40,144 bases of DNA from Acidobacteriaceae bacterium. Its GTDB lineage: Bacteria; Acidobacteriota; Terriglobia; Terriglobales; Acidobacteriaceae. Positions within the stretch are counted from its first letter, which is position 1; every line of letters begins with the position of its first letter. A program made the position numbers and the translations under genes. Location: positions 13,804 through 53,947 of the forward strand of contig PLJN01000033.1 in assembly GCA_003140235.1 (NCBI GenBank). The letters run 5' to 3'. Under the pieces are notes generated by a model, which was given only the letters and a program-made list of their open reading frames with translations, did not search any database and was not told where the DNA came from. Positions 1 to 40,144 of the stretch are shown piece after piece.

Positions 1-4
1 GCCT

Positions 5-39
5 CGACCCTGAAGGGGCTCCGCTTCGCTTCGGGGGTC
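5..39. repeat. GC-rich hairpin at left edge
   Basis: The arms CGACCCTGAA and TTCGGGGGTCG pair around a CTCCGCTTCGCT centre. The same CTCCGCTTCGCT string occurs inside the larger inverted repeat at 1140-1287, so the two flank the first gene. Function unknown; the element may continue to the left of the window. Confidence 0.4.
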
Positions 40-141
40 GCTCCCTGCCACCATCGAGTTTGTATTATCCCGACAAAATTGCGGGCGAAGATGCTCCGAG
101 TTGCCATAGCGCAGTGGAAAGGCCAAGCGTTACAATCGAGC

Positions 142-1071
142 ATGGCTACTGCTCGAATCACCCACGATCAGCGCGAACAAGAAGTCCTGACGGACCTGCA
201 AAAACATTTTCCGAATTTTGCAGGACAGCTCGTGTGGACGAAGGTTCCCGAGGGCCAGGATCCCCCGGACTTTCTCAGCCGTGGCCCTTCTGGTCCGATT
301 GGTCTTGAACTCATTGAATGGCTTGACGGAAAGCAAATGGGACCGGCAAAAGGCCGGGAGTCGCAGCGAGAGGCAATCCGCCGTATTTTGGTTGACAACT
401 GGCAGGCCGAGTATCAGCCGCAGAATTTTAGGTCAGCGGTTGTCGAGCCAAAATGGGGATTGAGAATTGTCCCGGGTGACGAGTCAGCTTTGAAAACGGA
501 ATTCTTTGCTTGTGCAAAGAGTACAGATGAGTCATGGCTCACCAATTCTGAGCGTGTTGGTTCCCTTTATTACGAAAATGATTTTTCTACTTACCCTATG
601 ATGGGAAAATATTTTGCGATGATCCGCTACGCTGGCGGAGAACCGCATGGATTTTGCTGGATTGATGTGGAAGAGGACGGAGGCGCATACGATCCTGGTG
701 TTACTGTGTTGACCTTGGAACAAGCAATTGATAAGAAGTTGATGCTCTATTCCACGGCAGAAAAGCGGGCGCAGTTAAATGTACACGGTTTAGCAGAACT
801 CTACTTGCTCATCCATGGCGGTTTCAATGCATACCGTTACAACACTCCGAGTGGCCCACTGTCGTTGAACCAAATCGTACGGCGGGGAGCAGACTTCTAC
901 CAGGCACACCCACAACGGAAAATCTTTGATCGCGTTTGGTTTTTTGACTCGCTTGACTCGGCGGATGAGATAAATGAAGTGCTTGGATATCCCACCGGTT
1001 ATGGCCGTGTCCGGTGGCTGGCACAGCTCTGGCCCGAGTTCAAAGTTTATCCCGGCTCAGTGCCTGGTTAG
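142..1071 (+). CDS. Uncharacterised protein, possible PD-(D/E)XK-like nuclease fold
   Basis: This is an orphan protein of about 309 aa without signal peptide or membrane segments. Near its N-terminus it has a stretch with PDF, about eleven residues, then GLELIEW. An acidic-P-D-F then hydrophobic-E-x-x-E arrangement is what restriction-endonuclease-like domains often show, but one motif does not prove the fold. The rest has several aromatic-rich segments and no family I recognise. I chose the ATG at 142 because the conserved-looking sequence (ARITHDQREQEVL) begins there; ATG 91 and TTG 79 are in frame upstream, and none has a strong ribosome binding site. It is flanked by hairpin repeats on both sides and stands alone, which fits a mobile or defence-type cassette. 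Function not assigned. Confidence 0.6.
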   Translation: MATARITHDQREQEVLTDLQKHFPNFAGQLVWTKVPEGQDPPDFLSRGPSGPIGLELIEWLDGKQMGPAKGRESQREAIRRILVDNWQAEYQPQNFRSAVVEPKWGLRIVPGDESALKTEFFACAKSTDESWLTNSERVGSLYYENDFSTYPMMGKYFAMIRYAGGEPHGFCWIDVEEDGGAYDPGVTVLTLEQAIDKKLMLYSTAEKRAQLNVHGLAELYLLIHGGFNAYRYNTPSGPLSLNQIVRRGADFYQAHPQRKIFDRVWFFDSLDSADEINEVLGYPTGYGRVRWLAQLWPEFKVYPGSVPG

Positions 1072-1139
1072 CTTTCGCCATCTCTCAGAGCCAAACCAAC
1101 AGAGGAACAGGATTCTTCTGCACCCAGGCATATTTCTTC

Positions 1140-1287
1140 CATTTTTCCCAGCCCAATTGTACGGAGCGCGGGAGGTTCGTCAAGGCTCTCCGCTTCGCTC
1201 CGCCCGCTAGCGCGGCGCGCACAAAACGCGCGGCCTTGACCAACCTCCCTTATGCGCTCCCGTTTACTTCTAGCTATGGGAAAAATG
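1140..1287. repeat. Long imperfect inverted repeat in a gene-free stretch
   Basis: The stretch 1072-1480 has no convincing gene. It contains an inverted repeat whose outer arms are CATTTTTCCCA (1140-1150) and TGGGAAAAATG (1277-1287), exact complements. The inner arms are GGGAGGTTCGTCAAGGC (1170-1186) and GCCTTGACCAACCTCCC (1233-1249), with one mismatch. Between them lies a GC-rich core with CGCTTCGCTCCGC and GCGCGGCGCGC. It could be a strong transcription barrier, a non-autonomous mobile element, or a structured RNA. There is no clear U-tract after the stem. Confidence 0.6.
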
Positions 1288-1480
1288 CAAGAAAAAAATT
1301 GGAGGGGAGTTTAAGCAGAGAATAGTTTTCGCAGAGTGGAAAGACTGATCGTACGCTGCTCGTTTTTCTGCATTTTCCCCGCATTAATCCAAACGGGTTT
1401 TCCCGAGCCGAGCGGCGTCCACCCGGAAGAGGCGCAGTGGTGCAAAAAAGCAGAGCCGCCTAGAAGTTGGAGTAGGTTCG

Positions 1481-2377
1481 TTAGGCGGGAGAGCGTTTGT
1501 CACTGGGACGACGCTCAGGCATCTCGGCGTGCACCCCCAAAGCCAACCCTTGCTTTTTGACCTGCTTGGTTACTTCGCCCCATAACTGTTTCATTTCATC
1601 AAGACTTTGCGGTTCGGCCAGTTTCTTGCCCTGATTGAGATTATCCGTAATTACGCCTGGCAGGCTGATCCTGGGGCGCGCAAAACCCTTTGACTTCGCG
1701 TCGTAAGGCTGGCAGGGAAAGAAGGAGTACATACCGTGCAGGGGCTTATCGTAGAGAACACCAAAGTAGAGTCGCCATGTCTCCGTCGAACCTGCCGAAG
1801 CACAGGACTTGCTTTCAGCAAAAGACTCCTGATACCACGGAGATACTGTGACCTCTTTGTACTCTTGCGAAATTGCTCCGTCCAGAACGCCTCTGTAGTT
1901 CCGGCTGGAGTGGTCTATCCAGTGATCCACGACAAACGCGGTGTCCAGCACAAACGCATTCTTGTCCTCACACGAGCCAAACAGAATGACCGACCCTTTT
2001 GAGAGATTACGCAATTGCGTCGCACCCTTCGTCGTGCGTTGCTGACAGCCCGTGTAATGGAACGGCTGCCCAAAAACAAACGGATCGGTGTTCTGCAAGC
2101 CGTTGTAGGATTTCGGGACAACGTAATATGGCTCGTAGATAAAGCGAGGGCCGTGAGGGATTGGGTCATCAATTCTCTGAGCTTTTGACTCCGGTTCCCA
2201 CTCGCCCCAAAGGAGCACCACCCCCTCTACAATTGTTCCGTCAGCGACGTACCTGCCCGCTCGCTTTAAGAATTTCCTCTTGTGAACACTTGTGTTCCAT
2301 CCCTTGTGTAAGCCATCATCTGGCTCGTGCTCTCCGCCGGGATGGATGAATTGGACGAAGCAGAGTTTGTCATCCAT
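1481..2377 (-). CDS. Uncharacterised protein with N-terminal HPGGEH motif, partner of UDG-like gene
   Basis: Protein of 298 aa starting MDDKLCFVQFIHPGGEH. It is soluble, without signal peptide or membrane segments, and rich in aromatics (WGEWEPES, YEPYYVVP, PFHYTGCQQ). These segments suggest a compact beta-rich fold with possible metal or nucleotide ligands (HPGGEH, CEDKNAF, DHWIDH), but I recognise no catalytic signature. The ATG at 2377 is preferred over an in-frame ATG at 2422, because it overlaps the end of the upstream gene by 8 nt (ATGGATGA), a typical translational coupling, and because the HPGGEH segment starts right after it. It is the second gene of a two-gene minus-strand operon. 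The partner has a DNA-glycosylase-like domain, so a role in nucleic-acid modification or defence is an inference from context only. Confidence 0.75.
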   Translation of the reverse strand: MDDKLCFVQFIHPGGEHEPDDGLHKGWNTSVHKRKFLKRAGRYVADGTIVEGVVLLWGEWEPESKAQRIDDPIPHGPRFIYEPYYVVPKSYNGLQNTDPFVFGQPFHYTGCQQRTTKGATQLRNLSKGSVILFGSCEDKNAFVLDTAFVVDHWIDHSSRNYRGVLDGAISQEYKEVTVSPWYQESFAESKSCASAGSTETWRLYFGVLYDKPLHGMYSFFPCQPYDAKSKGFARPRISLPGVITDNLNQGKKLAEPQSLDEMKQLWGEVTKQVKKQGLALGVHAEMPERRPSDKRSPA

Positions 2378-3716
2378 GATGGATATGGTTCTTGATGGCA
2401 AGTCCGATCTTATGCTTGTCAATGTTCGAGACCGTGCCGAAGGGCGTGTTGGCGGCTTTGCCGAAAACTAAGCCAGCAGTCTTGCCATCTATTGTCAATT
2501 TTGTTAACTCGACATCGTAGCGATTGGCTCGCTCGACTGTGTGAACCACATTCCAGCCATCCTGGCGCCGAAAAGAAATTCTTCTCAGATGCGATCTTGC
2601 CACGGACGCGATTATGAGGTCGGGCGACAGCCACTCGACGAGCGAATGCCATAGGGGAGTTCCGCATTGCATGAGTCCGATCTGTGCCTCGCTCGAAAGC
2701 TTGCTCCATGTCGGGTCGGTCGCTAATGGCGAGCAGAGGTCCGTGTGCAGGACCGTGTTCGGGGCGTTGCCGTAGTAGCTGCAATCAAGTCCGTTGAGCA
2801 AGTGCTCGAATGAATTGAACCATGGTTCGTACGGATGGTTAGGCGGGGCGTGGAAATATCCGTTGAGTGCTTGCAGGTAGTCTTCGTGAGAGGCACCCTC
2901 AAGAATGCGAGGATAGACCTTTCGGGCATTGTTAAATCTCAAGAATCTGTCCTCGTCAGGGAACTCGATTCTGGAAGGATTCAAGCCGAGCGTGATGACT
3001 CTTAGCTCTGAAGAGAAGTATCGGTCGCTGTCGCCGAAAAAGAGGATAGGTATAGACGGCTTCACAAGAAAGGGCTGATCCATAGAGCGTCTGTAAACCA
3101 GCCACGACTCCCGTATGAGGTCGTTTATCTTCACGGTTGTCTCCACTTTCTTTTTTGTGCGAGCAACGACGGTGATCTCCGGCAGCTTCTTTCGTCCCGA
3201 GCGGTACTCACGAACGGTTTTTAGGATTTGTTCCTCTGAGATATCACCCAGATCAGCGGCGACCCTCTGTGCGCTCCGCAAAAAGTCCTTCTTCCACCCC
3301 GCTCTCTTTCGGCCCTTGGGAAGGTCCTTGTAAGCCGAGGCGAGGGGAAGCTGGTCCCTCAATTCCTGTGCCAGGGAGCGAATTGGAATCTTGATTTCCA
3401 CGGCATCAGTGCCGTTAAGTGGACGAGAGCGTAGGCAGATATCTCTCAAATCCTTCATTTCCAGTTTGCCGAGGTTCTGCGAAAGCGCTTCTGTGAATCT
3501 AGCCAAGAGATCACTTGAGGTGCCAAGGGATTCCTTAAGATAAAAAGCCACCTTCGCTTTTAGAAGAAGATTCGTATCAAACCAGCACACACTGTTGCGC
3601 CGGGCGGGACGGATGACCCCCAGTTGTACCAGGTTCTGAAGGTCTTTTGGCGGCACTCCCAGTACGGCGCTGGCCTGCTTGAGTTTGAGTGTAACGCTTT
3701 GCATTTGATTAACCAT
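2370..3716 (-). CDS. HTH protein with C-terminal uracil-DNA-glycosylase-like domain
   Basis: Protein of 448 aa. Residues about 6-60 look like a MerR-type DNA-binding helix-turn-helix (QASAVLGVPPKDLQNLVQLG, then a wing with W45). Residues 110-200 are basic and helical. Residues 215-448 resemble the uracil-DNA-glycosylase superfamily: FFGDSDRYF, then VITLGLNPS (GLNPS 244-248, like the motif I GxNPx of MUG/UDG proteins), HTDLCSPLATDPTW (324-337), SPDLIIASVA (364-373) and a late FGKAANTPFG. The family excises or recognises altered bases; some relatives lack activity, and one glycosylase-like family acts against phages with modified DNA. Substrate cannot be told here. It is the first gene of a two-gene operon, divergent from a regulator/nucleotidyltransferase pair. 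The ATG at 3716 lies about where a transcript from the -10 box at 3721-3726 would begin. Confidence 0.7.
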   Translation of the reverse strand: MVNQMQSVTLKLKQASAVLGVPPKDLQNLVQLGVIRPARRNSVCWFDTNLLLKAKVAFYLKESLGTSSDLLARFTEALSQNLGKLEMKDLRDICLRSRPLNGTDAVEIKIPIRSLAQELRDQLPLASAYKDLPKGRKRAGWKKDFLRSAQRVAADLGDISEEQILKTVREYRSGRKKLPEITVVARTKKKVETTVKINDLIRESWLVYRRSMDQPFLVKPSIPILFFGDSDRYFSSELRVITLGLNPSRIEFPDEDRFLRFNNARKVYPRILEGASHEDYLQALNGYFHAPPNHPYEPWFNSFEHLLNGLDCSYYGNAPNTVLHTDLCSPLATDPTWSKLSSEAQIGLMQCGTPLWHSLVEWLSPDLIIASVARSHLRRISFRRQDGWNVVHTVERANRYDVELTKLTIDGKTAGLVFGKAANTPFGTVSNIDKHKIGLAIKNHIHHG

Positions 3717-3720
3717 CTAA

Positions 3721-3749
3721 ATCTTAGACGGATATTAGATAGAAAGCAA
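3721..3749 (-). promoter_or_regulatory. Putative promoter of the UDG-like operon
   Basis: On the minus strand a -35-like TTGCTT (3744-3749) and a -10-like TAAGAT (3721-3726) are spaced by 17 nt. The predicted transcription start falls at about 3714-3716, on the ATG, which lacks a Shine-Dalgarno sequence. This would give a leaderless mRNA. Both boxes are imperfect matches. Confidence 0.4.
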
Positions 3750-3788
3750 GCGTTGTTTAACGAAAGCCGGACTAATCCCCAACAATCG

Positions 3789-3810
3789 TTCGCTATTCGC
3801 GAACAGCGAA
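3789..3810. promoter_or_regulatory. 22-bp palindromic operator candidate
   Basis: The half-sites TTCGCT and AGCGAA enclose the inner palindrome TTCGCGAA; 10 of 11 base pairs are complementary. It ends 3 nt before the -10 TATAAT of the plus-strand gene, so it covers the spacer and the weak -35 region. It is a natural site for repression by one of the two HTH proteins encoded on either side. Binding is inferred. Confidence 0.55.
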
Positions 3811-3812
3811 TG

Positions 3813-3818
3813 TATAAT
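3813..3818 (+). promoter_or_regulatory. Consensus -10 box TATAAT, leaderless start likely
   Basis: A perfect TATAAT is placed so that transcription would begin near 3825, exactly at an in-frame GTG. The upstream ATG at 3810 would then lie outside the transcript. No good -35 is seen 17 nt upstream (TCGCTA), as expected for a promoter under regulator control. Confidence 0.5.
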
Positions 3819-3824
3819 ATCTGC

Positions 3825-4373
3825 GTGATCCTCAAACCCCAAGACGTAGTGGTGGTGCTAAAGCTCTGTGAGTTCGATGGCAAACGACCACCCTTTGCCC
3901 AGATCGCTGAAGAGTTGTCCATGAGCGTTTCCGAAGTTCATGGGGCGGTCAAGCGGGCCCAAGCAGCGCATCTTTTGCACGGCCCGGAACTCGGCGAACG
4001 CCCAAACTGCAAGGCATTGGAAGAGTTTCTGATCCACGGGCTGAAATATGTGTTTCCCGCTCAACACGGAGCGATGACCCGAGGAATGCCCACGTCCTAC
4101 GCTGCCGAGCCCCTTCGGAGATACATCAAGCCGGGAGACGAGCCGCTACCTGTGTGGCCCAGCCCGGATGGTCCGGTAAGAGGTGCTGCCTTTGAGCCCC
4201 TGTATCCCAGCGTCCCGGAAGCGGCCAAACGCGATTCTTACCTGTACGAATTGCTTGCCTTGATCGACGCAATCCGGGACGGGCGGGTACGGGAACGCAA
4301 GCTTGCCGAGAAAGAACTCGTGACGCGGCTTCGTTCAAAGGACCATGGTTCGAGGGACAATGGCAAATCCTAA
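3825..4373 (+). CDS. HTH protein paired with nucleotidyltransferase, antitoxin-like
   Basis: Protein of 182 aa from GTG 3825, or 187 aa from ATG 3810. Residues about 8-50 form a winged-helix-like unit with KLCEFDGKRPPFAQIAEEL followed by SVSEVHGAVKRAQAAHLL, the pattern of MarR/GntR-type DNA readers. The remainder holds a region with QHGAMTRGMPTSYAA and a C-terminal helical part (YLYELLALIDAIRDGRVRERKLAEKEL). It overlaps the downstream nucleotidyltransferase by 14 nt, so the two are translated together. Such regulator/AbiEii-like nucleotidyltransferase pairs are commonly toxin-antitoxin or abortive-infection modules; here that is inferred from arrangement. The palindrome at 3789-3810 just upstream suggests autoregulation. 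The GTG start is chosen from the -10 box position, since neither start has a Shine-Dalgarno sequence. Confidence 0.7.
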   Translation: MILKPQDVVVVLKLCEFDGKRPPFAQIAEELSMSVSEVHGAVKRAQAAHLLHGPELGERPNCKALEEFLIHGLKYVFPAQHGAMTRGMPTSYAAEPLRRYIKPGDEPLPVWPSPDGPVRGAAFEPLYPSVPEAAKRDSYLYELLALIDAIRDGRVRERKLAEKELVTRLRSKDHGSRDNGKS

Positions 4374-5048
4374 TCTTGAATTGCTCATCAGTGTTGCGCG
4401 GCGGCTGCGTCCCTTGCTTGACGAACTGGTATTTGTCGGTGGCTGCACGACGGCTCTCTTGATCACCGACCCGGCTGCTGCTGAAGTTCGGTCAACATAC
4501 GATGTGGACGCTATCGCTGAAATCACCTCATATGCCGAATACGCCGCGTTCTCGGAGCGGTTACGACAATTGGGTTTTGCAGAAGATCATAGCGAAGGAG
4601 CGCCGATTTGCCGGTGGGCCCATGAAGATATGCGCTTCGATGTCATGCCCACGGATGAGAGAATTCTAGGCTTCTCCAACCGCTGGCCATGGAAAACGCG
4701 CAGAAGATGCAGCTTGAAAATGGCCTGACGCTCAGGGTTGTCACAGCGCCGTTTTTTCTTGGCACCAAGTTAGAAGCATTCAAGGGACGTGGCAAGAACG
4801 ACTATTTTGCAAGTCACGATCTTGAAGATCTGATTGCTGTGATCGATGGCCGGCCCTCTCTGTTGGGAGAGCTCCGGTCGGAGTCGAAAGAGCTGAGAGC
4901 TTATGTCGCCAATGAGGTTCGCAATCTGCTTAAAGAGCACAATTTCATTGATGCTTTGCCCGGCTATCTTTTGCCCGATCACGCCAGTCAGGCACGACTT
5001 GGAAAACTTTTGGCAACACTCCGCACGATCACTGAGTTGGTAGGATAA
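4360..5048 (+). pseudogene. AbiEii-like nucleotidyltransferase, broken by one frameshift
   Basis: Two adjacent reading frames make one protein. The first part, starting MANPNLELLISVARRLRPLL at ATG 4360 (GAGGG 4 nt upstream), has LVFVGGCTTALLITDP and a STYDVDAI segment, the nucleotidyltransferase G-G and D-x-D region. It runs to FSNRW near 4683. The second part (from about 4689, ending 5048) continues with the family's C-terminal features: APFFLGTKLEAFKGRGKNDY, then SHDLEDLIAVIDGR. The two frames differ as if one base were missing after the TGG codon at 4681-4683. The rest of the second frame shows no decay, so this may be a recent mutation or an assembly error. If intact it would be a ~230-aa nucleotidyltransferase of the type found as toxin in two-gene modules. 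The start overlaps the upstream HTH gene. Confidence 0.7.
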
Positions 5049-5058
5049 CTGTTCCGCT

Positions 5059-7497
5059 ATGCCCGACAAAGAATTCCAAAGAGAGCTTCAATCCGCGCAG
5101 GTGGAATGTGACCGTTTGCGCGAGGAAAACAACCGCCTGCGGAAGCTTCTGACGGAGCACGGTATCCCGATTCCCGCGATCCAAGCTCAGGGACCTACGC
5201 TGGTTCAAAGCGTGGGGCCAGCAATCGATGCTGTCAGTCATGCTTCCGACTCCAAGGCCAAAATTGCCCTCTTTAGAAGCCTTTTCCGTGGCCGGGAAGA
5301 TGTCTATGCGGTCCGCTGGGAAAACCCTGATGGCCGGGCCGGATACATGCCAAAGGCAGATCGCGATTGGAAGGCTTACTATGCAAGCAAACCCGAAGAC
5401 CGCAAGAAAGTCGACCGTAAAACACGGACCTTTCATCCTCTAACGGACGAGGCGGTTCGCCAGCATTTGGCGGGTGAGCTTACGGTCGGCGCGTACCCAC
5501 TGCTGCCTGATGAGACATGCTGGTTTCTTGCGGTCGATTTTGACAAGAAGACATGGCAAGACGATGCCGCCGCCTTTCTCGCTACTTGCCAGGAACTGAA
5601 CGTGCCCGCTGCATTAGAGCGTTCGCGGTCCGGCAATGGCGGTCATGTTTGGATCTTCTTTGATCGGGCAATACCTGCGGTAACAGCACGAAAGCTGGGA
5701 TGCGCCATTCTTACCCGAACCATGGAGCGCCGGCATCAAGTTGGACTTGACTCCTACGATAGATTTTTCCCGAATCAGGACACCATGCCGAAAGGAGGTT
5801 TCGGCAATCTTATTGCGCTGCCGTTGCAAAAGACGCCGCGCCAGTCGGGCAACAGCGTGTTCATAGATTCCGGCTTTCGGCCATATGCAGATCAATGGCA
5901 GTTCCTCACGATGATTCAACGCATGTCTGCTTATGCTGCTGAAGCACTTGTTGTGCAGGCGCAACGGGCAGGTGATTTGATAGGAGTAAGAATCAGCATT
6001 TCCGACGACGAAAACGACCAAGACCCCTGGACTTTGCCGCCCTCACGCAAGCGGCTAGAGCGGCCCATCAAAGAGCCGCTCCCGGAAAGAGTTCAACTTG
6101 TTCGGGCGAATCTTCTCTATGTGGAGAAGAAGGACCTGCCTTCCGCGATGCAAAATCGGTTGCTTCGCCTCGCGGCGTTTCAAAACCCTGAATTTTACAA
6201 AGCTCAAGCGATGCGCCTTTCAACTTTTGACAAGCCGCGCGTGATAGCCTGCGGAGAAGACCTCGCGAATCACATTGCCTTGCCTCGCGGGTGTTTCTCG
6301 GATCTGCTGGCCTTGTTGGAAGCGCACCGAATTAGGCCGCTGATTCAGGATGAACGTTTCGCAGGTAACCCGATCGACGTGGACTTCCATGGTCAGCTTC
6401 GACCGCTCCAAGAGGAAGCTGTTGCAAACATCAATGTTCACGATGAAGGAATCTTGTGCGCTCCGACGGCCTTCGGAAAGACAGCCGTTGCTGCATGGCT
6501 TATCGCCGCACGCAAAGTGAATTCCTTAGTTTTGGTGCACCGCCAGCAGCTAATGGACCAGTGGCGTGCACGGCTGGCAATGTTTCTGCAGCTTCCCGTC
6601 AAATCAATTGGGGAAATCGGTGGCGGAAAGACAAACCGAACAGGCTGTGTGGATGTCGCAGTCATTCAAAGTTTGCATAGGAAAGAAACCGTCAAAGACT
6701 TTGTGGGAGAGTACGGCCAAGTCATTGTGGATGAATGCCATCATATTTCCGCTTTCACATTCGAGCAGGTAATGAGGCAAGTGAAGGCCAGGTATGTTGT
6801 GGGCCTGACCGCAACTCCCACACGGAAGGACGGCCATCATCCCATTATCTACATGCAGTGTGGCCCAATCCGATTCAATCTCAGCGCCCGCAAGATGACG
6901 GAAATGACTCCGTTTGAACACAGGGTAATTCCTCGTGTGACGGAGTTCCAGATGCCACCGGAGACTTCGGATGTAACGATCCAGGAGATATACGCGGCCC
7001 TCGTCGATGACCGCTCTCGTAATGAGCTGATCACCGCTGACCTGCTTCGTGCCTTGGAGGCCGGGCGATCTCCACTGCTTTTGACGGCACGAACCGACCA
7101 CCTGAGGCATTTTGCAGAGCAACTTGCTTCCGTGGTAAAAAACTTGTTTGTCCTAAAAGGCGGCATGAGCAAGAAGCAACGCCAGAGCACAGCCGGCGCT
7201 CTGGCCGCTGTACCCTTGGGAGAGCAGCGGGTTATTCTTGCGACCGGCAGCTATATCGGCGAGGGATTTGACGACGCCAGGCTGGATACTCTTTTTCTCG
7301 CTATGCCAATTTCTTGGAAAGGAACTCTCCAGCAATATGTCGGTCGGCTGCATCGTTTGCATGACAACAAGCGTGTTCTTCAAGTCTACGACTATGTGGA
7401 TTCCTACGTTCCGATGCTGGCGCGGATGTACGAGCGACGGCTGAAAGGATATGCCGCCATCGGCTACACCGTGCAGCACCGAGAGGATTCCTTTTAA
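5059..7497 (+). CDS. TOTE conflict-system primase-helicase
   Basis: Protein of 812 aa. Residues 5-33 form a leucine/arginine coiled coil. Residues about 75-300 match the archaeo-eukaryotic primase domain of TOTE conflict systems: LAVDFD with acidic residues at 159-162, SRSGNGGHVWIFF (189-201) and LIALPLQ (251-257). Residues about 440-800 are a superfamily 2 helicase: Walker A APTAFGKT (468-475), DECHH (558-562), TATPTR (584-589) and motif VI QYVGRLHR (759-766). All key motifs look intact. Such proteins are thought to make or extend nucleic-acid primers and remodel duplexes in defence against mobile DNA; the action here is inferred from the family. It starts 10 nt after the nucleotidyltransferase and is followed by two same-strand genes. 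No nuclease domain is fused to it. Confidence 0.85.
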   Translation: MPDKEFQRELQSAQVECDRLREENNRLRKLLTEHGIPIPAIQAQGPTLVQSVGPAIDAVSHASDSKAKIALFRSLFRGREDVYAVRWENPDGRAGYMPKADRDWKAYYASKPEDRKKVDRKTRTFHPLTDEAVRQHLAGELTVGAYPLLPDETCWFLAVDFDKKTWQDDAAAFLATCQELNVPAALERSRSGNGGHVWIFFDRAIPAVTARKLGCAILTRTMERRHQVGLDSYDRFFPNQDTMPKGGFGNLIALPLQKTPRQSGNSVFIDSGFRPYADQWQFLTMIQRMSAYAAEALVVQAQRAGDLIGVRISISDDENDQDPWTLPPSRKRLERPIKEPLPERVQLVRANLLYVEKKDLPSAMQNRLLRLAAFQNPEFYKAQAMRLSTFDKPRVIACGEDLANHIALPRGCFSDLLALLEAHRIRPLIQDERFAGNPIDVDFHGQLRPLQEEAVANINVHDEGILCAPTAFGKTAVAAWLIAARKVNSLVLVHRQQLMDQWRARLAMFLQLPVKSIGEIGGGKTNRTGCVDVAVIQSLHRKETVKDFVGEYGQVIVDECHHISAFTFEQVMRQVKARYVVGLTATPTRKDGHHPIIYMQCGPIRFNLSARKMTEMTPFEHRVIPRVTEFQMPPETSDVTIQEIYAALVDDRSRNELITADLLRALEAGRSPLLLTARTDHLRHFAEQLASVVKNLFVLKGGMSKKQRQSTAGALAAVPLGEQRVILATGSYIGEGFDDARLDTLFLAMPISWKGTLQQYVGRLHRLHDNKRVLQVYDYVDSYVPMLARMYERRLKGYAAIGYTVQHREDSF

Positions 7498-7588
7498 ATT
7501 GGAACTTGTGACGTGATTTAGGGTGTGAGGTTCGGATGCTGATGAGCCAGCGCCCGCGATTGAACGCCGCTATTGTGAATGGAGGAGT

Positions 7589-7981
7589 ATGACGAAACAG
7601 AACGATAAGCTTGTCGTGGTCCACATGGACGTGCGGAAATTGAAACCAGAACCAGACATAAATCTTCCTGCCGTTGGCCAGGCAAAATTAAAGAGATTGA
7701 TTGAGGAAGCAGTGGTGGATGCCTACAATGAGCAGGAGCAAACCGTAGGTTTCCTGACCATGATTCAGGAGCACTTGGCTTTGCCTTTCTCAGCAAATGT
7801 TCTTGGCGTTGAGGTTGTCGTGGAGAAGATTGACATGACGGGCGATGGCCAGATCGTGGCGGTGTGCCGCCGCGACAAAATTAGGCAAAGGATCGGAATC
7901 CTCGATCTGCCTTTGCCGGTGCCTGCGCCAGCCGGAGCAGAATGGATCACAGCGTATCACCACTGGCGCAAGGGATTTTAG
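7589..7981 (+). CDS. CcbP-like calcium-binding family protein
   Basis: Small soluble protein of 130 aa. Its centre and end carry the segments of the CcbP-type calcium-binding family as I remember it: LPFSANVLGVEVVVEKID, IVAVCRRDKIRQRIGILDLP, and APAGAEWITAYHHWRKG at the C-terminus. The founding member binds calcium in cyanobacteria; many relatives are untested. The start ATG 7589 follows GGAGGAG at 7580-7585. The next gene begins with GTG directly after its stop codon, so the two form a tight operon. It lies 91 nt after the TOTE gene. Whether it works with the primase-helicase is unknown. Confidence 0.65.
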   Translation: MTKQNDKLVVVHMDVRKLKPEPDINLPAVGQAKLKRLIEEAVVDAYNEQEQTVGFLTMIQEHLALPFSANVLGVEVVVEKIDMTGDGQIVAVCRRDKIRQRIGILDLPLPVPAPAGAEWITAYHHWRKGF

Positions 7982-9124
7982 GTGAGCGAATACCAGTATT
8001 ACGATTTCCGGGCGATAGACCGGGCACTGACGAAGGCTGAGATGGCTGAACTACGTTCCATCTCTACTCGCGCCGAGATTACTTCGACGACCTTCACGAA
8101 CCACTACGAGTGGGGAGACCTTAAAGCTGACCCGCTCAAACTTCTGGAGAAGTACTTTGACGCTTTCCTTTACGTTGCGAACTGGGGGACGCGAGAGTTT
8201 TATCTTCGCCTTCCCCATGAGTTGGGTAACTACAAAGTGCTCAGAGCCATGCTCCCCGGCGAGGCCGCGCAAGTACGAAAAGCTGGAAGACACTTGATTG
8301 TGGGATTTGAGAGCGAGTCGGACCAAGACGACGGAGACGATGGCACCTCTTGGATAGGCTCACTGTTGTCTCTGCGGACGGATTTGTTGCGCGGCGACCT
8401 CCGCTGCCTTTATCTCGGATGGCTCCTTTGCGCTCAGCATGAAGAGCTTGCCGAAGGCGAATTGGAGCCTTCCGTGCCTGCTGGCTTGCGCGAATTGTCC
8501 GCTCCACTCCATTCGCTGATAGAGTTTCTTGGAATCGACGAAGATCTTGTTGAGGTCGCCGCACTGACTTCAGCGCCGCTCAGCGCCGGCCCGAGCCGAA
8601 AAGAACTGGATGCCTGGGTTCGGAGCCTGCCCGAAAAGGAGAAGAATGATCTGCTCTTAACCGCAGCGTCAGAGCCGGGTGAACGCTGGAAAACCGAACT
8701 TCTGCGGCGCTTTCAGCAGCAAACCACACCGCGCGTCTCATCAGAGGCTGTCGCGATTCAGCGGCGCACAGCTGCAGACCTGCTGGAGGCCGCCCATGCT
8801 CGTACAGAAGAGAGGACCAAACGGGTAGAAGCACAACGTGCGGCGGAGGCGACCAGACGTAAGGCAGAGGAGGAGGCAAACCGTGCGCGGTATCTGGACC
8901 AACTTGGAAAGCGCGAAGGCGAGACTTGGAATCAAGTTGCCGCGCAGATCTTGAAGCGACCGCCCAATGAATACAATAGAGCTGTCACTCTAATAACTGA
9001 CCTGCGCGATCTCGCATTACGACAAGGGCGCGTCGCTGCATTCCAGTCGGTACTGGAGGAACTTCGCCGAAAGCATGCGGCAAAGGGAAGTTTTCTACGC
9101 CGCTTGGAGAAGGCAAAGTTGTAG
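7982..9124 (+). CDS. Conserved protein of unknown function with C-terminal coiled coil
   Basis: Protein of 380 aa starting with GTG immediately after the stop of the CcbP-like gene. The N-terminus (SEYQYYDFRAIDRALTKAEM, then NHYEWGDLKADP and FLYVANWGTREFYLRLP) is a pattern I remember from a widespread uncharacterised bacterial family, but no function is known to me. The middle has an acidic stretch (residues about 110-122) followed by a leucine-rich segment. Residues about 260-310 form a charged coiled coil rich in R, E and A, followed by a helical tail. No membrane segments or signal peptide are seen. It closes the plus-strand cluster that starts at 3825. Confidence 0.75.
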   Translation: MSEYQYYDFRAIDRALTKAEMAELRSISTRAEITSTTFTNHYEWGDLKADPLKLLEKYFDAFLYVANWGTREFYLRLPHELGNYKVLRAMLPGEAAQVRKAGRHLIVGFESESDQDDGDDGTSWIGSLLSLRTDLLRGDLRCLYLGWLLCAQHEELAEGELEPSVPAGLRELSAPLHSLIEFLGIDEDLVEVAALTSAPLSAGPSRKELDAWVRSLPEKEKNDLLLTAASEPGERWKTELLRRFQQQTTPRVSSEAVAIQRRTAADLLEAAHARTEERTKRVEAQRAAEATRRKAEEEANRARYLDQLGKREGETWNQVAAQILKRPPNEYNRAVTLITDLRDLALRQGRVAAFQSVLEELRRKHAAKGSFLRRLEKAKL

Positions 9125-9189
9125 CGATGAAAGGAAGAAAAATCAAATCAAAGACACGAGTCGTGACTCAGCTGCTCAGGAGGTGGGGA

Positions 9190-10026
9190 ATGAAGAAACC
9201 GGCATTAACGTCCGCGTCACCCGTCAATGTGCGAATTCTGTTGGCCGCGCTCTGTCTTGGCGCCTCCGCATTAACTGGACTCTCGGTTTTCGCGCAGGGT
9301 AACGCAGGTGCGGGCGCGCGTCGAGCCGCCCCGGTGGCGGTAAGGCCAGTGCGCGGAAAATACTGCGCGGCGCTTGCTCCGCAGGGCTGGTTTGTCAGCG
9401 GTGAGAACGCGCAACGTGTCGCCTTCGGCGCAGACTTGCGCAGCGGTGATGGCCGCGCCTCGGCCTCGTATTCAGTGTTCGCCGCCGGGACCCTCAACAC
9501 GCTTCGCGGATATGAAACCCCCGATCGCGCCGTGGCATTTGCCATCAGTCAAATGGGCACAGTTCCAACCAGGTACGGGTCGCGGCGGCAACTCGGACCA
9601 AGCGAATTTCTGATTGAATTTCAGAACTCCGGAATTCACGGCTTGGCGTTCTATCAGGTTTTTCCCGCAGGCCGTGGCGGATACATGATTGTGATGCGCG
9701 AGGCGGCTACGGCAATTGCAGTATGGCGGCAAAGGGGCAGTGAAGCCAGCGCGGTGGTGCGATCGCTGCACTGTAATGTCCCGAGCGTCCCGGCCGCGGC
9801 TGATCCCCCATCCCTTAACAGACGAGCCGGCAGTGCGACCGGCAACAAAGAGGAAGACACCTCCTACAACCAGTGGCTGGACAAAGAGTACTACCACAAT
9901 CCGACAACCGGAGAGAACTATTGGGTGAGCCCCAGCCAGGATTATCAGAAAGATGGCCCAGCCGGTCCCGGCTACTACGCGCCTTTTGGGAACAGTTACG
10001 TTAAGCTCGACCCAGGACGGCGCTGA
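9190..10026 (+). CDS. Secreted protein of unknown function
   Basis: Protein of 278 aa with a Sec signal peptide: KKPAL, hydrophobic ILLAALCLGASALTGLSVFA, cleavage likely after FAQ. The ATG at 9190 is preferred because AGGAGGTGGGGA lies just upstream; an in-frame ATG at 9127 lacks one. The mature part has one mixed alpha/beta domain (YCAALAPQGWFVSGEN, LGPSEFLIEFQNSGIHGLAFYQVF, GGYMIVMREAATAIAVW) that resembles lipoprotein-like surface domains in general but not a named family. After a low-complexity linker it ends in a repeat-like YWVSPSQDYQKDGPAGPGYY motif. Only four cysteines or fewer are present. The 3' end overlaps that of the convergent transporter gene by 31 nt. Confidence 0.75.
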   Translation: MKKPALTSASPVNVRILLAALCLGASALTGLSVFAQGNAGAGARRAAPVAVRPVRGKYCAALAPQGWFVSGENAQRVAFGADLRSGDGRASASYSVFAAGTLNTLRGYETPDRAVAFAISQMGTVPTRYGSRRQLGPSEFLIEFQNSGIHGLAFYQVFPAGRGGYMIVMREAATAIAVWRQRGSEASAVVRSLHCNVPSVPAAADPPSLNRRAGSATGNKEEDTSYNQWLDKEYYHNPTTGENYWVSPSQDYQKDGPAGPGYYAPFGNSYVKLDPGRR

Positions 10027-11594
10027 ATCAAGCGTTCGTCTTTGCCGGACGGAATCAGTAGCCAAGCGACCGCAGCGCTGGCCACAGCCAGGCCGGCGCA
10101 GATCAGCACAATGACCCGGAATCCAAATAGAAACGCTGCACCAACTGCTTCTTTGATTCCGACTCGGGTACCCGGGTCGAGACTCGCCGGTATTTGCAGC
10201 CCGGCGAGTTTGATCTTGTCGGCCTGAATGTCATGCAGAATGCCGGGAGCGAGTGAGAAGTGCGCCAACTCGGAATCCAGGCGAGCGCCAAAGGCATTCA
10301 CCATCACAATTCCCAGAACGGCAATCGCCAGTACGCCTGCGATGCGGGCCACTGCATTATTGATTCCTGAAGCCGCGCCGACGTGGTCCTGGTCCGCGGA
10401 ATTCATCACGACAGTGGTGAGAGGAGCTACGGCGATCGCCATTCCCAACCCGAGAACAACAACCGCTGGAAAGAACGTTTCCCAGTAACTCCCTCCAACT
10501 GCCGGAACAGCAAACAGAACGAAACCCAAGGCAGCAATCAACGGGCCAGTGACGAGTGGAAGTCTTGGGCCATAGCGCGCTACCAGCCCGCCGGACCAGC
10601 GGGAAAGCAGGAACATGATCAGGATCAAGGGGAGCATGCCTGCGCCGGCGGCGGTGGCGGAGTATCCTTGGACCTGGATCAGGTTCAATGGGAACAAGAA
10701 AAAGAAAATCCCAACGGCGGCATACAAGAACAAGGTCAGCAGGTTGGCGCCACTGAAGGCGCGCGATGCAAACAGAGTAAGCGGGACCATCGGCGCGGGT
10801 GACCTGGCCTCTACGAATGCAAACGCAGCAAGACAGGCTGCGCTCAAGATCAAACTTCCGCAGACCAAGGGATGTATCCATCCCAGGCTGACGGATTCGA
10901 TCAACCCGTAAACCAAACCGCCCAACCCCAGGCCGCAGACCAGGGCTCCTGTCCAATCCACATGAGCCCGAATGGTGCTACGGCTTTCCGGAATGCGCCA
11001 GAGCGAAATAGTGATCACGACCGCCGCGAGCGGCACATTAATGAGGAAAGCCCAGCGCCACGATGCGTGCTGAACAAGCCAGCCGCCAAGAACCGGCCCG
11101 GCCGCCGTGGTGATGGCCGTGAATCCGGACCATGTGCCGATCGCCTTGCCCCGATGTTGTTCATCGAAAGACGCGCTGATGATCGAAAGACTGCCCGGCA
11201 CAAGAAGCGCCGCTCCGAGGCCTTGAACGCTCCTCGCAAAGATAAGCTGATGAATGTTCGAGGCAACTCCGCAGACGACGGAAGCCGTGGCAAAAATTAC
11301 CACACCCACAACGAATATCCGCCGACGGCCAAACAAGTCGCCGAGCGAACCGCCGACGAGAATCAAAGCTCCCAGAAATATTCCGTAAGACTCGACCACC
11401 CACTGCACATCGACTACCGTGGCATGAAAGCTTGATTGAATCGCAGGCAGAGCGACATTGACCACGGTGCTGTCGATGAAAGCCATGCTGGAGCCGAGAA
11501 TGGTGGCGGCGAGTATCCAGAGTCTCGCTTCTGCTCCACATGGAGCCTGGACGTCCAACGACCGGATTACGGCTTCATCGCAAGGTGGTTTCAT
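9996..11594 (-). CDS. MFS multidrug-type exporter, DHA2 (14-TM) family
   Basis: Integral membrane protein of about 532 aa with around 14 hydrophobic segments. Segment 1 carries AFIDSTVVNVALPAIQSSF, the signature of the DHA2 drug:proton antiporter family, and the loop between segments 2 and 3 has GDLFGRRRIF, the MFS motif A. RSVQGLGAALLVPGSLSII and AGPVLGGWLVQHASWRW are the family's motifs B and C. It exports unknown compounds across the inner membrane using the proton gradient. ATG 11594 is chosen because upstream in-frame residues are not hydrophobic or conserved; ATG 11612 and 11663 are alternatives. No membrane-fusion partner or regulator gene is adjacent. Its tail overlaps the convergent secreted-protein gene by 31 nt. 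Confidence 0.9.
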   Translation of the reverse strand: MKPPCDEAVIRSLDVQAPCGAEARLWILAATILGSSMAFIDSTVVNVALPAIQSSFHATVVDVQWVVESYGIFLGALILVGGSLGDLFGRRRIFVVGVVIFATASVVCGVASNIHQLIFARSVQGLGAALLVPGSLSIISASFDEQHRGKAIGTWSGFTAITTAAGPVLGGWLVQHASWRWAFLINVPLAAVVITISLWRIPESRSTIRAHVDWTGALVCGLGLGGLVYGLIESVSLGWIHPLVCGSLILSAACLAAFAFVEARSPAPMVPLTLFASRAFSGANLLTLFLYAAVGIFFFLFPLNLIQVQGYSATAAGAGMLPLILIMFLLSRWSGGLVARYGPRLPLVTGPLIAALGFVLFAVPAVGGSYWETFFPAVVVLGLGMAIAVAPLTTVVMNSADQDHVGAASGINNAVARIAGVLAIAVLGIVMVNAFGARLDSELAHFSLAPGILHDIQADKIKLAGLQIPASLDPGTRVGIKEAVGAAFLFGFRVIVLICAGLAVASAAVAWLLIPSGKDERLIQRRPGSSLT

Positions 11595-11689
11595 GGCCAC
11601 TATCAACCGCATTCTAGCGTGGATTCGGCCCTGAGGATTGTCGAGTCTCACATTCGTGCCCACGATGAAATCGTTACAATAAAACTCCC

Positions 11690-12853
11690 ATGCTCATCAT
11701 TGGCGCCGCAGTACTCAGCCTGCTCATCTGGATTTATCTACTTGCAGCGCGCGGCAGTTTCTGGCGAGTCGGACGCGGCACGGCCCCTAAGGCAAGCGGT
11801 CAAGCATTCCCGGGACTCGTAGCAGTGGTTGTGCCCGCCAGAAATGAAGCTGATGTAGTCGGAGAAAGCGTCCGTTCGCTGCTGAGTCAGACTGGCGTCC
11901 AATCGGTCCGCATATTTCTGGTAGACGACTGCAGCACCGACGGCACCGCACAGGCTGCACGATCCGCGGCCGCTGTGGTTGGCAAGCCCGAAGCTCTGAC
12001 CATTGTGGAAGGCGCGCCGCTTCCTTCGGGGTGGTCGGGAAAATTGTGGGCCACGCAGCAGGGATTGGAAAAAGCGCGGGAGGTAGCCCCAGACTTTTGG
12101 CTGCTGACGGACGCAGACATTGTCCATGCGCCGGACAGTATTGCGACACTTATCTCCGTCGCGGAAACCGGTCCTTACGATCTTGTTTCCTTCATGGTGA
12201 AACTGCATTGCAAGACCCTTGCGGAGAAGCTGCTGGTTCCGGCGTTTGTGTTCTTCTTCTTTATGCTGTATCCCCCGCGCTGGATTGCTGATCGCCGGAA
12301 CAAAACTGCGGGCGCTGCTGGTGGATGCATTCTCATCCGACCGGAGTGGCTGGAGCGCGCTGGAGGAATCGCGGCGATCCGCGGGGAAATCATTGACGAC
12401 TGCGCGCTGGCGGCAAGAGTGAAATCTGCCGGAGGAAGATTGTGGCTGGGAGTGACGCCATCCACACGGAGCGTACGGCCTTATCAGTCCCTCGGTGAAA
12501 TTGGACGCATGATTTCACGCACGGCCTTTAACCAGTTGCACCACTCGGTCTGGCTGTTGATGATTTCCGTTTTTGGTTTGGTCCTGACTTATCTGGCGCC
12601 GCCGCTCCTGCTCTTGAGTCACAGCAGAATTGCAATGGTCTGCGGCGCGTTGGCGTGCGTCGGAATGATCGTCGCTTATCTGCCCATGGTCCGCTTTTAT
12701 GGCTTAAGCCCGGTTTGGGTGCTCACGTTGCCGCTGACTGCCGTTTTCTACCTGGTAGCGACATTGCATTCGGCGTGGAGATTCTGGTCCGGCCGCGGTG
12801 GCGAGTGGAAAGGCCGCATGCAAGACCCGCGACGGCAGCGGGCACTCAAGTAA
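11690..12853 (+). CDS. hpnB: Family 2 glycosyltransferase, HpnB-like
   Basis: Membrane-bound glycosyltransferase of 387 aa. It has one N-terminal membrane helix (residues 1-20), a GT2 catalytic domain with VVVPARNEADVV, the donor-binding FLVDDCSTDG and the metal-binding LLTDADIVHAP, an acceptor-site IIDDCALAARVKSAGG, and two or three C-terminal membrane helices. This domain order and length match the hopene-associated HpnB. The family is linked to hopanoid side-chain synthesis by gene neighbourhood in many bacteria, but no other hopanoid genes lie in this window, so the substrate stays open. It is divergent from the MFS exporter gene, with about 95 nt between them. The start is ATG 11690; no strong ribosome binding site is seen. 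Confidence 0.85.
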   Translation: MLIIGAAVLSLLIWIYLLAARGSFWRVGRGTAPKASGQAFPGLVAVVVPARNEADVVGESVRSLLSQTGVQSVRIFLVDDCSTDGTAQAARSAAAVVGKPEALTIVEGAPLPSGWSGKLWATQQGLEKAREVAPDFWLLTDADIVHAPDSIATLISVAETGPYDLVSFMVKLHCKTLAEKLLVPAFVFFFFMLYPPRWIADRRNKTAGAAGGCILIRPEWLERAGGIAAIRGEIIDDCALAARVKSAGGRLWLGVTPSTRSVRPYQSLGEIGRMISRTAFNQLHHSVWLLMISVFGLVLTYLAPPLLLLSHSRIAMVCGALACVGMIVAYLPMVRFYGLSPVWVLTLPLTAVFYLVATLHSAWRFWSGRGGEWKGRMQDPRRQRALK

Positions 12854-12924
12854 GACTTAAGTTTCTGGTCTTGGAGAAGGGACAAATTGAGTTAAAGTTA
12901 GGCGGGGGAAAGGATTTTCAGGTC

Positions 12925-14667
12925 ATGTTTCGCCGCTTCGATGACATGAGCATTCGCAACAAGCTTATTGTCATTGTTGCGGGCACGGTGGCTATGCTTA
13001 CCATGCTAGTCCTGTTTTCCGTAGCGATTTCCGCGCGGCAGCAGGTCAATGAAGATGTGCAGCATGAACTCGAAGCCGCCCTCAATGCGTTCGTAATCAC
13101 TGAAGGCGAGCATTTGCACGAACACGTTGTGGAATCCCAAGTCATTGCCCGCTCGGAATTCATGGTAGACCTGGTCACAGCGCGCAAAAGCCAAGCCGCG
13201 TGTGTCTGGGTAGTCGATTTTCTTGGCGGCAAACGCGACCCCATCAACCCGGAAGATGCGTTTGACTTGGTTGCAATAGTCCTTCCCACCGGGAAGCCGT
13301 TAGCCGCCGCCCGCAATCGCGGACCATCATGCACTGACAAAGAAATGAAATGGCGTTTTCCCAGCCTGTCCAATGATGCCCACCGGAGTGAAGTCACCAA
13401 TTGGGAATCTACAGGCGGCGGGTTTTATGAACTGGTCGAATCGCCTGTGCTGGACTCCGAGGGGCGCCATCTGGCCACGCTGATCGTGGGTTTTGAAGTC
13501 TCCGATGGGTTTGCCCGCCACATCAAGGACCATACCCGGCAGGAAACGTTTTTGTGGCATAGGGACGGGACCAAACCGCATTTGCTCGGCGCGAGCGACC
13601 CGGACTTTGGGAAACTGCTGGTCACCAAGGAGGAATCTGGCGGCATCCAGTCCGCTGTGCCTTGGAGCGGGACCAGCGGAAAGTACAGTATTCTCAACGC
13701 AACCATCGAGGACAAGATGGATATTGTCCACAATCCCCAGGGGTTGCAAATTGCACTGGTGCAGCCGCTGGAGGAGAAGTATTTTCCTTTCCGCCGATTG
13801 GAATACAGTTTGTTGCTGCTGGCATGTTTTGCCTTGGTGCTGGGTTTGATACTGGGGGTGGCCGTATCGCGCCCCATCGCCCGTCCTCTGGCCAGCTTGG
13901 CCGCCGCCGCCGAACGCGTGACCGAAGGCCAACTGGATATTGCCGATGCCCTGATGCGAAAGAACCCAGAGCGCATGGGCGCGAAAGATGAGGTCGGTGT
14001 GCTGGGCCGGTCTTTCCTGCGCATGGTACAAGGACTCAAAGAGCGCGTGGCCATGTCTACTTTTCTCTCTCAGGCCACATTCGAGCACATACGCCGCGAC
14101 ACTGAAGGAGGTTCAACCAGCGGGAGGACGTCTCTGGCCATTCTATTTGCCGACGTGCGCCAGTTCAGCAGCTTTGCCGAGACGCGTGATCCTGAGGAAG
14201 TGGTTCAACTGCTGAACCAGGTGCTGAGCATTGAAGCCGAAGCGGTGAAGAAGCATGGAGGCGATATCGACAAGTTTGTCGGCGACGAAGTGATCGCATG
14301 GTTCTCCGGACCAGACCGTTGCCGGCGCGCCGTGCTGGCTGGGAATGAAATGATTGCCAATCTGCAGGCCCGGTTTAACGGCCAGCCGGGAACTGCCATC
14401 GGAGTGGGTATTCACGTGGGAGAAGTTGTCGTGGGCTCCATCGGCAGCGCGGAGCGCCGGGACTATACGGCCATCGGCAGCACGGTCAATCTGGCGGCGC
14501 GGCTCTGCTCCAGCGCTCATCCGGGGCAAATCCTGGTTTCCCAGGCAGTGGCGAAGGAATTAGGGGACAAAGCGGACCTTAAGCCGCTGGCGCCGATACC
14601 GCTGAAAGGCTTTTCCGATCCGGTGCCGGTGTTTGAAGCTAATTTAAGTGAATCTGCAGGCGGGTGA
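12925..14667 (+). CDS. Membrane-bound class III adenylate cyclase with HAMP domain
   Basis: Protein of 580 aa. TM1 lies at about residues 14-36 and TM2 at about 294-316, enclosing a roughly 250-residue periplasmic sensor (Cache/CHASE-like by position, family not sure). A HAMP linker follows (RPIARPLASLAAAAERVTEG), then a class III cyclase domain from about residue 400. Metal-binding aspartates are D410 (FADVRQF) and D454 (KFVGDE). The adenine-selecting residues are K450 and D513 (RDYTAIG). N522 and R526 (VNLAARL) are the transition-state pair. All essential residues are present, and K/D rather than E/C points to ATP, so the product should be cAMP. ATG 12925 follows GGGGGAAAGG; the methionine at 12946 is an alternative. 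It ends 1 nt before the convergent DUF2721 gene. Confidence 0.88.
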   Translation: MFRRFDDMSIRNKLIVIVAGTVAMLTMLVLFSVAISARQQVNEDVQHELEAALNAFVITEGEHLHEHVVESQVIARSEFMVDLVTARKSQAACVWVVDFLGGKRDPINPEDAFDLVAIVLPTGKPLAAARNRGPSCTDKEMKWRFPSLSNDAHRSEVTNWESTGGGFYELVESPVLDSEGRHLATLIVGFEVSDGFARHIKDHTRQETFLWHRDGTKPHLLGASDPDFGKLLVTKEESGGIQSAVPWSGTSGKYSILNATIEDKMDIVHNPQGLQIALVQPLEEKYFPFRRLEYSLLLLACFALVLGLILGVAVSRPIARPLASLAAAAERVTEGQLDIADALMRKNPERMGAKDEVGVLGRSFLRMVQGLKERVAMSTFLSQATFEHIRRDTEGGSTSGRTSLAILFADVRQFSSFAETRDPEEVVQLLNQVLSIEAEAVKKHGGDIDKFVGDEVIAWFSGPDRCRRAVLAGNEMIANLQARFNGQPGTAIGVGIHVGEVVVGSIGSAERRDYTAIGSTVNLAARLCSSAHPGQILVSQAVAKELGDKADLKPLAPIPLKGFSDPVPVFEANLSESAGG

Positions 14668-14668
14668 A

Positions 14669-15157
14669 CTATTTCAACCAGTTCATCGCCAGCTTCGCTT
14701 CTTCGGAAAGACTCAGCAGAGCCAGACGTGTTTCGCGTACCAGCAGCGTGCAGCCAACGACCAGTCCGATGAATCCCACGGCGCCAGCCACCAGACTGAT
14801 GGCCGCTATGGTGGCGAACGACATTCTGAACTCCGAAGCAGCCAGACTCGCACCCAGCACAGACACCAGACTGGCCGCGGCAAAGGCGCCCACAGCGGTA
14901 TAAAAAAAACTCATCGCCCGGACGAGCAACTTGGCCCGGACTTGAAGGCGCTCGATCTGGCGGCTCCACAGCTTTGCTTCTTCTGCGTTCGGCGGGTCCG
15001 CATGAAGTTCCTTTGCCAGTTGCCGCGTCCTGTCCACGGTGCGCGCCAGCCGGTTTCCGGTGCCCAGCGCCAGCACGAACGACGCATTGGTGAATACCGC
15101 CGGCGCGGCAATCAATGTGAGGACGGCGAAGGGATTGTCGGCGATGGGAGCAATCAT
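14669..15157 (-). CDS. DUF2721 family membrane protein
   Basis: Protein of 162 aa with three hydrophobic segments: NPFAVLTLIAAPAVFTNASF, an AMSFFYTAVGAFAAASLVSV stretch, and the IAAISLVAGAVGFIGLVVGC stretch. Between the first and second is a basic, charged helix with LALGTGNRLARTVDRTRQL, which is the conserved core of DUF2721. The C-terminus returns to the cytoplasm (RETRLALLSLSEEAKLAMNW). The family has no known function. It lies tail-to-tail with the adenylate cyclase gene and divergent from the HAD hydrolase gene. Confidence 0.8.
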   Translation of the reverse strand: MIAPIADNPFAVLTLIAAPAVFTNASFVLALGTGNRLARTVDRTRQLAKELHADPPNAEEAKLWSRQIERLQVRAKLLVRAMSFFYTAVGAFAAASLVSVLGASLAASEFRMSFATIAAISLVAGAVGFIGLVVGCTLLVRETRLALLSLSEEAKLAMNWLK

Positions 15158-15217
15158 GCCTAACAGTATGCATCGCCGGTGCCGCTAAAACAATGCTCTC
15201 GATTATCATGATGGCTC

Positions 15218-15910
15218 ATGGACTTCTCATCCTTTCGCCTGATTACGTTTGATTGCTATGGGACTCTGATTGATTGGGAGACCGGCATTCTCAAAGGACT
15301 GCGGCCACTTTTTGCCAGAAATGGCCAGCCGGTCCCCGATGCCGAATTGCTGAAGAACTACGGGGAGATCGAAGCGGAGTTGGAGAGCGGCCCGTATCTC
15401 CGATATCGCGACGTGCTCGCAAAGACAGCGGAGCGCATGGCGCAACACCTGGGCGGAAAGATTTCAAGCCAGAAAGCGAAAGACTTTGCTGAATCGCTGC
15501 CGCAATGGGAACCGTTCCCGGATACGGTGGCCGCACTACAGAAACTGGCGCAGAACTTTCAGCTCGGGATCATTTCCAACATCGATGATGATCTGTTCGC
15601 CGAAACGCAGAAAAAACTGCCGGTGAAATTTGAAGTGATTGTTACAGCGCAGCAGGTCCAGAGCTACAAACCGTCGCTCAGGAATTTCGAAGAGGCCCTG
15701 CAGCGTAGTGGCCGGAGCAAAGACCAAATCCTGCACGTCGGACAAAGTTTGTACCATGACGTCGCTCCGGCGAACTCTCTGGGAATTAAGAATGTCTGGG
15801 TGAACCGTCCATCCGTCGTCCCGAATTCGGGCGCGGCCAAACCAGGAGTAGCGCAGCCGAGTTTGGAAGTCCATAGCCTGGCCGAGTTGGCTGCCTTAAT
15901 GGTTCCTTAG
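15218..15910 (+). CDS. HAD-superfamily hydrolase, haloacid dehalogenase type II-like
   Basis: Cytosolic protein of 230 aa with a complete HAD core. Motif I is FDCYGTLIDWE with nucleophile D12. Motif II is LGIISNIDDDLF. The motif III lysine is in VQSYKPS. Motif IV is LHVGQSLYHDVAPANSLGI. The cap region (residues about 20-95) is helical, as in type II 2-haloacid dehalogenases. Whether it acts on haloacids or phosphorylated metabolites cannot be told. It stands alone, and a two-tier stem-loop (15925-15971) follows the stop. Confidence 0.85.
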   Translation: MDFSSFRLITFDCYGTLIDWETGILKGLRPLFARNGQPVPDAELLKNYGEIEAELESGPYLRYRDVLAKTAERMAQHLGGKISSQKAKDFAESLPQWEPFPDTVAALQKLAQNFQLGIISNIDDDLFAETQKKLPVKFEVIVTAQQVQSYKPSLRNFEEALQRSGRSKDQILHVGQSLYHDVAPANSLGIKNVWVNRPSVVPNSGAAKPGVAQPSLEVHSLAELAALMVP

Positions 15911-15924
15911 GCAGAAAAATCGGT

Positions 15925-15980
15925 GCTTTAATGCTGACTGGCGTCCGCTGTGGCGGACACCTGATTAAAGCGCGGCTTTT
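15925..15980 (+). terminator. Two-tier stem-loop after the HAD gene
   Basis: Outer arms GCTTTAAT (15925-15932) and ATTAAAGC (15964-15971) and inner arms GTCCGC (15943-15948) and GCGGAC (15953-15958) are exact complements. A CTTTTT run (15976-15981) follows. It could also serve the minus-strand pilin-like gene, whose stop lies at 16008. Confidence 0.5.
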
Positions 15981-16007
15981 TCGGGCCAATGGCTTACTCC
16001 AAAGCAC

Positions 16008-16650
16008 TTACCAGTGCGGTTGACGGTCTCTCAAACACGTTTCCGCACTACCATTAGACGCCGAAGAAATAGTGCCCGACTGATCAGAGCAGAAACTTTG
16101 CTTTCCCGTTGTGCCAATTTGGATTGGAACTGCCGTGATCGTATAGGAGTTTGCAGGCAGTCCAGAACATCCCGTTATTTGGAATCGATAACCGCCTTTT
16201 TCTCCTCTGGCTAGCTCCTTATCGATGATATTTGCCGCGTCAGAGTTAGACAGTCCAATATCGTTGTTGGGAGCGGGGCCGAGCTTGCTCAGGTTACACG
16301 CAAACCCGGTCGAAGGATAGCAAAGTTATCATCCCCTTACCGAAACTCACTGTCCGACTGCTGCGGTCAATTGAGGAGTCCTTAAATGGCCCCTCCATGT
16401 CCGCTTCGGCTCCGAGGGCCCTTTGAGCATCGATAGCATTCAGCGATTGTATCCATTGAACTCTATTGCCATTTTTGAGCGCATTAAATGTGTCTAAGAC
16501 CGTTTCGATTGGGTCTGGATCGCGATGAAATGCGACAATACCGACTGCAATCGCCGCAATCAGAATAACTGCGATGCCCAAAATCACCGGCCAGCGACTA
16601 CTACTACTTGCCTTCGGTGAGCCAACTGCCACATCTTCATTGATCGCCAT
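16008..16650 (-). pseudogene. Pilin-like single-TM protein broken by a frameshift
   Basis: The 5' part, starting MAINEDVAVG at ATG 16650 with AGGAGGG upstream, has a membrane helix at residues about 20-42 and runs in frame to a stop at 16294. Another minus-strand frame, open from 16325 down to a TAA at 16008, has no start codon but reads as protein: YPSTGFACNLSKLGP, then KGGYRFQITGCSG, NSYTITAVPIQIGTTGKQ and SFCSDQSGTIS. These are the C-terminal features of type IV/II pilin-like proteins common in Acidobacteriota. Removing one base near 16318 joins the parts (GMITL then YPSTGF). I infer one gene with a +1 frame break. Alternatives are a short real 118-aa protein beside an unrelated pilin fragment, or an assembly error. 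Confidence 0.55.
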
Positions 16651-16828
16651 CAGCACCCTCCTGTTCGGGATTAGTGAGGAAGTCAATTTACGCAAACACT
16701 CTATAGAAATCAAGCCAAGAGCTGGCGTTTCATCGCTTTTCGTCTTGCCGAGCCCTAACAAGTAAGAAATGTCCAATTTGACTGAAATGTTTCTCAAGAG
16801 TACGATTCACCCAAATTGTGGAGGACAA

Positions 16829-17161
16829 ATGCGAACTACTAGCCTCATATGTGCTGTTCTGTTCGGCTTTGCATTAATCGGGTGTAATGGGGATAGGCAT
16901 TTGACAAAAGCCGACGCTCAGAAAGGCGTGGACAAGGCTTTGGTTGAAATGACTGCGCGGTTCAACCTTGAGCCAAGTCGCTCGGCTATGGTCATCGGTA
17001 TTGTAGAAAACCAACAGGAAAACACCGCAGTAGCTGATGTAACTTTTTCACATTTCGTCTTTCCATGCGCCGGGTATTCTAACCTAAAGATGGACCTCAG
17101 GCAAGGCACTTTTCCAGCACTATACAGATGGTCATTGGATTTTGACTCAGATCGATGGTGA
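16829..17161 (+). CDS. Small putative lipoprotein
   Basis: Protein of 110 aa. The N-terminus MRTTSLICAVLFGFALIGCNG is a lipoprotein signal with lipobox L-I-G-C. The mature part, about 90 aa, has a conserved-looking central strand region (RSAMVIGIVENQQENTAVADVTF) and ends in ALYRWSLDFDSDRW. ATG 16829 is chosen for the GGAGG 4 nt upstream and the signal peptide; an in-frame ATG at 16769 lacks both. No family is recognised. It is divergent from the frame-broken pilin-like gene, with about 180 nt between the two starts. Confidence 0.7.
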   Translation: MRTTSLICAVLFGFALIGCNGDRHLTKADAQKGVDKALVEMTARFNLEPSRSAMVIGIVENQQENTAVADVTFSHFVFPCAGYSNLKMDLRQGTFPALYRWSLDFDSDRW

Positions 17162-17490
17162 TGGGTTTGCGAATATGATTTGCGCTACCTCATGGCGAGG
17201 ACGCGTTCAGTTGGACTGAGGACGAACGACCAATCGAACTTTTTGCTTAGATGCTAATCGGCGTGATGCGAGGTATTGTATTGGGCATTTTGGAGAGCGT
17301 TGGCTAGAAAGTAGGAACCGCAAGCCGCTCAGGCTCACGTTACTAATTCTTTCCTAAGTGATGGATTAAACAGGATATCCGCGCCGTTCAGATTTTTCAA
17401 ATAGCAGTTGCCGAGTAACAGACTTGAGCAGAGCACAGCAGATCGGCCAGCTTTCGTTCTATTTGCGTTTTTATCTGCGAAAATCAGCGG
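17162..17490. other. Gene-free stretch
   Basis: No supported gene, RNA or terminator is seen. The last 45 bases (from about 17447) contain TTTGCGTTTTTATCTGCG followed by AAAATCAGCGGC, which reminds me of dispersed intergenic repeats seen in soil bacteria. Only one copy is present here, so this remains a guess. Confidence 0.3.
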
Positions 17491-18426
17491 CTACTTTTTC
17501 TCTGCCGGCTGAACTTCAACAAACTGCCAGCCGAACCGTCCTTTAATGCACAGATTTCCGTGGGTAACGGAGTTATCCAGCGGCGAAGTCACGCGGACGA
17601 TCTTATCGTCCTGCGCGTGGATGGTGAGGTCGCAGCCCACGCCGCAGTAGGGGCAAATGGTGTCGGTGCGCGTCTGGCGGGACTCATCCCAGGTTCCGGC
17701 CTGGCGCATGTCGTATTCGCTCTTGAACATCAACGCGCCGGTGGGGCACACGCCGATGCAGTTTCCACAATAGACACAAGCTGAGTCCGGCAACGGGACA
17801 TCGAATTCCGTGGCAATGTGTGCGGTGAAGCCGCGGCCAGCCACGGCGATGGCGAAAGTGTTCTGCGCGTCAATGCCGCAGGCTTCCACGCATTTGTAGC
17901 AAAGGATGCACTTGGAATAATCGCGGACGTAAAGATCGTTATCGATTTTCACTGGCTGCGCCACCGTGGCGTTGTCTTTACCGAAACGTTCGGGATGCGC
18001 ATCATAACGTTCCATATATTCCGGGAACGCCGGTGCCGTGGAAACGTCAACAGAAGAAGCCAGGAACTCCAGCACCAGTTTGCGGCTTAAGCGTACGCGC
18101 TCGGAATCGGTTTTCACGGACATGCCCGGTTCCACTTTGCGCGAGCAAGCCGGGACCAGCGTGCGGGCTCCTTCGAGCTCCACCACGCACACGCGGCAAA
18201 CATTGACTGGTGTAAGGGTTTCAAGAAAACAGAGAGTGGGAGTTTCAATACCCAATTTACGCGCGGCGTCCAAAATGGTTGCGCCTTCAGGAACGGAAAC
18301 AGCTTTCCCGTCAACCTGGATCTCGATTTCACGCAACCTGGCCGACTCCGGGGCGTGGGGTACGGGTCCACGAGGAATTGGGACCAATGCTGTTGGCGCT
18401 GCTGCGGATTCTGCTGGCTTACTCAT
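17491..18426 (-). CDS. Formate dehydrogenase Fe-S subunit (N-terminal domains of the FdsA/FdhA type)
   Basis: Protein of 311 aa carrying four predicted clusters. A plant-type 2Fe-2S domain uses C66, C77, C80 and C94. Two ferredoxin-type 4Fe-4S clusters use C173/C176/C179/C183 and C217/C220/C223/C227. A molybdopterin-oxidoreductase Fe4S4 domain uses C258, C261, C265 and C293 (CPYCGVGC, then LCIKGRFGW). In FdsA-type enzymes these domains form the N-terminus of the ~950-aa Mo subunit. Here the protein ends right after GRFGWQFV, exactly where the Mo domain would begin. That Mo domain is encoded separately at the start of this operon. ATG 18426 overlaps the preceding stop by ATGA and follows GGAG. 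It should pass electrons from the Mo site to the NuoF-like subunit. Confidence 0.85.
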   Translation of the reverse strand: MSKPAESAAAPTALVPIPRGPVPHAPESARLREIEIQVDGKAVSVPEGATILDAARKLGIETPTLCFLETLTPVNVCRVCVVELEGARTLVPACSRKVEPGMSVKTDSERVRLSRKLVLEFLASSVDVSTAPAFPEYMERYDAHPERFGKDNATVAQPVKIDNDLYVRDYSKCILCYKCVEACGIDAQNTFAIAVAGRGFTAHIATEFDVPLPDSACVYCGNCIGVCPTGALMFKSEYDMRQAGTWDESRQTRTDTICPYCGVGCDLTIHAQDDKIVRVTSPLDNSVTHGNLCIKGRFGWQFVEVQPAEKK

Positions 18427-20318
18427 GAAAACAAACTCCATCGACTCAGCGCCGACTCAATCGCGGTGGACGCCGTTTGGCCCAGGCCGCAAATGGAAGC
18501 GTCGCGCATGGCTTGCCCCATCTGTCGCAAAAGGTTGATGTCCTCGGCGGCTGTTGCGAATGATTTGCCGGCGACCAGCCGCTGCAGCGCTTCTTCCTGA
18601 CGCACCACGCCAACGCGGCAGGGAACACATTGACCGCAAGTTTCATGGCGGAAGAATTCAGCAATGCGTAGCAAGATCTTCTTGAGGTCCACGCTGTCGT
18701 CGAACAACATCACCACTCCCGAGCCAAGCGTGGCGCCGATGGCCCGCGTGTCTTCGAACGTTAGCGGTGTATCCAGTTCTTTTGGAGAAACAAAAGCCCC
18801 GGCTGCGCCGCCCAGCAGGACTGCCTGCAGCCGCCCATTGCCGCCAACGCCGCCAGCCAGTTCAATCAGGCTGCGCAGTGTAACGCCCATCGCAATTTCG
18901 TAAACTCCGGGACGCACCACATGACCAGAAAGGCAAAACACGCGATAGCCTATGGAGTTTGCTGTCCCGGCTTTTGCGTAGGCAGCGCCGCCTTCGCGTA
19001 TGATCAGCGGAACGTTGACGAGTGTTTCCACGTTGTTTACCACTGTCGGCTGGCGGAAGAGCCCGGCTTGTGTGGGGAACGGAGGCTTGTTACGCGGTTC
19101 GCCACGGTAGCCTTCAATGGAATTGAACAGCGCGGTTTCTTCACCGCAGATATAAGCGCCTGCGCCGCGGCGCAACTCGATATCGAACTTCAATCCGCGG
19201 CCCAGCACGTTGTCGCCCAGCAAATCCGCGTGACGGGCCTCATGAATTGCGCGCTGCATGCGTTCCGCAGCCAGCGGATACTCGCCGCGCAGATAAATGT
19301 AGCCTTGTTCAGCGCCGGCCGCCAGCGCAGCAATCGTCATGCCCTCAAGAACGGCAAACGGATCTCCCTCCATCAAGACGCGGTCTTTGAATGTCCCCGG
19401 TTCAGATTCGTCAGCATTGCAGATCAAATAGTGTTTGCGGCCGGGGTTTTCCTTAAGCAGATGCCGCTGGACGTGAAGCGCTTCCCATTTCTTGGCGGCC
19501 GGAAAAGCTGCACCCCCGCGGCCTAGAAGTTTCGCTGCCGCGACCTCGCGGATGACTCCGTCAGGTCCCAGGTCCAACGCTTTGCGCAGGGCTTCATAAC
19601 CGCCCTGACGCTGATAGTCCTCAAGAGAAGGATTGCTGCTGCCAATCCGTCGCAACAAGTGCAAGTCCAAGTCCACCGATCCGGCTTGCGGAACAGAAAG
19701 CTGCGCGTTCAGCGAATCCGGTTGAGCTGGCATGCGATCTTCCACGGCGTCATTCAAGGCTGACACGATGTCGCCCACGCTTGCCGGAGCCAGCACACGT
19801 TCCCGGGGTGTTTCACCGGCCCGGGTAATCATCGCTGCCGGTGCGCGTTCACATAGCCCCAGGCACGCACTGCGTTGCCAGACTGCGCGACGTGCCGAGC
19901 AGGGCGTTCCCGCTGGACCTAGTTGCTTTTCTAATTCCTGGCACAGCCCTTCTGCGCCGCACGTGAGGCAGGCGATGTCGTCGCAAACGTGCGCGACCAC
20001 TGGCGGGCGGGCCGACAGCGAAAACATTCCGTAAAAAGAAGCCACACCGTAAACTTCAGCCGGCGGAATGTCCAGACGCAACCCCGTATAGTTCACCGCT
20101 CCCGGGGTGATCCAGCCAACGCGCGATTGAATTGCGTGCAACGCCGGCAGCAGACGGTCGCGCCGCAGATTGCGCTGCTGTCCGTCGCTCGCTGTGTGGC
20201 CATCCAGTTCAGGGCAGCGCTCGCCGCCGTCCCAGCCGGACTCCGGGTCTCCCAGCACGGAATCAACAGCCGCCCGTTCTGCGGGAGTCGGTTCGGCGCC
20301 GGTGAAATGAAGGTCCAT
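18423..20318 (-). CDS. NAD-reducing subunit of formate dehydrogenase, NuoE-NuoF fusion
   Basis: Protein of 631 aa in two parts. Residues about 45-190 are NuoE/HoxE-like, with the 2Fe-2S ligands C112, C117, C152 and C156. Residues about 210-625 are NuoF/HoxF-like: LLGRGGAAFPAAKKWEAL and NADESEPGTFKDR for FMN and NAD binding, YICGEETALFNSIEG, and the 4Fe-4S ligands C561, C564, C567 and C610 (ETCGQCVPC, ICGLGQ). It takes electrons from the Fe-S subunit and reduces NAD+, or runs in reverse. The fusion replaces the separate gamma and beta subunits (FdsG, FdsB). Its start ATG shares one base with the stop of the Mo subunit gene (TGATG), and its stop overlaps the next start by ATGA. Confidence 0.88.
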   Translation of the reverse strand: MDLHFTGAEPTPAERAAVDSVLGDPESGWDGGERCPELDGHTASDGQQRNLRRDRLLPALHAIQSRVGWITPGAVNYTGLRLDIPPAEVYGVASFYGMFSLSARPPVVAHVCDDIACLTCGAEGLCQELEKQLGPAGTPCSARRAVWQRSACLGLCERAPAAMITRAGETPRERVLAPASVGDIVSALNDAVEDRMPAQPDSLNAQLSVPQAGSVDLDLHLLRRIGSSNPSLEDYQRQGGYEALRKALDLGPDGVIREVAAAKLLGRGGAAFPAAKKWEALHVQRHLLKENPGRKHYLICNADESEPGTFKDRVLMEGDPFAVLEGMTIAALAAGAEQGYIYLRGEYPLAAERMQRAIHEARHADLLGDNVLGRGLKFDIELRRGAGAYICGEETALFNSIEGYRGEPRNKPPFPTQAGLFRQPTVVNNVETLVNVPLIIREGGAAYAKAGTANSIGYRVFCLSGHVVRPGVYEIAMGVTLRSLIELAGGVGGNGRLQAVLLGGAAGAFVSPKELDTPLTFEDTRAIGATLGSGVVMLFDDSVDLKKILLRIAEFFRHETCGQCVPCRVGVVRQEEALQRLVAGKSFATAAEDINLLRQMGQAMRDASICGLGQTASTAIESALSRWSLFS

Positions 20319-22231
20319 CAGTCTCCCTGGCTCGGCGTTAATTCTTTTTCGATTCGGATCGCTGTGGCCTTGAATTCCGAGGTACCCGATTTAGGATCGG
20401 ACGCGTCAATGGTCAAGTCGTTGGTGGCCACCTGATCATGAAAGTGCGTCGTCAGGAAGGCCAGGCCGCGGCGCAGCCCCGGATCAAAGCGGACAGGAGC
20501 GACCACCGAGCCTCGGCGCGAACTCACGCGGACTCTTTCTCCCTCTTCCAGCTTGTAGTGCGCTCCGTCTTCGGGAGACAGGTCCAGGGTCTCCGGCTGG
20601 CGCAGCGGAGATGCGTAAAGTCCGGTTTGAACATTGGTGTTGTAGGAATCGAGACGCCGTCCCGTTGTGAGCCGTATGGGGTATTGCTCATCGAGCTTAT
20701 CGACCGGCGGTACAAACTCAACCGGACTGAACGGCGCGCGCGGGCCAATCAAAGGCTCCTGCCAGAGCCGGCTGTGCAAAAACATTTCACCAGGATGGGA
20801 TTCGTCATAACACGGCCATTGAATTCCGCCCATTTCTTCCAGACGGGCGTAGCTCATGCCGCCGTGCATGGGACTTAGCGCGCGCATTTCGTCCCACAGC
20901 TTCTCCGAATCCAGCTTTCCCCAGTCGCGGCCCATGCGGCGGGCCAGTTCAAAAATGATTTCCATGTCGTCGCGCGTGCCGGCGGGCGGCGGCACGGCGC
21001 GGCGGACCCTCTGTACGCGGCGTTCGCTGGAAGTTACGGTGCCTTCGCTCTCGCACCATCCTGCCGCGGCGGGCAGCACTACGGTGGCCAGTTCGGCGGT
21101 CTTGGTATAAAACATGTCCTGCACCACCATAAACTCCAGGCCGCGTAATAGCTTAAGGCAGCGATGGCGGTCCGCTTCCGAATCCGCCGGGTTTTCGCCG
21201 AGGACGTACAGCGTAGTCAGCTCGCCGCGTTCCATGGCGTTGAACATATCGGTCAAATGCCAGCCGCGTTTGGGTGGGATGGCGACGCCCCACGCACGTT
21301 CAAACTTTCCGCGAAGTTCGTTGTTCTCCACGTGCTGAAATCCGGGCAAACGGTCCGGGATTGCGCCCATGTCTCCGCCGCCCTGGACATTATTCTGTCC
21401 GCGCAGAGGATTGACTCCGCTGCCGTAGCGACCCACGTGTCCGGTGAGCAAAGCCAGATTGATCAGCGACAAAACGTTGTCCACGGCGTTGTGATGTTCC
21501 GTGATGCCCAGCGTCCAGCAAATCTGCGCGCGTTCGGCGCGGGCATAGGCGTGGGCAGTCTCGCGAATCACTTGTGCGGGAACGCCGGTGTCACGCTCAG
21601 CACGCTCCAGCGTGTATTCCTCCACATGAGCTTTGTAGGCGTCGAATCCGCTGGTTGCGTTCTTAATAAACTTCTCATTGGCCAGGCCGGCGGCAATGAT
21701 CTCGCGGCCCATGGCGTTGGCGAGTGAGATGTCGGAGCCTACGTTGAGCCCCAGCCACACATCTCCCCACTGCGCGGAACTGGTGCGCCGCGGGTCCATC
21801 ACGTAGAGCTTGGCGCCGTGACGCACTCCTTTCAACAAATGATGAAAGAAGATAGGGTGCGTCTCCCGCGCGTTCGATCCCCACAGCAGGACCACGTCCG
21901 TGTCTTCGATTTCACGATAGGAGCTTGTACCGCCACCCGCACCGAATACTGTCGCCAGACCGACGACACTGGGCGCGTGTCAAGTACGGTTGCAACTATC
22001 GATGTTGTTCGTGCCAATCACCGTGCGAACGAATTTCTGTGCGGCATAATTCAGCTCATTGGTGGTCTTGGAGCAGCTGAACATGCCGAACGTGTTGGGC
22101 CCATGCTTCTTCACCTGTTGCTGGAAGGCCTGGGCCACCCGGTCCAGCGCTTCGTCCCAGGTTGCATGGCGATGCGCTCCGTTCTCGCGGATGAGTGGCT
22201 GGGTCAAGCGTCCTTTGGATGTTGTTTCCAT
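20318..22231 (-). CDS. fdhA: Selenocysteine-containing formate dehydrogenase catalytic subunit (Mo/bis-PGD domains)
   Basis: The gene spans an in-frame TGA at 21980-21982 that conventional reading takes as a stop. Read as selenocysteine, it gives a 637-aa protein with Sec84 in NRT-U-HAPSVVGLATVFGAGG, the active-site position of formate dehydrogenases. Sequence on both sides is clearly family-like: ATWDEALDRVAQAF, TNELNYAAQKFVR before, and VVLLWGSNARETHPIFF, GVNPLRGQNNVQG, VVLPAAAGWCESEGTVTSSERRVQ after. The C-terminal 110 residues are the MGD-binding domain. A bacterial SECIS hairpin lies just after the UGA. The protein lacks the usual N-terminal Fe4S4 domain, which is encoded by the third operon gene. 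ATG 22231 is chosen; TTG 22237 is an alternative. selA-D and fdhD are not in the window. Confidence 0.9.
21950..21982 (-). promoter_or_regulatory. SECIS element with UGA selenocysteine codon
   Basis: On the minus strand UGA (21982-21980) is followed by 11 nt (CACGCGCCCAG), then a hairpin: arm UGUCGUC (21968-21962), loop GGUCU (21961-21957), arm GGCGACA (21956-21950). Six pairs are Watson-Crick and one is U-G. The loop sequence and the 11-nt spacing agree with the E. coli fdhF element as I remember it, where SelB binds the GGUCU loop. Confidence 0.9.
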
Positions 22232-22499
22232 TTGCAATTGTCCGAAAATCTTCAGATACCTGATACGTAGGATATATCAAAAGGGGAGCACAATTGGGCG
22301 GCAAGACATCGCAACATGGGACGTTGGTACCCGCGGAAGCAACAATTCTCAACTGAACTTCACAAGACAAAACCCGGGTATCGGCAACAAGCGGAGTGCG
22401 GAAGGGTTCCTACAAGCGAGGGAAGTAAGAGCTTCAGATCTGATGAGCGTGGCAGCAACTGGACCACCGGAAATCGGACCTGGCTGGAAAGGAACTTTT
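22232..22499. other. Divergent intergenic region upstream of the formate dehydrogenase operon
   Basis: The 268 nt between the Mo subunit start and the small secreted protein should hold both promoters. I see no consensus sigma70 or sigma54 promoter, no operator palindrome and no recognised riboswitch. The reading frame of the Mo subunit is closed upstream by a TGA near 22278, so the gene cannot extend much further. Confidence 0.4.
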
Positions 22500-22757
22500 A
22501 TGAAACGCTTACGCATACTGCTCGCTATTACCGCATTGACGCTGGGGACCTCCGCTTTCGCGGGCGCACAGGAGTTCCACAACCAGAAATCGGACTACAA
22601 GGACCGCGACCAGCACGTGAGCCGCGACCGGGGCAACGGCGTGGAGTACAAATACCCGGTTTACGACAAGGACGACCGCGGGCGTGACCGCGATGACCGC
22701 TGGAAGGTCAAAGTCAGAGACGACCGTGGGCATCACGAGTACGGGGACCGCCGCTAA
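22500..22757 (+). CDS. Small secreted, highly charged protein
   Basis: Protein of 85 aa. A signal peptide (KRLRILLAITALTLGTSAFAGA) is followed by a mature part of about 60 residues made almost entirely of D, R, K, Y, H and G, with the repeated pieces DKDDRGRDRDDRWKVKVRDDRG. It has no cysteines. Such short charged periplasmic proteins occur often in Acidobacteriota; function unknown. The start ATG follows GGAAAGGAAC. A strong terminator (22780-22820) follows, so it is a single-gene unit. Confidence 0.7.
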   Translation: MKRLRILLAITALTLGTSAFAGAQEFHNQKSDYKDRDQHVSRDRGNGVEYKYPVYDKDDRGRDRDDRWKVKVRDDRGHHEYGDRR

Positions 22758-22779
22758 GTTTAGAGTCGCCGGCAAGAGT

Positions 22780-22820
22780 GGGCGGAACGGGCTGCCAGCC
22801 TTGTTCCGCCCGCTTTTTTT
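22780..22820 (+). terminator. Rho-independent terminator
   Basis: The arms GGGCGGAAC (22780-22788) and GTTCCGCCC (22803-22811) are exact complements, followed by GCTTTTTTT. It ends the small secreted protein's transcript. Confidence 0.85.
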
Positions 22821-22951
22821 GGGCCGAACAGCCGGGGAGGACAGGAATTGGCCCCTGTTACGGCGCAAACAGGCCACAACGGCCATAATTTCTATATAAT
22901 CGAGGGGAAGTTTTCATCCATTTCGATCTTAATCTGGGAGTTTCCCGCAAA

Positions 22952-24919
22952 ATGATCAGGTTCTTGCAAAGCGGCAACCGGGCCGTCAAGTTTATCCTTA
23001 GCGCATTCCTGCTGCTCATCTGTGTCTCGATGGTGTGGTATCTCGTCCCCGGCCTCAACGGCAGTGACACCACGAACGCCTCGGGTGTGGTGGCAACGGT
23101 TGGTGGAGAGTCCATCCACACCGACGAAGTCACGAAGCTGGCGAATAATTTGTTGAAGCAGCAAAACATACCGGAGCAATACCGTAGTTTCATGGTGCCG
23201 CAAGCCATACGCGCGGCATCGCAGCAGCTCATCCAGGAAGCCGAGCTCCGTTATGAAGCGGGTCGCCTGGGTCTGACGGTCTCTGACCAGGAATTGCGGG
23301 ACGAACTGCGCAACGGCCAGGTCGGCCCCGTTTTGTTCCCTGGGGGGCAATGGATTGGCCAGGAAAAGTACGTGGCACTTCTGGCCGATAATGGCACCTC
23401 CGTGGAAGACTTTGAGCAGCAAATGAAGATGCGTTTGCTGGACCGCAAGCTGCTGGGCACGATCGAGGCCGCGGTGGACGCCACTCCGGCGGAGGTTGAG
23501 AAGGTCTACAAAGAGCAGAACACCAAAGTTAAGTTCGACTATGCCATCCTGAAACAGGAAGATGTGGCGAACACCATCAAGCCCACCGACTCGGAACTCA
23601 AAGCCTTCTTCGTGTCCCATGCGGCCAATTATCAGAATAGCATTCCAGAGAAGCGCCAGATTCGCTACTTCGTAATTCCCGACGCGACCCTGCAAAGCAA
23701 AGTCACGGTCACGCCGGACGAAGTGCAGAAGTATTACAACGAGCACCAGGAGCAGTACCGCACGCCGGAAGGGATCAAGACCCGCCACATTCTTGTGGCA
23801 ACCCCCAAGCCTGGGCCAGAGGGCAAAGTGGATCCGAAGGCTGTGGAAGCGGCGCGGACCAAAGCGCAAAACCTGCTCAAACAGCTCAGGGCTGGAGCAG
23901 ATTTCGCTGAACTCGCGAAGAAGAACTCCGATGATCCGGGCAGCGCCGCGAAAGGCGGAGAGCTTGATTTCATGCCCAAGGGTGGCTTCGTCGCTGAGTA
24001 TGAGAAGGCTGCATATGGACAGAGCAACGGCCAGATCAGCGAGCCGGTGCAGACCGAGTTTGGCTTTCACATCATTCAAACCCAAGACAAACGTGCCGCA
24101 GGTGTCCAGCCACTGGCTGACCTTAAGAACCAGATCGAGACTGGTATCCGGGCGCAAAACGTCTCCGGAATGCTGCAGCAGATTGTGAACGACGCCCAGA
24201 GTACCGCCAAAACGAAAGGCCTGGCTGCGGCCGCGGCAAAATACAATGCTCCGATGTTGCAGAGCAATCCGATCACAACGAAGGACGCGCTGCCCGGGAT
24301 TGGTCCGTCGAGGGAACTGACGCAGGGAGTTTTTAGCGCTACGCAAGACGCTGGCGCACAAGCCGTGCGGGTTACCACGGGCACGGTGATTTTTGAAGTG
24401 ACAAAGATTGAGCCCGCGCGAACGCCTCCTCTGGATGAGATTCGCGACAAGGTGACCACGGACTTCAAATCCGACCAAGCCGGGAAGCTGCTACAACAGA
24501 AGGTGCAGGAACTCGCAGACCGCGCCCATACGGAACACGATCTGCGCAAGGCCGCGAAGGAAGTTGGAGCCACGGTCGCGACCAGCGAGCCGGTCACTCG
24601 GGCGTCCACGATCAACGGCATCGGCTCCATGACTGGTCCGGCAAGCGTAGCTTTTACACTGAAACCGGGCGAGATCAGCGGCCCCATCAGCCTCCCTGCG
24701 GCCGGAATGGTGCTGACGATCACGGAGAGGCAGGACCCATCCCCCACCGACCCGCAATTTGCCAAAGACAAAGACCATCTCCGCGACCAGATCATCAGCG
24801 GAAAGCGCGATCAGGCGATTGGACTGTTCATCTCTAACCTGGAAACCCGGCTGGAAAAAGAAGGCAAGAAGAAAATCAACAAGACCGAGATGGACAAGCT
24901 GACCAAGATCGGGACCTAA
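22952..24919 (+). CDS. PpiD/SurA-like peptidyl-prolyl isomerase
   Basis: Protein of 655 aa. One N-terminal membrane helix (residues about 12-33) anchors it in the inner membrane, with the rest in the periplasm. Residues about 40-190 are a SurA-N-like chaperone domain (VVATVGGESIHTDEV). A parvulin-type PPIC domain lies at about 275-385, with TRHILVATPKPG, AKKNSDDPGSAAKGGELDFM and QTEFGFHIIQ. A second, weaker parvulin-like part is near 470-600. It should help fold outer-membrane or secreted proteins. The start ATG 22952 has only a weak ribosome binding site (GGGAG, 22937-22941). The malQ gene follows 19 nt downstream, so they are probably co-transcribed without an evident functional link. Confidence 0.88.
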   Translation: MIRFLQSGNRAVKFILSAFLLLICVSMVWYLVPGLNGSDTTNASGVVATVGGESIHTDEVTKLANNLLKQQNIPEQYRSFMVPQAIRAASQQLIQEAELRYEAGRLGLTVSDQELRDELRNGQVGPVLFPGGQWIGQEKYVALLADNGTSVEDFEQQMKMRLLDRKLLGTIEAAVDATPAEVEKVYKEQNTKVKFDYAILKQEDVANTIKPTDSELKAFFVSHAANYQNSIPEKRQIRYFVIPDATLQSKVTVTPDEVQKYYNEHQEQYRTPEGIKTRHILVATPKPGPEGKVDPKAVEAARTKAQNLLKQLRAGADFAELAKKNSDDPGSAAKGGELDFMPKGGFVAEYEKAAYGQSNGQISEPVQTEFGFHIIQTQDKRAAGVQPLADLKNQIETGIRAQNVSGMLQQIVNDAQSTAKTKGLAAAAAKYNAPMLQSNPITTKDALPGIGPSRELTQGVFSATQDAGAQAVRVTTGTVIFEVTKIEPARTPPLDEIRDKVTTDFKSDQAGKLLQQKVQELADRAHTEHDLRKAAKEVGATVATSEPVTRASTINGIGSMTGPASVAFTLKPGEISGPISLPAAGMVLTITERQDPSPTDPQFAKDKDHLRDQIISGKRDQAIGLFISNLETRLEKEGKKKINKTEMDKLTKIGT

Positions 24920-24938
24920 GACCGTATTCTGAGCGACT

Positions 24939-26474
24939 ATGCTGTTGCAACGCTCCGCTGGAATTTTGCTCCATCCCACCTCGCTGCCATCGCGCGGCGG
25001 TATCGGTGATCTTGGACCTGAAGCGTATGCCTTTGCCGACTTTCTGGCCCAGGCGCAGCAGGGAATTTGGCAGGTCCTGCCGCTTTCACCTCCCGGTCTG
25101 GGCAACTCGCCCTATTCCGCGATCTCCGCATTTGCCGGGAACCCGCTGCTCATCAGCCTGGAGCGACTTGCCGAACGCGGCTGGATTCCCAAAGGTCGCG
25201 GGTCCGGCCTTTCTGTTTCCGGCAACATTGATTTTGATCAGGCGAAAGCGTACAAGCTGCCGCTGCTGCACCAAGCCGCGCAGAATTTTCTGGAAGCCGG
25301 CCAGGGAGATCGCCGCCGCTTCGAATCGTTCAAACAGGAAAACGCCGGGTGGCTGGAAGATTTTGTCCTGTTCAGCGTGATGCGGCAAACGCATGACGGG
25401 ACCTCCTGGAGCGCGTGGCCGACCGAGCTGGCGCGGCGGGAGCCCGAGGGACTGCGCCGTTTTGGCATGGAGTATCAGCGCGAACTCGAGGTGGAGCGCG
25501 TGATTCAATTCGCGTTCTTCGAACAATGGCGGGCCCTGCGCAGTTACTGCGCCCAGCGTGGAACCAGGATCGTTGGCGATGTGGCCATCTTTGTAAACTA
25601 CGACAGCGTCGACGTATGGCGCAACCCCGAGTTGTTTTACCTGGACGAGAAACTGCAGCCCACCGTGGTAGCGGGCGTGCCTCCGGACGCGTTCAGTGCG
25701 ACCGGCCAGCGCTGGGGCAATCCTCTGTATCATTGGGACGTGTGCCAAATCCACGGTTATGACTGGTGGGTGCAGCGGCTCTCCTGGGCACTGCGACTCT
25801 ACGACCTCATCCGGCTGGACCACTTCCGGGGATTCGAAAGTTACTGGGAGATTCCGGCAACCGAGCCCACCGCAATCCGCGGACGGTGGGTAAAAGGTCC
25901 GCAGGACGATTTCTTTCAAGTATTGCGTGCCCGCCTGGGCGACCTTCCATTCATCGCGGAAGACCTGGGAATGATTACTTCGGAAGTCCACGCGTTGCGC
26001 CAGCGCCTGGGTGTTCCGGGAATGAAGGTGCTGCAATTTGGCTTTAGCGATCCCGGCGCGCACATATATTTGCCGCACAACTTCGCGCCCAATTGCGTGG
26101 TCTATACCGGCACGCATGACAACGACACAACAGTAGGATGGTGGGCCACCGGCGCCACGGTCGAAGAAAAGCGTGCAGCCGCAGTATACCTTGGCGTGGC
26201 TGATGACGGTATCGAGTGGGCCATGATTCGCGCCGCGTCGGCTTCCGTGGCCAATCTGGCGATCGTTCCGCTGCAAGACGTGCTGGGCCTGGGCAGCGAA
26301 GCGCGCATGAACGTTCCTTCTCGCACCCACGGCAACTGGGGCTGGCGCTACGCCGAGGGCAGTCTGAGCAGTGACCTGGCCGATAAGCTGCGAGCGCTTT
26401 CGGTGGTCGGTGATCGCCAACCGGTCGTGCCGGTAGCTGATCGGCGGCAAGTGCCAGAAGATTTCGCCGCATAG
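24939..26474 (+). CDS. malQ: 4-alpha-glucanotransferase (amylomaltase, GH77)
   Basis: Cytosolic enzyme of 511 aa, the usual bacterial length. It transfers alpha-1,4-glucan segments between maltodextrins in glycogen or maltose metabolism. The N-terminus RSAGILLHPTSLPSRGGIGD and WQVLPLSPPG are family signatures. The GH77 catalytic residues are present: nucleophile D294 (IRLDHFRGF), acid/base E341 (FIAEDLGMI) and the third carboxylate D394 (TGTHDNDTT). All domains look intact. No other glycogen genes are adjacent; the upstream neighbour 19 nt away is the PpiD-like gene. Confidence 0.93.
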   Translation: MLLQRSAGILLHPTSLPSRGGIGDLGPEAYAFADFLAQAQQGIWQVLPLSPPGLGNSPYSAISAFAGNPLLISLERLAERGWIPKGRGSGLSVSGNIDFDQAKAYKLPLLHQAAQNFLEAGQGDRRRFESFKQENAGWLEDFVLFSVMRQTHDGTSWSAWPTELARREPEGLRRFGMEYQRELEVERVIQFAFFEQWRALRSYCAQRGTRIVGDVAIFVNYDSVDVWRNPELFYLDEKLQPTVVAGVPPDAFSATGQRWGNPLYHWDVCQIHGYDWWVQRLSWALRLYDLIRLDHFRGFESYWEIPATEPTAIRGRWVKGPQDDFFQVLRARLGDLPFIAEDLGMITSEVHALRQRLGVPGMKVLQFGFSDPGAHIYLPHNFAPNCVVYTGTHDNDTTVGWWATGATVEEKRAAAVYLGVADDGIEWAMIRAASASVANLAIVPLQDVLGLGSEARMNVPSRTHGNWGWRYAEGSLSSDLADKLRALSVVGDRQPVVPVADRRQVPEDFAA

Positions 26475-26543
26475 CGTTGGTCGTCCGCTTTACTAAGTCC
26501 CAGGAAAAGCCGAAAATAGATAAATCGCGCAAGGAGCAAAAAC

Positions 26544-26726
26544 ATGGTGGTCAGTGGCGAACTCATACGCATGATGAATTACGTGGACGACATTGCGGCC
26601 ACGCTACGCCGCGTTCAAATCGGCATTGACGCCATGACCGACGACGAAAAGAAACGCCTCGCCGACTACATGCGCCATTCCGAGCCAAATTACGACGCCA
26701 TGCTAAGAGCCCTGGAAAAGAGCTAG
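26544..26726 (+). CDS. Small acidic/helical hypothetical protein
   Basis: Protein of 60 aa starting MVVSGELIRMMNYVDDIAA, with a good ribosome binding site (AAGGAG 8 nt before the ATG). It is predicted helical throughout, with alternating charged and hydrophobic residues (DAMTDDEKKRLADYMRHSEP). No cysteines, signal or membrane segment. It sits 10 nt upstream of the Rossmann-domain gene, so the two are likely one operon. No family recognised. Confidence 0.65.
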   Translation: MVVSGELIRMMNYVDDIAATLRRVQIGIDAMTDDEKKRLADYMRHSEPNYDAMLRALEKS

Positions 26727-26736
26727 TCGCAGCCGC

Positions 26737-27276
26737 ATGGCGGAGATCCAGACCATTGCTGTGATCGGCGCCGGCGCCGCAGGACTTGCTCTCACCCGGT
26801 TGGCAGCACAGGGCGGCTATCGCGTAATTCTCGAAGACATCCTGCCCGCCAGTCTCCGTCGTGCTGAATCTGAAATCCGCAGAAGCTTCGATCAATCCGT
26901 TGCTGAAGGCGGGTTGCTTCAGGCAGCGGCCGATGTTGCCCTGGCCCGCATCGAGTACGCGTCCAGCGTGGAGCAAGCAGCCCGTCAGGCTGATCTGGTG
27001 ATTGAATCCGTCCCTGATGAACTCGAATCCAAGCTCGAGATTTTTACGCTACTCGATAAAATCTGCCGTCCACATACCATTCTGATTTCTACCACGTCAT
27101 CTTTAAACATCAGCGATATAGCATCGGTGACATATCGTTCCCAGAAGTGTTTGGGCCTGCGCTTCGGGAGTGCGGAGCGTCTTGAGTTGACCCGTTGCGC
27201 GCAAACGGACGATGAGACCATGGCCGCATGCCTCGAAGCTGCCCGGCGGATGGTGAAGGACGTGACAGTGCTTTAG
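26737..27276 (+). CDS. 3-hydroxyacyl-CoA dehydrogenase-like NAD-binding protein, single domain
   Basis: Protein of 179 aa matching only the NAD-binding domain of 3-hydroxyacyl-CoA dehydrogenases. VIGAGAAGLALTRLAAQGGY is the GxGxxG dinucleotide fold, ending with an acidic residue after the second strand (VILED). ADLVIESVPDELESK and ILISTTSSLNISDIA are the conserved second half. The C-terminal dimerisation/substrate domain of about 100 aa is absent, and the usual catalytic histidine segment (HFFNP) is replaced by LRFGSAERLELTR. It is therefore probably not a working dehydrogenase of that type. The gene starts 10 nt after the 60-aa protein. Confidence 0.75.
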   Translation: MAEIQTIAVIGAGAAGLALTRLAAQGGYRVILEDILPASLRRAESEIRRSFDQSVAEGGLLQAAADVALARIEYASSVEQAARQADLVIESVPDELESKLEIFTLLDKICRPHTILISTTSSLNISDIASVTYRSQKCLGLRFGSAERLELTRCAQTDDETMAACLEAARRMVKDVTVL

Positions 27277-27382
27277 CCAGGGATTAGGTCCAGATATTGG
27301 CATGACTATTCTTCATGCTTCTTATGATTTTTTGTCTGGCTTCGCTGCCGCCGACGTGTTCTCATTTAACTGAGAGTAGAAC

Positions 27383-27931
27383 ATGAAACGCCGCTGGATC
27401 ATCGCCTTGGCAACGAGCCTGCTGGTCGGTGGCGCCGAAGCGCAAATTGCATCGGGCGGGCTAACACCCGGTACAGTTCTTGAGGTTAGGCTGCTGGCGC
27501 CCGTCAACTTGGAAAAATCCCAGGCAGATAAGGAAGTCACGGCCGCAGTAACGAAAGTAGTGTCCGGTGACGCCACCCTTGTGCCTCTCGACTCCAAAGT
27601 GCTTGGCCGCGTCACAGAAGTCCAGAAACGCGATAGAGCCCACCCCGAAGCGCGCTTACGGATTGTCTTTGACCAGATCCAGGTGAAGCAAGGAGAGACT
27701 CTTGCTTTTGTCGGCGTGATTGAGAAAGTGTCTGCTGAGTACCCCGGGGAGTTCAGATGCGATCGCGTCTTCTGCGGCTGGGGTGATTGGGGAGGACTCA
27801 ACGATATCCTTAGTCAGTACCGCTATACCAACGACCCAGGCCGGGGGATATTGATTCTTTCGCAGAAGCGGAACATCGAATTGGGCTACCATGTCCGCTT
27901 GACCGTGAAGGTCGTGTCCCCGCAACCCTAG
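27383..27931 (+). CDS. Secreted protein of unknown function
   Basis: Protein of 182 aa with a signal peptide (KRRWIIALATSLLVGGAEA). The mature region begins with a strand-rich part, LTPGTVLEVRLLAPVNLEKSQADKEVTA, then LVPLDSKVLGRVTEVQKRDRAHPEARL and IVFDQIQVKQGETLAFVGV. This pattern (extreme-value, smooth-constant, then V-x-G-R-V) recalls beta-barrel segments of VirB10-type or related surface proteins, with low certainty. Two cysteines are close together (CDRVFC). A bidirectional terminator follows. Confidence 0.65.
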   Translation: MKRRWIIALATSLLVGGAEAQIASGGLTPGTVLEVRLLAPVNLEKSQADKEVTAAVTKVVSGDATLVPLDSKVLGRVTEVQKRDRAHPEARLRIVFDQIQVKQGETLAFVGVIEKVSAEYPGEFRCDRVFCGWGDWGGLNDILSQYRYTNDPGRGILILSQKRNIELGYHVRLTVKVVSPQP

Positions 27932-27970
27932 GAAACTCGTTCGCAGTATTCGGTCTTGCTTCCCCAAAAG

Positions 27971-28000
27971 ACAAAGGGCACGGATCACCGTGCCCTTTGT
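27971..28000. terminator. Bidirectional terminator between convergent genes
   Basis: A perfect 13-bp stem, ACAAAGGGCACGG with CCGTGCCCTTTGT, surrounds the loop ATCA. T-rich sequence follows on the plus side (TTCTT) and a complementary run on the minus side (CTTTTGGGG). Confidence 0.85.
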
Positions 28001-28017
28001 TTCTTGGTAAGAGCTGC

Positions 28018-29463
28018 TTAGTTGGTGCCCGAAGTACGTGCGCCCATGCCGCGGGTGGCATCGAGCATGCCGTCAGACCCGCTGGTGAGCGAGATGAACG
28101 CCGCGTCGGTCTTGAGTGAAGCAAACACCGTGTCCACTCTCGCTTCCATCATTTCCTTACTACGGACAGCCTGATTGCGTTCGTATTGATAGAAGTGGCG
28201 CTTCAGCAGGCTGAGTGCTTTCTCTTTTTGTCCGGCCTGGGCGTAAATGGCGGCCAGGTTGTAGGACGCAGGCAGCAAGCTCTCATGCTCCCTGGCGATC
28301 TTCAGGGCTTCGTCCGTGTGTCCATTGGCGGCCCGGAAGACGGCGGCAAACACCACGTTGTAAGGATCGTTCGGATCAAGCGCCAGCGCCTGCTGCGCGA
28401 GCCCATCGGCCTTTACGTTGTCGCCTTCAGAGTTCCAATAGACAGCCAGGTTGCGATACGCCAGGGCCAGCGGATACTCGGCAACTGCCTGCTCCATCAG
28501 TCCCAGGCCTTTTTTGAATTGGCCTTCGTGAATGGTCATTTTGCCCAGACCGTGCAACGCCACGGCGCGAGACATCGGGTCAGCCTGCATTCTTAGGATG
28601 GCGTTGAAAGTTTGCCGTGCACGGATCCAGTCGCCCAGATGATGACGATAGACCTCGCCCAGGTAGCGCAACGGGACCGGATCAGCGGGGTCCATCTGGT
28701 GGGCCAGTTCGTACAGGCGCTCGGCTTCTGAATACTTGGCGGCGTTCTCGGCGCGTAGACCCGCGTTCATAGTGCGCTCAATCTTGGCGCTCATCACCGC
28801 GTCGAAGATCGGACCGTCTTGGACCTCGGTCACTTCGTTGACGCCCAGTTTCTTCAATTCCTTGCTTGCCTCTTTCGCGCGGCCGGGGAACATGCATTTC
28901 TGGTCGTATATGGCGCGAAATTCCTGGATGGCAGCCTTATTGTCACCGGCCTTGGCCTTCGCCTTGGCGCCTTCCATCTTTTCTTTCAAGGCGCTGTCAC
29001 GTTTCTTGAATTCGGTCTCCACCAGCTTTTCCACCTGGTCCACGAAGAGCTTGCCGTCTTTGCTCTCGAGTTTGCCCACCAAGGTGCCATCAGGATTTGC
29101 CAGAATCAGTACCGGCACCTTGCCGTCCGGCGCATATTTTTTCCCGATATCGCCGTGCACGTCCGCGATTCCCAGGGTCACGCACTGCGCAGCGTACATC
29201 GAGAGCATCCGCGAATTCAGCAGGCTGGATTTGGAAATCTCGTTCTGTGACGCAGGCATCCAATAGACCAAAAGGCCGTCTTTCGGCGCCGAAGCAACCG
29301 ACTGTATGACTTTCCACGGCACCGGATAGGTGGTGGTAGTCGAGCCGCCGCCCATGCCGCCCATGCCTCCGCCCCCGCCGCCACCGCAGGTGGCCCAGGT
29401 TTGGGTAGTTACTATGAAGACAATCAGTAGAAGGGACAAGGGACGAGCAATCCATGTTTTCAT
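28018..29463 (-). CDS. Secreted thioredoxin-like/TPR-repeat protein
   Basis: Protein of 481 aa. A signal peptide (KTWIARPLSLLLIVFIVTTQTWA) is followed by a glycine-rich stretch with the repeats GGGMGGMGGG. Residues about 45-155 have a thioredoxin-like layout (DGLLVYWMPAS, KVPVLILANPDGTLVGK) without a CxxC pair. A charged helix follows, and then at least five TPR-like helix pairs between about 240 and 430 (KYSEAERLYELAHQMDP, KADGLAQQALALDPNDP, EKALSLLKRHFYQYER). It is presumably periplasmic and binds other proteins; no activity can be named. The start at 29463 is chosen for the signal peptide; upstream in-frame codons run into a hairpin repeat. Confidence 0.8.
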   Translation of the reverse strand: MKTWIARPLSLLLIVFIVTTQTWATCGGGGGGGMGGMGGGSTTTTYPVPWKVIQSVASAPKDGLLVYWMPASQNEISKSSLLNSRMLSMYAAQCVTLGIADVHGDIGKKYAPDGKVPVLILANPDGTLVGKLESKDGKLFVDQVEKLVETEFKKRDSALKEKMEGAKAKAKAGDNKAAIQEFRAIYDQKCMFPGRAKEASKELKKLGVNEVTEVQDGPIFDAVMSAKIERTMNAGLRAENAAKYSEAERLYELAHQMDPADPVPLRYLGEVYRHHLGDWIRARQTFNAILRMQADPMSRAVALHGLGKMTIHEGQFKKGLGLMEQAVAEYPLALAYRNLAVYWNSEGDNVKADGLAQQALALDPNDPYNVVFAAVFRAANGHTDEALKIAREHESLLPASYNLAAIYAQAGQKEKALSLLKRHFYQYERNQAVRSKEMMEARVDTVFASLKTDAAFISLTSGSDGMLDATRGMGARTSGTN

Positions 29464-29557
29464 GCGGAGATTATAACAAAGGCCTGTGGTCCGGGAATAC
29501 TTAAGAAATGGGCCTGAATCGATGGAAATTCCACACGCTTTTCGTGTTGCCCAAACC

Positions 29558-29589
29558 CGTGTCGCACCGGCGCCCTCGCCGGTGTTCGG
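29558..29589. repeat. Hairpin repeat, copy 1
   Basis: The arms CACCGGCG and CGCCGGTG pair around a CCCT loop, flanked by CGTGTCG and TTCGG. It matches the copy at 30312-30343 almost base for base and that at 31153-31184 in structure. Confidence 0.8.
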
Positions 29590-29645
29590 TTGAATCGCCC
29601 AGCTATACTTGAGTTTTGTACAAGAAGAAAGGAGGAAGGTGCCCA

Positions 29646-30206
29646 ATGATTTCCACTACCTTCAATCGCAGAGATTTTTCCCTGGGGCTCGCAGCATTCT
29701 TCTCCGGGCTCGGTCTGGTCGGAACGGCATTCGCATCGAGCGCCCCCCGCAGGGGGCCTTTGGCCGGACCCGACGAAGTTTCTCACGCCGGTGAAGCCAT
29801 TCATCAGGAAGTGATTTTCCAAGCCAGCCGGAAGCGCGTCTACGAAGCGCTTACCGATGCAAAGCAATTCAGTCAGGTCGTCCAACTCAGTGCGGCCGGC
29901 ATGTCTTACGGAAATGCGCCAGTGGAAGTCAGCCGTGAAGTGGGCGGAGCGTTCTCCTTGTTCGGCGGCTATATCTCCGGACGGCATATCGAGCTGGTGC
30001 CCAGTGAACGAATTGTCGAGGCCTGGCGCACGGGCAGCTGGCCTGCGGGCGTCTTCTCGATTGCAAAGTTCGCGCTCACCGACCAGGGCCCGAGCACGAA
30101 ACTTATTCTTGATCACACCGGTTTCCCCGCTGGAGCAGGGAAAAGCCTTGCCGAAGGATGGCACGCAAACTATTGGGAACCGCTCGCGAAGTTCCTGGCA
30201 AAGTGA
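29646..30206 (+). CDS. Tat-exported START/AHSA1-type (SRPBCC) protein
   Basis: Protein of 186 aa from ATG 29646, preceded by AAAGGAGGAAGG. The N-terminus NRRDFSLGLAAFFSGLGLVG is a twin-arginine signal. The mature part has an SRPBCC ligand-binding fold: EVIFQASRKRVYEALTDAKQF, GGAFSLFGGYISGRHIELVP, IVEAWRTGSWPAGVFS and, near the end, LAEGWHANYWEPLAKFL, the hallmarks of AHSA1/SRPBCC proteins. These bind hydrophobic ligands or help Hsp90-type chaperones; a Tat-exported copy more likely binds a small molecule in the periplasm. The next coding remnant begins 8 nt after the stop. Confidence 0.85.
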   Translation: MISTTFNRRDFSLGLAAFFSGLGLVGTAFASSAPRRGPLAGPDEVSHAGEAIHQEVIFQASRKRVYEALTDAKQFSQVVQLSAAGMSYGNAPVEVSREVGGAFSLFGGYISGRHIELVPSERIVEAWRTGSWPAGVFSIAKFALTDQGPSTKLILDHTGFPAGAGKSLAEGWHANYWEPLAKFLAK

Positions 30207-30213
30207 AATCTGT

Positions 30214-30285
30214 ATGCGGATCATCTTCGGCGGACCGCCAGGTGCTGGAAAAACAACGATCGCCCGAGAAGCTTTGTGGAAGTGA
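30214..30285 (+). pseudogene. Remnant of a P-loop nucleotide-binding protein
   Basis: An ATG is followed by 23 codons beginning MRIIFGGPPGAGKTTIA, an ideal N-terminal beta strand plus Walker A motif, then a stop. Nothing P-loop-like continues in any frame; 27 nt later the hairpin repeat at 30312 begins. I read it as the N-terminus of a small kinase or AAA-type gene whose rest has been lost. Confidence 0.55.
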
Positions 30286-30311
30286 CTAACCTGGTCGTTG
30301 TTGACCATACT

Positions 30312-30343
30312 CGTGTGGCACCGGCGCCCTCGCCGGTGTCCGG
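30312..30343. repeat. Hairpin repeat, copy 2
   Basis: CACCGGCG, loop CCCT, CGCCGGTG, flanked by CGTGTGG and TCCGG. Two bases differ from copy 1 over 32 nt. It lies in the same relation to the flanking genes (between a stop and the next plus-strand start). Confidence 0.8.
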
Positions 30344-30390
30344 CTTTGTGCTTTGTGTTCTGCTAAACTTCGCACCGAAGGTGTCTGACG

Positions 30391-31124
30391 ATGATCCTGG
30401 CAACGTTGTTGAATGTGTTTCTGCTGCTATCGTTTCCTCATGCGTCCGCTGTGAAAGATCAACCCAGCCCACCTATCGTCCAGTCCCCAGGGGACACTAT
30501 TCCGACCGTTGCTTTCTGTGAAATGGCGAACCACCCGGAATTGTATTTCGATAAACCGGTACGCCTCACTGCGGTCTTCGGGCAGGCAACGGAAGGGCAA
30601 TATCTGTCCGATGCCGGGTGCAAGCTGAGCTACGATGATCAGATCGGAGTGGGTTACGTTGCCGGCGACACGGCGCAACAGGCCCTTCGCGATAAAAGTA
30701 TCGACCTTATTCATTCGCGCGAATATGGCAACCGGGCCAGCGTGACCGTGGTCGGCATTCTACGAAATGCGTCGCGCAGGGATTTCGCGTCGTCCCGGTA
30801 CCGCTTCGACATCGTCACCTTTGAAAGTGTTTCTCATATCACGGTGCCATATCAGGGAGAACTGCAAGCGGGCAGAACCTACGTGGCCGCCGTGAATGGC
30901 GACGGGCGCGGCGGTTTGTCTCTGGCCAATCCCGTGCGGATGCTGCGTATTACGCGGTTCGCGTCGAATGGACGAGCCTGAAAAGCTTTCCCGCGTGGCA
31001 ACAACTCCGCGCAGGTGGGCGTGAGCGCGAGATCATCTTCAGCGTTCTCACTGACGACATACACCAGATGACCGCAAATCGCTGGAACAGGACCATACGA
31101 TGCAAGATTGTGCGGATCAATTGA
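30391..31124 (+). pseudogene. Secreted protein of unknown function, broken by one frameshift
   Basis: From ATG 30391 a signal peptide (ILATLLNVFLLLSFPHASA) leads into a domain with FCEMANHPELYFDKPVRL, followed by GDGRGGLSLANPVRM. Frame 1 then ends in nine unremarkable residues and a stop at 30981. One base is apparently missing near 30943. From there the alternate frame stays open to a TGA at 31122-31124 and reads protein-like: YYAVRVEWTSLKSFPAWQQ, then REREIIFSVLTDDIHQMT and WNRTIRCKIVRIN. I infer an original protein of about 244 aa. No family is recognised. Either mutation or an assembly error could explain the break. A possible alternative is that the 196-aa form is complete. Confidence 0.6.
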
Positions 31125-31152
31125 AGTGAAACAGGGCAGACGCTACCATGCC

Positions 31153-31184
31153 TGTTTGGCACAGCCGCCCTCGGCTGTGTTGGG
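31153..31184. repeat. Hairpin repeat, copy 3 (variant stem)
   Basis: CACAGCCG, loop CCCT, CGGCTGTG, flanked by TTTGG and TTGGG. The loop and layout match the copies at 29558 and 30312 while the stem differs on both sides with pairing kept. Confidence 0.75.
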
Positions 31185-31205
31185 CGCGAAAGGCCGCCTT
31201 CGACT

Positions 31206-32411
31206 TCACGCAAAATGCTGGCTGTCGCACAGCTTTCTGACGTTGTTGGTGAAGTTTTCGTAAGCATGCGCGTCTTTGAAATTTCGTGTATTGAAGATGA
31301 ACGCACAGTCCACGCCATTGGGACGCGACATGGCATAGGAACTTGTTCCGGCCATGCTGCCACTGCGCTCCGCGCCTGGAGCGCGTCCGCCCAATCCCCA
31401 GGTGGCATGCTGTCCGATGAAGCGCGCCAGCGTGCCCGCCGTTGTGGCGAGGCCGCCTCCACTGTCCATTAATTCCGTTACGTAACCTTCACCGCCGTAG
31501 GGATTGGGGACGATCACGTCTTTGAAAGGAAACAACGCGCTGGGCCCGGTACCGCCGTCTTCGTACCAAACTTCCCGGGGCATCCGCTCACGCGCAGCCG
31601 TGTGTGCCAGATAAACGTCAGACGTGCCGTCGTGGGCCAGCGGCACGGCGCGCACGAATTCGATGTAACTCCTGCCTGAGACCTTTTCCACGACCAGCCC
31701 TAGCAGCATGTATCCGATGTTCGAATACGAGTTCCCGCTGGTCGTGTCAAAGTTTTGTGTGCCCGGGGCAAACTGCAAAGGCTGGCCGTACATGTAGCGG
31801 GCCATGTCCATTTTTGTCGGCAGGCCGGAAAGCCGAAGTTCCTGGGCAATCTTGCGGATCCCGAAAACCGGGTCCCAGTTTGAGCTGGGAATCTTCTGCC
31901 CATTCTTGGCGGTGAATGCGCCGTGATCGTTCCAGCCGCCGGAATGGTCCACCAGGTTTTGCACGGTGATGTCGTTAATGTGCTGCGGCGGCCGCTGCCC
32001 CGGCACTCCGGGAGCGTGGATATCGAGCAGCGGGAATACGCGAGTCTTCATATCGAGCTGGCCGCTGGCGCGCAGGGTCTCAATCGCCGCGCAGGTAAAA
32101 AGCTTGCTGCAACTCGCGATGCGGAAAAGATTGGTTGTCTCGACCGTAGGATGTTCCGCGCCGTTGGTGTAAGCGTGATTGAACACCAGTCTGCCCCGAA
32201 GCGAGACGGCAAGCTGCCCCGCGCTCACCCCCGCGGCATGCATGAATTCACGCGCGCGCTCATCAAACGCGGCCAATGCCGGCGCGTCCGGCCCGGTCAC
32301 TCTCCACGCCGGACCGCCCGGCGCAGCGGCATAACGCGCCACAGCAAAACGGCTGACGGCAAATGCCGACGCCCCGGCACACAGCTTCAGCGCATCACGT
32401 CGCGTGATCAT
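31206..32411 (-). CDS. Tat-exported serine hydrolase, class C beta-lactamase fold
   Basis: Protein of 401 aa from ATG 32411. The N-terminus MITRRDALKLCAGASAFAVS is a twin-arginine signal. The catalytic serine and lysine are S100 and K103 (IASCSKLF), and the YxN motif is Y229-S-N231 (SYSNIGYMLLG). This is the beta-lactamase/penicillin-binding-protein-like hydrolase family, which includes esterases, D-amino-acid peptidases and lactamases. The third motif (H/K-T-G) is not evident near the C-terminus, so the true substrate stays open. The gene lies between hairpin copy 3 and a 20-bp inverted repeat, and its upstream in-frame residues run into the latter, which supports the short start. Confidence 0.85.
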   Translation of the reverse strand: MITRRDALKLCAGASAFAVSRFAVARYAAAPGGPAWRVTGPDAPALAAFDERAREFMHAAGVSAGQLAVSLRGRLVFNHAYTNGAEHPTVETTNLFRIASCSKLFTCAAIETLRASGQLDMKTRVFPLLDIHAPGVPGQRPPQHINDITVQNLVDHSGGWNDHGAFTAKNGQKIPSSNWDPVFGIRKIAQELRLSGLPTKMDMARYMYGQPLQFAPGTQNFDTTSGNSYSNIGYMLLGLVVEKVSGRSYIEFVRAVPLAHDGTSDVYLAHTAARERMPREVWYEDGGTGPSALFPFKDVIVPNPYGGEGYVTELMDSGGGLATTAGTLARFIGQHATWGLGGRAPGAERSGSMAGTSSYAMSRPNGVDCAFIFNTRNFKDAHAYENFTNNVRKLCDSQHFA

Positions 32412-32529
32412 GTTCGCTCCCAGTCTGCGGTTGGCCAGCGCCGCGCGCAACAGTTCTTCTCTAATAATGGCGGGTATTATCGGCTGAAATTCGCGCCTGT
32501 GCAACCAGGCCCGCAACCAAAAGGCCGTT

Positions 32530-32595
32530 ACCACAGAGGACACGGAGGAGAGAAGGAAAGAGTGAATCCCAGCTTTCCTCTGTGTCCTCTGTGGT
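32530..32595. repeat. Intergenic inverted repeat (ACCACAGAGGACAC type)
   Basis: The arms ACCACAGAGGACACGGAGGA (32530-32549) and TCCTCTGTGTCCTCTGTGGT (32576-32595) are complementary at 19 of 20 positions, separated by 26 nt. A GAGGTTTTTTTG run follows, so it may act as a terminator for a plus-strand transcript. I recall very similar sequences dispersed in genomes of soil bacteria. Only one copy is here. Confidence 0.7.
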
Positions 32596-32631
32596 GAAGA
32601 GGTTTTTTTGGGTTTGGCTAATTGCTAACTG

Positions 32632-32955
32632 CTAACTGCTTTCTTCCGGCGCGAACATCACCAGCAGAACCAGTTCCTCGGTAATGCTGTGGAACCGGTG
32701 CTCCTGTCGCGCGCTCACAAAAATTACATCGCCGGGGGCAACCGGACGGTCTTCTCCGCCAAGCATCATGCGCGCCGCTCCGCGAATCACGTAATAAACT
32801 TCGTCTTCCGTATGGGGTTTTTGCGGGTCCATCGCGTCCGCGGCCAGCACATACAAACCGCAGCTCAGGGCGGGTACGCGCAGGAATTCAAGATAACGCT
32901 GGTCGGCAGCAAGCCGCTGGCGCAGCAGTTCATCTAAAGAGAAAAATGATTGCAT
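32632..32955 (-). CDS. Cupin-domain protein
   Basis: Small protein of 107 aa with one cupin barrel. Motif 1 is PHTEDEVYYVIRG (H and E ligands plus G), and motif 2 is APGDVIFVSARQEHRFHSI, with its histidine ligand. Metal binding is therefore likely, but substrate and activity are unknown. Start ATG 32955 has GAGGA 5 nt upstream; an in-frame ATG at 32982 is less well placed. The gene lies 40 nt downstream of the VWFA-related gene on the same strand and may share its transcript. Confidence 0.8.
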   Translation of the reverse strand: MQSFFSLDELLRQRLAADQRYLEFLRVPALSCGLYVLAADAMDPQKPHTEDEVYYVIRGAARMMLGGEDRPVAPGDVIFVSARQEHRFHSITEELVLLVMFAPEESS

Positions 32956-32996
32956 AGGGTCCTCAAATCGAAAACCGGGCACTCGGCTTAGCAGCG

Positions 32997-34148
32997 CTAT
33001 TTATCGTTTGCGTGCGTCCCAGTATCCACCCAGTATCCCTTACGCGCCCTCACTTCGTACTCCGGTTTGTGTTTGACCTTCACTTCCAGCGCATGGGGCC
33101 CGGGGTGTGGCGACTGCGGACGGAAGCTCAGGACGTAGTAGTTCGGCACATCGTTCGCGATGGTCAGCAGGTGCCGGGCGAGCGTTGGTCTGTCCTTGAA
33201 GGCGAAGTACTCGCCACGCGTCAGTTGCGCCACGGACTTGGGCACATTGCGTTTGAAGCCGTCTCTTGCTGTGAGGAACGCCATTCGCGCCAGTCGCAAC
33301 GGTGGCAGCAGATCACTTGCGCAGTCCAGTGCCTGAACGCTGCGATTGCCGTGCGCGTCCGGATCGGCGTTTGGGTCGCGGCTCATACAGCCACCCGGCG
33401 CGTAGGGTTCGTTCGAGTAAGCGGTTCCTCCCGGCGAAGGCAGCTTCCCCGTCTCGTGGTTCACCTCCGCTCGCGTGGTTGAAAAACCGAAGCTATAAAT
33501 TGAGGTATTCGTGTCTTCGACTGCACGAACAGCATCTTCCAGGCTCATTTGGCTACCGACGTCGACGGTCTCGCTCAAGAGCAGCACGGCGCGGCGATAC
33601 TCCGGCGGCTGCTTGCGCAGCAGATCAATGCCGAACTTGAGCGCGTCCAGGATGGCCGCGCCCGGATCACCCTGTTGAAGGGTGGCCATCGTCCTGGACG
33701 CCGCATCCGTATTGGTGGTGAAGTCCTGTGCGAGGCGAGGTGCGCTGTCAAAACCGATCACCGCCACGCGATGCGGCACGCCGCCAATCACCATATCCAG
33801 CAGCGCCCCAAGGCTGCTGTAGTGAGGCAGGTGCCACGCGCCATGGCCTCCGGTTTGCACAATGATGGCCAGCGCCAGGGGCTGCGAATCAGTATCGGCC
33901 TCCAGCCGCACCGGCTGCGGAACACCGTTGTCCGTCAGGATGAAATCATCAGCGGTGAGCGAGAAGACAGGCTTGCCGGCCTTGTTTTTCACCAGCACCG
34001 GCACGAGCACCAGATTCGAGCGCGTCGTGAGGGTTGGGGCCTGCGAGGTGGAGGAGGACTGACCGCTATCTTGCGCACGGGCGGCGTTCAAAGAAAACCA
34101 AAGCAACAGCGCAACTGCATGAGCGAATCTGAATCGATTCATCTTCAT
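32997..34148 (-). CDS. VWFA-related protein, acidobacterial type
   Basis: Secreted protein of 383 aa with a signal peptide (AHAVALLLWFSLNAARAQ). Residues 40-85 match the N-terminal signature of the VWFA-related acidobacterial family: NLVLVPVLVKNKAGKPVFSL, ADDFILTDNGVPQPV. A von Willebrand A-like domain follows (about 88-300). Its MIDAS motif is degenerate: the usual D-x-S-x-S is VQTGGHG (Q98), so a metal-dependent ligand site is unlikely here. The C-terminal strand part ends PNYYVLSFRPQSPHPGPH, KVKHKPEYEVRARKGYW, a standard ending of the family. Role unknown; it is almost specific to Acidobacteriota as far as I recall, which is the best taxonomic marker here. Confidence 0.88.
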   Translation of the reverse strand: MKMNRFRFAHAVALLLWFSLNAARAQDSGQSSSTSQAPTLTTRSNLVLVPVLVKNKAGKPVFSLTADDFILTDNGVPQPVRLEADTDSQPLALAIIVQTGGHGAWHLPHYSSLGALLDMVIGGVPHRVAVIGFDSAPRLAQDFTTNTDAASRTMATLQQGDPGAAILDALKFGIDLLRKQPPEYRRAVLLLSETVDVGSQMSLEDAVRAVEDTNTSIYSFGFSTTRAEVNHETGKLPSPGGTAYSNEPYAPGGCMSRDPNADPDAHGNRSVQALDCASDLLPPLRLARMAFLTARDGFKRNVPKSVAQLTRGEYFAFKDRPTLARHLLTIANDVPNYYVLSFRPQSPHPGPHALEVKVKHKPEYEVRARKGYWVDTGTHANDK

Positions 34149-34179
34149 CCTGAGGCCTTCGCTTTCCCATTCTACCTAG

Positions 34180-34680
34180 TCACCCACCGATTTTTGACTT
34201 TATCCTGACCGTCTCGCCGGCCAGCGATGTGTCCGCTTCGAGCGCGAGAAAACGTACGCGGCCGGTTGCGACGGTCCGGCCGTCGGGACCGGCGACCGAG
34301 GCTTCCCAGACCTGGGTGCGGCGTCCGCGCATGAGCGGGCGCGCTGTAACCAGCAACTTTCCTTCACGCATGGCGTTCAGGAATGACGTGTGGTTCTCCA
34401 ATCCCACCACGGATTGTCCTCTGGGCAAGGCCGCGAGCGCGGCACCGGTTGAACAGACGGTTTCAATGACCCCGCAGTGCACACCGCCGTGCACGATGCC
34501 GTACGGCTGGCGATGAGTGGGACCGATCTCCAACTCAGCCACCACTTCCTCGCCGGTGGCCCGTAGAAAGCGGAGACCCATGGCGGCGTTCCAGCCGCCA
34601 AGCGAGGCGTTGAGCGCGGCGGCGTAATCGCCATCGACAGATTCGAAGGGTTTAGTCTGCTGGGCCGGTTGCTTGGTCAT
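34180..34680 (-). CDS. PaaI-like hotdog-fold thioesterase
   Basis: Protein of 166 aa with a hotdog fold. GIVHGGVHCGVIETVCSTGA carries the HGG signature of PaaI/YigI-type acyl-CoA thioesterases, and GLENHTSFLNAMREGKLLVTAR and GRRTQVWEASVAGPDG are the following strands. It would hydrolyse small aryl- or acyl-CoA esters in the cytosol. The gene ends 32 nt before the VWFA-related start on the same strand, so they may be co-transcribed. Confidence 0.85.
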   Translation of the reverse strand: MTKQPAQQTKPFESVDGDYAAALNASLGGWNAAMGLRFLRATGEEVVAELEIGPTHRQPYGIVHGGVHCGVIETVCSTGAALAALPRGQSVVGLENHTSFLNAMREGKLLVTARPLMRGRRTQVWEASVAGPDGRTVATGRVRFLALEADTSLAGETVRIKSKIGG

Positions 34681-34844
34681 GGCTGGGATATTTTACTCCG
34701 GCAGGCGGCCCTCCCCTCCCCTTTCTCGCCGCGGCAAAAGCCTCGGGCAGGACTTTGACTTGCTGCCCTGACATAATTTGACGACCAGGTATCCAGCATC
34801 CTCGCATCCTGCAACGCACAACACAGGTATAATCACGCTCACTG

Positions 34845-37571
34845 ATGGCGCTTACTCCTGGCACGAAACTCGGCCCCTATGAAATTCAATCTCCTCTCGG
34901 CGCGGGCGGCATGGGAGAAGTCTATCGCGCCAGAGACACCCGCCTTGACCGCACCGTCGCCATCAAGGTTTTGCCTTCGCATCTTTCCTCTGACCCGGAA
35001 TTGAAACAGCGCATGGAGCGCGAGGCCAGGGCCATTTCTTCGCTGAACCATCCGCACATCTGCCAGCTCTATGACATCGGTTCGCAAGACGGCACCAACT
35101 TTCTGGTCATGGAATATCTCGAAGGCCAAACCCTCGCCGAGCGCCTGGAGAAAGGCCCGCTACCGCTTGATCAGGTTCTGAAGATTGCAACGGAAATCGC
35201 ACAAGCTCTGGAAAAGGCGCATCAGCAGGGCATTATCCATCGCGACCTGAAGCCGGCGAACATTATGCTGACCAAAGCGGGCGCAAAGCTGATGGACTTC
35301 GGATTGGCAAAACCGGAGTTGTCGATTGCCCCGAAGGCCATCAGCCCGCTCACTCCTTCCACTCCGACGATGAGTCTTGCGTCGCTCACCTCGGTTACGT
35401 CGCCGCTCACGCAGAAGGGTTCCATCGTCGGGACCTTTCAATATCTGGCCCCGGAGATTCTGCAAGGTGCGGAAGCCGACGCGCGCAGCGACCTCTTCAG
35501 TTTCGGATGCGTTCTCTACGAAATGATCACCGGATGCCGCGCTTTCGAAGGGAAATCGCAACTCAGCGTATTCACCGCGATTCTGGAAAAAGATCCGGAG
35601 CCCATCACTGCCAGCCAGCCGCTCGCCCCGCCTATGCTCGATCTCCTAGTTCGTGCGTGCCTCGCCAAGGATCCCGCCGACCGCTTCCAATCCGCGCACG
35701 ACATCGCTATGGATCTGCGCTGGATAGCGGATGCCGCACCGACCGAATCCGCAAAGCCGTCTGCGCAACTCAGTAAGTCATGGACCGTCGGGCTGGGCGC
35801 TCTTCTGCTCGGCCTCGTCGCGCTCGCCGGTTTCGCCGGATACCGCTGGGCAAAATCCTCCGAAACACAGCTGTCGATCCATGCCGAAATCCCTGCACCC
35901 GACAAATTTTCCATGGACACTACAGGAGACGCCGGCGGCATGCCCGTGCTCTCTCCACAAGGCGATAAGATCGCCTTTGTCGCTCATTCCGGTGAGACTA
36001 AGCTGGTGTTCGTCCGCTCGCTGAGCGGTGACTCGGCGCGAGCACTCGACGGCACTGCGGGTGCTTCGCATCCTTTCTGGTCGCCGGATGGACACTACGT
36101 CGGTTTCTTTGCCGGTGGTAAGTTGATGAAGATCCCCGCCACTGGCGGTCCGGCTGTGGCCGTAGCCGATGCTCCCAACCCTCGCGGCGGAAGCTGGGGC
36201 GCCAACGACGTGATCGTGTTCGCCCCGGATATTCAAACCGCTCTGCTAAAGGTAAGCGCGCAGGGGGGTGGCACAGCGGTCCCGGCAACGGCGCTCGATG
36301 GAACCAGGCATTCCACCCATCGCTGGCCGTGGTTCCTGCCCGACGGCAAACATTTTATTTTTCTGGCAACCAGCCATGCCGGAGGCGATCCCAAACAGAA
36401 CGGAATCTACTTCGGGTCTGTCGACAGCACGGACACTCATCTGGTCATAGCGACGGATTCGGCGGCGCAGTACGCATCGGGTTATCTCCTCTATCGCGCC
36501 GCCGCGGCGCTGGTGGCGCAGCCTTTCGATCCGCAAGCCGGCTCCCTCTCAGGTACGCCGACTCAGCTGGTGAACAACTTGCGCGACGACGTCGGCGTGT
36601 GGCGGAGCATTTTCGCCGTTTCCCAGAATGGGGTGATGGTCTACCAGCTTGGCAGTGCTGACTCGGCAAAGAGCCACCTCGTACTATTCGACCGTTCGGG
36701 CAAAACGCTGGCGGACTACGATCCTTATGAGGCCACGATTACTAACACACGTGCCCTGCTGGGTGTGCGCGATGTCCGTCTCTCTCCGGACAACAAGCGG
36801 GTTGCATTTGCCAGCGGTGATGGCATTTGGACTCTCGACCTCGCCCGCAAAAGCAGGACGCGCATCACTTTCGACGAGCAGGTGGCCCAGGAACCCGCCT
36901 GGTCTCCAGATGGCAAGACGCTCCTGTTCGCGCTGCAAGTCACCACAGGCGGCGGCAGCTTCGACATCCGCTCCAAAGCCGCGGACGGCAGTGGCGCCGA
37001 GAAGACACTATCTGCAAAGCCGACCGCCTACGTCTTGCCAGGCTGGTCGCCCGATGGAAAATATCTGACCTATCTTTGCTGCCAGGGCCAACCAATGGTT
37101 TCCCTTTGGATACTGCCCGCTACCGGAGACGGACAGCCGCTTGAAATCGTAAAGCCGCCTTCGCCGAAATCCAAGCTCTATACTTATCGAATTTCTCCTG
37201 ACGGCCACTGGGTAGCCTATGATTCCGACGAATCCGGACAGAGCGAAATTTACGTCACGAGTTTTCCGGAGGGAAAAGGTAAATGGAGAATATCGTCCAA
37301 TGGCGGAGCTTATCCGGTATGGAGTGGAGACAGCAAAGAAGTGTTCTACAGGGGTCTTACGGACGATATTCTCGTCTGCCCAGTGGTCCCGAAAGGAACG
37401 GAGCTCGACGTCGGCACGGCCCAGCGCCTATTCCACGCCGCGCAGCCGGGCACCGGCATATCGTTCGACGTCACCTCCGATGGCAAGCGCCTGCTGGTGA
37501 ACCACGCCGAAGAAGCCGTCCAGACCCCGCTCCAGTTAGTCACCAACTGGCCCGCGGAGTTGAAGAAATAA
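34845..37571 (+). CDS. Ser/Thr protein kinase with TolB/WD40-like beta-propeller sensor
   Basis: Protein of 908 aa. Residues about 12-275 are a complete Hanks-type kinase: glycine loop LGAGGMGEVYRARD, catalytic lysine K41 (VAIKVLP), HRDLKPAN (H132-D134) and DFG with D151. A linker rich in S/T/P sits between the DFG and the APE-like region (SPLTPSTPTMSLASLTSVTS), a possible autophosphorylation patch. One membrane helix lies at about 311-332. The outer part (about 340-908) has repeated TolB/PD40-type blades, such as VLSPQGDKIAFVAHS, FWSPDGHYVGFFAG, AWSPDGKTLLFAL and GWSPDGKYLTYLCC. This fusion is very common in Acidobacteriota. Its ligand and targets are unknown. Confidence 0.92.
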   Translation: MALTPGTKLGPYEIQSPLGAGGMGEVYRARDTRLDRTVAIKVLPSHLSSDPELKQRMEREARAISSLNHPHICQLYDIGSQDGTNFLVMEYLEGQTLAERLEKGPLPLDQVLKIATEIAQALEKAHQQGIIHRDLKPANIMLTKAGAKLMDFGLAKPELSIAPKAISPLTPSTPTMSLASLTSVTSPLTQKGSIVGTFQYLAPEILQGAEADARSDLFSFGCVLYEMITGCRAFEGKSQLSVFTAILEKDPEPITASQPLAPPMLDLLVRACLAKDPADRFQSAHDIAMDLRWIADAAPTESAKPSAQLSKSWTVGLGALLLGLVALAGFAGYRWAKSSETQLSIHAEIPAPDKFSMDTTGDAGGMPVLSPQGDKIAFVAHSGETKLVFVRSLSGDSARALDGTAGASHPFWSPDGHYVGFFAGGKLMKIPATGGPAVAVADAPNPRGGSWGANDVIVFAPDIQTALLKVSAQGGGTAVPATALDGTRHSTHRWPWFLPDGKHFIFLATSHAGGDPKQNGIYFGSVDSTDTHLVIATDSAAQYASGYLLYRAAAALVAQPFDPQAGSLSGTPTQLVNNLRDDVGVWRSIFAVSQNGVMVYQLGSADSAKSHLVLFDRSGKTLADYDPYEATITNTRALLGVRDVRLSPDNKRVAFASGDGIWTLDLARKSRTRITFDEQVAQEPAWSPDGKTLLFALQVTTGGGSFDIRSKAADGSGAEKTLSAKPTAYVLPGWSPDGKYLTYLCCQGQPMVSLWILPATGDGQPLEIVKPPSPKSKLYTYRISPDGHWVAYDSDESGQSEIYVTSFPEGKGKWRISSNGGAYPVWSGDSKEVFYRGLTDDILVCPVVPKGTELDVGTAQRLFHAAQPGTGISFDVTSDGKRLLVNHAEEAVQTPLQLVTNWPAELKK

Positions 37572-37631
37572 TTCCGCGGTGGAGACTTGGGCCCCGGCCG
37601 CAAGCGTGGAACTCTAAGAGCCGGAACACCC
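37572..37631. other. Short intergenic segment with left target-site duplication
   Basis: The 60 nt between the kinase stop and the left end of the IS element hold no gene. The last eight bases, GAACACCC (37624-37631), recur at 40029-40036 directly after the right end of the element. This is the duplicated target site. Confidence 0.75.
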
Positions 37632-37654
37632 GGTAGTGGCTCAGTTTGAAATCA
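37632..37654 (+). repeat. Left terminal inverted repeat of the IS1-family element
   Basis: 23 bp, perfect inverted match to 40006-40028; begins GGTAGTGGCTCAG. The last codons and stop of the transposase gene (37641-37643) lie within it. Confidence 0.9.
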
Positions 37655-38465
37655 AGGCCACCAGATCGTCAAGCGTCCAGGCATGATTGGTCAGGCCAGA
37701 TTCCATGGCTGGCGTGACGCGGAGTGTTTGGTGGATGCGGACGAAATTGCAATACATGAAATGAAGAGCTACGGCATGAGCGTGGTTTTCAATTTTCTTG
37801 CTGAATCCGTTTGTCAGGCGCGTGAAGCGACGCATTCCCATTCTCATGGTCAAGTTCTGGCGTTCCACATAGCTGGTGGACACATGCTTGGGGTCGGGAT
37901 TACCACTTACTGTTTTCATGTCACAGCCGATACATACAGCGGGAGAGTACCGCGCTTCATTTTCGAGCGAAGCACCGTAAATCTTATGCAATTGGGCATA
38001 GTCGCAATCCATTCCGAATGCGCCTTCCACTGCTTCGAGGTAGGCCTTATGTCCGTCAGTGGTTATCTGGACGCGGCCTTTGATTCGGCTAGCAGTATCT
38101 TGCATGAAATCCATTGCCCAATCGGCTCCTCGTCCGCCAACGAGATAGCTGACCACGAGCTTGGTATCAGCATCAATTCCGACCCAAGTCCAAACGTCAC
38201 CCCAACCAATTTCCTTCTTTTCGGCGCTAACGTTTTTCGCTTTTGCGCCGATATAAGACCATATCTCGTCGCACTGGAGACGGCGCACTCGAACATTGCG
38301 GACATTTTCATCATGGAACTTCATACAAGCAAGACCGATATCGACCAGCAATTTAGTGACAGTGTTGCGAGCTACGCCTGTCATGCGGGACGTGGAACGA
38401 ATGCTATTGCCCTCAACCAGAGCAGCCAGAACTCGAATACGGTCGGCTTTTTGCAATGTGTTCAT
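37641..38465 (-). CDS. IS1-family transposase
   Basis: Protein of 274 aa. Residues about 1-45 are an HTH (RIRVLAALVEGNSIRSTSRM, then GVARNTVTKLLVDIG). The DDE-type catalytic domain shows QCDEIWSYIG, VGIDADTKLVVSYLVG, ITTDGHKAYLEAV and the glutamate in TSYVERQNLTMRMGMRRF, with a C-terminal HFMYCNFVRIHQTLRVTPAM. All three acidic positions are present, so it should be active for transposition of the element. It is a single uninterrupted frame, unlike classical IS1 that needs a -1 ribosomal frameshift. ATG 38465 is chosen; it lies one base downstream of the expected transcription start. Confidence 0.88.
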   Translation of the reverse strand: MNTLQKADRIRVLAALVEGNSIRSTSRMTGVARNTVTKLLVDIGLACMKFHDENVRNVRVRRLQCDEIWSYIGAKAKNVSAEKKEIGWGDVWTWVGIDADTKLVVSYLVGGRGADWAMDFMQDTASRIKGRVQITTDGHKAYLEAVEGAFGMDCDYAQLHKIYGASLENEARYSPAVCIGCDMKTVSGNPDPKHVSTSYVERQNLTMRMGMRRFTRLTNGFSKKIENHAHAVALHFMYCNFVRIHQTLRVTPAMESGLTNHAWTLDDLVALISN

Positions 38466-38472
38466 ACTGAGC

Positions 38473-38501
38473 ATTATGCTTGAGCAAACAAAAATAGTCA
38501 A
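38473..38501 (-). promoter_or_regulatory. Transposase promoter
   Basis: On the minus strand a -35 TTGACT (38496-38501), 17-nt spacer and -10 CATAAT (38473-38478). Transcription should start near 38466, next to the ATG at 38465, giving a leaderless mRNA. Confidence 0.6.
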
Positions 38502-38548
38502 GCATTTTTTTCGATTTGTTTGGGGTTTTGCTCTTGACTATGCTAATT

Positions 38549-38578
38549 TTGCTCTGTCACAATATTGTGACAGAGCAA
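38549..38578. promoter_or_regulatory. 30-bp perfect palindrome between transposase and passenger genes
   Basis: Half-site TTGCTCTGTCACAAT followed by its exact complement, without spacer, centred on AATATT. It lies between the transposase promoter and the passenger genes. It may be an operator for a passenger protein or an RNA hairpin. It is not a standard intrinsic terminator, since no T-run follows. Confidence 0.8.
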
Positions 38579-38606
38579 TTCCCCCAAATACCGTGTCTGT
38601 TTTCTG

Positions 38607-38635
38607 TTGACAAATGGAGCCGGAAATCGCAACTT
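38607..38635 (+). promoter_or_regulatory. Possible promoter for passenger genes
   Basis: A consensus -35 TTGACA (38607-38612) and a weak -10 CAACTT (38630-38635), spaced 17 nt. The start would be at about 38642, 36 nt before the first passenger gene. Confidence 0.35.
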
Positions 38636-38677
38636 TTGGGCCTCAACTAACGTCTAACTAAGCAAGGGACACGAAAA

Positions 38678-38881
38678 ATGGACCTAAACGTAAGGGCGTT
38701 TCGGGTGGTGCAGGAAGCCACTCGTGGGGATGTGCCTACCTCCGATGCCAAGAAAGCAGCCTCCAGTAAGGGGGGCCTGATCGGCGGTCCCTCACGTGCT
38801 AAATCAATTAGCCGAGAACGCAGAGTTGAAATCGCTAAAAAGGCGAGCCGGGCACGCTGGAAGAAGTCGGTAGCCCAGTAA
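38678..38881 (+). CDS. Passenger gene 1: small basic protein
   Basis: Protein of 67 aa. Its C-terminal half, GPSRAKSISRERRVEIAKKA then SRARWKKS, is rich in K and R with alternating small residues, of the type found in small basic proteins with G-G-x-A-R-A and E-I-A-K-K-A-x-x-A-R-W motifs. DNA or RNA binding is plausible. It is the first gene after the 30-bp palindrome, so it is a candidate to bind it. The ribosome binding site is AAGGGA, 8 nt before the ATG. Confidence 0.6.
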   Translation: MDLNVRAFRVVQEATRGDVPTSDAKKAASSKGGLIGGPSRAKSISRERRVEIAKKASRARWKKSVAQ

Positions 38882-38932
38882 CGGATACACCAGGTTTTTG
38901 TAAGTCTTGTTGAGGAAATGAAGGTTAACAAA

Positions 38933-39421
38933 ATGGCTGCAATGGCGCTTCCAATTCGCGAGTTAAGCGCAAGTGTCACGGTCGATGCCGCAAGAACTCA
39001 GGTGCAGTGTTTGGACATTGCTGAGTCCTCTCTTCGGTCTGGCATCGTTGTGTCGATCAAGGAGCTATGGGCGGCATGGCGGGTTGACGTGTGCTTCGAT
39101 AAGCTAATGGGTTCACAGCGGAATCTCGTTGGACACCTGCAAGGGCTGGATACGGAGAACTTCTTGGCCGAGGATTTCATTAAGCTTTACACCGATTTGA
39201 ATAATCTCACGGCGACCACATATTCAGTCGTCGATTCAGCAAACGAAATCCCAAAGTATGCTGACGAATGGCGTCCGAAGCTAGACGCGATCGCTGAAAT
39301 GGCGGCACATGTTGATAATTTCGCCGAGTCGTACAGGGTTGCTGCCGACAGCACCTGCACTTCTCTTCTAGCAACTATCGCGGACAATATTATGGCCCAA
39401 GCTGCCGTCCCGGCACATTAA
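38933..39421 (+). CDS. Passenger gene 2: helical protein of unknown function
   Basis: Protein of about 162 aa from ATG 38933 (AAGG upstream at 920-923); ATG 38918 is an alternative with GAGGA only 2 nt away. It is predicted helical: LRSGIVVSIKELWAAWRVDVCF, YTDLNNLTATTYSVVDSANE and KLDAIAEMAAHVDNFAESYR, with no membrane segments and no known motifs. It has few charged clusters and three cysteines. Co-oriented with the other passenger genes. Confidence 0.55.
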   Translation: MAAMALPIRELSASVTVDAARTQVQCLDIAESSLRSGIVVSIKELWAAWRVDVCFDKLMGSQRNLVGHLQGLDTENFLAEDFIKLYTDLNNLTATTYSVVDSANEIPKYADEWRPKLDAIAEMAAHVDNFAESYRVAADSTCTSLLATIADNIMAQAAVPAH

Positions 39422-39447
39422 AAGGGAAACGGTTCAGCAGAGGTGAA

Positions 39448-40008
39448 TTGGAGTTGGCGAAATGCACGTTGGACTTCAACCACCCCTACTTTCTCAAAAC
39501 CGTTAAACGGTGCGCCGAAGATCCATCTTTCCAGCAGGGCATTGAACAAGCCAAAGCCAAAATTGAGAATGAGCATACGAGCTGTAACAGGGTCGTGCAG
39601 GACGGAATGGGGAAGAAATATCCCCAATGTCACGGCAAGATATGGAAATACGATTGGGCTCCTGAAGGTCAGCGGTCTAGGAACAGGAAATGCTGGCGAA
39701 TGGTGGTTATCTGCCCAAACCCCACACGTCAGCCTTATGAGCTAATTGCGGGAGCAGTCTACGAAAAACGGGCTGACGAACAACTGAGCAACAAGCAGCT
39801 AGCCCAAATCTATGCTGAGATTCTGGCCCCCGGCGCGCGGGCGGACCAACGAGATCGTATTCCAGATGAATTTAAGTTCAATGAAATCACAGACAGCGAG
39901 GGCGTAGTCCACGTTGTATGCCTCGAATGCGCCACGATGGTCATAGAATCAGCTGACCAGGCAGCGGTAGAAAATGCCGAGCTTCAACATCAATGCGAAC
40001 CGCTATGA
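39448..40008 (+). CDS. Passenger gene 3: protein with possible RelE/ParE-like core
   Basis: Protein of 186 aa from TTG 39448, which follows AGAGGTGAA. The middle region has KIWKYDWAPEGQRSRNRKCW followed by RMVVICPNP and YELIAGAVYEKR. A basic strand then W-R-hydrophobic strand then E-K is reminiscent of the RelE/ParE toxin fold, but key residues cannot be checked, so this is a guess. The C-terminus has a CLEC pair and a last cysteine (QHQCEPL). The stop TGA is the first three bases of the right terminal repeat (40006-40008). Confidence 0.55.
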   Translation: MELAKCTLDFNHPYFLKTVKRCAEDPSFQQGIEQAKAKIENEHTSCNRVVQDGMGKKYPQCHGKIWKYDWAPEGQRSRNRKCWRMVVICPNPTRQPYELIAGAVYEKRADEQLSNKQLAQIYAEILAPGARADQRDRIPDEFKFNEITDSEGVVHVVCLECATMVIESADQAAVENAELQHQCEPL

Positions 40009-40028
40009 TTTCAAACTGAGCCACTACC
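40006..40028 (-). repeat. Right terminal inverted repeat of the IS1-family element
   Basis: 23 bp, exact inverted copy of 37632-37654. It starts with TGA, the stop codon of passenger gene 3. The target duplication GAACACCC follows at 40029-40036. Confidence 0.9.
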
Positions 40029-40094
40029 GAACACCCGGTGTCGTTGACTTGCAGTGCGCTGCAAGCTACGATTCTCGACTCGCGGATGTTCTAA
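40029..40094. other. Right target duplication and kinase leader
   Basis: GAACACCC (40029-40036) is the right copy of the target site. A small perfect hairpin follows: CTTGCAG (40048-40054), TGCG loop, CTGCAAG (40059-40065). The next gene begins at 40095. Confidence 0.7.
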
Positions 40095-40144
40095 ATGATC
40101 GGCCAAACCGTCTCTCATTATCGCATCGTAGAAAAGCTTGGCGG
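40095..40144 (+). CDS. Ser/Thr protein kinase, 5' end only (runs off the window)
   Basis: The 16 codons visible read MIGQTVSHYRIVEKLG, ending in the first glycines of the kinase glycine-rich loop. This is the standard N-terminus of acidobacterial Hanks-type kinases, the same type as at 34845. The rest lies beyond the window. The IS1 element sits about 65 nt upstream of it. Confidence 0.7.
   Translation, partial: MIGQTVSHYRIVEKLG

Follow-up and report, generated by a model that had tools for sequence, protein, structure and literature searches.

A widespread locus for a probable selenocysteine formate dehydrogenase whose catalytic chain is divided between two genes

We describe here an operon of three overlapping genes from a soil-type Acidobacteriaceae bacterium which, judged from its sequence, very probably encodes an NAD-linked, selenocysteine (Sec)-containing molybdenum or tungsten formate dehydrogenase (FDH) with a split catalytic chain. 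It lies on the minus strand of the window (the whole stretch of 40,144 nucleotides that was analysed), and its products are designated A, EF and FS. On balance we favor the view that this is an undescribed class of NAD-linked FDH, in which the Mo/Se site and the first cluster would be carried by different polypeptides, the first electron hop would pass between subunits, and Sec would have given way to Cys in an actinomycete branch, mostly together with the loss of selB. A Sec-containing FdhA is in itself an ordinary and already known type, since FdhA is described in one source as having the widest distribution of any bacterial selenoprotein (PMC13188914) and a 2006 survey lists four selenoproteins of three families for the Acidobacteria (PMC1794560). 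The new aspect is the split of the catalytic chain, of which other accounts may exist; a full-text literature search, with subscription journals mostly outside its reach, found no description of such a split and permuted FDH arrangement. A natural and widely kept split would show that the proximal [4Fe-4S] domain can be supplied in trans, and such a system would make cofactor loading and electron transfer more accessible to study, besides providing Sec/Cys pairs on a common scaffold. Because standard gene calling ends A prematurely at its UGA, and because A and FS of this window each fall under the FdhA cut-off, annotations may understate how often such bacteria use formate.

The gene of subunit A (20318..22231, minus strand) runs from an ATG at 22231 to 20318 in a frame interrupted by a single TGA, codon 84 (21982-21980), before it ends with another TGA as codon 638; the remaining five frames of this interval contain 5 to 22 stops each. 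Translation with Table 11 yields one ORF of 85 aa (22237-21980) and another of 525 aa (21895-20318), the split by ordinary gene calling that an earlier, sequence-only reading of this DNA had foreseen. That reading had proposed that the TGA at 21980..21982 (minus strand) is decoded as Sec and merges the two ORFs, and its coordinates proved exact: with Sec84 there is a single frame of 637 aa. The context so obtained, NNIDSCNRT-U-HAPSVVGLATVFGAGGG, aligns with the Sec/Cys position of formate dehydrogenases, as had been claimed from the active-site motif (in the alignment with the solved FDHs, the query Sec is displayed as C and the E. coli Sec as X). The comparison with Sec- and Cys-type homologues which the same reading had recommended revealed one or the other residue in the relatives: at the 104 resolved loci out of 114, the codon was TGA in 70 and TGC or TGT in 34, with no other codon found. 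The U/C-His pair and a RGQNNVQG stretch are invariant among 22 aligned relatives and also align with E. coli FDH-H. Subunit A contains the molybdopterin and dinucleotide-binding domains (PF00384 and PF01568) and no others, and it matches the FdhA model TIGR01591 over positions 49-672 with 646.7 bits, under the cut-off of 666.25. Its sequence is that of an FdhA-type selenoprotein, in which Sec would be inserted in the cell.

Eleven bases beyond the UGA there is a bSECIS-like hairpin (21950..21968, minus strand) with a 7-bp stem and the loop GGUCU, a spacing and a loop that had been given correctly from the sequence and that were reexamined here by folding and by comparison of loci. The predicted 46-nt fold at this site has an energy of -19.7 kcal/mol; the Rfam bacterial SECIS models were matched neither in the whole window nor in 20318-22240, the latter scan giving three matches, all far under their gathering scores. 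Taken alone, the folding z-score of the window's hairpin (z = -2.0, with 7 of 200 shuffles equally good) is modest and lends weak support. In the 70 TGA-type loci, the window included, four of the seven stem positions are paired without exception; all seven are paired in 52 and six or more in 68, as against 0 and 3, respectively, of the 34 Cys-type loci. The GGUCU loop occurs in 68/70 TGA-type and 4/34 Cys-type loci, and the same counts hold for GGT as the glycine codon of the loop. The overall folding energy did not differ between the two sets (p = 0.63). Since the Cys-type loci all come from actinomycete records, the contrast partly reflects codon preference. As judged from these sequences, the hairpin nevertheless tracks the TGA across loci, and the comparison lifts it above chance.

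Decoding of this UGA implied that the host, predicted to be of the acidobacterial type, has selA, selB, selC and selD. The nearest named relatives are indeed Terriglobia/Acidobacteria records, and the recommended search of the genome recovered the complete set. selB scored 390 bits against a cut-off of 242, selA and selD each occur in two copies above their cut-offs, and there is a tRNA-Sec whose anticodon is TCA; one of the selD copies contains an in-frame TGA in the region of its own active site (AAG-TGA-ASK). Contamination of the bin (3.45% listed) was considered as a source of these genes. Against it, a genome of the same genus (G257) also has selB, and in GC content the C53 stretches that bear selB and the first selA (0.58) are close to the window (0.56); the second selA (C176, GC 0.61) and the second selD (C157, GC 0.50) may be of other origin. 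Another contig of this genome (C37) carries a second FDH-like gene, of the FdnG kind, that also has an in-frame TGA. Beyond this organism, selB was above cut-off in 21/25 Sec-type versus 4/25 Cys-type genomes (Fisher p = 2.6e-6; samples of 25 from the 36 and 34 available, respectively). The four Sec-type genomes in which it was not found above cut-off are G411, G412, G413 and G418, and G412 has selB pieces under the cut-off. Among Acidobacteriota with the split type the count was 28/30 (not found above cut-off in G357 and G277), versus 5/12 contrast genomes of the same family, which are 12 of the 15 listed with no match to A at 1e-90 and which may keep other selenoproteins.

The domain that A lacks is found two genes further on. 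Subunit EF (18423..20318, minus strand, 631 aa) is a fused NuoE-NuoF with a [2Fe-2S] thioredoxin-like region, an FMN/NADH-binding 51K domain, SLBB and NADH_4Fe-4S; its domains PF01257, PF01512 and PF10589 make it a NuoE/NuoF-like NADH module. Subunit FS (17491..18441, minus strand, 316 aa) is HoxU/NuoG-like and ends in an FdhA-type Fe4S4 domain. The stop of gene A and the start of EF share the sequence TGATG, and the overlap of EF with FS is 19 bases long, provided that FS starts at its first ATG; these overlaps make coupled translation likely. A domain search located the Molybdop_Fe4S4 domain (PF04879) not in A but at the C-terminus of FS (17518..17670, minus strand; residues 258-308, with C263, C266, C270, C298 and K300), and, given the gene order A/EF/FS, EF stands between the two parts of the catalytic chain. 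Against FdsA of R. capsulatus (6TG9_A), FS residues 39-308 cover 25-303 and A covers 304-938, which puts the break at 303/304. TIGR01591 is divided correspondingly, with positions 1-50 in FS (50.7 bits) and the rest in A, and neither protein of this window alone attains its cut-off. Thus the single alpha chain of FdsABG, with Fe-S region and Mo domain together, is here divided into FS and A, and the A chain is without the N-terminal Fe4S4 domain typical of FdhA. The earlier claim of one formate dehydrogenase whose start is missed by gene callers consequently holds for the Sec-joined frame only: its 637 aa are not a whole FdhA, and the canonical start of the catalytic subunit, the Mo-proximal [4Fe-4S] domain, sits in the separate gene at 17491-18441, beyond the 20318-22231 interval then described. 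In 23 aligned FS sequences, PF04879 is always present (23/23) and the cysteines, exactly 16, and Lys300, in LC-x-KGRFG, are invariant; the spacing of these cysteines is that of one [2Fe-2S] and three [4Fe-4S] motifs.

This arrangement is not peculiar to one genome. Matches to A at E <= 1e-90 were obtained in 177/396 Acidobacteriota genomes, most of them more distant; 29 relatives with 65-82% identity were listed with one TGA, and a thirtieth (G301), a partial match, has at its locus a TGA and an A gene in two pieces that do not share a frame. Counting the window and these 30 relatives, EF is followed by an FS that includes the Fe4S4 domain in 27/31 loci, and the other four (L060, L062, L071 and L063, the last showing the first part of FS) reach contig ends. 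When named genomes were searched with the alignment of FS, at least 584 relatives were obtained. Among the best 80 of these the order A-EF-FS occurs in 72; the codon is TGA in 36 of them and Cys in 34, and the last 2 retain just the 3' part of A. A is missing from the locus in the remaining eight, five of which end at contig ends; in the other three it is present elsewhere in the genome, although in G397 a contig end leaves no more than 98 residues of it. The A gene of Halopolyspora algeriensis is about 12 kb away from EF and in the opposite orientation, apparently on the same contig, and must therefore encode a separate polypeptide there. No Fe4S4-like Cys motif was found upstream of A in A's frame at any of 99 loci. 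In ten fused comparators, hand-picked from lower in the list of matches to A (41-46% identity), the Fe4S4 stretch directly precedes A in 10/10, as in an ordinary FdhA, and one of them (L096) has a NuoG-like part elsewhere in the locus. An assembly artefact is ruled out by the recurrence of the same gene order in many genomes, and by its sequence record the split arrangement occurs in many bacterial groups, the titles of split-type relatives naming Acidobacteria, Actinobacteria, Chloroflexi, Gemmatimonadetes, Rokuibacteriota and others. Scanning viral contigs with A gave no relative. In a plasmid collection the FS query matched 95 records, all at <60% identity; none of the 15 listed is annotated as a split system, six being under features named formate dehydrogenase and nine without annotation.

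A quick IQ-TREE phylogeny with SH-aLRT support values, built on 54 of the 65 Sec-type rows, 16 of the 34 Cys-type rows and the 10 fused Acidobacteriota comparators (80 rows in all), separated split from fused subunits by one branch (100). The Cys-type rows formed one group (91), joined to a Hyphomicrobiales Sec-type row (99) and nested among the Sec-type rows. Rooted on the fused set, a small sample of a single phylum, and with taxon labels of metagenome-assembled genomes that may be wrong, the tree would most simply be read as a single split and a single change from Sec to Cys in actinomycetes.

Other explanations of this locus deserve consideration. Were the TGA a true stop, A would be a pseudogene or two separate proteins, as the two ORFs of Table 11 and the z of only -2.0 for the window's hairpin might suggest; against this, the 104 resolved loci have at this codon either TGA (70) or Cys (34) and nothing else, the hairpin is conserved together with the TGA, and the genome has complete Sec machinery. 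The Sec/Cys pattern across loci led us to reject a pseudogene, and we regard a true stop in either form as barely credible. It is also quite improbable, to a lesser degree, that A is some related molybdopterin oxidoreductase such as an assimilatory nitrate reductase: models of the latter do match A (NF047855, 407.5 bits), but far under their cut-off (1100) and below the 646.7 bits of FdhA, the best solved relatives in both sequence and fold are formate dehydrogenases, and the U/C-His pair and RGQNNVQG are invariant in the 22 aligned relatives.

The partnership of the subunits could be questioned as well. FS and EF might constitute an independent module of the diaphorase or hydrogenase type, leaving A to act alone or with another Fe4S4 donor; the matches of FS to HoxU and to the N-termini of [FeFe]-hydrogenase A subunits point in this direction, as do the 3 of the best 80 of at least 584 loci in which A does not adjoin EF-FS. 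This seems to us unlikely, if the least so of the three, because A-EF-FS adjacency prevails in 72 of those 80 and in 27/31 loci, A (in G397 its 98-residue piece) is present elsewhere in the genomes of the three exceptions, and the very domain absent from A is of the FdhA type and occurs in FS in 23/23 aligned proteins.

For the split formate dehydrogenase that we prefer, a path can be sketched by analogy with known enzymes. SelB and tRNA-Sec would decode the UGA with the aid of the hairpin directly after it, and formate would be oxidised at a Mo or W ligated by Sec84 of A. The electrons would then cross the subunit interface to the [4Fe-4S] cluster of the C-terminal domain of FS; if FS does supply the proximal cluster, this first hop is inter-chain. 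They would continue through the remaining FS clusters (two [4Fe-4S] and one [2Fe-2S]) to the [4Fe-4S] of EF, FMN and finally NAD+. Assembly of the complex, its cofactors, formate as substrate and NAD as acceptor are presumed on the same analogy, as is the direction, and CO2 reduction is also possible.

Among known systems, the FdsABG type (R. capsulatus FdsA, 6TG9/6TGA; M. extorquens FDH1, 7VW6) shares with this locus the NuoE/NuoF-like NADH module, a NuoG-like Fe-S region and an FdhA-type Mo domain, FS and A jointly spanning 6TG9_A 25-938. It differs in that here the catalytic chain is cut at 303/304 into two genes of permuted order, NuoE and NuoF are fused, Sec would replace Cys at the metal, and a Cys-rich stretch near residues 119-131 of 6TG9_A has no Cys counterpart in FS. 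R. capsulatus FdsA and M. extorquens FDH1 have Cys at the metal. With E. coli FdhF and FdnG (1AA6, 1KQF) the likeness lies in the Sec-His active-site context, in the UGA with a hairpin directly downstream, and in the fold: the model of A (22 sequences, mean pLDDT 79.6) matched E. coli FDH-H first (TMq 0.86), 6TG9_A also reaching 0.86, and the AlphaFold model of FS was poor (mean pLDDT 59.3). In FdhF and FdnG the catalytic chain itself includes the proximal [4Fe-4S] domain, and the partner proteins are different ones; in all the solved FDHs that we compared, this domain and its lysine are on the catalytic chain. Finally, FS resembles HoxU and the N-termini of the A subunits of NADH-linked [FeFe]/[NiFe] hydrogenases (7T2R_A, 8A6T_A) over about 205-270 residues, and it differs from them in terminating in an FdhA-type Fe4S4 domain and in being encoded with a molybdopterin subunit.

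The genome from which the window derives carries a second formate dehydrogenase-like gene, of the FdnG kind, on contig C37 at about 6764-7879 (fetched loci L054 and L056), and this gene too contains an in-frame TGA, which lies in the context NQARV-TGA-HGPTVSSLG. Two copies each of selA (contigs C53 and C176; loci L001 and L002) and selD (C84 and C157; L009 and L010) were found in the same assembly, all scoring above the profile cut-off. The GC content of the second selA is 0.61 and that of the second selD 0.50, as against 0.56 for the window; these additional copies may be either paralogues or contamination of the bin.

A tRNA is encoded on contig C151 of this genome (8082-8166; 1500-1584 of locus L015, minus strand). 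It was called as tRNA-Ile with the anticodon TAT; its tRNA-Sec family score of 51 bits exceeds the gathering score of 47, and when folded it has a long variable arm, an 8-bp acceptor stem and a 4-bp T stem. It resembles the published allo-tRNAs.

Among 25 searched actinomycete genomes in which the catalytic subunit has the Cys form, four (G439, G426, G427, and G445) still have a selB above the cut-off. In Halopolyspora algeriensis (L168 and L179), the gene of the catalytic subunit is about 12 kb from those of the fused NuoE-NuoF and the HoxU/NuoG-like protein, and on the opposite strand; this separation is a natural break-up of the operon.
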